Part shown: one piece after another, positions 1-38,970 of the stretch
How the letters are laid out: each line of letters begins with the position of its first letter
Position numbering within the stretch: position 1 is the first letter of the stretch
NCBI GenBank assembly: GCA_026415135.1
Contig: JAOAHS010000014.1
Span: forward strand, 1-38,970
Direction of reading: 5' to 3'
Origin: Calditerrivibrio sp.
Lineage (GTDB): Bacteria; Chrysiogenota; Deferribacteres; Deferribacterales; Calditerrivibrionaceae
Length of the DNA stretch: 38,970 nt
Notes under the pieces: generated by a model
Seen by the model: only the letters and a program-made list of their open reading frames with translations
What the model was told of the DNA's origin: nothing
Database searches by the model: none
Made by a program: the position numbers and the translations under genes

Positions 1-94
1 ACTCTCCATCCGAAAGTATACCTTAGCCCTACTCATTATCTATCGCTGACCTATTCTGCTTTCAATCACTTCCCCCTCATCAACGGGGAAAAGG

Positions 95-123
95 AATATA
101 CATAATCATATCACCTTTGTCAA
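95..123 (-). promoter_or_regulatory. Strong sigma70 promoter with UP-like element, firing leftward
   Basis: On the minus strand TTGACA (118-123), a 17-bp spacer and TATATT (95-100) form a near-consensus promoter. Just upstream (about 124-150) lie alternating A- and T-tracts resembling the UP element of rRNA promoters. Transcription would begin near 87-89 and run off the left edge. The first transcribed bases can fold into a TTCCCC/GGGGAA hairpin (70-90). The transcribed gene is outside the window. Confidence 0.75.
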
Positions 124-154
124 GAGGTTTTTTTAAAAAAATTATTTTTTTGTT

Positions 155-1129
155 TTAAGCTTTCCCTGCACTGCCTAACACATTGATATTCTTATGCTTA
201 TACAGCTTAACCAGTTCTTCTCTGGCAGGTTTCAGATACTTTCTCGGGTCAAATTCTGTTGGATTCTTTGCAAGATACTCCCTCACCTTAGCCGTGAAAG
301 CAAGTCTACCATCACTATCTATATTGATCTTACATACTGCACTTGCTGCTGCCCTTCTAAGCTGTTCCTCAGGTACCCCAACAGCACCCTCAAGTTTTCC
401 TCCATATTTATTGATAAGTTCAACATATTCTGGCACCACCGATGAAGCCCCATGTAGAACAATAGGAAAACCCGGTAGTCTTTTTTCAACCTCTTCAAGG
501 ATATCAAATCTTAAAGGTGGCACCTCTTCTCCCGGCTTGACCTTAAACTTGTATGCTCCATGGGATGTACCTATAGATATAGCCAGAGAATCAACACCGG
601 TTCTTGAAACAAACTCCTCCACCTGTGCCGGGTCTGTATAATGGGAATGATCGGCCGAAACATCATCCTCTATACCTGCAAGAACGCCAAGCTCACCTTC
701 TACAGTTACATCAAACTGATGGGCATAATCCACCACTTGTTTCGTAAGGGCAATATTTTCCTCAAATGGTAAATGGGAACCATCTATCATGACTGAAGAA
801 AAACCGTAATCTACACACGACTTACAAATTTCAAAGCTATCACCATGATCAAGATGGAGAGCTATAGGGATTTTATACCCCAACTCTTCAGCTAATTTAG
901 TAGCACCCAAAGCCAAATACCTTAATATCGTTGCATTAGCATACTCCCTTGCCCCTTTTGACACTTGAAGGATCACTGGAGATCTCGTCTCGACACATGC
1001 CTGAATAATAGCCTGAAGTTGCTCAAGATTGTTGAAATTGTAGGCGGGGACTGCATATTTACCCTCCATTGCCTTTTTAAACATCTCCCTTGTGCTTACA
1101 AGACCTAATTCTTTGTAGCTTACATTCAT
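155..1129 (-). CDS. fba: Class II fructose-bisphosphate aldolase
   Basis: Cytosolic zinc-dependent aldolase that splits or forms fructose 1,6-bisphosphate in glycolysis and gluconeogenesis; 324 aa, a normal length. The HLDHG motif (residues 92-96) supplies the catalytic Asp and a zinc His. VEGELG (143-148), GTSHGAYK (about 187-194), the third zinc His in VLHGAS (about 224-229) and the phosphate-binding NIDSD (269-273) are all present. It starts at ATG behind an AGGAGG-like site. It is the last gene of the long minus-strand run, 12 bp after mtnA. Only a weak A/T hairpin follows the stop, so termination is not clear. A related ketose-bisphosphate aldolase specificity cannot be excluded by eye. 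Confidence 0.93.
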   Translation of the reverse strand: MNVSYKELGLVSTREMFKKAMEGKYAVPAYNFNNLEQLQAIIQACVETRSPVILQVSKGAREYANATILRYLALGATKLAEELGYKIPIALHLDHGDSFEICKSCVDYGFSSVMIDGSHLPFEENIALTKQVVDYAHQFDVTVEGELGVLAGIEDDVSADHSHYTDPAQVEEFVSRTGVDSLAISIGTSHGAYKFKVKPGEEVPPLRFDILEEVEKRLPGFPIVLHGASSVVPEYVELINKYGGKLEGAVGVPEEQLRRAAASAVCKINIDSDGRLAFTAKVREYLAKNPTEFDPRKYLKPAREELVKLYKHKNINVLGSAGKA

Positions 1130-1141
1130 AAATCCTCCTGT

Positions 1142-2125
1142 TTAAGTATTAAAAGCTTTTGCTATATTTTCCTCAAAAGGGGGATATATTATCCCCCTTT
1201 CAGTGATTATACAGGTTATAAAGGGATGAGGGGTCACGTCAAAGGATGGATTAAAGACCTTAATGTTATCTGGAGCCACTTTTACTCCGAAAACAGACCT
1301 AACCTCATCTCCATCTCTTTCCTCAACAACAACCTCATCTTTATCTTTTATACTTAGATCAAACGTACTAAGAGGTGCCGCCACATAAAAAGGTATTTGG
1401 TGATGATATGCTAAAATTGCTAAACTGTATGTACCAATCTTATTAGCCACATCACCATTTCTTGCTATTCGGTCTGCACCAACTACAACACTATCTATCA
1501 AACCTTTCTGCATCAAATAACCAGCCATGTTGTCGCAAATTAATGTACAATCTATCCCCTCTTCTAACAGTTCATAACTTGTCAACCTTGCCCCCTGAAG
1601 ATAAGGTCTGGTCTCATCCACATACACATGTATCTTTTTTCCACTATAATAAGCTGATCTAATCACCCCTAAAGCAGTACCAAAACCCCCTGTGGCTAAG
1701 GCACCTGCATTACAATGGGTAAGTATATTATCTCCATCTTTTATTAAAACTTCACCGTAAGCACCAATCCTTTTATTTATCTCAAGGTCCTCATAGTGAA
1801 TATTTTTTACTACAATCTCCACATCCTTGCCTTCATCCATCTCTTTAAAACACCTCAATAGCGCCCATCTTAGATTTACAGCAGTAGGTCTTGTGTTTAT
1901 GAGAATGTCGAAGATATCTTTTCGCCGAAAACCTTTTTTCACTCCCAAAACTACTCCATACGCCGCAGCTATCCCAATAGCCGGTGCTCCCCTTACAACC
2001 ATATCCTTAATTGCTCTTGCCACATCCTCTAAACAATAGCATGTCACAAACTCTTCAGCAAAAGGCAACTTCCTTTGATCTAACAAAATCAGCTTTTCAC
2101 CATCCCAAAAGATATGCTCTTTCAC
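1142..2125 (-). CDS. mtnA: S-methyl-5-thioribose-1-phosphate isomerase
   Basis: Member of the eIF2B-like aldose-ketose isomerase family. MtnA converts 5-methylthioribose-1-phosphate to the ribulose form in methionine salvage or in disposal of methylthioadenosine. RGAPAIG, the catalytic Cys in THCNAGALATGG (about residue 138) and the catalytic Asp in GADRIARNGD (about 218) are visible. I place the start at GTG 2125, because GAGGT lies 5 bases upstream of it. A longer form from TTG 2137 would overlap the upstream flavin reductase by 4 bases and has only a weak ribosome site. No other methionine-salvage gene is in the window. The product may feed a different methylthioadenosine route, or the gene may act as a ribose-1,5-bisphosphate isomerase-like enzyme. 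Confidence 0.88.
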   Translation of the reverse strand: MKEHIFWDGEKLILLDQRKLPFAEEFVTCYCLEDVARAIKDMVVRGAPAIGIAAAYGVVLGVKKGFRRKDIFDILINTRPTAVNLRWALLRCFKEMDEGKDVEIVVKNIHYEDLEINKRIGAYGEVLIKDGDNILTHCNAGALATGGFGTALGVIRSAYYSGKKIHVYVDETRPYLQGARLTSYELLEEGIDCTLICDNMAGYLMQKGLIDSVVVGADRIARNGDVANKIGTYSLAILAYHHQIPFYVAAPLSTFDLSIKDKDEVVVEERDGDEVRSVFGVKVAPDNIKVFNPSFDVTPHPFITCIITERGIIYPPFEENIAKAFNT

Positions 2126-2133
2126 AGTAAACC

Positions 2134-2682
2134 TCAAACAAACATACCTATGTGCATACTGATCTCTTTCATTTTAGCCTTTACCATGTCTAAATTTTCT
2201 GTACTACAGTTTGGTAATACATAACCATAATACTTACAACCAAACCCTTCAAAGATATGCTTTGCCCAATCTATAATAGATTTACCATGATCCCTATTGG
2301 GAGACCCCTGTGTTACGATAAAAAAAGCTTTTGCCCCTTCTTTTAACTTACTTCTTCTTTGCTGATCCTTCAAACAATACCAGCGATCTAAAAAAAGCTT
2401 CATCTGACCTGTTATTGCACCATAATAATTTGGAGAGATCAAAACAAACAGATCAGTATCCACAAAATCTCGGAGCTTACTCTGCAGGTCATCAACAACC
2501 ACACAAAAGGAACCGTTTTTTCTACAGGAAAGGCATCCCTGACAACCCTTAAAATTCAAACCATTCAGATACACCACCTCTACCTGATCCCCTCTGGCCA
2601 TAAAATACTTTTCCAACTCCTCTGATATAAAACTACTATTACCATTTTTTCTTGGACTACCGTTTATAATCTTTATCTTCAT
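2134..2682 (-). CDS. Flavodoxin-fold NAD(P)H-dependent FMN reductase
   Basis: A 182-aa soluble protein of the NADPH-dependent FMN reductase/iron-sulfur flavoprotein superfamily. The N-terminal strand leads into NGSPRKNGNSS (about residues 8-18), the FMN-phosphate loop. A Cys cluster, GCQGCLSCRKNGSFC (about 47-61), resembles the compact [4Fe-4S] motif of iron-sulfur flavoproteins. SPNYYGAITGQMK (about 84-96) is the usual flavin-contact segment. Its physiological electron acceptor cannot be read from sequence. GGAGG precedes the ATG by 7 bases, and it directly follows thpR with no gap. Confidence 0.85.
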   Translation of the reverse strand: MKIKIINGSPRKNGNSSFISEELEKYFMARGDQVEVVYLNGLNFKGCQGCLSCRKNGSFCVVVDDLQSKLRDFVDTDLFVLISPNYYGAITGQMKLFLDRWYCLKDQQRRSKLKEGAKAFFIVTQGSPNRDHGKSIIDWAKHIFEGFGCKYYGYVLPNCSTENLDMVKAKMKEISMHIGMFV

Positions 2683-3225
2683 TCATCTACCTCCCATAGA
2701 AAAAAGCTTTTCATATAATGGACCTTTATTTGTAAGGGTACTTTTATAAAAAGCTATTCCCAATATCTCAAACTTAATATCTCTTATCATTTCGCTTTCA
2801 TTTTTTACCCTTTCATAAAAAAGATCTTTATTTGTCACACTTTTTATCCTGCAAAGGGTGATATGTTCTTTGAAAGGTTTTTTATCATAGAATGCACCAT
2901 GTTGGTCTAAAAACCCTCTTATTTTTTGGTACAATGGATATATACCTTCCGAATAGAAGCTCAGATAAAGTATCTTTGGCTCTCTGTTATGAGAAAAAAA
3001 ATCAACACCTTTAACTATTGCTGTTAAGCTTTCGAATGCTTCATTTAGAAAAAAAGATTTTAATCCATTTAAATCCCCTTTAAAATCCTCAAAAAAAAAC
3101 AGAGTAGCATGTAGTTGATCTTCTAAAACGAACTTACCATTTACTACCGAATGAAACCTATTCTGTACGGCTACAATCTTTTTTTTTATATCATTACCCA
3201 ATTCTATAGCTATAAAACTCCTCAT
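2683..3225 (-). CDS. thpR: RNA 2',3'-cyclic phosphodiesterase (LigT/ThpR family)
   Basis: A 180-aa 2H phosphoesterase that opens 2',3'-cyclic phosphates on RNA ends; the family is historically called 2'-5' RNA ligase. Both signature HxTx motifs are present: HATL at residues 39-42 and HITL at 121-124. The N-terminus MRSFIAIEL is typical of the family. Its ATG shares a base with the cinA stop codon (TAATG), so the two are translationally coupled. The pgpA-cinA-thpR order recurs in many bacteria, which supports the call. Confidence 0.9.
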   Translation of the reverse strand: MRSFIAIELGNDIKKKIVAVQNRFHSVVNGKFVLEDQLHATLFFFEDFKGDLNGLKSFFLNEAFESLTAIVKGVDFFSHNREPKILYLSFYSEGIYPLYQKIRGFLDQHGAFYDKKPFKEHITLCRIKSVTNKDLFYERVKNESEMIRDIKFEILGIAFYKSTLTNKGPLYEKLFSMGGR

Positions 3226-4442
3226 TATCCTCTCAGTTTTTTTATTATAGTATCAAATACATATTTACAGCTTCTTTCCCTTATCGTCTCTCTATCTCCT
3301 GAAAACAACTGTTTGGACACCTCCACTTCACCCAAAATATCCAAAGCAATATACACAAGCCCTACTGGTTTATCCTCACTACCTCCTGTCGGCCCTGCAA
3401 TGCCGGTAATTGCAGCAGTGATATCGGACTTAAAAAGCTTTTTACCACCATTTAACATGGCCATTACTGTTTCTACACTTACTGCCCCAGATCTCTCTAA
3501 AAGCTCAATGGGAACACCCAAGATGTCAACCTTTGATTCATTGGAATAACAGACCACAGAACCTTTAAACACTGATGAAGAACCGGGAACATCTGTAACC
3601 TTTTTTGATACAAGTCCCCCTGTACAGCTTTCTACAAACGCGATAGACATGTTTTTATCCCTTAATCTTTTCACAAGTATAGATTCAAGGGTATCATCAG
3701 CCAAACCCAGATAAAACTGTTCTAAACTTTTTACGACTCTATCAGCAAAATTTTCAAGTATATCTTCATGAAAGCTCTTTAATCTTAAAACAATCTCACC
3801 TTTTCCAACATTTATAATACACGACAAACCTTCAGGTATACCTATGCGCCTTACAACGTCATCCACATCCGATTCTGGGACACCAGTAAACTTTAGTTCT
3901 TTTAAAAATATTAAGGGTATATCAAATTTATCTCTGATAAAAGGTACCACATGATTCTCAAACATTGTCTTCATTTCATAGGGGATACCCGGCATCGAAA
4001 TGGTATATGATTCCCCAAAACTACAAACAAACCCCATCGCAGTACCTCTACTGTTGGGCAACAATATGGCTCCCTCAGGGAGATATGCCTGACGCTTATG
4101 GGAATCCTTAACAGCAACACCTCTTTTATTCAAGAGATTAAGTATATGCCCATAGGCTATCTCATTAAAAACAAGGGATCTACCGGTGGCTTTTGCAATG
4201 CCTTCAGCTGTTAGATCATCAAAAGTGGGCCCAAGCCCACCAGTAGTAAAAAGAAGCATATTTTCCCCGAGTAATCGCCGAAAAGTCTCAACCATTCGTT
4301 CAAGATCATCAGGCAAAGGCATAATTGTGTTGACTTCTATTCCCAACTCCGTCAATCTTTTGGCAAGATACGAAGAGTTGGTATCAACGATACTACCTGT
4401 AAATATCTCAGAACCTATGGCAACGATGGCTGCCTGTACCAT
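3225..4442 (-). CDS. cinA: CinA-type nicotinamide-nucleotide amidohydrolase / pyrophosphatase
   Basis: Two-domain, 405-aa cytosolic protein. Residues 1 to about 170 form a molybdopterin-binding-like (COG1058) domain, with AIVAIGSEIFTG at the start and a TTGGLGPTFDD motif near 65-75; in characterised members this part is an ADP-ribose/CoA pyrophosphatase. Residues about 250-405 form the CinA C-terminal nicotinamide mononucleotide deamidase domain, with ESCTGG, GSVVCYSN and TGIAGPTGGS. Together they act in pyridine-nucleotide recycling. No clear ribosome site precedes the ATG, and the pgpA stop lies one base upstream, so translation is probably coupled. Confidence 0.93.
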   Translation of the reverse strand: MVQAAIVAIGSEIFTGSIVDTNSSYLAKRLTELGIEVNTIMPLPDDLERMVETFRRLLGENMLLFTTGGLGPTFDDLTAEGIAKATGRSLVFNEIAYGHILNLLNKRGVAVKDSHKRQAYLPEGAILLPNSRGTAMGFVCSFGESYTISMPGIPYEMKTMFENHVVPFIRDKFDIPLIFLKELKFTGVPESDVDDVVRRIGIPEGLSCIINVGKGEIVLRLKSFHEDILENFADRVVKSLEQFYLGLADDTLESILVKRLRDKNMSIAFVESCTGGLVSKKVTDVPGSSSVFKGSVVCYSNESKVDILGVPIELLERSGAVSVETVMAMLNGGKKLFKSDITAAITGIAGPTGGSEDKPVGLVYIALDILGEVEVSKQLFSGDRETIRERSCKYVFDTIIKKLRG

Positions 4443-4443
4443 T

Positions 4444-4905
4444 CTATAAAGCCCAGAGTATAATTAAATATACTATCAGTGCATATACTGCAGCTACAAA
4501 ATCATCCAACATAATACCCAATCCACCCTCAAATCTTTCCACGAGATTAGAAGGATATAGCTTAACAATATCAAAAAACCTAAATAGAGCGAAAAGAATA
4601 GGTAGTTTGATCACCATAGTGAAGGTTCCAAGAGGAGCAAAAAATATCAACATATAAAAGGCAGCAATCTCATCAATCACAATCTCCCGAGGGTCCTTTT
4701 CATCAGAGATAGAAGCGTAATAATTAGCAGCAAAATAACCTCCAACTACAAGGAAAAGACCAAAAAGAAATACAACCCATTTTGCAAAGAACAGACTGAC
4801 CAAAAAGTACAACGGTATAGCCACAAGTGTCCCAACAGTACCAGGTGCTACACTTAAATAACCAGTAAAAAAACCTGTAGCTAACGTAGTATAAAATTTA
4901 TCCAT
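4444..4905 (-). CDS. pgpA: Phosphatidylglycerophosphatase A
   Basis: A 153-aa inner-membrane phosphatase that makes phosphatidylglycerol from phosphatidylglycerophosphate. FFTGYLSVAPGTVGT near the N-terminus and the acidic IVIDEIAAFY motif (about residues 75-84) are characteristic of PgpA. ILDDFVAA-like residues near the C-terminus (GIMLDDFVAAVYA) complete the metal site. About three to four hydrophobic segments are visible. AGGAGG precedes the ATG by about 7 bases. It lies 11 bp downstream of hisA in the same transcript. Confidence 0.9.
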   Translation of the reverse strand: MDKFYTTLATGFFTGYLSVAPGTVGTLVAIPLYFLVSLFFAKWVVFLFGLFLVVGGYFAANYYASISDEKDPREIVIDEIAAFYMLIFFAPLGTFTMVIKLPILFALFRFFDIVKLYPSNLVERFEGGLGIMLDDFVAAVYALIVYLIILWAL

Positions 4906-4916
4906 GCAGATACCTC

Positions 4917-5630
4917 CTATTTCATTTTTTCTAATATCTTTTTAATATCCAATCTGCCCTCATAATACGCCTTACCTATAATACAACCATAGATACCAAA
5001 TCTTGCTAACTCAAAGATATCTTCCTCACCCTTTACCCCCCCTGAAGCTATAATCTTTTGTTTAGTCTGGCGGGACAAGTGTACAGTAGCATCCACATTA
5101 ACCCCAGTTAACATCCCATCTCGACTTATATCTGTATAAATGATGGCCGCCACATCGAACCCTTCATATATTTTTACCACATCCACCGCTGTTAAATCAC
5201 TTTTCTCATACCATCCGTCTGTTGCCACGTAACCATCTTTTGCATCTATTCCAAGTATAATCTTACCGGGATATTTTTTCAACGCTTCTTTGGTAAATTC
5301 AGGATTTTTTATTACCGCAGTGCCTAATACCACATAATCCACACCAAGCCCAAGATATTGATCACACTTTTCAATACTTCTTATGCCACCACCCACATCC
5401 AAAGATAAGCTGGTATTTTTTACAATCGATTCGATAATATGATAATTTACAGTATCACCCTTCTTTGCCCCATCCAGATCCACCACATGGAGCCTCGACA
5501 CCCCATACTCCTCAAATCTTTTTGCCACCTCTACAGGATCATTTGAATAGACCTTAAACTTATCCATATCCCCTTTTTCAAGGCGTACCACCTTACCCCC
5601 CAATAAATCGATAGCTGGAATTATCAACAT
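4917..5630 (-). CDS. hisA: ProFAR isomerase (histidine biosynthesis)
   Basis: TIM-barrel enzyme of the fourth histidine step, which isomerises ProFAR to PRFAR. PAIDLLGGKVVRL at the N-terminus holds the first catalytic Asp. DVGGGIRS, VVLGTA, ILGIDAKDG (second Asp) and IIASGGVKG are the phosphate- and substrate-binding loops. I place the start at ATG 5630, because GGAG lies 7 bases upstream; a GTG at 5636 would be too close to that site. The start overlaps the hisH stop, consistent with coupled translation. HisF, the usual next enzyme and HisH partner, is not in this window. Confidence 0.93.
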   Translation of the reverse strand: MLIIPAIDLLGGKVVRLEKGDMDKFKVYSNDPVEVAKRFEEYGVSRLHVVDLDGAKKGDTVNYHIIESIVKNTSLSLDVGGGIRSIEKCDQYLGLGVDYVVLGTAVIKNPEFTKEALKKYPGKIILGIDAKDGYVATDGWYEKSDLTAVDVVKIYEGFDVAAIIYTDISRDGMLTGVNVDATVHLSRQTKQKIIASGGVKGEEDIFELARFGIYGCIIGKAYYEGRLDIKKILEKMK

Positions 5631-6229
5631 CTCCACTCTCCAAAGTTCTTAAGAATACTTAGCCCTATCTTCTGGCTCTTTTCAGGGTGAAATTGGACAC
5701 CTGCTATGTTACCTTTTACAACCATAGCAGTAAAATCCTCTATATAATTGCAAACAGCTACAGTATTTTCCACCACCGGAGCATAATAAGAATGAACGAA
5801 ATAAAGATATGCACCATCTGCAATACCCGATAGCAAAGGGTGATCCGTGAGCTTTTTTATCATATTCCACCCCATATGAGGTACTTTGAAACCCTCTCTA
5901 CCGGGAAACCTCTGTACTGTCCCCCTAAAATACCCGAGCCCCTTTTGTTCTCCAAACTCATAGCTTTTTTCAAAAAGCAATTGCATCCCTACACATATCC
6001 CCAAAAAAGGCTTACCAGTTGCGATGAAACCCTTGATACTTTCCAGAAGCCCTCTTTCAACAAGTCCATTCATACAATCACCAAAAGCACCAACACCCGG
6101 CAACACTACTCTGTCAGCATTTATAATCGCCTTTTCATCTGAAACTATAGCCACATCAAAACCAATCATTTTAAAGGCGTTGTAAACGCTCTTTAAATTA
6201 CCCATTCCATAATCAACAATGGCTATCAT
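5624..6229 (-). CDS. hisH: Imidazole glycerol phosphate synthase, glutamine amidotransferase subunit
   Basis: A 201-aa class I glutamine amidotransferase that supplies ammonia to HisF for imidazole glycerol phosphate formation. The nucleophile Cys79 sits in GICVGMQLLFE. The His-Glu pair is in GVQFHPEKSQ near residue 183. GVGAFGDCM (about 45-53) is the oxyanion-strand region. The start overlaps the hisB stop by ATGA, and the end overlaps hisA. Confidence 0.94.
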   Translation of the reverse strand: MIAIVDYGMGNLKSVYNAFKMIGFDVAIVSDEKAIINADRVVLPGVGAFGDCMNGLVERGLLESIKGFIATGKPFLGICVGMQLLFEKSYEFGEQKGLGYFRGTVQRFPGREGFKVPHMGWNMIKKLTDHPLLSGIADGAYLYFVHSYYAPVVENTVAVCNYIEDFTAMVVKGNIAGVQFHPEKSQKIGLSILKNFGEWRC

Positions 6230-6810
6230 TCCAAAACTCCCTTTGTGGAAGGAATTTGATCCCCTTCAATAGTTACAGCAGTTTTGATGCTTCTTGCTAC
6301 AGCTTTGAATATCCCCTCTACTATATGATGAGTGTTTTCTCCATATCTCTTTATGATATGAAGATTACATTTAGCATTGTCAGAAAAAGCTTTAAAAAAC
6401 TCCTTAAAAAGCTCCACATCCACATCCCCTACCTTCCCAACATAAAACTTAACATCATAATTTAAATAGGCTCTACCCCCAAAGTCCAACGCTACCTCTA
6501 CAAGGGTTTCGTCCATTGTCAGAAGAAAAAATCCATATCTAACTATTCCTTTTTTATCCCCTAACGCTTCGTAAAACGCTTTACCCAAAGAGATACCTAT
6601 GTCTTCAAAGGTATGGTGCCAATCTATATGGGAATCACCCTTAGCATATACCTCTAATCCAAATCCGCCATGCTTTGCAAAAAGATCCAGCATATGGTCT
6701 AAAAAGCCACAGCCGGTAAAGATCTTAGATTCTTTCTTTTCATCCAACTCCAATACAACTTTAATCTCCGTTTCATTTGTCAACCTGAGGATCTCTGATC
6801 TTCTTCCCAC
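6226..6810 (-). CDS. hisB: Imidazoleglycerol-phosphate dehydratase (monofunctional)
   Basis: A 194-aa manganese-dependent dehydratase of the histidine pathway, without the phosphatase domain found in enteric HisB. Paired His motifs bind the metals: HMLDLFAKHGGF, WHHTFEDIG and GENTHHIVEGIFKA. It starts at GTG with AGAGGT six bases upstream. It is the first gene of the minus-strand run, and the 94-bp gap to the divergent globin gene must hold the promoter. A weak candidate is TTGATA (6862-6867) with TAAAAA (6840-6845). Confidence 0.94.
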   Translation of the reverse strand: MGRRSEILRLTNETEIKVVLELDEKKESKIFTGCGFLDHMLDLFAKHGGFGLEVYAKGDSHIDWHHTFEDIGISLGKAFYEALGDKKGIVRYGFFLLTMDETLVEVALDFGGRAYLNYDVKFYVGKVGDVDVELFKEFFKAFSDNAKCNLHIIKRYGENTHHIVEGIFKAVARSIKTAVTIEGDQIPSTKGVLE

Positions 6811-6839
6811 TTTTATACCTCTATAAAAAATTCTCTTTA

Positions 6840-6867
6840 TTTTTACTGAATTTTATCTTAATATCAA
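6840..6867 (-). promoter_or_regulatory. Candidate promoter of the hisB-fba run
   Basis: TTGATA (6862-6867), a 16-bp spacer and TAAAAA (6840-6845) sit about 30 bases upstream of the hisB GTG. The -10 match is poor, and the region is AT-rich enough to give such matches by chance. It is the best candidate seen in the short divergent gap. Confidence 0.35.
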
Positions 6868-6904
6868 GAAAAAATAAATAGAAAATTGCTAAACGGAGGC
6901 GCAT

Positions 6905-7813
6905 ATTAAGTACGTCAAAGAAATCATCCAAAACTATTCCCTTACAGAAAAAGATATCCAAAACCTCATGGAGATGAATAAGTTCATGCAGGAGTATGCA
7001 GATCAGTATATATCAGATTTCTACGATCACATGCTTGTTAAAATAAAATTACCAGAATCGATGACCCCTGATATTATTCAAAATCACCAAGAGATGTTGA
7101 AAAAATGGTACCTAAAGTTTTTTGAAGGCAAAATAGATAACAAATACCTTGAATATTTAGTAAATATAGGTAATGCTCACATTAAATATTCCATATCCCA
7201 AGATATGTTCAATGCCATGGCAAACTGGTCAAGGCAATGGTTCCATGAAAAAATCTTCCAAAACGTTACTGATGACATAAAAAGGAAAGAGTTGCTCTTC
7301 TCCATGCACAAACTTATGGATATAAACAAAGATGTTATTTCAGATGCTTATTATACCACAGAGATAAAAAAGTATTCAGTATTTCTTACCTTAAGGGATT
7401 TTGTCATTTCTATAAGTGAAAGAATAGAATTTATCACCCAGATAATCATACTATCTTTTTTAATATTTCTTACCATTGCTGCCGCTGGCTATTTCACGGT
7501 TGACATTATATTACTTATGAAACAAAAACCTGATTACTTTATTATAAAAGCATTGAGCTCACTACTTATGATCTGGGTACTTTCGGAACTACTTTATACA
7601 GAAATCAATATTATTAAAGGCGCAAAATTTAAAATCAGTACTTTTGTGGGTGTTGCACTTATAGCATTTGTAAGGGATCTTTTGATAATAACATTAGAAC
7701 ACAGTGGGAATATTGAAAAAGTTGCTCTTATCATCATTTCCATAGCAGTGCTTGGTATTATCTACTGGCTGGTGACTATTACTGAAAATAGGGATAAAGT
7801 GAGGAGACAATAA
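6905..7813 (+). CDS. Globin-sensor domain fused to PsiE-like membrane domain
   Basis: Membrane protein of about 302 aa if read from ATT 6905. Residues 1 to about 155 resemble a protoglobin/globin-coupled sensor domain; [10 protein letters not shown] carries the expected proximal heme His (His92 from ATT, His71 from the first ATG at 6968). After a short linker, four hydrophobic segments (coordinates about 7440-7780) resemble the PsiE phosphate-starvation membrane family. GGAGG (6895-6899) sits five bases before ATT, and the frame has no ATG, GTG or TTG until 6968, where no ribosome site exists. The end overlaps the secA ATG (TAATG), so it is cotranscribed with secA. The ligand (oxygen, NO or CO) and output are unknown. 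Confidence 0.6.
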
Positions 7814-10416
7814 TGATAAATACTCTTTTAAAAAAGATCTTCGGTAACAGCGAAGATAAATATCTAAAAAAGATCACACCCATTGTCCAACAGATAAATA
7901 GTTTAGAGCCAGAAATATCAAAACTTTCAAACAGCGAACTCAAGGAGAAAACTAAGTATTTCAAAATACTGCTTTCCGAAGGGAAAGATCTCGATGATAT
8001 CTTGGTGGAAGCTTTTGCCACAGTAAGAGAGGTAGCCAAAAGAACTTTAGATATGAGACACTTCGATGTTCAGCTCATAGGTGGATATGTCCTTCACAAA
8101 GGTGGGATTGCAGAGATGAAAACCGGTGAGGGGAAAACACTCGTGGCCACTTTAGCCCTTTATCTAAACGCCCTTACTGGTAAAGGTGCCCATTTAGTAA
8201 CAGTAAACGACTACCTCGCCAAAAGAGATGCCCTCTGGATGGGTCCAATATACCTTTTTTTAGGTTTATCTGTAGGTGTAATCCAACAAAATGGCAGCTT
8301 TCTGGTCAGCTGGGATAATCAAGAAAAGTTTACCACAAAATTGATACCCTGTGAGAGGAAAGAGGCTTACGCCGCCGATATTACCTATGGTACGAACAAT
8401 GAGTTTGGTTTTGACTATTTAAGGGATAATATGAAATATAGCCTTGATGAATATTGTCAAAAATACCTACACTTTGCAATTGTGGATGAAGTAGATAGTA
8501 TCCTCATAGATGAGGCAAGGACTCCTCTTATTATAAGTGGCCCTACAGAGCTTTCTGTGGATACCTATTATCATATCGACAAGGTAATCAGACAACTCAC
8601 AAAAGATATCGACTACATAGTTAACGAAAAGGATAAAATCGTAAAACTCACTTACGAGGGTATAAATAAAATCGAAAAAATTCTCAACATCCAAAACCTA
8701 TATGACGCAAAAAACATAGATCTATTACATTATATAAATAACTCCCTACGGGCACACAATCTATTCCACAAAGATGTGGACTATGTAGTTCAGGATGGTC
8801 AAGTGATTATTGTTGACGAATTCACCGGTCGCCTCATGCCCGGTAGAAGGTACTCCGATGGTCTACATCAGGCTATCGAAGCCAAAGAGAATGTGAAAAT
8901 TGAAAGTGAAAACCAAACCCTTGCCTCGATCACATTCCAAAACTTTTTTAGGATGTATGAAAAATTAGCAGGTATGACAGGTACAGCCCTCACAGAAGCC
9001 CAGGAGTTTATGGAGATCTATGGATTAAGGGTAGTCCCAATCCCACCAAACAAAAAGATGATTAGGATAGATCATCCAGATCAGATATATAAAACCGCCA
9101 AAGAGAAGTACGATGCCATAGTAAAAGAGATAATATCTATGCACAAACAGGGTAGACCTGTGCTTGTGGGTACCGTATCGATAGACAAATCTGAGTACCT
9201 CAGTAAGCTCCTTTCTAAAAAACTCGTGCCCCATCAGGTGCTCAATGCAAAGCATCATGAAAAAGAAGCTGCCATCATTGCTAATGCCGGCGCCAAAGGC
9301 GCTGTCACCATAGCCACCAATATGGCAGGTAGAGGTACAGATATCAAGATAAATGATGAGGTCAAAGCTTTAGGGGGGCTACATATTATAGGAACCGAAC
9401 GACATGAATCCAGAAGGATCGATAACCAATTAAGGGGTCGTTCGGGTCGTCAGGGAGACCCGGGTTCATCAAGATTTTTTCTTAGTTTGGAGGATGATCT
9501 ACTAAGAATCTTCGGTTCAGAAAAGATCTCTTTTATAATGGACAAGTTAGGCATGAAGGATGGTGAACCAATTGAACACCCTCTAATAAACAAAGCAATA
9601 GAAAACGCCCAAAAAAAGGTAGAAGGGATACATTTTGAAATCAGAAAGCACCTTCTTGAGTACGACAATGTGATGAATCAACAACGAAAGATTATCTACA
9701 GCTTGAGAAGGAGTATCCTTTCAGATGAAGATATTGAAAAAGTCATTATTGAAAAAATAGAAAACCTTGTATCAAACTTGATAGAGGACTTTATCATAAA
9801 TGCAGAAGAACAGGATTACGATGGTCTAAAAGAGGAATTACACAAAACCTTTGATATAGAAATGCCAGATTTGCCAAGTGTAAGCCGAAAAAATGTGGAA
9901 CCTTTAAAAAACAAAATCATAGAATTAGCCCTTGAAAAACTAAATACAAAAAAAGATCTTTTAGGAGAACATTTCAAACCTGTGGTAAGATTTGTCATGA
10001 TCAATGTCTTGGACTCAAAATGGAAAGAACATCTGCTTATGATGGATCACCTAAGGGACAGTGTGGGACTAAGGGGGTACGGTCAGAAAGATCCTCTGAT
10101 AGAATACAAAAAAGAATCCTTCAACATCTTTTCAGATATGATGAGAAGGCTTTACCACGAAACTATCGAGCTTGTTTTCCATGTTCAGATTAGATCTGAG
10201 GAGTCACTTGATTTAAAAGAGGAAACCCCCAAAAATATAAAAGAGGAACGAAGGGACATCTTTTCCGAAGAAGATTTAGAATCAAACGAAAAACATACCC
10301 CGATAAGAAGAGACACCCCAAAAGTGGGCAGAAACGATCCCTGCCCTTGTGGCAGTGGCAAAAAATATAAAAAATGCTGTGGAAACGATGAAGAACAAGC
10401 TGAACTAACAAGCTAA
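7813..10416 (+). CDS. secA: Preprotein translocase ATPase SecA
   Basis: An 867-aa motor that drives unfolded preproteins through SecYEG. Walker A MKTGEGKT (about residues 102-109), the DEVD Walker B (225-228), [17 protein letters not shown] and the motif VI region [12 protein letters not shown] are intact. The C-terminal zinc motif [13 protein letters not shown], which binds SecB and phospholipids in characterised SecA, is present. GAGGAG lies 6-7 bases before the ATG, inside the upstream globin-PsiE gene, whose stop it overlaps. It ends 6 bp from the convergent radical SAM gene, with no terminator hairpin between them. Confidence 0.98.
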
Positions 10417-10422
10417 ATCCTG

Positions 10423-11622
10423 TTAAAAACTTTTGGGGCTATGCATATTGAAAAAACCACATTTTCGGTAATATAAAAGGTCTTTTACCCAATCTCTGTA
10501 AAAAGTATTGTTTTTAAAGATATCGTTTATTTGATGTATGGGAAATCGTTTTAGATTGATCAGAGGTGAAAACAATACTGATGGATCTCTAAAACATTCC
10601 CAATCGCATTTAACACACTCAAAGTTGACTTTTTCAATCCTTCTATGAAAAACACCCAATCTATGATCTGATAAAAACCCACAAGGGTATGTCTCCCCTG
10701 TGCTATCTACAAAAAAGAAATCTTTACCACCCCTACAGCTAAAGTTTTTCAAAGGAACTCCTTTGTATTGGGCCATTAACACATTTATGGAGCTTAAGGG
10801 GGTAAATATCCTGATTTTATCGCGAAACTTAGGGATCGTATCATAAATAACTCTAAACAGTACCTTTTTTTCTTCCTCATCATATTTTACAAGTCTCTCG
10901 GAGGATTCTGCCCTGTAAACAGCACCATCAAAACTCATAGGATAGCAAAGATTTGCAATAGTAAAACCTAAATCTATAACAAACTTAAAAAACTTAGTTA
11001 AGCCTAAACTATAGCTCTCATAAAACTGATCAGGATTAAATTTCCCATTTAAGTCATACTTTTGACTACCTGTCTCAATTAACCTATTTATCCCCAGATT
11101 TACAGATGGGTACAAGGAATACTGTTCAAAAATCTTAAGACCTTTTTCAATACCTTTTATAACACCAAATAGCCCCCTGTTTGACTCATGTTTTTCTACA
11201 TCATAGGTATCTATACTAATCCAGAAGGTATATAGGTTTGATGCTTTTATTCTCTGAGCCAACCTATGGATCCTCTGCTCGAAATCACTTTTAGTATGTC
11301 CCATAAAAATAAAACCGTTTGTACCTGTTCTGGTAAATATTATACCTTTTGAACTTGCATATCTTATGTATGAAAAAAGCTCATCCTGCAGTAGCAAAGG
11401 CTCCCCACCAGTAAAGGATATGGCCTTTATGTCAGCAAAAACAGCCTCATCAATAATCCTTAAAACCTCATCCCGGGGTAATGACCATCTTTTATAACTA
11501 TTGTTTTTGTTCATACCACATTGGGGACATGTGGCATTACAATGGTCAGTGATCTGGATAATCAATTGCCCTGAAATGTTCTTTTTAAACAGCAACTTAA
11601 ATATCTCTTTAAAATTTCCCAT
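10423..11622 (-). CDS. Radical SAM protein with C-terminal Cys-rich (SPASM-like) region
   Basis: A 399-aa soluble protein. CNATCPQC (Cys28, 32, 35) is the CxxxCxxC motif that binds the radical-generating [4Fe-4S] cluster. SFTGGEPLL (about residues 69-77) is the GGE SAM-binding motif. The C-terminal part carries further cysteines (CRGGKD, YPCGF, CVKCDWEC) typical of SPASM/Twitch domains that hold auxiliary clusters in peptide- and protein-modifying enzymes. It starts two bases after the cytochrome stop with no ribosome site, so translation is probably coupled. Its substrate is unknown; the neighbouring exported proteins are the obvious candidates. Confidence 0.8.
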   Translation of the reverse strand: MGNFKEIFKLLFKKNISGQLIIQITDHCNATCPQCGMNKNNSYKRWSLPRDEVLRIIDEAVFADIKAISFTGGEPLLLQDELFSYIRYASSKGIIFTRTGTNGFIFMGHTKSDFEQRIHRLAQRIKASNLYTFWISIDTYDVEKHESNRGLFGVIKGIEKGLKIFEQYSLYPSVNLGINRLIETGSQKYDLNGKFNPDQFYESYSLGLTKFFKFVIDLGFTIANLCYPMSFDGAVYRAESSERLVKYDEEEKKVLFRVIYDTIPKFRDKIRIFTPLSSINVLMAQYKGVPLKNFSCRGGKDFFFVDSTGETYPCGFLSDHRLGVFHRRIEKVNFECVKCDWECFRDPSVLFSPLINLKRFPIHQINDIFKNNTFYRDWVKDLLYYRKCGFFNMHSPKSF

Positions 11623-11624
11623 AT

Positions 11625-13343
11625 CTAAAAAATAGTATCTTTTATACCTGTTGATTGCTTAGGTTGTACGCTCTTATGGACACTTTTGTCTAAGGGCTCT
11701 GTATTAGCATCTCTTCCTTTAGTAAAACTTTGATTTTTTACTATTACCATGTAGTTCTTATTTAATGTCTCAGCCCTTTCTTTAGAGGGATAAAGCAATA
11801 TAGATATATCATTTTTGAGCACTTCTAATATGTCAGTTTTAATTGATCCATATATATTAAAAAATTTTTTAAGTATCTCATCATTTGTCCTAAACTCATT
11901 ACCTGATTTATTATTTTTTAGGTAAAAAGCGTATTCATTTTGTTTCCCATATTTTTGATACTCAACTATAGGCTCTTTTACATTTTTAATACCGTATTTA
12001 GACCAATAACCCCATTCAAATTTTCTCACATAGGAAAAAGTAGAATCAGTGGTAGCTCCTATGGTATCATGACAACCCATACAAAAGAGTGTTTCCTCAT
12101 TAGTTTGTGGTCTTAAATTTCCCCATTTGTCTTCTATATACCCACTATATCTCCAACCATAAATGTTTTTCATACCTTTTTCATAATCCCCAGGAAATGC
12201 CTCAATTTGAGGTTCTGGATTTAATGACTTAGAGGGATGTCTTTCTTCCAATTTTTTTTCTATAAGCGCTCTTATTTCAAAAGATGATAACCATTCCTCT
12301 TTTATCGCATATCTAACCTCTTTCATCCTGTTAGACATTTTAATCTGTTTATTTTCCTCATCCCAATCAATATATCTAACAGTATGCAAAAACTCGGTAT
12401 ATTTCGGAAAAAGCCCAGGCTCAAGTTGCAATTCACCTCTATTAAGCAGTAATTTCGATTTACCAACAGGAGTTAAGTGCTTCTTAAATTTAATTTTATT
12501 TGTCACTCCTAAATATCCATCATCATCCAAATCTGTGCTTATATACTTTTCATCTAAATAATCATTGCTTACAATATCTGCTTGCTTAACAAATGATTCA
12601 ATAATATTCAGATTGGCTATCCAAATTTTTTTATCAAATTCACCCTTTTCATTCTTCATAAAATATTCAGGTAATCTTATTATAACATCATCTGTTGAAC
12701 CATTTGTTGGCCAAAAAGTTCCCTGAAATGGGTAATACTTATAAGCTCTCCAACCAGTATATTGACCAGTCTTTGGATTTCTATCAAAACCATCTTCATC
12801 AAAATTGAAATAGCAGTCTGGAATATAACCTTTCCAATTTTTAGGTAATTTTTTATAAAGTATAATATCTCCTTCATCGTTTAAGTAGTTACTCTTTCTT
12901 ATATAAGTGTACATTTCATCATTGGAAATCTTATTCACTTCTTTACTTCTATCTTCAAAAAGATTTTTATAAGGGTTTTCTAACATGGTTGTAGGAAAAT
13001 CATAACTTTCTTGTAATTCTGTATCAGCCATAGCATTAGGTAGTTTTCCAACAGTGTGACAGGGATAGCATGGATTATGTACCACCCCATTTTCATCTAT
13101 AGTCTTGGTGTAACACATTGATGGGATATAAGCACCTTTGTTTTCAATTTCTTCATATTTGATTCCATTCTCTTTTTCTAAATTTGCTATGAACGCCCCT
13201 TTTTCATCATCTCTTATTTCTGTAAATAACTCTTTTAATTTAGAATCAGTACTTGAATTGCAAGATAAAATATATAAAAATAAAAACCATGTTAATATCT
13301 TCAAAAAAAAGGGGAAGTTATCCCCCTTAATTTTTTCACTCAT
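11625..13343 (-). CDS. Diheme c-type cytochrome lipoprotein, unknown family
   Basis: A 572-aa exported protein. A hydrophobic signal of about residues 13-27 ends in the lipobox LSC, making Cys28 the probable lipid-modified residue. Two heme-binding motifs are seen, CYPCH (92-96) and CMGCH (421-425), widely spaced, so two c-type hemes are expected. The long region between them has no motif I recognise. The ATG at 13343 follows GAGGT by four bases. A terminator-like hairpin lies within codons 6-14, and a TTG after it (13304) would begin a minimal signal peptide. It lies 2 bp downstream of the PhoX-like gene and directly upstream of the radical SAM gene. Confidence 0.75.
   Translation of the reverse strand: MSEKIKGDNFPFFLKILTWFLFLYILSCNSSTDSKLKELFTEIRDDEKGAFIANLEKENGIKYEEIENKGAYIPSMCYTKTIDENGVVHNPCYPCHTVGKLPNAMADTELQESYDFPTTMLENPYKNLFEDRSKEVNKISNDEMYTYIRKSNYLNDEGDIILYKKLPKNWKGYIPDCYFNFDEDGFDRNPKTGQYTGWRAYKYYPFQGTFWPTNGSTDDVIIRLPEYFMKNEKGEFDKKIWIANLNIIESFVKQADIVSNDYLDEKYISTDLDDDGYLGVTNKIKFKKHLTPVGKSKLLLNRGELQLEPGLFPKYTEFLHTVRYIDWDEENKQIKMSNRMKEVRYAIKEEWLSSFEIRALIEKKLEERHPSKSLNPEPQIEAFPGDYEKGMKNIYGWRYSGYIEDKWGNLRPQTNEETLFCMGCHDTIGATTDSTFSYVRKFEWGYWSKYGIKNVKEPIVEYQKYGKQNEYAFYLKNNKSGNEFRTNDEILKKFFNIYGSIKTDILEVLKNDISILLYPSKERAETLNKNYMVIVKNQSFTKGRDANTEPLDKSVHKSVQPKQSTGIKDTIF
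13303..13328 (-). terminator. Terminator-like hairpin inside the start of the cytochrome gene
   Basis: On the minus strand an 8-bp stem (13321-13328 with 13309-13316, one G-U pair) closes a four-base loop and is followed by eight T residues (13303-13310). This is a good intrinsic terminator, yet it falls about 15 bases after the annotated ATG. It could limit readthrough from the PhoX-like gene, or act as an attenuator sensitive to translation of the first codons. Confidence 0.7.
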
Positions 13344-13345
13344 AA

Positions 13346-15280
13346 TTACCTCTCAGAAAAGATCCCTGCAGGTATACCCTTGATCAATCCTACTATTCCC
13401 TTTTTCTTATCTGTGTTTTGATCAAGATATTTCTGATTTACTACATCTCCCTTTACATTTCTAAACTTATCAACAAATGGATGCTGGATGTTAAGAGTTA
13501 TAACATAATTATTATTAATATTGCCTACTTCAAAAACTCCCGTAACCTCAGCACCTGTAGGTACTGTAGCTATCCTTGTTAATTTTTTAGTTTTTAAGTT
13601 ATATGCCCATGCCATGTTATTTAAATGATTAGATGTATCTTCTCCTATCAGTAAAATGTTCCTACCAATATATCTTATATTATCTGGATTAGCAATTTTA
13701 TTTACATCACAACGATTTTTATCACTTCCTGGATCACCATCTTTTAATGGGCTACCCAACACCAAGCCTTTCATATAATAAGCATTGTAATAGTTATCCA
13801 ATCCAAGCTCATAAACACCTCCACAATCATTAGTTGTAAGTCTAATATCTCCTAAATTATCAGACATACCAGCTCTTATAGAAGATATGGCAATATAGAC
13901 CTTATTCTCATCATGGTTATAAGCCAAACCCTCACCTTTTTCAAATTCAATAGTTGCTCCCAATATACCAGCATATCTTCTTGTTTCTAAAAAAGCTGCT
14001 GCCAATTTCACCTCATTATCATTGCTAAATTTATTTGATCTGTTTTGTCCAACTTTGAGTCTTAAACATTGAGCCATCCCATCTTCCACAATAAAGGAAT
14101 ATCCTAAATCAGTCTTACATAAGCTTGCATTATCAATACTCTTGATATTAGCATCAATATCAAATATATCACTAACTATCAATTTCTTATCAATAAGCTT
14201 TTTAATATCGTTATCACAGCTAGTACCCAACTTAATCCAGTTAACCAAAAATGTTCCACCGTTTTGGCTGTCATATTGATCTAATTTAGCTGCATATAGA
14301 GTGCCACACCAGTTTGAGCTAAAAGTTGTTTGTGGCTTATCTAAGACTAATTTATAAAGACCTTTATATGATCCATCATCACTCAAATACATTGTCTTAT
14401 TATCAGGCATGATGATAGCTTGTTCAGGAGTATATTTTCCAGTGATATAGTGTTTTGCTACTTGTATCGTACCATTATCATTCACCTTAACCTCAACATT
14501 ATATCCATATTTATATGGATTGAATCTATCTCCATGATAACCTTTAGTAACATCAATGTTTAAATCAAGCAGGTACCTTTGCATTGAACCAACATACTGA
14601 CAAAAATAATCACCTTTTCCATTTGAATTATTACCATTAAAATAACCTGTGTTGTTATCTTTTTGACAGATAGTATAATAAGGTGAAGCATTATCAGCAT
14701 AAATAGTATTTAAATTATAATCTTCTTCACCACCCAAATGTGTATTCCAAGGCGTTCTTGTCCCAGCACAATTTATTAATGTACCATCAACTGAGGAAAA
14801 ATCTATATTTTCAGTATTTTTAGCTTTTAAAGTAACAGGATCAAGTTCTGTCTTATACAACATACCACCTGGTTCCTCAAAATGTGTTATCAAATAATAT
14901 TTACCACCTATGTTTAAAATACTGTTAGCATCGGGATTATATGATACATAATCCATACTATAAGCTAAGTTTTTAAATGGTTGTTTATTAACATCCAACA
15001 ATTGCCCGAAAACTGCAACACCCAATGTTGTTCCTGTTTTTAAAATTTCATTATAAGACAAAGGGTATTCTTGAGAAGAACCATCATCATACTTCACAAT
15101 AAGTTTATTACTAACTCTCACAGAAACAATTTCATCATCTGTAACAGGAACACTAACTTCCTGAAACTCAGCCGATACAATATTTTTGGTTTGTGGAACA
15201 CCATTAGAATCACCACCACATCCAGACATCAAAAACATTGAAGCTATTACAGCGGTACCGATAATAGTTTTTTTGAACAT
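13346..15280 (-). CDS. PhoX-like (DUF839 family) exported lipoprotein
   Basis: A 644-aa protein with a signal peptide ending at lipobox MSGC (Cys21). The body resembles the PhoX/DUF839 beta-propeller phosphatases. NCAG with TPW and GEE (residues 170-186) matches the PhoX segment whose Cys bridges the iron pair. YLSDDG, LGATIEFEKGEGL and a DNIRYIGRNILLIGED block follow in the family order. Characterised PhoX enzymes are calcium/iron phosphatases exported by Tat. Here the signal has no twin arginine and looks like a Sec lipoprotein signal, so folding and iron loading would occur outside. Strong GGAGG site before the ATG. Phosphatase activity is inferred only. Confidence 0.65.
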   Translation of the reverse strand: MFKKTIIGTAVIASMFLMSGCGGDSNGVPQTKNIVSAEFQEVSVPVTDDEIVSVRVSNKLIVKYDDGSSQEYPLSYNEILKTGTTLGVAVFGQLLDVNKQPFKNLAYSMDYVSYNPDANSILNIGGKYYLITHFEEPGGMLYKTELDPVTLKAKNTENIDFSSVDGTLINCAGTRTPWNTHLGGEEDYNLNTIYADNASPYYTICQKDNNTGYFNGNNSNGKGDYFCQYVGSMQRYLLDLNIDVTKGYHGDRFNPYKYGYNVEVKVNDNGTIQVAKHYITGKYTPEQAIIMPDNKTMYLSDDGSYKGLYKLVLDKPQTTFSSNWCGTLYAAKLDQYDSQNGGTFLVNWIKLGTSCDNDIKKLIDKKLIVSDIFDIDANIKSIDNASLCKTDLGYSFIVEDGMAQCLRLKVGQNRSNKFSNDNEVKLAAAFLETRRYAGILGATIEFEKGEGLAYNHDENKVYIAISSIRAGMSDNLGDIRLTTNDCGGVYELGLDNYYNAYYMKGLVLGSPLKDGDPGSDKNRCDVNKIANPDNIRYIGRNILLIGEDTSNHLNNMAWAYNLKTKKLTRIATVPTGAEVTGVFEVGNINNNYVITLNIQHPFVDKFRNVKGDVVNQKYLDQNTDKKKGIVGLIKGIPAGIFSER

Positions 15281-15297
15281 ATTTTAACCTCCTTTTT

Positions 15298-15333
15298 TTA
15301 ATATTATTTTAGAAATTAATATTATTTTAGAAA
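15298..15333. repeat. Tandem 18-bp direct repeat upstream of the PhoX-like gene
   Basis: Two perfect, abutting copies of an 18-bp AT-rich unit (15298-15315 and 15316-15333) lie just upstream of the ribosome site of the PhoX-like gene. Each unit contains TAAAAT/TAATAT on the minus strand. They could be duplicated regulator sites, alternative -10 elements or a slippage product. Confidence 0.85.
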
Positions 15334-15409
15334 CAAGTTGTTATAATTAGATTATATTAATGTAAAAAAATAGTAATTTAACTTTAAAATAATTGAAAAA
15401 AATCAACAA

Positions 15410-17731
15410 TCAGAATATCCCCCTTAGTACCTGTTCCCAATCGTATTTATATTTCACATTTGTAAAAGATTCGTATTTCATGGAATCTATTTTTGGATTG
15501 CTTTCTATTTTCCATTTAATATAGGTAGATATCTTATTTACCCAATCATCGAGATCATTGGCTCTTGCCACGAAACCTGTCACTTTATCTATAATAATCT
15601 CCTTTGGTCCACCAACATCTGATACTATAGCAGGTAACGCACAAGCCTGAGCTTCCAGTACAACCATTCCAAAGGTATCGGTATTGCTTGGAAATACAAA
15701 AAGATCCCCCATGCTATAGTACTGGGGCAATTCTTTGTTCTTTATTTTACCTACAAAATAAATATGTTTATGCCGGTACCTATGCTCTGCTTTATCTTTG
15801 TATGGACCATCCCCAATCAAGAATAGGCGCAACCTATTCTCTGGGAACCTATTTAGAAGCTCGAAATAGATCTCCATTAGAAAATCTATATTTTTATCCT
15901 TTGATATCCTACCCACATAGATAAGATTAATGCTTTTTGAGTCTGATAGGTTGTAAATAGGACGAAAGATTTCAGTATCAACACCCCTGTTAAAAACACC
16001 ATTACATTTCGTAACCCCTCTTTTAGATAACATGGATAAATACTGTTCTGATGTAGGTTTTACAATGTCCACCATATTATAGAAGAAATTAACATACCTT
16101 TCCACAAACTGGGCAAGGGATTCATCTTTGCTTATCTGAAAAACCTCTTTAGTAAAATCAGTATGGTATATACCTATTGTTTTTATATTGAGCACCTTAC
16201 CTACTATAAGTCCCAAAATCCCAACAGGACCTGGTGTAGATATATATATCTCATCCGGTGCAAAATCGCTAATTATCTTTAGAGACTTCATAATAGAGGG
16301 GATCTTGATTTTAAGATGGGAATAGTAGGGAAGTTTAAAATCGATTATTGGAGGCAAGTTAACATAGTTTGCTGGTAATTCATTGGAAAACTCATCTTCA
16401 TTTAGGGATCCATAGATAATAAGAGGTAGGTTTCTTCGAAACGCCTGTACACCTAAGGCTTTAATTGTCACAGAGACACCATTGAGATCATTAATAGTAT
16501 CTGTAAACCAAGCAATTTTTTTAACTTTACCATTATCAGCCCTAAATCTATTGCAAAGATCATTTATCAACTGATGGTCTTTGAAAGATATTCTAAAAGA
16601 TGAGAAAAAAGGTATCGTCATAAAAATGCCGGGTAGTGCTGCCACAAATGATTTGTATATGCCATCCAGCGAACTTCCCTTTTTATTCAACTTTTTGAAA
16701 ATATTACGAATAAATTCATCAGATATCTCCGATATTTTATCAAAAACCACTTCAAACCTTCTATTTATATCCTCCTCGGAGATCTCTTTTAACTCCCTTA
16801 TCAAATCGGAAAAAAGCCTATGAATAGTACTTTTCTTTTTTAACCTTCTCAGCTTAAATTCTTCCCAGAAGCCATTTTTTTTAGTTGAAGATATATTTTC
16901 TATCAGCTGACCTATCATCCCCCCTGCAAGATATATTGTTTTATTTTTTTGGGAGTATTCGTAAGCTATTTTGTAAATATTAAAAGCAAGCGTATAAAAA
17001 TCAGCAGATGTTCCACTATATTTTACCCCCCCTTTTTTTAACTCAATCAAAAACTCAGAAATAGTTTTAGCCGTGTCAGAATAAGTATAAGCTTTGGCCA
17101 TCATCAATCCAGAGTGATCATCAGAACCTGCAGTGATGATCTTTTTATGGGGATTGTCACCTTGAGGTATTATACTATGCTTTTCTGCAAGTACCTCGAT
17201 GTCACTTTTAGTTAAATTGGTAACTATAGAAATGAATTTTTCGTTGTAAAGAGCCCCTCTACAGGCATTGATACCTTCAAAGGTATTGAAAAGCACCAGT
17301 AGTTTTTCTAGATGCTCCAGAGTAAGTCTATCATTTACTGAATAGATAGGATGAGCCACAGAATGAGCTATATCAGAAGTTATAAGATATTCCCTTAAAT
17401 CATAGATGTTATACCTAAGTTTATCTATCTCTTTAAATTGATCCTCATTTATATCATATATCAAGATATGTACTTTACAATCATCTTCTGGAAAGTGGGC
17501 AGTAGCTTCAACGCTGATAAAAGTATCATCAGGAAACTTCTCTTTGAGTTTTAAACAACCTCTAATCGTATTATGATCTGTAATTGTTACGGCATCCATA
17601 CCCCGATCTTTGAGTTTGTTGTATAAAAATTCTGGCTCAGTATAGGACTCCGCTGCCCCAATTCTTTTTAAAAACCACTCCGTAGGCTTTTTCGAATATT
17701 TTGAATGTAGATGCAAATCGACTTTTAGCAT
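15410..17731 (-). CDS. PHP-domain / group 1 glycosyltransferase fusion
   Basis: A 773-aa two-domain protein. The first ~270 residues are a PHP metallo-phosphoesterase domain, with DLHLHSKYS at residues 5-13, then ITDHN, AHPIY and GSDDHSG supplying metal ligands. Residues about 390-773 are a GT4 (GT-B fold) glycosyltransferase, with WFTDTINDLNGVS, YVGRISKDKN, LIGDGPYKD and FPSNTDTFGMVVLEAQA containing the ExxxxxxxE nucleotide-sugar site. A hydrophobic patch near 360-375 may touch the membrane. The likely role is glycan or glycolipid synthesis, with the PHP part removing a phosphate; substrates are not evident. GGGTGA precedes the ATG, 10 bp after the PIN-PhoH gene. Confidence 0.85.
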   Translation of the reverse strand: MLKVDLHLHSKYSKKPTEWFLKRIGAAESYTEPEFLYNKLKDRGMDAVTITDHNTIRGCLKLKEKFPDDTFISVEATAHFPEDDCKVHILIYDINEDQFKEIDKLRYNIYDLREYLITSDIAHSVAHPIYSVNDRLTLEHLEKLLVLFNTFEGINACRGALYNEKFISIVTNLTKSDIEVLAEKHSIIPQGDNPHKKIITAGSDDHSGLMMAKAYTYSDTAKTISEFLIELKKGGVKYSGTSADFYTLAFNIYKIAYEYSQKNKTIYLAGGMIGQLIENISSTKKNGFWEEFKLRRLKKKSTIHRLFSDLIRELKEISEEDINRRFEVVFDKISEISDEFIRNIFKKLNKKGSSLDGIYKSFVAALPGIFMTIPFFSSFRISFKDHQLINDLCNRFRADNGKVKKIAWFTDTINDLNGVSVTIKALGVQAFRRNLPLIIYGSLNEDEFSNELPANYVNLPPIIDFKLPYYSHLKIKIPSIMKSLKIISDFAPDEIYISTPGPVGILGLIVGKVLNIKTIGIYHTDFTKEVFQISKDESLAQFVERYVNFFYNMVDIVKPTSEQYLSMLSKRGVTKCNGVFNRGVDTEIFRPIYNLSDSKSINLIYVGRISKDKNIDFLMEIYFELLNRFPENRLRLFLIGDGPYKDKAEHRYRHKHIYFVGKIKNKELPQYYSMGDLFVFPSNTDTFGMVVLEAQACALPAIVSDVGGPKEIIIDKVTGFVARANDLDDWVNKISTYIKWKIESNPKIDSMKYESFTNVKYKYDWEQVLRGIF

Positions 17732-17741
17732 GATTCACCCT

Positions 17742-19100
17742 TTACAATATAGTAGCAGCAATTTTTGATACCTCACTTCTCTCACATTTATTTAAGTACA
17801 CAGTTACAGCAAGATCACTTTCACTTTTATTAAAACGTTCACTCGCATAAGTTAAACCGTTGTCCCTTTCATCCACATAGGGGTTATCAATCTGGTGTAT
17901 ATCTCCAGTTAAAACTATCTTGGAGTTTTTCCCAACTCTTGTTATAATCGTTTTTACTTCGTGGGGCGTCAAATTTTGGGCTTCATCAATAATGATGAAG
18001 GAATTATGAAAAGTCCTACCCCGTATATAAGTAAGCCCTTCCACTTCAATGAGATTTGCACTTTTTAAATAATCCAACGTAATATCTACGCTAAACCTAT
18101 CATAATCCTCTTCACTGTTTTTGTTCTGGATGTTACCTATGATAAGGTCAATATTGTCATAGATCGGTTTCAGCCATGGGTCCAATTTGTTTTGAATATC
18201 CCCAGGCAGATACCCTATATCTCGACCCATTGGAACTGGTGACCTACTGATAATCAGCTTTTTATACTTTTTGTTGAGCACCTGAGTTAATCCCGATGCA
18301 ATGGATAGTAACGTTTTACCAGTACCAGCAATACCAATAGCAAAAATAATCTTTATATTGTAGTCAAAAAGAGCATCTACAAAAAACTTTTGTTGATAAT
18401 TAGTGGGGTTTACCCCCAGAAGCATTTCATTCAAATCGATCTTTTTATAGCTACTGGAGCTATAGTTATACTTTACAAGTACCCCTTTCTTTTCATTTTC
18501 TTCAGATTTTAATAAACAATACCTTTTTATATGCCCATTTTGAAGGCAATACCCCATCTCTACTAGTTCCTCAAAGGATATTTCCGAACTTTTATAAAAA
18601 CGCTCTATAATTTCATCACCAACAAGCATTGTATCAGAATAAGCTAGATTATTTGAGGGACTTTTATCATGATAATAATCCTCAGACCTAATCCCCAAAA
18701 CACTGGCTTTTATCCTCAGATTTGTATCTTTACTTACCAGTATCACTTCATTATCAAACTCCCTCATGGTTTGCAGTACAATCTTCAAAAGTAGATTATC
18801 TGATTTGTTCAGATCAAAATCAAAGGGCAGTGTAATATCCTTTTTAAGATATCTGATAAAGATTCTCCCTCCCCCTGACAGCTTAACACCATTTATGAGA
18901 TCATTATTACCCCATATCTTTTCAAAATTACGTATAAACTCCCTCGCATAAAACCCCTTTAGGTCATACAACCCTTTAAACTTATCCAACTCCTCTATAC
19001 AGACAGCGGGAATCACCACATCATTTTCTTCAAATGTTTCTAAACAATAGGGGGAATGAAGCATAACATTTGTATCAAGAACAAAAACTTTTTTAGTCAT
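17742..19100 (-). CDS. PIN-PhoH ATPase (PhoH2/YlaK type)
   Basis: A 452-aa fusion of an N-terminal PIN nuclease domain (FVLDTNVMLH at residues 6-15, with further acidic residues near 35-40 and 100) and a C-terminal PhoH helicase-like ATPase. Walker A GIAGTGKT, Walker B FIIIDEAQN and the LTGDIHQID motif are present. Related PhoH2 proteins unwind and cut RNA. In mycobacteria PhoH2 has a small upstream antitoxin; none is visible here. AAGGTG precedes the ATG. A promoter TTTACC-17-TAACAA lies at 19148-19176. Confidence 0.9.
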   Translation of the reverse strand: MTKKVFVLDTNVMLHSPYCLETFEENDVVIPAVCIEELDKFKGLYDLKGFYAREFIRNFEKIWGNNDLINGVKLSGGGRIFIRYLKKDITLPFDFDLNKSDNLLLKIVLQTMREFDNEVILVSKDTNLRIKASVLGIRSEDYYHDKSPSNNLAYSDTMLVGDEIIERFYKSSEISFEELVEMGYCLQNGHIKRYCLLKSEENEKKGVLVKYNYSSSSYKKIDLNEMLLGVNPTNYQQKFFVDALFDYNIKIIFAIGIAGTGKTLLSIASGLTQVLNKKYKKLIISRSPVPMGRDIGYLPGDIQNKLDPWLKPIYDNIDLIIGNIQNKNSEEDYDRFSVDITLDYLKSANLIEVEGLTYIRGRTFHNSFIIIDEAQNLTPHEVKTIITRVGKNSKIVLTGDIHQIDNPYVDERDNGLTYASERFNKSESDLAVTVYLNKCERSEVSKIAATIL

Positions 19101-19147
19101 ACGGCACCTTTGGTTTTTCTTTTGGATACAACAACGATGTTTAAAAA

Positions 19148-19176
19148 TTGTTAGATTGATGAAAAAAGAAGGTAAA
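19148..19176 (-). promoter_or_regulatory. Candidate promoter of the PIN-PhoH gene
   Basis: TTTACC (19171-19176), a 17-bp spacer and TAACAA (19148-19153) on the minus strand would start RNA about 40 bases before the PIN-PhoH ATG. It lies back to back with the promoter of the EAL-GGDEF gene. Confidence 0.45.
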
Positions 19177-19194
19177 ATATTCTTTTAAGATAAT

Positions 19195-19223
19195 TTTACA
19201 ATTTCATGAATTAAATTTAAACT
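19195..19223 (+). promoter_or_regulatory. Candidate promoter of the EAL-CBS-GGDEF gene
   Basis: TTTACA (19195-19200), a 17-bp spacer and TAAACT (19218-19223) point rightward, with a predicted start near 19230 and a ribosome site at 19244-19249. Confidence 0.5.
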
Positions 19224-19253
19224 TAACATTCTATTTTACGCTGGGTGATGACA

Positions 19254-21041
19254 ATGAACCAACTTTTCAAAGAAAAATGGGAACCAAAAATTGAATACAT
19301 AGATTATGCCATTCAACCTATAGTTTCAATCATCTCAGGTAAGATACATGGCATTGAATTACTCATCAGAGGGGTCGAGGATTGTGGCTTTACATCGATT
19401 GAACACTTCTTTGATACAGCTGTAAATGACAAAGTTTTAGTTCCACTGGAAAAGGCTTTAAGGGATAAAGCTGCCAAAAAGATCTCAAACATTAAAAACT
19501 ATCGCAACATAATAATATTTTATAACTATGATCACCGAATTATGGAGATGCCGGATTATCACTTTGGGTTTACCGAAGAAATACTCAAACAATACAATAT
19601 CCCTTTAAACAACTGGTGTTTGGAGCTCACCGAGAAAACAAACCACAACTTCACCTCTATATACAACAGAGTGTTAAACAGAGCAAAAAAATCTGGCTTT
19701 AAATTAGCCATTGACGATTTCGGCTCTGGCTTTTCAAATTTTGAACTTCTATACCACTCAGAACCAGACTACATCAAATTGGACAAATTTCTTATAAGGG
19801 ATATAAACAAGGACCTTAAAAAAGCCTCACTAACCACTGCCATTGTAAAAGTAGCCAAAAGTCTTGGGGTAACAATAATCGCTGAAGGTGTTGAAACAGA
19901 AGCAGAATACTATTACCTAAAATCCCTCGACGTGGATCTCATACAAGGCTATTTCATACAAAAACCCACAAAAGATGAGTATTCAATCAAGCTAAAATAT
20001 GAAGATATAGAATCCCTGTACAACAGAGATAGGAGGAATGTTGTCTCCGTTAATGCATATCTAAAAGAAGAGATGGTTTTCATTCCACCCCTTAAACACA
20101 ACAATTCTGTAGTCGATGTTTTGACATATTTTCAAAACTCAAATTACGACTTTGTCCCGGTAGTGGATAGCAATTTTACTCCAGTTGGTATCATATTGGA
20201 AAGGGACCTACGGGAATACATTTATAGCCCCTTTGGAAGAGAACTTCTCACAAGCAAACTTCACAATATAACCCTAATGGATTTCGTTAAAAAAACACCT
20301 GTAATCGATATAAGATCAAAAATTGAAGACGCCATGAATCAGGTAGTAAACTACAACTCAATTGGTATTTTCGTAACAAACGACATGACCTATATGGGGT
20401 TTCTTACAAACAACTCCATACTCAAAATTCTAAACGATCTACGCCTAAAGCAGGCCTTTGAAACAAACCCACTTACTGGCTTACCAGGTAATACAGTTAT
20501 ATCTGAGACTATAAACAACGCATTAAAAGATACCGTTAACTATAACTACCTTTTGTATTTTGACTTTGACAATTTTAAGCCATTCAATGACAAATTTGGC
20601 TTTAGAGTAGGTGATAGAGCCATTCAGACTTTTGCCACAATTTTAAAAAAATATCAAAACAATGATAGTTTTTTCATTGGCCATGTAGGGGGAGATGATT
20701 TTTTTGCATCGATTAAAACAGAAAAATCCAACCCTTACAGTATCATAACAGTTTTTGAAAAGATAGTCTCAGATTTCAAGGATTTCACATCAAGCTTCTA
20801 TTCAATAGAAGAGATAATGAATAGATGCTACATATCACTGGATAGAAATGGTAATAAAACATGCTTTCCCCTCTTAGGGGTCAGTGCTGCCATCTTAGAG
20901 ATCCCACCCTTTGAAATAAATATCTCCGAAATCGAATTATCAAAGCTTATTGCCATATTAAAGAAAAATGCAAAATTAAACAGCTCCAAATTTTCCCTCT
21001 CCACATTAAACCCATCAATAGAGACCTACTACACTGTTTAA
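19254..21041 (+). CDS. EAL-CBS-GGDEF cyclic-di-GMP turnover protein
   Basis: About 595 aa, soluble, with no membrane segment. Order: an EAL phosphodiesterase domain (about 15-250), a pair of CBS modules (about 270-400) and a GGDEF cyclase-type domain (about 405-590). The EAL site reads E-L-L-I-R at 35-39. LELTE, DDFGSG (from Asp154), IKLDKF, AEGVET and QGY are kept, so hydrolysis of c-di-GMP looks possible. The GGDEF signature is GGDDF (479-483) with DFDNFKPFND intact; it may be a weak cyclase or a GTP sensor. I chose ATG 19254, since GGTGAT (19244-19249) lies four bases upstream; GTG 19245 and ATG 19248 overlap that site. Confidence 0.88.
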   Translation: MNQLFKEKWEPKIEYIDYAIQPIVSIISGKIHGIELLIRGVEDCGFTSIEHFFDTAVNDKVLVPLEKALRDKAAKKISNIKNYRNIIIFYNYDHRIMEMPDYHFGFTEEILKQYNIPLNNWCLELTEKTNHNFTSIYNRVLNRAKKSGFKLAIDDFGSGFSNFELLYHSEPDYIKLDKFLIRDINKDLKKASLTTAIVKVAKSLGVTIIAEGVETEAEYYYLKSLDVDLIQGYFIQKPTKDEYSIKLKYEDIESLYNRDRRNVVSVNAYLKEEMVFIPPLKHNNSVVDVLTYFQNSNYDFVPVVDSNFTPVGIILERDLREYIYSPFGRELLTSKLHNITLMDFVKKTPVIDIRSKIEDAMNQVVNYNSIGIFVTNDMTYMGFLTNNSILKILNDLRLKQAFETNPLTGLPGNTVISETINNALKDTVNYNYLLYFDFDNFKPFNDKFGFRVGDRAIQTFATILKKYQNNDSFFIGHVGGDDFFASIKTEKSNPYSIITVFEKIVSDFKDFTSSFYSIEEIMNRCYISLDRNGNKTCFPLLGVSAAILEIPPFEINISEIELSKLIAILKKNAKLNSSKFSLSTLNPSIETYYTV

Positions 21042-21082
21042 GCCTAAATTTTAATTGATTAGCATCCACATACAAATTATAC

Positions 21083-21111
21083 TTGAAAACTCCAGATTTA
21101 ATAGTTATAAA
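21083..21111 (+). promoter_or_regulatory. Promoter of glyS-ppdK
   Basis: TTGAAA (21083-21088), a 17-bp spacer and TATAAA (21106-21111). Predicted RNA start is near 21118, about 44 bases before the glyS ATG, which has its own GGAGG. Confidence 0.65.
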
Positions 21112-21161
21112 TAAAAGATTTCGAGTCTTTGCTCTTAGCATAAGAAAAACCTGGAGGAAAT

Positions 21162-23234
21162 ATGTCGTATTATTTTTTAGAGATTTGTAGCGAAGAAATC
21201 CCAGCTGATTTTGTTAATGTTGGTATCGATCACCTCGTTAGCTCCTTTGAAAAACTCTTAAGCGATAGTAAGATTTCTTATGAAGATATACTTTCCGATG
21301 GTACCCCAAGAAGGCTCTTCGTTTGGATCAAAGGTTTACCAGATAAACAACCAGATATAGAAGAGGAGGTAATGGGTCCACCTGCCTCTTTAGCTTTTGA
21401 TACGGATGGCAATCTCACCACTGCAGCACTAAACTTTGCCAAAGCCAAAGGTCTCCCAATAGAAAGTCTAAGAAAGATAACTACACCAAAAGGGGATTAT
21501 TTATCTGGCAAAAAGTTTATTGCTGGCAAGAGTACCAGAGAGATCCTTGTCGAACATGTCCCCAGAATAATTCAAAATATCCCATTTAAAAAAACTATGC
21601 GGTGGGGTGACAAAAATTTCAGGTTTGCAAGACCTGTAAAATCCTTCATCTCCCTTTTTGATAACGAAGTATTGCCTTTTGAAATAGATGGTATAAAAGC
21701 CAATAATTTTACCTTTGGCCATCGATTCCATTCTAAAAATGAGATTATTGTGTCCCACCCTGAGGACTACTTTAAAAAGCTCTCAGAGCACTATGTAATA
21801 GTGGAAAGAAATAGGAGGAAGGAGAAGATTAAGTCCGAAATACTGAGTATAGCCCAAAAAAACAATGTGGTTGTCGATATTGATGACGAGTTGTTGAATA
21901 CCGTGACCAACCTTGTGGAATACCCTTTTGTGGTTTTGGGAAGCTTTAGCGAAGATTTTCTTAAACTACCAGAAGAGGTACTGATCACCTCAATGAAAAA
22001 TCATCAGAAGTACTTTTACACCAAAAACAGAAACACCGGCAGAGTAAGCAACCTTTTTATAGGTGTATCAAATACTAGACCTGTAAACGACAATATAAGA
22101 AAAGGTTACGAAAGGGTACTCAGAGCAAGGCTTAAAGATGCTGCCTTTTTCTATGAAAACGACAAAAACATCCCATTGAGTGCAAGGGTTGAAGAATTAA
22201 AAAAGGTTATCTATCAAGAAAAATTAGGTACATCCTATGAAAAGATGGAGAGATTTAGATCTTTAGCAGCTTTTCTTGCAGAAGAACTCAAGCTCGACAG
22301 TAAGCAAAAAGATTTTATAGATAAAACAGCCTATCTCTGCAAAGCAGATCTGATGACCGAAATGGTCTACGAATTCCCTGAGCTTCAGGGTGTCATGGGT
22401 AGAGAATATGCCAGAGTACAAGGAGAAGATGAAGAGGTTTGCACCGGTATCTACGAACACTATTTACCAAGATTTTCTGGAGACCAAATACCCACAACAA
22501 TTTCAGGTACCTTAGTTTCGATAGCAGACAAAATAGACACAATATGTGGTTGTTTCTCCATAGGCTTGATACCCACCGGGAACAATGACCCCTATGCCCT
22601 CAGGAGAAACGCTATCGGTGTGCTACAAATCATCAGAGGTAAAGGCTTTAGACTTGATCTTTTAAGGATCATTGAAAGATCCCTTCAGCTACTTGAAAAC
22701 AAAGTAACCTTCGATAAACAATCAATAAAATCTTCTGTGATCGATTTTATCTTGCAGAGATTTAAACAGCTACTCATCTCAGACGGCTGTGATCCTGATG
22801 CCGTTGATGCTGTTTTGGAGCTATCCCATGACATCCTAAAACTTGAAAAAATGGCAAAGGCCTTAACAGATGCTAAAGGCAGTGATCTGTTTACATCTGT
22901 AGCCCAGAGCTATAAAAGGATCTCTAATATCCTTAAAAAAGCTCAGCACACAAACACCATTTTTGACTCTAAGCTATTTCAACAAAGTGCCGAAAAAACT
23001 CTTTTTGAAAGAATCAATGGTATTTCCTCTGATTTTCAATTATACTTAGAAAGAGAGGATTTTAACAAATCACTTGAGCTATTACTTACATTGGAGCCAT
23101 ATATAAATAAGTTTTTTGATGATGTCATGGTTATGGTGGATGATGAAGTTATAAGAAACAACAGGCTTTCATTTTTGGGTTTTTTAAAGGGTTATTTTGA
23201 CAAAATAGGAAATTTATCATTGATAAATCAATAA
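21162..23234 (+). CDS. glyS: Glycine--tRNA ligase beta subunit
   Basis: A 690-aa subunit of the bacterial alpha2beta2 glycyl-tRNA synthetase. It binds tRNA-Gly, while the alpha subunit (GlyQ) makes glycyl-adenylate. The N-terminal LEICSEEIPADFV, the PTKRRLFV-equivalent TPRRLFVW, MRWGDKNFRFARPV and the HD-like TEMVYEFPELQGVMGREYA block are family hallmarks. GGAGG lies before the ATG. glyQ, normally just upstream, is absent from the window; the upstream neighbour is the EAL-GGDEF gene. It is cotranscribed with ppdK, 16 bp downstream. Confidence 0.96.
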   Translation: MSYYFLEICSEEIPADFVNVGIDHLVSSFEKLLSDSKISYEDILSDGTPRRLFVWIKGLPDKQPDIEEEVMGPPASLAFDTDGNLTTAALNFAKAKGLPIESLRKITTPKGDYLSGKKFIAGKSTREILVEHVPRIIQNIPFKKTMRWGDKNFRFARPVKSFISLFDNEVLPFEIDGIKANNFTFGHRFHSKNEIIVSHPEDYFKKLSEHYVIVERNRRKEKIKSEILSIAQKNNVVVDIDDELLNTVTNLVEYPFVVLGSFSEDFLKLPEEVLITSMKNHQKYFYTKNRNTGRVSNLFIGVSNTRPVNDNIRKGYERVLRARLKDAAFFYENDKNIPLSARVEELKKVIYQEKLGTSYEKMERFRSLAAFLAEELKLDSKQKDFIDKTAYLCKADLMTEMVYEFPELQGVMGREYARVQGEDEEVCTGIYEHYLPRFSGDQIPTTISGTLVSIADKIDTICGCFSIGLIPTGNNDPYALRRNAIGVLQIIRGKGFRLDLLRIIERSLQLLENKVTFDKQSIKSSVIDFILQRFKQLLISDGCDPDAVDAVLELSHDILKLEKMAKALTDAKGSDLFTSVAQSYKRISNILKKAQHTNTIFDSKLFQQSAEKTLFERINGISSDFQLYLEREDFNKSLELLLTLEPYINKFFDDVMVMVDDEVIRNNRLSFLGFLKGYFDKIGNLSLINQ

Positions 23235-23250
23235 ATAAGGAGGACCCCCG

Positions 23251-25878
23251 ATGGCTGTTAAGTATGTATATTTTTTTGGTAATGGTAAAGCCGAAGGACA
23301 GGGCACCGATAAAAACCTTTTGGGAGGTAAAGGAGCCGGTCTTGCAGAGATGACAAACTTGGGGATACCAGTTCCACCTGGTTTCACCATCACCACAGAA
23401 GCTTGTATAGCTTATCAGAAAACAAAAACATATCCAGAAGGGATGTGGGAGCAAACACTTGAAGGGCTAAAAAAATTAGAACAGGCAACCAAAAAAGAAT
23501 TCGGCTCAACAACAAACCCCCTTTTAGTTTCAGTAAGATCCGGTGCAAGGGTTTCCATGCCCGGTATGATGGATACCATTTTAAATCTCGGTCTAAACGA
23601 TGAAACGGTAAAAGGGCTTGCCACATCTTCAAACAATGAGAGATTTGCCTACGACTCCTATAGGCGATTCATCCAGATGTTTAGCAATGTTGTTTTGGGT
23701 GTAGAACATGCCAAGTTTGAGAAATTGATATCAGAAGTGAAAAAGGAGAAAGGTTACAGCCTTGATACAGACTTAACCGCTGAGGACTGGAAAGGTCTGG
23801 TTGAAAAGTTTAAGGCACTAGTATTAACCGAAACAGGCAAACCTTTCCCCCAGGATGTAATGGAACAGTTAAAGCTTGCAATAAACGCAGTTTTTGATTC
23901 TTGGGATAACCAAAGGGCTAAAACATACAGAAAAATCAATAAGATCCCAGAAGACTGGGGTACCGCCGTTAACGTTGTGGCTATGGTATTCGGAAATATG
24001 GGTAACGACTCCGGTACAGGTGTTGCCTTCACAAGAAATCCATCCACAGGTGAGAAAGAATTTTTCGGTGAATTTTTGATAAATGCTCAAGGGGAGGATG
24101 TCGTTGCAGGGATAAGAACCCCTGAACCGATTGCACGATTAAAGGAGGAGATGCCCGGAGTTTTTGCACAGCTGGAAGAGGTATACAAAAAGCTAGAGGC
24201 CCATTATAAGGATATGCAGGACATCGAATTTACTGTAGAAAGGGGTGTCCTCTATATGCTTCAGACAAGGAGCGGAAAAAGAACAGCAAGGGCTGCGGTG
24301 AAAATCGCCTACGACATGTACAAAGAGGGCCTGATAGACAAGAAAACAGCCGTCTTGCGGGTTGCTCCTGAACAGGTGGATCAACTACTGCACCCCATGA
24401 TAGACCCAAAAGAAAAATACACTGCCATTGCCAAAGGTTTACCCGCTTCCCCCGGCGCAGCAGTGGGTAGAGTAGTCTTCACCGCTGATGATGCAGAGAG
24501 TTGGGCTGCAAAAGGTGAAAAAGTGATCCTTGTAAGGGATGAAACATCACCAGAGGATATCGGTGGTATGCATGCTGCTGTGGGTATATTGACAGCTACA
24601 GGTGGTATGACAAGTCACGCTGCAGTAGTTGCTCGAGGTATGGGTAAATGCTGTATTGTTGGATGTGGGGCTATACATATCGATGAACATGAAAAGGTTT
24701 TCACCGTTGGTCCCCATACAGTAAAAGAAGGGGATTATATAACAATAAATGGTAGTACAGGGGAGGTAATATTAGGCAAGGTTTCCCTTGTAGAGCCAGA
24801 ACTATCTGGTGAATTTGCAGAAATCCTTTCCTGGGCAGACGAGTTTAGAAAACTTGGAGTAAGAACCAATGCAGACACACCCCATGACTCTAAGGTCGCA
24901 AGGGAGTTTGGTGCTGAAGGTATAGGTCTTTGTAGAACTGAGCACATGTTCTTTGAAGGAGATAGGATAGATGCAGTAAGGGAGATGATCCTTGCCCATA
25001 CAGAAGAGGATAGGAGAAAAGCCCTTGCAAAAATAAAGCCTTATCAAAAAGAGGACTTCAAGGGGATCTTCAAAGCTATGGATGGTTTCCCTGTTACCAT
25101 AAGACTTTTGGACCCTCCTTTACATGAGTTTATCCCCCATACAGATGAGGACCTTCAGAAGGTTGCAAAAGCTTCAGGGGTACCTTTTGAATCCCTAAAG
25201 AAAAAGAGGGACGAACTCCATGAGTTCAACCCAATGTTGGGTCACAGAGGCTGTAGACTTGGTATAACATACCCTGAAATCTATGAGATGCAGGTCTACG
25301 CCATCATGGAAGCAGCATGCGAAGTAGCCAAAGAGGGTGTAAAGGTCTATCCAGAGATCATGATCCCCCTTGTGGGGCATTATAAAGAGCTTGAAATATT
25401 AAGGGACATGACTGTTAGGGTAGCAGAAGAGGTTATGAAACAATATGGTATCACCCTCAAGTATCTGGTAGGTACCATGATTGAGCTTCCAAGAGCTGCA
25501 CTCACCGCTGATGAGATAGCTCAATACGCAGAGTTTTTCTCATTTGGTACAAACGACCTTACTCAGACTACATTAGGACTCAGTAGGGATGATTCCGGGA
25601 AATTTTTACCATTCTACGTTGAAAAAGGTATCTACAAAGAAGACCCATTCGTATCCCTTGACATCACAGGTGTAGGCCAACTCGTTGAGATGGGTGTCAC
25701 AAAAGGTAGAAAAACTAGACCAGATCTAAAAACAGGTATATGTGGAGAACATGGTGGTGACCCAGCATCCATCTTCTTCTGTCATAAGGTTGGGTTAAAC
25801 TATGTAAGTTGTTCGCCCTTTAGAGTACCGGTGGCAAGGCTTGCAGCTGCTCATGCAGCGTTAAAGGAACAAAAATAA
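23251..25878 (+). CDS. ppdK: Pyruvate, phosphate dikinase
   Basis: An 875-aa enzyme that interconverts pyruvate, ATP and phosphate with phosphoenolpyruvate, AMP and pyrophosphate. It allows gluconeogenesis, or pyrophosphate-linked glycolysis in anaerobes. The N-terminal ATP-grasp domain (LLGGKGAGLAEMTNLG) is followed by the swivelling domain with phospho-His in GGMTSHAAVVARGMG (about 455). The C-terminal PEP-binding barrel ends in the catalytic Cys of TGICGEHGGDP (about 832). Length is standard and all key motifs are intact. AAGGAGG precedes the ATG. A strong terminator follows ten bases after the stop. Confidence 0.98.
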   Translation: MAVKYVYFFGNGKAEGQGTDKNLLGGKGAGLAEMTNLGIPVPPGFTITTEACIAYQKTKTYPEGMWEQTLEGLKKLEQATKKEFGSTTNPLLVSVRSGARVSMPGMMDTILNLGLNDETVKGLATSSNNERFAYDSYRRFIQMFSNVVLGVEHAKFEKLISEVKKEKGYSLDTDLTAEDWKGLVEKFKALVLTETGKPFPQDVMEQLKLAINAVFDSWDNQRAKTYRKINKIPEDWGTAVNVVAMVFGNMGNDSGTGVAFTRNPSTGEKEFFGEFLINAQGEDVVAGIRTPEPIARLKEEMPGVFAQLEEVYKKLEAHYKDMQDIEFTVERGVLYMLQTRSGKRTARAAVKIAYDMYKEGLIDKKTAVLRVAPEQVDQLLHPMIDPKEKYTAIAKGLPASPGAAVGRVVFTADDAESWAAKGEKVILVRDETSPEDIGGMHAAVGILTATGGMTSHAAVVARGMGKCCIVGCGAIHIDEHEKVFTVGPHTVKEGDYITINGSTGEVILGKVSLVEPELSGEFAEILSWADEFRKLGVRTNADTPHDSKVAREFGAEGIGLCRTEHMFFEGDRIDAVREMILAHTEEDRRKALAKIKPYQKEDFKGIFKAMDGFPVTIRLLDPPLHEFIPHTDEDLQKVAKASGVPFESLKKKRDELHEFNPMLGHRGCRLGITYPEIYEMQVYAIMEAACEVAKEGVKVYPEIMIPLVGHYKELEILRDMTVRVAEEVMKQYGITLKYLVGTMIELPRAALTADEIAQYAEFFSFGTNDLTQTTLGLSRDDSGKFLPFYVEKGIYKEDPFVSLDITGVGQLVEMGVTKGRKTRPDLKTGICGEHGGDPASIFFCHKVGLNYVSCSPFRVPVARLAAAHAALKEQK

Positions 25879-25887
25879 AAAAACAAA

Positions 25888-25914
25888 GGGGTTGCAATTG
25901 CAACCCCGATTTTT
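25888..25914 (+). terminator. Intrinsic terminator of ppdK
   Basis: A perfect 20-bp palindrome (25888-25907; stem GGGGTTGCAA) is followed by GATTTTT. It ends only nine bases before the next ATG, so the downstream gene depends on readthrough or on a promoter inside ppdK. Confidence 0.92.
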
Positions 25915-25922
25915 GGTGATTT

Positions 25923-26513
25923 ATGGGCTTAATATCAGGTTCAATTAATTTATTTAGGGTATATTTCAACGATCCCTTTAGGTTTAACACCCTTGAAATA
26001 AGTGATATCTTAGACCAATACTCCTTTGATCAGCTATTTAGCGAAGAAAAAACTATAAACTATGGGTTTATCCCTTTCGAATACCCCGATAGAACAAGTT
26101 TTGCTGAAAGCTCTGTTATCTACGGTGAACATATCCTTTTTTCCATGAGATACGATGAGAAGAGAATAAATGCCAAATTTTTTAATCTCGAACTCAATCT
26201 ACAGAAAAAAAGATTTATGGAAGAAAACAAAAAGGAGTTCTTATCAAAAACAGATATCGAATTTATAAAAAACAGTCTAAACAGAAAGCTAGCAAAATTA
26301 GCTATCCCTAACACAACGATTATAGAGATTTTACTTGATCCGGATAAAAAGCAGATAATAGTGTCAAATCTATCCACAAAAATATTTGAGGCACTGTCCC
26401 ATCTTATGAAAAGTGCATTTGATATAAATATATACCAAGAGACCTTCGTGGAACTTGCCAAAAAAGTATTAAACGACCCTGCGAAAATCGATAGACTTTT
26501 ACAAATAACCTAA
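25923..26513 (+). CDS. RdgC-like protein, N-terminal half
   Basis: A 196-aa soluble protein. Its order of features follows the N-terminal half of RdgC, a ring-shaped DNA-binding protein that restrains RecA: an early NLFRVYF strand, a GFIPFEYP turn, ILFSMRYDEKRI (compare the R-x-EEK-x-LP strand), a helix ending in KTDIEFIKNSLNRKLAKLA (compare KxxLKDEVxxxLLPRAF), then a strand IIVSNL before a helical segment. E. coli RdgC is about 300 aa, so this is half-length. GGTGAT just before the ATG is the only ribosome site. The next gene, ten bases on, looks like the missing half. Confidence 0.65.
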   Translation: MGLISGSINLFRVYFNDPFRFNTLEISDILDQYSFDQLFSEEKTINYGFIPFEYPDRTSFAESSVIYGEHILFSMRYDEKRINAKFFNLELNLQKKRFMEENKKEFLSKTDIEFIKNSLNRKLAKLAIPNTTIIEILLDPDKKQIIVSNLSTKIFEALSHLMKSAFDINIYQETFVELAKKVLNDPAKIDRLLQIT

Positions 26514-26523
26514 CGGAGTAAGC

Positions 26524-27018
26524 ATGCTTAAGAAAGATATCAGTTTTTTAGAACATGAATACCTACAGTTTTTGTTGATGAACTACTTTATTGGAGAAAA
26601 CAACATAGAAATCAACAACGATACCTATACCTACATACCGAAAGGTAGAATAACTCTTTACTCAGAATCCGATTTTGAAAAGATAGATATTGAATCTATT
26701 AGCCTTTACAGTTGTAAAGAGATGTACGTATCACTAAAAAATGCGAAAGCAATCAAACAGCTAAGCCTTTCTCTTACAGGTAAAAATTTTACCATCGATT
26801 TTGTTTTAAAAACATCCCCCTTGAGATTGACAAGTATTAATGCACCCAAATCCCTCGGTGAAGATATAGAAGATAAAGTTATAGAGAGGATATTATATCT
26901 GAATATTGTAGAATCATTCTATGAAAAAACACTAAAAGGTTTTTTAGAAGCAAGGGTTAGTGACAACTGGAACTTTTTGTTGAAAAACTTTAATGATTAT
27001 TTAAGCGCTATTGATTAA
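26524..27018 (+). CDS. RdgC-like protein, C-terminal half (split gene partner)
   Basis: A 164-aa soluble protein of otherwise unrecognised type. Its pattern KGRITLYSESD, then a helix, then KNAKAIKQLSLSLTGKNFTI resembles the C-terminal half of RdgC: an 'L..GG.I.AK...L' segment, a helix ending in GKxVxxLxL, and a strand of substrate-free beta sheet (IxFVL). GGAG lies five bases before the ATG. The two genes differ by one frame and each has its own ribosome site, so this looks like a stable split rather than a recent frameshift. The call rests on pattern matching by eye. Confidence 0.5.
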   Translation: MLKKDISFLEHEYLQFLLMNYFIGENNIEINNDTYTYIPKGRITLYSESDFEKIDIESISLYSCKEMYVSLKNAKAIKQLSLSLTGKNFTIDFVLKTSPLRLTSINAPKSLGEDIEDKVIERILYLNIVESFYEKTLKGFLEARVSDNWNFLLKNFNDYLSAID

Positions 27019-27044
27019 GATTTTTTTTATTTTTAAAATTTCAT

Positions 27045-27052
27045 GCTATAAT
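27045..27052 (+). promoter_or_regulatory. Extended -10 promoter giving a leaderless kinase mRNA
   Basis: TG-C-TATAAT (27044-27052) is an extended -10. The predicted RNA start, six to seven bases on, coincides with the ATG at 27059. There is no -35 match beyond a T-tract, as expected for extended -10 promoters. Confidence 0.6.
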
Positions 27053-27058
27053 TATATT

Positions 27059-28474
27059 ATGAATGACACCATAACAACTACGGCTATTAAATATTTAGCG
27101 ATTAAAAGAGATGGCAGGATTCTACTGGAAGTTGGCCTACGCCCGATTATTTGTCGGCATATTGTTAACAGACATGGTTATGAGATATGTATAGATACCG
27201 ACATAGATGAAGATGAACGTATAGAAAAATATGTGATAGATATCATGCAACATGTAGGAGTTCAAGACACTCAGTGGTATGAGGAAAATATTGAGATTCT
27301 AAATACCATTTTAGACAAGAAATCGATAGATGATTTATTATACAAAATATTGTACAAAATCCTGTCTGATAATTTCACTGATAAAGTAGCCTTTTTTGCT
27401 CTAAACGATAGATTACTGAAATTAAGGGGGGTTTCTTACATCAAAAAGGGGGATACTGATTTTGTTTATGATAACACAATAATAAAAAACTGTACCATAG
27501 ATCTAAGCCAAAAGGGAAAAATAGCTGATACACTTTTTTTCGAAAGGTACGAAGAATTAAAGATAGACGAAATAAAACATAAGAACCTTGAGAGATTCTT
27601 TACCAATAAGGTTGCTGTCTTCCCTATCGCTGGTGGTTATCGAACCATCGGACTTTTAATCTTTCAAGATGGTGTATCCAAAGAAAAACTAACAAAATTA
27701 GCATATTTAGGCAAGATTCTCTCTTTGGGCATAGATCATCTAAAACTAAACAAACAACTCAAATTGTCCCTTGATGATATAAGCTATCTAAAAGAAAGTT
27801 TAAATGTGAGTAGCAACCTAACCCAAATGGGTAAACTCACTGCCTCTGTGGCACACGAGATAAAAAATCCCCTCGTTTCAATAGGAGGATTTGCCAAAAG
27901 ACTTGAAAGGTTTATAAGCGATGAAAGGGGACTTGGTTATCTTAAAATCATACAGACAGAAACCACAAGGCTAGAACAGATAGTAAACGACATTTTATCC
28001 TACTCTAAGGTATTTTCCCTTATCAAAGAAGAGGTAAATATCAAGAGCTTCTTACAAGAGATATACGAAATATTTAAAGATGAACTCATTATTAATAACA
28101 TCCAGCTAATGATCAGCTGTCCCAACGATCTACATCTATATCTGGACAGCAAAAAGATGAAGCAGGTTTTCATAAACCTGATAAAAAATTCCATACAATC
28201 GATAGAATCAAACGGCGAAATCATCATAGAGGTATCAAAGGATATGGATAATATTCTAATCACAGTAAAAGATACTGGTGAAGGCTTTCCCATCGAAGTT
28301 ATTCAGAAAGCTTTTGAACCTTTTGTCACCACCAAAGAGATGGGCACAGGGCTTGGCTTATCCATTTGCCATAAAATCATAAAAGCCCACGGAGGAGATA
28401 TCTATCTGGACAACTATGAAAACGGTGCAATAGTGAAAATATATTTACCGTTGAGGGGGTTATATGAAAATTAA
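27059..28474 (+). CDS. Soluble sensor histidine kinase
   Basis: About 471 aa with no membrane segment. The N-terminal ~200 residues look GAF-like but no ligand motif is recognised. A short coiled region leads to HisKA, with the phospho-acceptor in SVAHEIKNPL, and a HATPase domain with N box NLIKNSIQS, DTGEGF and GTGLGLSI. I place the start at ATG 27059. The frame is open from TTG 27011, but that start overlaps the preceding gene and lacks a ribosome site. No ribosome site precedes 27059 either, and a strong -10 lies six bases upstream. Its end overlaps the cognate response regulator by 11 bases. Confidence 0.9.
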   Translation: MNDTITTTAIKYLAIKRDGRILLEVGLRPIICRHIVNRHGYEICIDTDIDEDERIEKYVIDIMQHVGVQDTQWYEENIEILNTILDKKSIDDLLYKILYKILSDNFTDKVAFFALNDRLLKLRGVSYIKKGDTDFVYDNTIIKNCTIDLSQKGKIADTLFFERYEELKIDEIKHKNLERFFTNKVAVFPIAGGYRTIGLLIFQDGVSKEKLTKLAYLGKILSLGIDHLKLNKQLKLSLDDISYLKESLNVSSNLTQMGKLTASVAHEIKNPLVSIGGFAKRLERFISDERGLGYLKIIQTETTRLEQIVNDILSYSKVFSLIKEEVNIKSFLQEIYEIFKDELIINNIQLMISCPNDLHLYLDSKKMKQVFINLIKNSIQSIESNGEIIIEVSKDMDNILITVKDTGEGFPIEVIQKAFEPFVTTKEMGTGLGLSICHKIIKAHGGDIYLDNYENGAIVKIYLPLRGLYEN

Positions 28475-28835
28475 GAAAATCATGATAGTTGATGATGAAC
28501 CCAATGTAGCAAAATTATACGAAGAGTACTTAGCTGAATATGGTTATGAGGTTTTTACAGAAAACAATCCTAACAACGTGATGACATCATTTACATCCTT
28601 CCAACCAGATCTCGTATTACTCGACGTAAATATGCCGGAAAAAGATGGTCTCACTTTACTTAAAGAGATAAAAAAAGTTATTCCTAAAATACCTGTTTAT
28701 CTTTTAACAGCCCATGATGAACATAAACGGAATTTTAACTCCCTTTACGCCGACGAATATATACTAAAATCAAGGGATCCTAAAATAATTCTTACCCTTA
28801 TAGAAAAAGAGGGGAATAAAATGTCTACTCCTTAG
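28464..28835 (+). CDS. Stand-alone receiver-domain response regulator
   Basis: A 123-aa CheY-like receiver. IMIVDDEP (acidic pocket at residues 10-12), phospho-acceptor Asp54 in VLLDVNMPEKDG, the switch Thr in LLTAHD and Lys in YILKS are present. There is no output domain, so it signals through protein contact, probably in a phosphorelay with the upstream kinase. GAGGGGG precedes the ATG inside the kinase gene. Its last bases overlap the end of the convergent kinase gene by 11 bp. Confidence 0.92.
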   Translation: MKIKKIMIVDDEPNVAKLYEEYLAEYGYEVFTENNPNNVMTSFTSFQPDLVLLDVNMPEKDGLTLLKEIKKVIPKIPVYLLTAHDEHKRNFNSLYADEYILKSRDPKIILTLIEKEGNKMSTP

Positions 28836-30504
28836 AAATATTTGGGATAGTTATCTCCACCTTTGTTCCAAAACCTAAAGAATCTACATTAATTTCGCCA
28901 TTTAGCATATAGACTCTTTCTTTGACAGTTTTTAACCCCAAGTGATCTTTTTTATTCATCTCCTTCTCATAATCAAAACCTTTCCCATTATCTTTTATAA
29001 CTATCATAATCTTCTCATCATTGGTCTGTTTCATAGTTATTCTTACAAAGTTACCACAAGAATGCTTCACCGCATTTTGCACAAGCTCTTTTATGATCCT
29101 TGCGATAATAAGTTGTTCAATAATATCAAGTTTTAAAGACTCAACGTCATATTCATATTCAACCTTAAAATCAGAATATTTCACCTCTATATCTTCTTTT
29201 AAATTCTCTAAGAACCCTTTTAACCCAGATATCTTCATTTGGTTTATATCATTTTCTATAACCAGCGTCCTTAGACTCTTAATATCCTCCCTTAAAACCA
29301 ATGCAAGTTCCCCCATCTTATTTTTTATAAGTTGAATCAGAATATAGTTTAGATCCTGTAAGACTGTATCATGTATATCCTTTGCTATCTTCTCCCTTTC
29401 CTTCTCCTGGGCCATTAGGATCTCTTTAAAAAAGTCTCTTAAGTTTATATTTTCAAGGTGTTTTAGAAATGAGCTATGCAGAATCTTTATCTCCTTCAGA
29501 TCGGTATTTAGCTGAGGTAAGGGTATGGACTTCTCTATGGCATCAGCTAAAGTTGTTATGGGCTGCACAATAACCTTCTGTATATTTTTTTTATAACTTA
29601 TATACATGAACACATATATTAAACTAAAGAAAAGGTTAGCTAAAATAAGATAGATGATATACTTCCAGAGACGGGGCTTTATGTCAACAACATAAAATAT
29701 CCCAAAGTATGAATCGTGTATTTTATTCAAGAGCAGCTTACCTATCTTAATATTGAACAGTTTTACATCTTCATAGGTATCCTTTTGATTTTTTACTAAA
29801 CTATATATCACCTCTTCATCCTCTTTTTTCGGTTCTCCAAATGTAATCCCGTGGGATGTTATGTTATTCAGCGTAGATACATGATATATAGATATTTTAA
29901 AATCATAATCTGCAAGCTTATCTAAGATATTATGAAGTCTTGTCCTAAAATCATTGAGAACATCTATCTGAAATCCCACCTGCAAGTATATACGCTCGTA
30001 TGGGAGATATTTCAAAATATAAGCATAATAACGGTTATTTTGGGTGTTGTAAACTGGAAAATCCAAATATTTTAACCCTGTCTCCCTTGCTTCTAATAAT
30101 CTTAGCTTTGCATTTTCAAATCTAAAAAGATCTACACCCGCTTCTGCTTTATTAGTTGTTTCAAAAATTACACCATTGTGGGATACGAGCCCTACATCGA
30201 AATTTTTGGGTAGCTCTATAATGTTTAGTTGATTTAACAACTGCTCAGTGGAGTAAATTTTTTTTTCAACAATAAGTCGTTCTATTCGATTAAAAAGTAT
30301 ATTAAAGCTATCAAGCTTAGCCGTAACCTCCCTTTCATGACTTGAAAAGATCACAGATACAAGCTCTACAAGTGTCCTACTATTTTTCTTAACGACATCG
30401 ATGCTAACAAGCGAAATAACCACAGACATCCCAATCTGTAAAAGTATCACAAAAAAAACAAAATATATAAAATGTCTACGAAAGAGTGTAATAATACTCA
30501 TCAT
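28825..30504 (-). CDS. Membrane sensor histidine kinase, NarX/DesK type (HisKA_3)
   Basis: 559 aa. A first membrane helix (about residues 10-32) and a second (about 275-300) flank an extracytoplasmic sensor domain of about 240 residues, Cache-like in size. The cytoplasmic part has the HisKA_3 dimerisation motif REKIAKDIHDTVLQDL with the phospho-His, then a HATPase with ELVQNAVKHS, DNGKGFDYE and LGLKTVKERV. It overlaps the upstream LuxR-type regulator by ATGA, so the two form a pair. The sensed signal is unknown. Confidence 0.92.
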   Translation of the reverse strand: MMSIITLFRRHFIYFVFFVILLQIGMSVVISLVSIDVVKKNSRTLVELVSVIFSSHEREVTAKLDSFNILFNRIERLIVEKKIYSTEQLLNQLNIIELPKNFDVGLVSHNGVIFETTNKAEAGVDLFRFENAKLRLLEARETGLKYLDFPVYNTQNNRYYAYILKYLPYERIYLQVGFQIDVLNDFRTRLHNILDKLADYDFKISIYHVSTLNNITSHGITFGEPKKEDEEVIYSLVKNQKDTYEDVKLFNIKIGKLLLNKIHDSYFGIFYVVDIKPRLWKYIIYLILANLFFSLIYVFMYISYKKNIQKVIVQPITTLADAIEKSIPLPQLNTDLKEIKILHSSFLKHLENINLRDFFKEILMAQEKEREKIAKDIHDTVLQDLNYILIQLIKNKMGELALVLREDIKSLRTLVIENDINQMKISGLKGFLENLKEDIEVKYSDFKVEYEYDVESLKLDIIEQLIIARIIKELVQNAVKHSCGNFVRITMKQTNDEKIMIVIKDNGKGFDYEKEMNKKDHLGLKTVKERVYMLNGEINVDSLGFGTKVEITIPNISKE

Positions 30505-31118
30505 AGAGATATGATTTTTAATCTAATAGCTAATCTAACAAGATCTGTTTCGTTTTTTAGACCAAGTTTGTTAAAAATGGAAGTTTTTTGATTTTCCACA
30601 GTTTTAACGCTTTTACCAGTATCGAGGGCAATCTCCTTTGCAGTTTTTCCTTCGGCTAACATTTTGAATATCTCTTTCTCAGCTGGTGTAAGCATGAAAA
30701 ATTTATCTTCCAGATCATTCACACTATCGATTCTATCGATATAGCTGCCTCCTTTTAATAAGGTAATCAAAGCATCGATGAGGTTGTAGGAGATATTTTC
30801 TTTTGATATACAACCCATTGCACCTTTTTGTAAGGCTTTTTCAGCTAAGACTATAGATTTGTATGTGGTTATCACGAGTATAGGAACATTGTATTCCTTT
30901 TTTATTTTTTGGATTATATTGATACCATCTCCATCCGGCAAATTCAAATCAAGAGTAATAATATGAACAGCCTTTGTAGATAAAATATCGAAGGTCTCTT
31001 TTATGTTAGAAGCTTCATAAATCTCTTCAAACAAACCCTCTTCCGATACCACAGACAATATACCTTTTCTAAACAAGGGGTGGTCGTCAACAACGAGTAA
31101 ATTTCTCTTCAGCATCAT
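30501..31118 (-). CDS. NarL/LuxR-family response regulator
   Basis: About 205 aa. The receiver begins LLVVDDHPLFRKG, with phospho-acceptor Asp in ITLDLNLPDGDG and Lys in MGCISKENIS. The C-terminal LuxR HTH runs LTPAEKEIFKMLAEGKTAK to VENQKTSIFNKLGL. I place the start at ATG 31118 (or the next codon, ATG 31115). A longer open frame from TTG 31208 would add an unlikely hydrophobic N-terminus. No ribosome site precedes either ATG, and TATATT (31123-31128) sits where a leaderless mRNA would be made. It partners the downstream HisKA_3 kinase. Confidence 0.9.
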   Translation of the reverse strand: MMLKRNLLVVDDHPLFRKGILSVVSEEGLFEEIYEASNIKETFDILSTKAVHIITLDLNLPDGDGINIIQKIKKEYNVPILVITTYKSIVLAEKALQKGAMGCISKENISYNLIDALITLLKGGSYIDRIDSVNDLEDKFFMLTPAEKEIFKMLAEGKTAKEIALDTGKSVKTVENQKTSIFNKLGLKNETDLVRLAIRLKIISL

Positions 31119-31122
31119 TTTT

Positions 31123-31130
31123 AATATAAT
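31123..31130. promoter_or_regulatory. Overlapping divergent -10 elements
   Basis: The same bases read TATATT on the minus strand (31123-31128, for the response regulator at 31118) and TATAAT on the plus strand (31125-31130, for a small open frame at 31165). No convincing -35 is visible on either side. Confidence 0.4.
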
Positions 31131-31164
31131 AAAACCAATAAAAAGTAAAGAGGAGGATAAAACG

Positions 31165-31260
31165 ATGACCCCCCAGATACCTCCCCCTACCTTAAAATAT
31201 AAGAACAATCACAGATTTAAATATGTGTATTTAAAATTCATAAAGGGAGATCCTCAATGA
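31165..31260 (+). CDS. Candidate 31-aa small protein
   Basis: A short basic, proline-bearing open frame (starts MTPQIPPPTLKYK) that begins at ATG, eight bases after an AGGAGG (31151-31156) and about 35 bases after a perfect TATAAT (31125-31130). It lies between two minus-strand genes, and its last codons are antisense to the end of the 172-aa gene. The strong initiation signals are the main support; composition is lysine- and aromatic-rich with no motif. It could be a leader peptide, a small protein or chance. Confidence 0.35.
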   Translation: MTPQIPPPTLKYKNNHRFKYVYLKFIKGDPQ

Positions 31261-31749
31261 ATCCAACAGGTCTAACACAGTCAAAATCTTTAATTCTTCT
31301 TTCAAAATCATCTGGCTAAAGATTTCAAAGCCATCGTCAGTATATTTTACACTTCTATTCTGAACAACCAATATATAAAATTTTGCGTCAAACATCTTGG
31401 CTTTCAGATGTGAAGCATGCTTTATATACTCCACCACATCATTATAGCAAAAGCCATCTATCGATTTTACAAAAGATATCTCCCCTATCCTACCTCCCTC
31501 CATTGTTATAAAAATATTACGAATAAATTTTTCATCATTAAGTACAGCACTGCCATTGTTGAATATATGGCGGGGTTCCTCTATAACCTCTCTATCATTA
31601 TATATTGATCTATAATATTTCAACAAAAGGCTTTTTATCTTCTCCTCGGCAACACTTCTACTTCCAGTAGAAAGAAAAAAGGATATGACACCTAACTCTT
31701 TTTTATCATCCACACTCTTTCCAAGATAAAGCAGGAGTATATCTCTCAT
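31231..31749 (-). CDS. Hypothetical protein upstream of a two-component pair
   Basis: A 172-aa soluble alpha/beta protein that I do not recognise. The N-terminus MRDILLLYLGKS and alternating hydrophobic strands (RNIFITMEGG, KFYILVVQN) suggest a compact domain, possibly a sensory or nucleotide-binding fold. No catalytic motif stands out. It precedes the NarL-type regulator and its kinase on the same strand by about 110 bp. No ribosome site precedes the ATG; TATAGA lies about ten bases upstream, and a 19-bp palindrome covers the expected -35 region. Confidence 0.7.
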   Translation of the reverse strand: MRDILLLYLGKSVDDKKELGVISFFLSTGSRSVAEEKIKSLLLKYYRSIYNDREVIEEPRHIFNNGSAVLNDEKFIRNIFITMEGGRIGEISFVKSIDGFCYNDVVEYIKHASHLKAKMFDAKFYILVVQNRSVKYTDDGFEIFSQMILKEELKILTVLDLLDSLRISLYEF

Positions 31750-31785
31750 AGTAATTTATCTATAAGCCTTTTAGGAACAGAAATC

Positions 31786-31804
31786 CATAGGAAAATTTCC
31801 TATG
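31786..31804. repeat. Perfect 9-bp inverted repeat, candidate operator
   Basis: CATAGGAAA and its exact complement flank a single base (31795), 37-55 bp upstream of the 172-aa gene and overlapping its likely -35 region. No T-tract follows on either strand, so it is better read as a protein-binding site than as a terminator. Confidence 0.55.
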
Positions 31805-31838
31805 AATACATACTTTGAGAATATGATATAAAAGGGTA

Positions 31839-31860
31839 AGAGCGGAAAAAAATCCGCTCT
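31839..31860 (-). terminator. Hairpin at the end of htpG, weak terminator
   Basis: An 8-bp perfect stem (AGAGCGGA and complement) closes a six-T loop and overlaps the htpG stop codon. Only a short CCCTTTT follows on the minus strand, so termination efficiency is uncertain. Confidence 0.5.
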
Positions 31861-33712
31861 ATACGGTACTTAAAAGCATTTCTGAAACTTTTCTTGAAAA
31901 CTCCAAAGGATTTTTAGGTTTTTCACCATCAGCTACTAAAGCCAAATCAAAAATAAAGTTTGATAGCTCTTGTATCTTAGATGTTTTTGGGTCTACCTCA
32001 AAAAGCGATTTCATCTTTTTCATGAAAGGATGGTTCAAGTTTATCTCTAATATCCTTTTATTCTCTGGCACTGGTTGTCCCATAGACTCAAAAAACCTCC
32101 TCATAGACTCATTCATTGCATTCTCCCCTAACACCAAACAGCACAAGGAATCGGTAAGTCTAACACTACCCCTGACATCCTCCACATAGTCTTTCAAATA
32201 CTCTTTCATCTTTATTAAAAGCTCTTTAAACTCCTTTTCATTTCTTTCCAAACTCTCCTTCTCTTCACCATCCGCTTTAATATCCCCCTTTGTAATCGAT
32301 TTTAACTTTTTACCCTTATACTCGTAAAGTCCACCAATTATTATCTCATCAAACTCCCCTGAAAAAAGGATTACATCGAGCGACTTATTTTTAAAATATT
32401 CCAACTTAGGAGATTGAAGCAGTTCCTGGATACTTTTACCTGTTATATAGTATATCTCCTCTTGTCCTGGTTGAAGGTTTTCAAGATAGGTGTCAAGATC
32501 TATTTTTTTATCAATATGCTTTAAAGTATTAAAGATCATCAATTGGGCGATTTCCTCTTTCCTTTCGATATCGATATGGATACCCTCTTTTAACACATCG
32601 CCAAACTGTTCAAAAAACTTTTCATACTTTTCAAAATCGTTTTTCTTCATATTTTTCAAGGTATCTAAAACCTTTCTTGTAATATTTTTGTTAATGTTTG
32701 AAACCAACCTGTTGTTTTGTAACATTTCCCGAGAAACATTTAAGGGTAAGTCAGAAGAGTCCACCACGCCTTTTACAAACCTAAGATAAGAAGGTATTAG
32801 ATCTTCACAAGCATCCATTATCTGTACCTTTTTTACATAAAGGGCTGGGCCGATCTTGGCACTTTTATAGTAGATATCAAAAGGTCTCTTTGCAGGGATA
32901 AAAAGTAGTGCAGTAAACTCAACTGTCCCCTCAGCCCTGTAGTGTATTGTTTCAAGGGGATCATTGAAATCATGGGAGATATGCTTGTAAAATTCGTTGT
33001 ACTCCTCCTGTTTCACCTCTGTTTTACTCTTAAGCCATATAGCCTGCATAGAATTTATCGTCTCTTCTTCGATTTTACCATCTCTTTTAGTAGATAAAAC
33101 TATTGGATAAGCAATATAATCGGAGTACTTTTTCACAATCTGTTTTATCTTCCACTCATCAAGGTACTCCTTTTCATCCCCCTTCAAATACAAAACAATA
33201 GTTGTACCGTTTTCACTTTTTTCAGTATCTTCCACCTCAAAACTACCATCGGCAGTGGATCTCCAAATGACTCCCTTTTCTTCACCAACCTTTTTGGTAA
33301 TAACCTCTATCTTTTCTGCTACCATAAAAGCTGAATAGAACCCAACACCAAACTGCCCGATAAGATTGAGATCACCGGTCTCTTTAATCTTTTTCACAGT
33401 TTCTATAAACTCTTTTGTCCCTGATTTCGCTATGGTACCCAAGTTCATTACAGCTTCTTCCTTATTCATACCAATACCATTGTCAGAGATGGTGAGGGTG
33501 TTTTTCTCTTTGTCTGGAACGATTTTTATCTTCCAATCGGTAGAACTCCCTTTAATCTCACTATCAGTAAGTGTTAGGTACCTTGCCTTGTCTATCGCAT
33601 CTGAAGCATTTGAAATAAGTTCCCTTAAAAAGATCTCTTTGTGAGAATAAAGGGAGTTAATCACAAGATTTAACAACTCCTTCACTTCAGCCTTAAACTC
33701 GTATCTTTCCAT
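31859..33712 (-). CDS. htpG: Molecular chaperone HtpG (Hsp90)
   Basis: A 617-aa ATP-dependent chaperone. The N-terminal GHKL ATPase domain carries LRELISNASDAIDK (catalytic Glu), ISDNGIGM and GQFGVGFYSAF. The middle domain has the Arg loop in SSDLPLNVSREMLQ, and a C-terminal dimerisation domain follows. Length is typical for bacteria. AGGAGG lies nine bases before the ATG. A promoter TTGAAA-16-TATCTT lies just upstream. No CIRCE repeat is seen. Confidence 0.97.
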   Translation of the reverse strand: MERYEFKAEVKELLNLVINSLYSHKEIFLRELISNASDAIDKARYLTLTDSEIKGSSTDWKIKIVPDKEKNTLTISDNGIGMNKEEAVMNLGTIAKSGTKEFIETVKKIKETGDLNLIGQFGVGFYSAFMVAEKIEVITKKVGEEKGVIWRSTADGSFEVEDTEKSENGTTIVLYLKGDEKEYLDEWKIKQIVKKYSDYIAYPIVLSTKRDGKIEEETINSMQAIWLKSKTEVKQEEYNEFYKHISHDFNDPLETIHYRAEGTVEFTALLFIPAKRPFDIYYKSAKIGPALYVKKVQIMDACEDLIPSYLRFVKGVVDSSDLPLNVSREMLQNNRLVSNINKNITRKVLDTLKNMKKNDFEKYEKFFEQFGDVLKEGIHIDIERKEEIAQLMIFNTLKHIDKKIDLDTYLENLQPGQEEIYYITGKSIQELLQSPKLEYFKNKSLDVILFSGEFDEIIIGGLYEYKGKKLKSITKGDIKADGEEKESLERNEKEFKELLIKMKEYLKDYVEDVRGSVRLTDSLCCLVLGENAMNESMRRFFESMGQPVPENKRILEINLNHPFMKKMKSLFEVDPKTSKIQELSNFIFDLALVADGEKPKNPLEFSRKVSEMLLSTV

Positions 33713-33749
33713 ACCTCTATACCTCCTGAGTAAATTTTACAACTTATTA

Positions 33750-33777
33750 AAGATAATAGATTTTTTATAAATTTCAA
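33750..33777 (-). promoter_or_regulatory. Promoter of htpG
   Basis: TTGAAA (33772-33777), a 16-bp spacer and TATCTT (33750-33755) on the minus strand; RNA start near 33743, about 30 bases before the ATG. TTGAAA is also compatible with a heat-shock sigma factor -35, but the -10 is not the CCCCAT type. Confidence 0.5.
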
Positions 33778-33781
33778 GGGA

Positions 33782-34321
33782 TCAACAGATATTTGTCACA
33801 TAAAGGGCATAAGCGCCTAAAACCACCGAATGATTTATATCACCACATTTAACACGGTATTTCAACTCTTCCTTAGTCATCTCCTCAATCGTAATATCTT
33901 CGAATGGATCAAAGGATGTCTTCCCTCCAAAAAAACAGCCATCAGCTAAATATACAAAACATCTATTGCTCATTATAGCAGGGTTTGGCCTTAATGTTCC
34001 CAACAAGATGCACCTTTTACACAAAAGTCCAGTTTCTTCCTCCAACTCCCTTAAAGCAGCATCATCCGCATCCTCACCTGTATGAAGTGCCCCTCCAGGG
34101 AACTCTAAGGTATACTCCTCAACAATTGGCCGAAACTGCCTCACCAACACGATATTTCCATTCTCCAATACAGGTACTATCACCACCCAATTGCTTGTGT
34201 CTATAGAGGTAAAAGGGGCTTTCACCCCTCTTTTAGTAAACTCCCAATGATGGTGTGAGATATCCAGTATTCTATCTTCAAATATTTTCTCTTTTTTGAT
34301 AAAACGCCAGTCCTTCGACAT
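33782..34321 (-). CDS. Nudix hydrolase, ADP-ribose pyrophosphatase-like
   Basis: A 179-aa cytosolic hydrolase. The full Nudix box is seen: GALHTGE, seven residues, then RELEEETGL (about residues 77-98). VLVRQFRPIVEEYTLEFPGG just before it is typical of ADP-ribose pyrophosphatases, as is a proline about fifteen residues after the box (RPNPAIMSN). The likely role is to clear ADP-ribose or a related nucleotide sugar. It shares a base with the upstream Sm-like gene's stop region, so the two are cotranscribed. Confidence 0.88.
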   Translation of the reverse strand: MSKDWRFIKKEKIFEDRILDISHHHWEFTKRGVKAPFTSIDTSNWVVIVPVLENGNIVLVRQFRPIVEEYTLEFPGGALHTGEDADDAALRELEEETGLLCKRCILLGTLRPNPAIMSNRCFVYLADGCFFGGKTSFDPFEDITIEEMTKEELKYRVKCGDINHSVVLGAYALYVTNIC

Positions 34322-34662
34322 TAGAGGATAAGACCACCTTTCCCACCCTTATTTCCAAATCCGCTTAAGTCACCAAGATTAGAAGTAATTCTTATGTTGC
34401 TCTTGGCCTCAAGATATTTATTGACAATCTCCTCAGGAAATTTTTTATATTCATACATAATAAAAGTAGCATCTATACTACCCTGGATCTCATCCTCATA
34501 AGGAAATCCAAAAGGCAGAATTGCTATCTGCATCCCCGCTGTAGTAGGTATAGTCTGGATGATTGCCACATCGTTTAACCTTTTGTTTTCCTCATCATAA
34601 ACCCCTATGACTGTATCTCCACTGATCAGCTTAACAAACTTAACATTCTCGTATGATGACAT
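34321..34662 (-). CDS. Small Sm-like (LSm/Hfq-fold) hypothetical protein
   Basis: 113 aa. The N-terminal VKLISGDTVIGVYDEENKR (about residues 10-28) fits the first strands of an Sm fold. LNDVAIIQTIP and a later strand pair follow, then a helix FPEEIVNKYLEAKSN and a Gly-rich tail (GFGNKGGKGG). Comparable Sm-like proteins occur in phages and scattered bacteria; RNA binding is inferred only. GGAGG lies five bases before the ATG. It sits directly upstream of the Nudix gene, and the pair may share a role in nucleotide or RNA turnover. Confidence 0.55.
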   Translation of the reverse strand: MSSYENVKFVKLISGDTVIGVYDEENKRLNDVAIIQTIPTTAGMQIAILPFGFPYEDEIQGSIDATFIMYEYKKFPEEIVNKYLEAKSNIRITSNLGDLSGFGNKGGKGGLIL

Positions 34663-34760
34663 CTGTCCTCCTTCATTTTTTTTAAAACTATAATCAGATA
34701 TTTCAGACTAATTTTCAAGTTTTTTCTTTAAATTATTTCAAACTTATGCTATTTTTCATT

Positions 34761-35531
34761 ATGGAAAAACAGTTTAGAGAGTTTGTAAATATTGTAAAAA
34801 AACTCAGATCCCCAGATGGTTGCCCATGGGATCGTCAACAAACTCTATATTCTTTAAAGGAATATCTCATAGAAGAAGCCTTTGAGCTTGTAGACGCCAT
34901 AGATAGAAAAGATATAGACAATATAAAAGAGGAACTGGGTGATCTTTTATTACACGTGGTTTTACACGCTGTTATCGCCGAAGAGGAGTCCTATTTTACT
35001 TTGAACGAGGTTATAAAAAATATCTCAGACAAACTTATAAGAAGGCACCCACATGTTTTTGGTGATGTTGAGGTTAAAAGTTCAGACGACGTTATGATAA
35101 ACTGGGAAAAGATAAAAAAAGAGGAAAAAAAAGATAGATCCATCCTCGATGAGATACCAAAAGGGCTACCTTCAATCCAAAAAGCTCTAAAACTACAAGA
35201 TAGAGCTAGAAAAGTAGGTTTTGACTGGGACAGCGCCGATGATTGCATGAACAAGGTTATTGAAGAATTTGAAGAGTTTAAATCTGCAGTTTCCATAAAA
35301 TCAAAAGAGGATATGGAACATGAAATGGGTGATCTACTTTTTGCCATAATAAACTTTTCAAGGTTTCTAAATATAAATCCAGATGAAGCTTTGAGGAAAA
35401 CCAATTATAGATTTTTAAAAAGATTTAGTTATATCGAAAAAAAACTTGCTGAAAACAACCTTAAATTTGAAGACGTCACAATAGAAACCCTAGATAAGTT
35501 CTGGGAGGAGGCTAAAAAAATCGTTGGTTAG
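34761..35531 (+). CDS. mazG: Nucleoside triphosphate pyrophosphohydrolase MazG
   Basis: About 256 aa with tandem MazG domains. LRSPDGCPWDRQQT is the family start. The first domain has EEAFELVDAI and EELGDLLLHVV, the second EEFEEFKSAV and HEMGDLLFAIINFSRF, supplying acidic magnesium ligands. It cleans non-canonical NTPs and can lower ppGpp in E. coli. I favour ATG 34761 (MEKQF); an upstream in-frame ATG at 34746 adds five residues. Neither has a ribosome site, and TATGCT at 34745-34750 may be the -10 of a nearly leaderless mRNA. Its stop abuts that of the convergent kinase. Confidence 0.94.
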   Translation: MEKQFREFVNIVKKLRSPDGCPWDRQQTLYSLKEYLIEEAFELVDAIDRKDIDNIKEELGDLLLHVVLHAVIAEEESYFTLNEVIKNISDKLIRRHPHVFGDVEVKSSDDVMINWEKIKKEEKKDRSILDEIPKGLPSIQKALKLQDRARKVGFDWDSADDCMNKVIEEFEEFKSAVSIKSKEDMEHEMGDLLFAIINFSRFLNINPDEALRKTNYRFLKRFSYIEKKLAENNLKFEDVTIETLDKFWEEAKKIVG

Positions 35532-36764
35532 CTACCTCTTAAGATCAAAATCAAGTACAATCACAAAAGGTTTTATGTTCCTCACAAAAATGGAAAACCC
35601 GTGGGCATCCATGATCTTTTTGCATATAGCAAGCCCTAGACCTGTTCCCTTGCTGCTGGTGGTATAAAAGGGTCTGAACAATCGATTGGGATCCAACGAA
35701 TCGTTGTTGTGATCGTTGATTATAGATACCCTATTCTTCTCAAAAACTATCTCTATACTACCTTTGATTGGAGACGCATAAATAGCATTTATTAGTAAGT
35801 TCATAATAACCTGCAATAATTTGTTGTAATCAGCAACAACACTAATATCCCCATGATTCATGGATATATTAAGCTCTTTCTTTTCGTAATCAAATCTCAA
35901 CAAAACCAATGCCTTGTTGAAAATATCCCTTATACTCACAGTATCTTTGTTAAGAGACATCTCTTTCCCAAAAAAGTTAAATTCCTCCACAATACCATTA
36001 AGCCTATTTATCTCATCTAATATCCTATCCATGCAGTCGGCCAATTCATCATCCTCAAGTCTATCGTAGATATGCTGGGACAACCCTTTTATGGAACTTA
36101 AAGGGTTCTTTATTTCGTGGGCCAACATATTGGATAGATTTGCTATCTCCTCTGTATGTTTTACCCGCATATATGCATCAGAAAGTTTTTCATACTTAAA
36201 GATAAAAGATCGTATAAATATAAGAAGTAACAGAAGAACCACAAGTAAAGTAAATATTATATAGAGATCTTTTTTTGTCTCTGAAATAAAACGATTAAAT
36301 CTCTCCTTAGAGATTATCACCGTAGCAAAATACAAAGGGTAAAAATTTGTAGAAAGCTTCCCTTTCAGATTTTCCCCAAGAGCGTCCTCAGGGTTTAGTA
36401 CCCTAGTGAGGATAATGGTATTACCATCCTCTTGTGGTTTTAAATCTTTACTGGGGATATATTTCGATGCTTTATCAGACCTGTATAACACCTCTCCATT
36501 TTCAGAAAATATTATGATCTCTTTTATATCCTGGTTCTTAGAAAGTTCTTCTGCAAGCTGTAACAAACTAATGCTCTGAACACTACCAAAATATTTAGGC
36601 GCACCTTCAAGGGCCTTTAAAGTGAGCTCACCTATAATCATCAGGTTACGCTTTTGATAACTTTTTAGCGCAGTAAAAGAGGATATCTCATAGTAGGACA
36701 AAACAACAATGAAAAATACAGATATAATTATAAAAAAATTGACAGTTTTTATAAGTTTTTTCAT
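35532..36764 (-). CDS. Membrane sensor histidine kinase (HisKA)
   Basis: 410 aa. Two membrane helices (about residues 7-27 and 168-187) bracket an extracytoplasmic domain of about 140 residues. The cytoplasmic part has HisKA with NMLAHEIKNPLSSIKG, N box NLLINAIYA, and a short HATPase ending in GTGLGLAICKKIMDAHG. The G1 region is atypical: no clear DxGxG is seen around INDHNNDSL. No response regulator is adjacent, so it is an orphan here. No ribosome site precedes the ATG. Confidence 0.9.
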   Translation of the reverse strand: MKKLIKTVNFFIIISVFFIVVLSYYEISSFTALKSYQKRNLMIIGELTLKALEGAPKYFGSVQSISLLQLAEELSKNQDIKEIIIFSENGEVLYRSDKASKYIPSKDLKPQEDGNTIILTRVLNPEDALGENLKGKLSTNFYPLYFATVIISKERFNRFISETKKDLYIIFTLLVVLLLLLIFIRSFIFKYEKLSDAYMRVKHTEEIANLSNMLAHEIKNPLSSIKGLSQHIYDRLEDDELADCMDRILDEINRLNGIVEEFNFFGKEMSLNKDTVSIRDIFNKALVLLRFDYEKKELNISMNHGDISVVADYNKLLQVIMNLLINAIYASPIKGSIEIVFEKNRVSIINDHNNDSLDPNRLFRPFYTTSSKGTGLGLAICKKIMDAHGFSIFVRNIKPFVIVLDFDLKR

Positions 36765-36801
36765 AGCTACATTTACTTTAAAAAAAGGGCTTTGACAAGA
36801 A

Positions 36802-36823
36802 GAAAGGGGCTTATGCCCCTTTC
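36802..36823 (-). terminator. Terminator of the Gly/Cys-rich protein gene
   Basis: A 9-bp stem (GAAAGGGGC and complement; 36802-36810 and 36815-36823) with a four-base loop follows the stop codon at 36831 by seven bases; a T-rich stretch (TTCTTG) follows on the minus strand. Confidence 0.75.
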
Positions 36824-36830
36824 TTAGTAC

Positions 36831-37217
36831 TTATTGAGCTACTATAGGAAATGGTCCCCTAACATAACCGACGGGATTAACGTGAAGTTCGAAAGTGTTT
36901 TTGCCATCACTTACTTTGAAGACATAGACTGTCCCTCTTGGAACTTGAAACTTCTGGGTATCCTTTATACTAAAACCCTTCAAGTTTGCCGCCATAAAAC
37001 TTTCTACAGCTTTTTTAGCATCTGCTTCGGACAAAGATGGAGTCGCAACACCAGGACCAAACCCTTTGCCACCCATCATCCCACAACCACATCCCTTATA
37101 ACAGTTTTGAAACTTAGGCCCCATGCCATACCCAGGACCATAACCTTGTGGTCCCCATGCATAGACTGCACCTGCTATGAATGTAACAATTGCTGTTACT
37201 ACCAAAAACTTTTTCAT
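36831..37217 (-). CDS. Small exported Gly/Cys-rich protein with PepSY-like C-terminus
   Basis: 128 aa. A clear Sec signal peptide (residues 1 to about 20, cleaved after VYA) precedes a Gly/Met/Tyr-rich stretch with three cysteines (39, 43, 45) that could bind metal. Residues about 60-125 (LSEADAKKAVESFM, then FKVSDGKNTFELHVNPVG) resemble small PepSY-like periplasmic domains. It may act in metal handling or in assembly of a respiratory protein; neither is shown. A strong AAGGAGG precedes the ATG, and it has its own terminator. Confidence 0.75.
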   Translation of the reverse strand: MKKFLVVTAIVTFIAGAVYAWGPQGYGPGYGMGPKFQNCYKGCGCGMMGGKGFGPGVATPSLSEADAKKAVESFMAANLKGFSIKDTQKFQVPRGTVYVFKVSDGKNTFELHVNPVGYVRGPFPIVAQ

Positions 37218-37547
37218 ATAACACCTCCTTATCTCTTATTTGTAAAAATCGATACACAATTAAAATGCCAAAATGCCAAGATCCTAACTATATGTCAAAG
37301 AAGCTCTTTTAAAAACAGCCCATATTTTTGTGCAAAATTTTCCCAAAATGTTATTTTTTTATTAGAACATAAATCAACAACAAAATATTTTAAAACCTTT
37401 CTTCATAAAAAACCTATCTCCATATTCAAAACGCCTCCATCGTTAAAAAGCTATCAAGTATAACTTTTACCTGATTTTAATTCTGTCGTAATCACCAATT
37501 TTTAGAATCCACTATCCCGTTTTCCGGAATATGAAAGAATCTTATCC
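37218..37547. other. Intergenic region of 330 bp
   Basis: No convincing gene. On the minus strand it holds a TTGACA (37293-37298) that could serve the gene at 37217, with only a poor -10 (CATTTT) at 17 bp. A tandem ATGCCAAA/ATGCCAAG repeat lies at 37265-37280. The distal part (about 37400-37530) has broken short open frames and may be a decayed gene. Confidence 0.5.
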
Positions 37548-37792
37548 TCAAGCATAAACATACTTCTGAAGCTCAACATCTTCAACCTGGGTTTCATCCT
37601 GATCATAGACTAAAACGTATATAATTCCTACAATACTTGCAATAATCCACACAATAAGAAAAATATTAAATGGAGCTTCATCTGGCATATCTGACATTAC
37701 GAAAATACCAAATATTAAAAATAAAAAAGCATTACAATTATTATTTTTAAAGCAACAGGAGAGGGGCTGACCGATGCTATTTTCTTTTTCAT
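37548..37792 (-). pseudogene. Frameshifted small two-helix membrane protein
   Basis: An ATG at 37792 with AAGGA seven bases upstream opens a frame (MKKKIASVSPSP) that enters a hydrophobic stretch and stops at 37715. The -1 frame carries on without a stop as a hydrophobic segment, then MSDMPDEAPFNIFLIVWIIA, a second helix and an acidic tail ending at 37548. The two halves join at a run of six Ts (about 37721-37728), so a one-base indel or slippage is likely. If only the distal frame is used, ATG 37697 gives a 49-aa one-helix protein without a ribosome site. Confidence 0.55.
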
Positions 37793-37807
37793 TGCTTTAT
37801 CCTTTCT

Positions 37808-38134
37808 TTATTTTAATTTTCTTTTTCTGCCCACTAAAAAATAAGATAAAGACAGAATAATCGGAATCAATCCAAATAAAAATTCTAAGGCAATATTGGT
37901 TTCAGAGGGTTTCTTAAACACAATTCCTATCATTCCTATAATTATTGCAACAAGAACAATAACTATCCAGATTATTTTTTCATTTTCTTTAAACTTACCT
38001 ATAATTATATCAATAAAGGCAAAGACAGAAAGAATTATTCCAATACCTATTGCTCCTCCATCAACAGATGCCAGAGCAATCCAGAGTATTAAGCCTATAA
38101 GAATGAAAAGCACTATTTTGATAGATTTGCTCAT
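37808..38134 (-). CDS. Small multi-helix membrane protein, unknown
   Basis: 108 aa and almost entirely hydrophobic: about four membrane helices (near residues 6-25, 28-46, 54-72 and 84-101) and a basic tail (VGRKRKLK). No family recognised. GAAGGG lies about six bases before the ATG. It follows the caspase-fold gene by 22 bp and precedes the frameshifted membrane gene by 15 bp, so the three form one transcript. A role as membrane partner or effector of the caspase-fold protein is an inference from position. Confidence 0.7.
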   Translation of the reverse strand: MSKSIKIVLFILIGLILWIALASVDGGAIGIGIILSVFAFIDIIIGKFKENEKIIWIVIVLVAIIIGMIGIVFKKPSETNIALEFLFGLIPIILSLSYFLVGRKRKLK

Positions 38135-38156
38135 TATTTCCCTTCCGCTTAAAAAA

Positions 38157-38970
38157 TTATTTTACTATTACAAGTGGAAAATCCATACCCCTTGAGTCAA
38201 CAACAGGAAACTGAGATTCCTTTTTATATTTTTTACTTATTTCTGGAAGTCTTTCTTCCACATATCCCATGAGCTTTCTTACAGTAACTGTCTCTGTACC
38301 TCCAGATGCCTTGCCTTTTAAACCTTCAAGGATGGTATATGTAAATACACCATGTCCTAAATCCTTTACCTCTGATGCAAACTGGTCTTTTGTAGATGCT
38401 GCTATGACATGCACTCCTGTTGCTCGTGAAAGCTGTGAAAGGGCTTTTCTGTCTTCAAATCCTCTGAATGCCACAAGCATGGCCCCTGATTTACAGGCAT
38501 CAATTAGAACTACTATTTTTTGTGCCTTTATGTTTTTTATCAGTCCTGCAAATTCATCAGATGATATTCCCTTTGATTTCACATCTTCTTCCCTTTCAGG
38601 ATAAGTAAGCTCATAAGGGATAAAATACCATTTATCATTGATATTTTCTCCATGCCCTGCAAGATAAATAAGCAAAGCATCCTGTGGATTGGTTTTTTCC
38701 AGCTGTTTTAGTTTAGCAGTTATATTTCCCTTTGTTGCCTGTTCATTATAAACTTCTAAAACTTCAACTTTTTTGAATAGCCTTCCACCTTTATGTTTGA
38801 AAAATTCAATTATCCCCTTTGCATCTGGCTCTGCATAGTTGAGATTTAATGCAGGGTTTTCATATTTGTTTATGCCAACTGCAAAGACATAGAGATTGGT
38901 CTCCTTTGAAGGTGCAGTTAATGTTACTATTAATTCATAGGGATTTGACTCTGTCCTGTCTTTACTAAAG
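38157..38970 (-). CDS. Caspase-fold (peptidase C14) protein, partial
   Basis: The frame is open to the right edge, so the N-terminus is missing; 270 residues are visible. After a linker (YELIVTLTAPSKETNLY) comes a caspase p20-like domain: VFAVGINKYE, then the catalytic His in LIYLAGHGEN (codon 38652-38654) and Cys in VVLIDACKSGA (codon 38493-38495). The C-terminal part has GHGVFTYTILEGLKG, as in bacterial metacaspase-like proteins. Such domains often follow WD40 repeats or other sensors, which would lie outside the window. Both catalytic residues are intact, so proteolysis is expected. Confidence 0.88.
   Translation of the reverse strand, partial: FSKDRTESNPYELIVTLTAPSKETNLYVFAVGINKYENPALNLNYAEPDAKGIIEFFKHKGGRLFKKVEVLEVYNEQATKGNITAKLKQLEKTNPQDALLIYLAGHGENINDKWYFIPYELTYPEREEDVKSKGISSDEFAGLIKNIKAQKIVVLIDACKSGAMLVAFRGFEDRKALSQLSRATGVHVIAASTKDQFASEVKDLGHGVFTYTILEGLKGKASGGTETVTVRKLMGYVEERLPEISKKYKKESQFPVVDSRGMDFPLVIVK

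Follow-up and report, generated by a model that had tools for sequence, protein, structure and literature searches.

A PhoX-type protein and a diheme, partly P460-like cytochrome as a conserved gene pair in Calditerrivibrio and other bacteria: a probable phosphate-starvation module

Introduction

PhoX is a major phosphatase whose canonical form is exported by the twin-arginine translocation (Tat) system, which carries folded proteins; to our knowledge, the assembly of its Fe/Ca cofactor is not understood. In a stretch of 38,970 nucleotides from Calditerrivibrio sp. (contig JAOAHS010000014.1, hereafter the window), a gene for a PhoX-like lipoprotein is followed by genes for a diheme cytochrome and a radical SAM protein. 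An earlier note on this DNA had read the three genes as one module, in which the radical SAM enzyme would covalently modify one of the two exported metalloproteins. The locus thus raises the question of which of these genes belong together and, ultimately, of what a phosphatase would require a redox partner for.

Results

Gene layout of the window

The three adjacent genes lie exactly where the earlier note had placed them, all on the minus strand and with gaps of 2 bp between neighbours (Table 1). The order found here, with the PhoX and cytochrome genes standing between the PHP-GT4 and radical SAM genes, is unique among the Deferribacterota genomes compared. In the tree, the window cytochrome clusters with a Sulfurihydrogenibium cytochrome (57% identity, support 1.0), and the G+C content of the PhoX and cytochrome genes is 0.30-0.32 against 0.36 for the whole window; the pair is therefore likely to be a horizontal insertion.

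Table 1. Features of the PhoX-cytochrome locus and its flanks in the window.
Feature	Position	Strand	Remarks
PHP domain + GT4 glycosyltransferase, generally next to the radical SAM gene, outside the PhoX-cytochrome pair	15410..17731	(-)	PF00534, 113.6 bits
A+T-rich gap 5' of PhoX, probable promoter region	15281..15409	(-)	12% G+C
PhoX protein, likely phosphatase, K-type, predicted Sec-exported lipoprotein	13346..15280	(-)	644 aa, lipobox LMSGC
Diheme c-type cytochrome, predicted lipoprotein, C-terminal half P460/c'-beta-like	11625..13343	(-)	572 aa, plausible lipobox ILSC
Radical SAM protein, SPASM-like C-terminal cysteine set, outside the PhoX-cytochrome pair	10423..11622	(-)	399 aa, CNATCPQC

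The radical SAM gene and its usual neighbour

The radical SAM protein matches PF04055 (48.6 bits) and none of the SPASM models; all of 15 orthologs retain its C-terminal cysteines C296, C314, C336, C339 and C343, so that the term SPASM-like used in the earlier note is still fair as a description of this cysteine set. None of the NCBIfam equivalogs was reached, the best score being 61.6 bits where 500 is required.

Among 51 genomes of the phylum Deferribacterota, the gene is present in 15, eight of which have no cytochrome gene, and in 14 of the 15 it lies directly downstream of PHP-GT4. In the six other genomes that have both the radical SAM and the cytochrome genes, these are on different contigs or far apart, and the radical SAM gene was not found in one cytochrome-carrying member of the phylum (G015). 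A radical SAM relative occurs in none of 80 PhoX-cytochrome loci of other genomes, searched up to 6 kb on each side. The three genes thus do not co-occur elsewhere, an outcome that the earlier note had named as refuting its reading, and a three-gene module is rejected by synteny: the radical SAM gene goes with PHP-GT4 and is a mere bystander of PhoX and the cytochrome. This second pair is itself conserved in 14 other Deferribacterota genomes.

Distribution and co-divergence of PhoX and the cytochrome

The cytochrome is encoded in 8 of the 51 Deferribacterota genomes, each time with an adjoining PhoX gene. A scan with the cytochrome alignment, limited to one genome per species, yielded 80 loci from many phyla, 69 of which have PhoX next to the cytochrome; of the remaining 11, eight are no more than 1 kb from the end of their contig, and in the other three (L083, L089, L091) at least 2.6 kb of DNA upstream of the cytochrome contains no PhoX. 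The order is mostly PhoX followed by the cytochrome, the two genes being divergent in 11 pairs. In Campylobacterota the cytochrome was found in 6 of 101 sampled genomes, always beside PhoX (6/6), and in one gammaproteobacterial order in 27 of 79, with PhoX within about 300 bp in 25; one of the two exceptions is split over contigs (G240) and the other (G187) has no PhoX at the limit used. Carriers of the pair belong to Campylobacterota, Gammaproteobacteria, Deferribacterota, Desulfobacterota, Leptospirae and Aquificota, and include the presumably aerobic Pseudoalteromonas and Oceanobacter.

In a set of 37 loci, sequence identities among the PhoX proteins correlate with those among the cytochromes (Mantel r 0.81, against at most 0.17 in 2000 permutations). 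It is nearly certain, in our view, that the genes for PhoX and the diheme cytochrome form a real, conserved and co-diverging unit. PhoX of the same clade often occurs without the cytochrome and the cytochrome rarely without PhoX; the dependence is therefore one-sided, of the cytochrome on PhoX.

Some loci carry further genes. In L119 (2263-3471) a 402-aa exported protein, possibly phytase-like by a motif recognised by eye, is encoded between PhoX and the cytochrome, and in L087, L093, L097, L109 and L112, from genomes of the Oceanobacter/Thalassolituus/Oleispira type, a conserved 452-aa protein is encoded on the opposite strand downstream of the cytochrome.

The PhoX protein

That the first gene encodes a PhoX relative, as the earlier note had supposed, was borne out by the DUF839/PhoX profile PF05787 (94.2 bits, cut-off 24) and by the AlphaFold model (pLDDT 92.4), whose best fold matches are the Pseudomonas fluorescens PhoX structures 3zwu and 4a9v (E 1.7e-19). 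Residues C171, E286, D302, K448 and E450 are invariant in 53 relatives, and the alignment equates C171, E286, D302 and E450 with C179, E273, D292 and E387 of 3zwu; we take C179, E273 and E387 of the canonical enzyme to be ligands of the Fe/Ca site. All the Fe/Ca-site residues tested are kept with the exception of Arg385 of 3zwu, which is replaced by Lys448: lysine stands at this position in 53/53 relatives against arginine in 7/7 canonical PhoX, the latter being seven sequences from plasmid records. The same Arg-to-Lys change was reported for the picocyanobacterial phosphatase Psip1, in which the lysine is said to be functionally similar (PMC11098088). By its sequence, the paired PhoX is assigned to a separate Lys-type clade of PhoX.

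The export signals differ as well. A Tat motif is absent from all 62 paired PhoX, at least 39 of which have a lipobox-like motif, whereas the seven canonical sequences all carry SRR. Among related PhoX encoded without the cytochrome, those of Azospirillum, Agrobacterium and Paraburkholderia carry the SRR motif and those of Chromatiales and Priestia mostly lack it; in particular, Chromatiales have 16 Sec-exported copies of the same clade without a cytochrome, and Priestia likewise has such PhoX. In the tree, a paired group (pdiv) is basal within the Lys-type clade and the lone copies are nested at several positions, some inner supports being low, which suggests that the cytochrome was lost repeatedly. 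The comparison of paired with lone copies yielded no residue that is conserved in the former and lost in the latter, and therefore no modification site stands out. As a variation in architecture, a choice-of-anchor I domain (PF22494) is joined to the PhoX of L100 (186-3692) in one protein, and the PhoX open frames of L088 and L115 are similarly long.

The diheme cytochrome

The window cytochrome has CxxCH motifs at residues 92-96 and 421-425, both of which, together with Cys77, are invariant in 64 relatives. The earlier note had called it a diheme cytochrome of no known family; this holds for the window copy taken alone, which has no Pfam or NCBIfam match, and no longer for the C-terminal half, whose likeness to P460 is suggested by the relatives. 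When E values up to 5 are allowed, a permissive limit, 62 of the 64 relatives match PF16694 (Cytochrome_P460; best 2.4e-7) and the window copy does not, and relatives scanned singly score 19-22 bits, below the cut-off of 27. The AlphaFold model (pLDDT 91.7) gave seven top Foldseek matches that are all P460 or c'-beta cytochromes, at weak E values of 0.12-0.87; a sequence search of solved structures returned nothing meaningful.

A profile alignment of the whole cytochrome with P460 proteins of the same genomes, modest in score when taken alone, pairs 'LFPKYTEFLH' with 'PWPDGAILAK' as well as the C-terminal 'CxxCH...D..F' of both groups. Counted along the solved chain, the aligned lysine of P460 is Lys78 of the Methylococcus capsulatus protein (McP460), which is the lysine cross-linked to the heme (reviewed in PMC11928373). 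This position is occupied by His320 in the window cytochrome and by histidine in 63 of the 64 relatives, with glutamine in the remaining one; the invariant K341, which had been considered as the cross-link lysine, was rejected because the alignment places His320 there. Since histidine replaces the cross-link lysine, the C-terminal half is classified, on alignment and fold, as a distant P460/c'-beta superfamily-like domain and not as a P460 in the strict sense. An identity as MauG or bacterial cytochrome c peroxidase was ruled out by the lack of a match to PF03150, which neither hits the window cytochrome nor is among the 25 families listed for the 64 relatives.

Several relatives are extended by propeller domains. 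The cytochrome of L108 (6001-8955, about 985 aa) ends in a cytochrome d1-type beta-propeller (PF02239, E 1.3e-68), and those of L053 (5896-9072), L073 (2480-5569) and L082 (5884-8919) bear a fused PD40 propeller and a third CxxCH; these fusions may point to a broader redox role of the cytochrome. The cytochrome of L111 (5803-8760) is nearly as long as that of L108. In G015 a separate gene with CxxCH and PD40 (L018, 11074-12438, minus strand) lies directly downstream of the cytochrome, where the window has its radical SAM gene; the cytochrome gene of this genome is split into two reading frames (L018, 12452-14409), owing to a frameshift or an assembly error.

Phosphate-starvation context

The 250 bp upstream of PhoX contain a Pho-box-like direct repeat (TGTMAY-N5-TGTMAY, one mismatch allowed) in 21 of 60 cases, compared with 17 of 389 for control genes (p 8e-11, with the relatedness of the loci ignored); the enrichment is seen in the forward orientation only. 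The initial scan with the Escherichia coli Pho-box consensus agreed (p 1e-7, again ignoring relatedness); among the controls, its highest scores fell on one pstS-like and one phoB-like gene. The pair is adjoined by pst operons in L056, L057, L065, L115 and L123 and by PhoRB-like genes in L064. At the level of the family, Pho control of the PhoX-cytochrome pair is thus likely, and the pair is probably switched on by phosphate starvation; in the gap upstream of the window's own PhoX no convincing Pho box was found, the best score (9.5) being at background level.

Discussion

A possible role of the cytochrome in PhoX maturation

Because the residues of the Fe/Ca site are conserved and the context is one of phosphate starvation, the window PhoX is likely a phosphatase and the cytochrome looks like an accessory. 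The suggestion of the earlier note, an electron-transfer role rather than that of a simple phosphatase, is retained in one part: a redox component is involved, since the PhoX gene is conserved together with that of the diheme cytochrome, while the enzyme itself is probably still a phosphatase.

The reading that we prefer, with somewhat less than even confidence, is that the two genes form a phosphate-starvation module and that the cytochrome acts on PhoX by oxidation, maturing or maintaining its diferric centre. A PhoX-type Fe(III)/Ca phosphatase would be exported unfolded through Sec as a lipoprotein; its Fe/Ca centre would be built outside the cytoplasm, because the paired PhoX is not exported folded via Tat; the dedicated periplasmic diheme cytochrome would withdraw electrons, setting or keeping the two irons of PhoX ferric, and would pass them on to the periplasmic c-type chain; the matured PhoX would then release phosphate from phosphoesters. 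The module as such is well supported; the part played by the cytochrome, namely oxidising PhoX or keeping it diferric in the periplasm, is inferred. A maturation role is suggested by Sec export, by the one-sided dependence of the cytochrome on PhoX and by the parallel in Flavobacterium, where phoX shares an operon with the gene for an unrelated, MauG-like cytochrome, the two genes are induced by Pi depletion, and PhoX was inactive when expressed alone in Pseudomonas putida (PMC8812569, PMC8115612). Lone Sec-exported PhoX of the same clade in Chromatiales and Priestia imply that the cytochrome is not universally required, and they weaken Sec export as the sole reason for its presence. In addition, in the presumably aerobic carriers Pseudoalteromonas and Oceanobacter the iron could be oxidised by air, which argues against a need for maturation. 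The maturation reading is further weakened by the lack of any residue that sets paired PhoX apart from lone copies, by the propeller fusions with their hint of wider redox functions, and by the absence of a clear Pho box at the window's own PhoX.

Alternative explanations

The cytochrome could instead act on a separate small molecule, such as NO, hydroxylamine, peroxide or a sulfur species, and meet PhoX only in regulation, for example in protection or respiration during phosphate starvation. Relatives of the P460 and c'-beta type do oxidise hydroxylamine or bind NO or CO (PMC11928373), and the fusion of some cytochromes to a d1-type propeller fits such chemistry; the near-exclusive adjacency to PhoX, the co-divergence of the two proteins and the very small number of cytochromes without PhoX make this explanation unlikely.

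We consider it still less likely that the cytochrome modifies PhoX covalently in the manner of MauG, by side-chain oxidation or cross-linking. Such an activity was proposed for the Flavobacterium PhoX and its MauG-like partner (PMC8812569), and P460-fold proteins bear an oxidative heme-lysine cross-link themselves (PMC11928373). However, the present cytochrome is not of the MauG/CCP family, with its hemes 329 residues apart and a P460-like C-terminal half, and paired and lone PhoX are not told apart by any residue.

Ranked below both is an oxidoreductase: a phosphorus compound would bind to the PhoX-like protein, and electrons from the oxidation of a reduced phosphorus substrate, such as phosphite or a phosphonate, would go to the cytochrome, with phosphate as the product. 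Pho-type regulation with pst linkage, a diheme partner dedicated to PhoX and the d1-type or PD40 fusions would all suit this idea, which we nonetheless judge improbable: the Fe/Ca-site residues fit a hydrolase, PhoX of the same clade is common without any cytochrome, and such chemistry is not known for PhoX.

Covalent maturation of PhoX or the cytochrome by the radical SAM enzyme before export, as put forward in the earlier note, draws on the tight packing of the three genes in the window and is highly improbable, the gene being absent from the 80 loci, partnered with PHP-GT4 elsewhere and present in genomes without the pair.

Comparison with known systems

The cysteine sets of the window radical SAM protein, CX3CX2C and the C-terminal one, resemble those of radical SAM/SPASM maturases, from which it differs in going with PHP-GT4 and in reaching no NCBIfam equivalog. 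The window PhoX resembles the canonical P. fluorescens enzyme in its fold and in the residues equivalent to C179, E273, D292 and E387; the paired PhoX differs from it in having Lys for Arg385, a Sec signal, often of the lipoprotein type, in place of Tat, and a dedicated cytochrome. With P460/c'-beta proteins (PF16694) the cytochrome shares, in its C-terminal half, the CxxCH followed by an Asp-Phe motif, and it departs from them in its length of about 520 residues, its two hemes, an N-terminal half without a family match and His320 in place of Lys78; it would extend the P460 superfamily by a member with two hemes and His for Lys.

A published parallel is fjoh_2478 and fjoh_2477 of Flavobacterium, where PhoX and a c-type cytochrome are likewise encoded in one operon and both are induced by Pi depletion. 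The Flavobacterium cytochrome belongs to PF03150 (CCP_MauG) whereas that of the window is P460-like, so the pairing with PhoX would be convergent. A bolder reading, which we regard as rather doubtful, is that of a new redox-coupled phosphorus-acquisition system, in which a diheme P460-fold cytochrome with a His-modified or His-ligated heme would install the Fe/Ca cofactor of PhoX by oxidation or couple PhoX to the oxidation of reduced phosphorus compounds, PhoX having recruited unrelated cytochromes at least twice (P460-like and MauG-like).

In the literature searched we found no description of a Lys-type, Sec-exported PhoX paired across many phyla with a diheme, His-for-Lys P460-like cytochrome, nor any work linking P460 and PhoX in a relevant sense. 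PhoX and P460 are each already known, and what appears to be new is their pairing across phyla. With a cytochrome that accompanies a Sec-exported clade of PhoX, the maturation of the PhoX cofactor becomes accessible to testing, and the pair would tie phosphate acquisition to redox conditions in sulfur-cycling and low-oxygen habitats.
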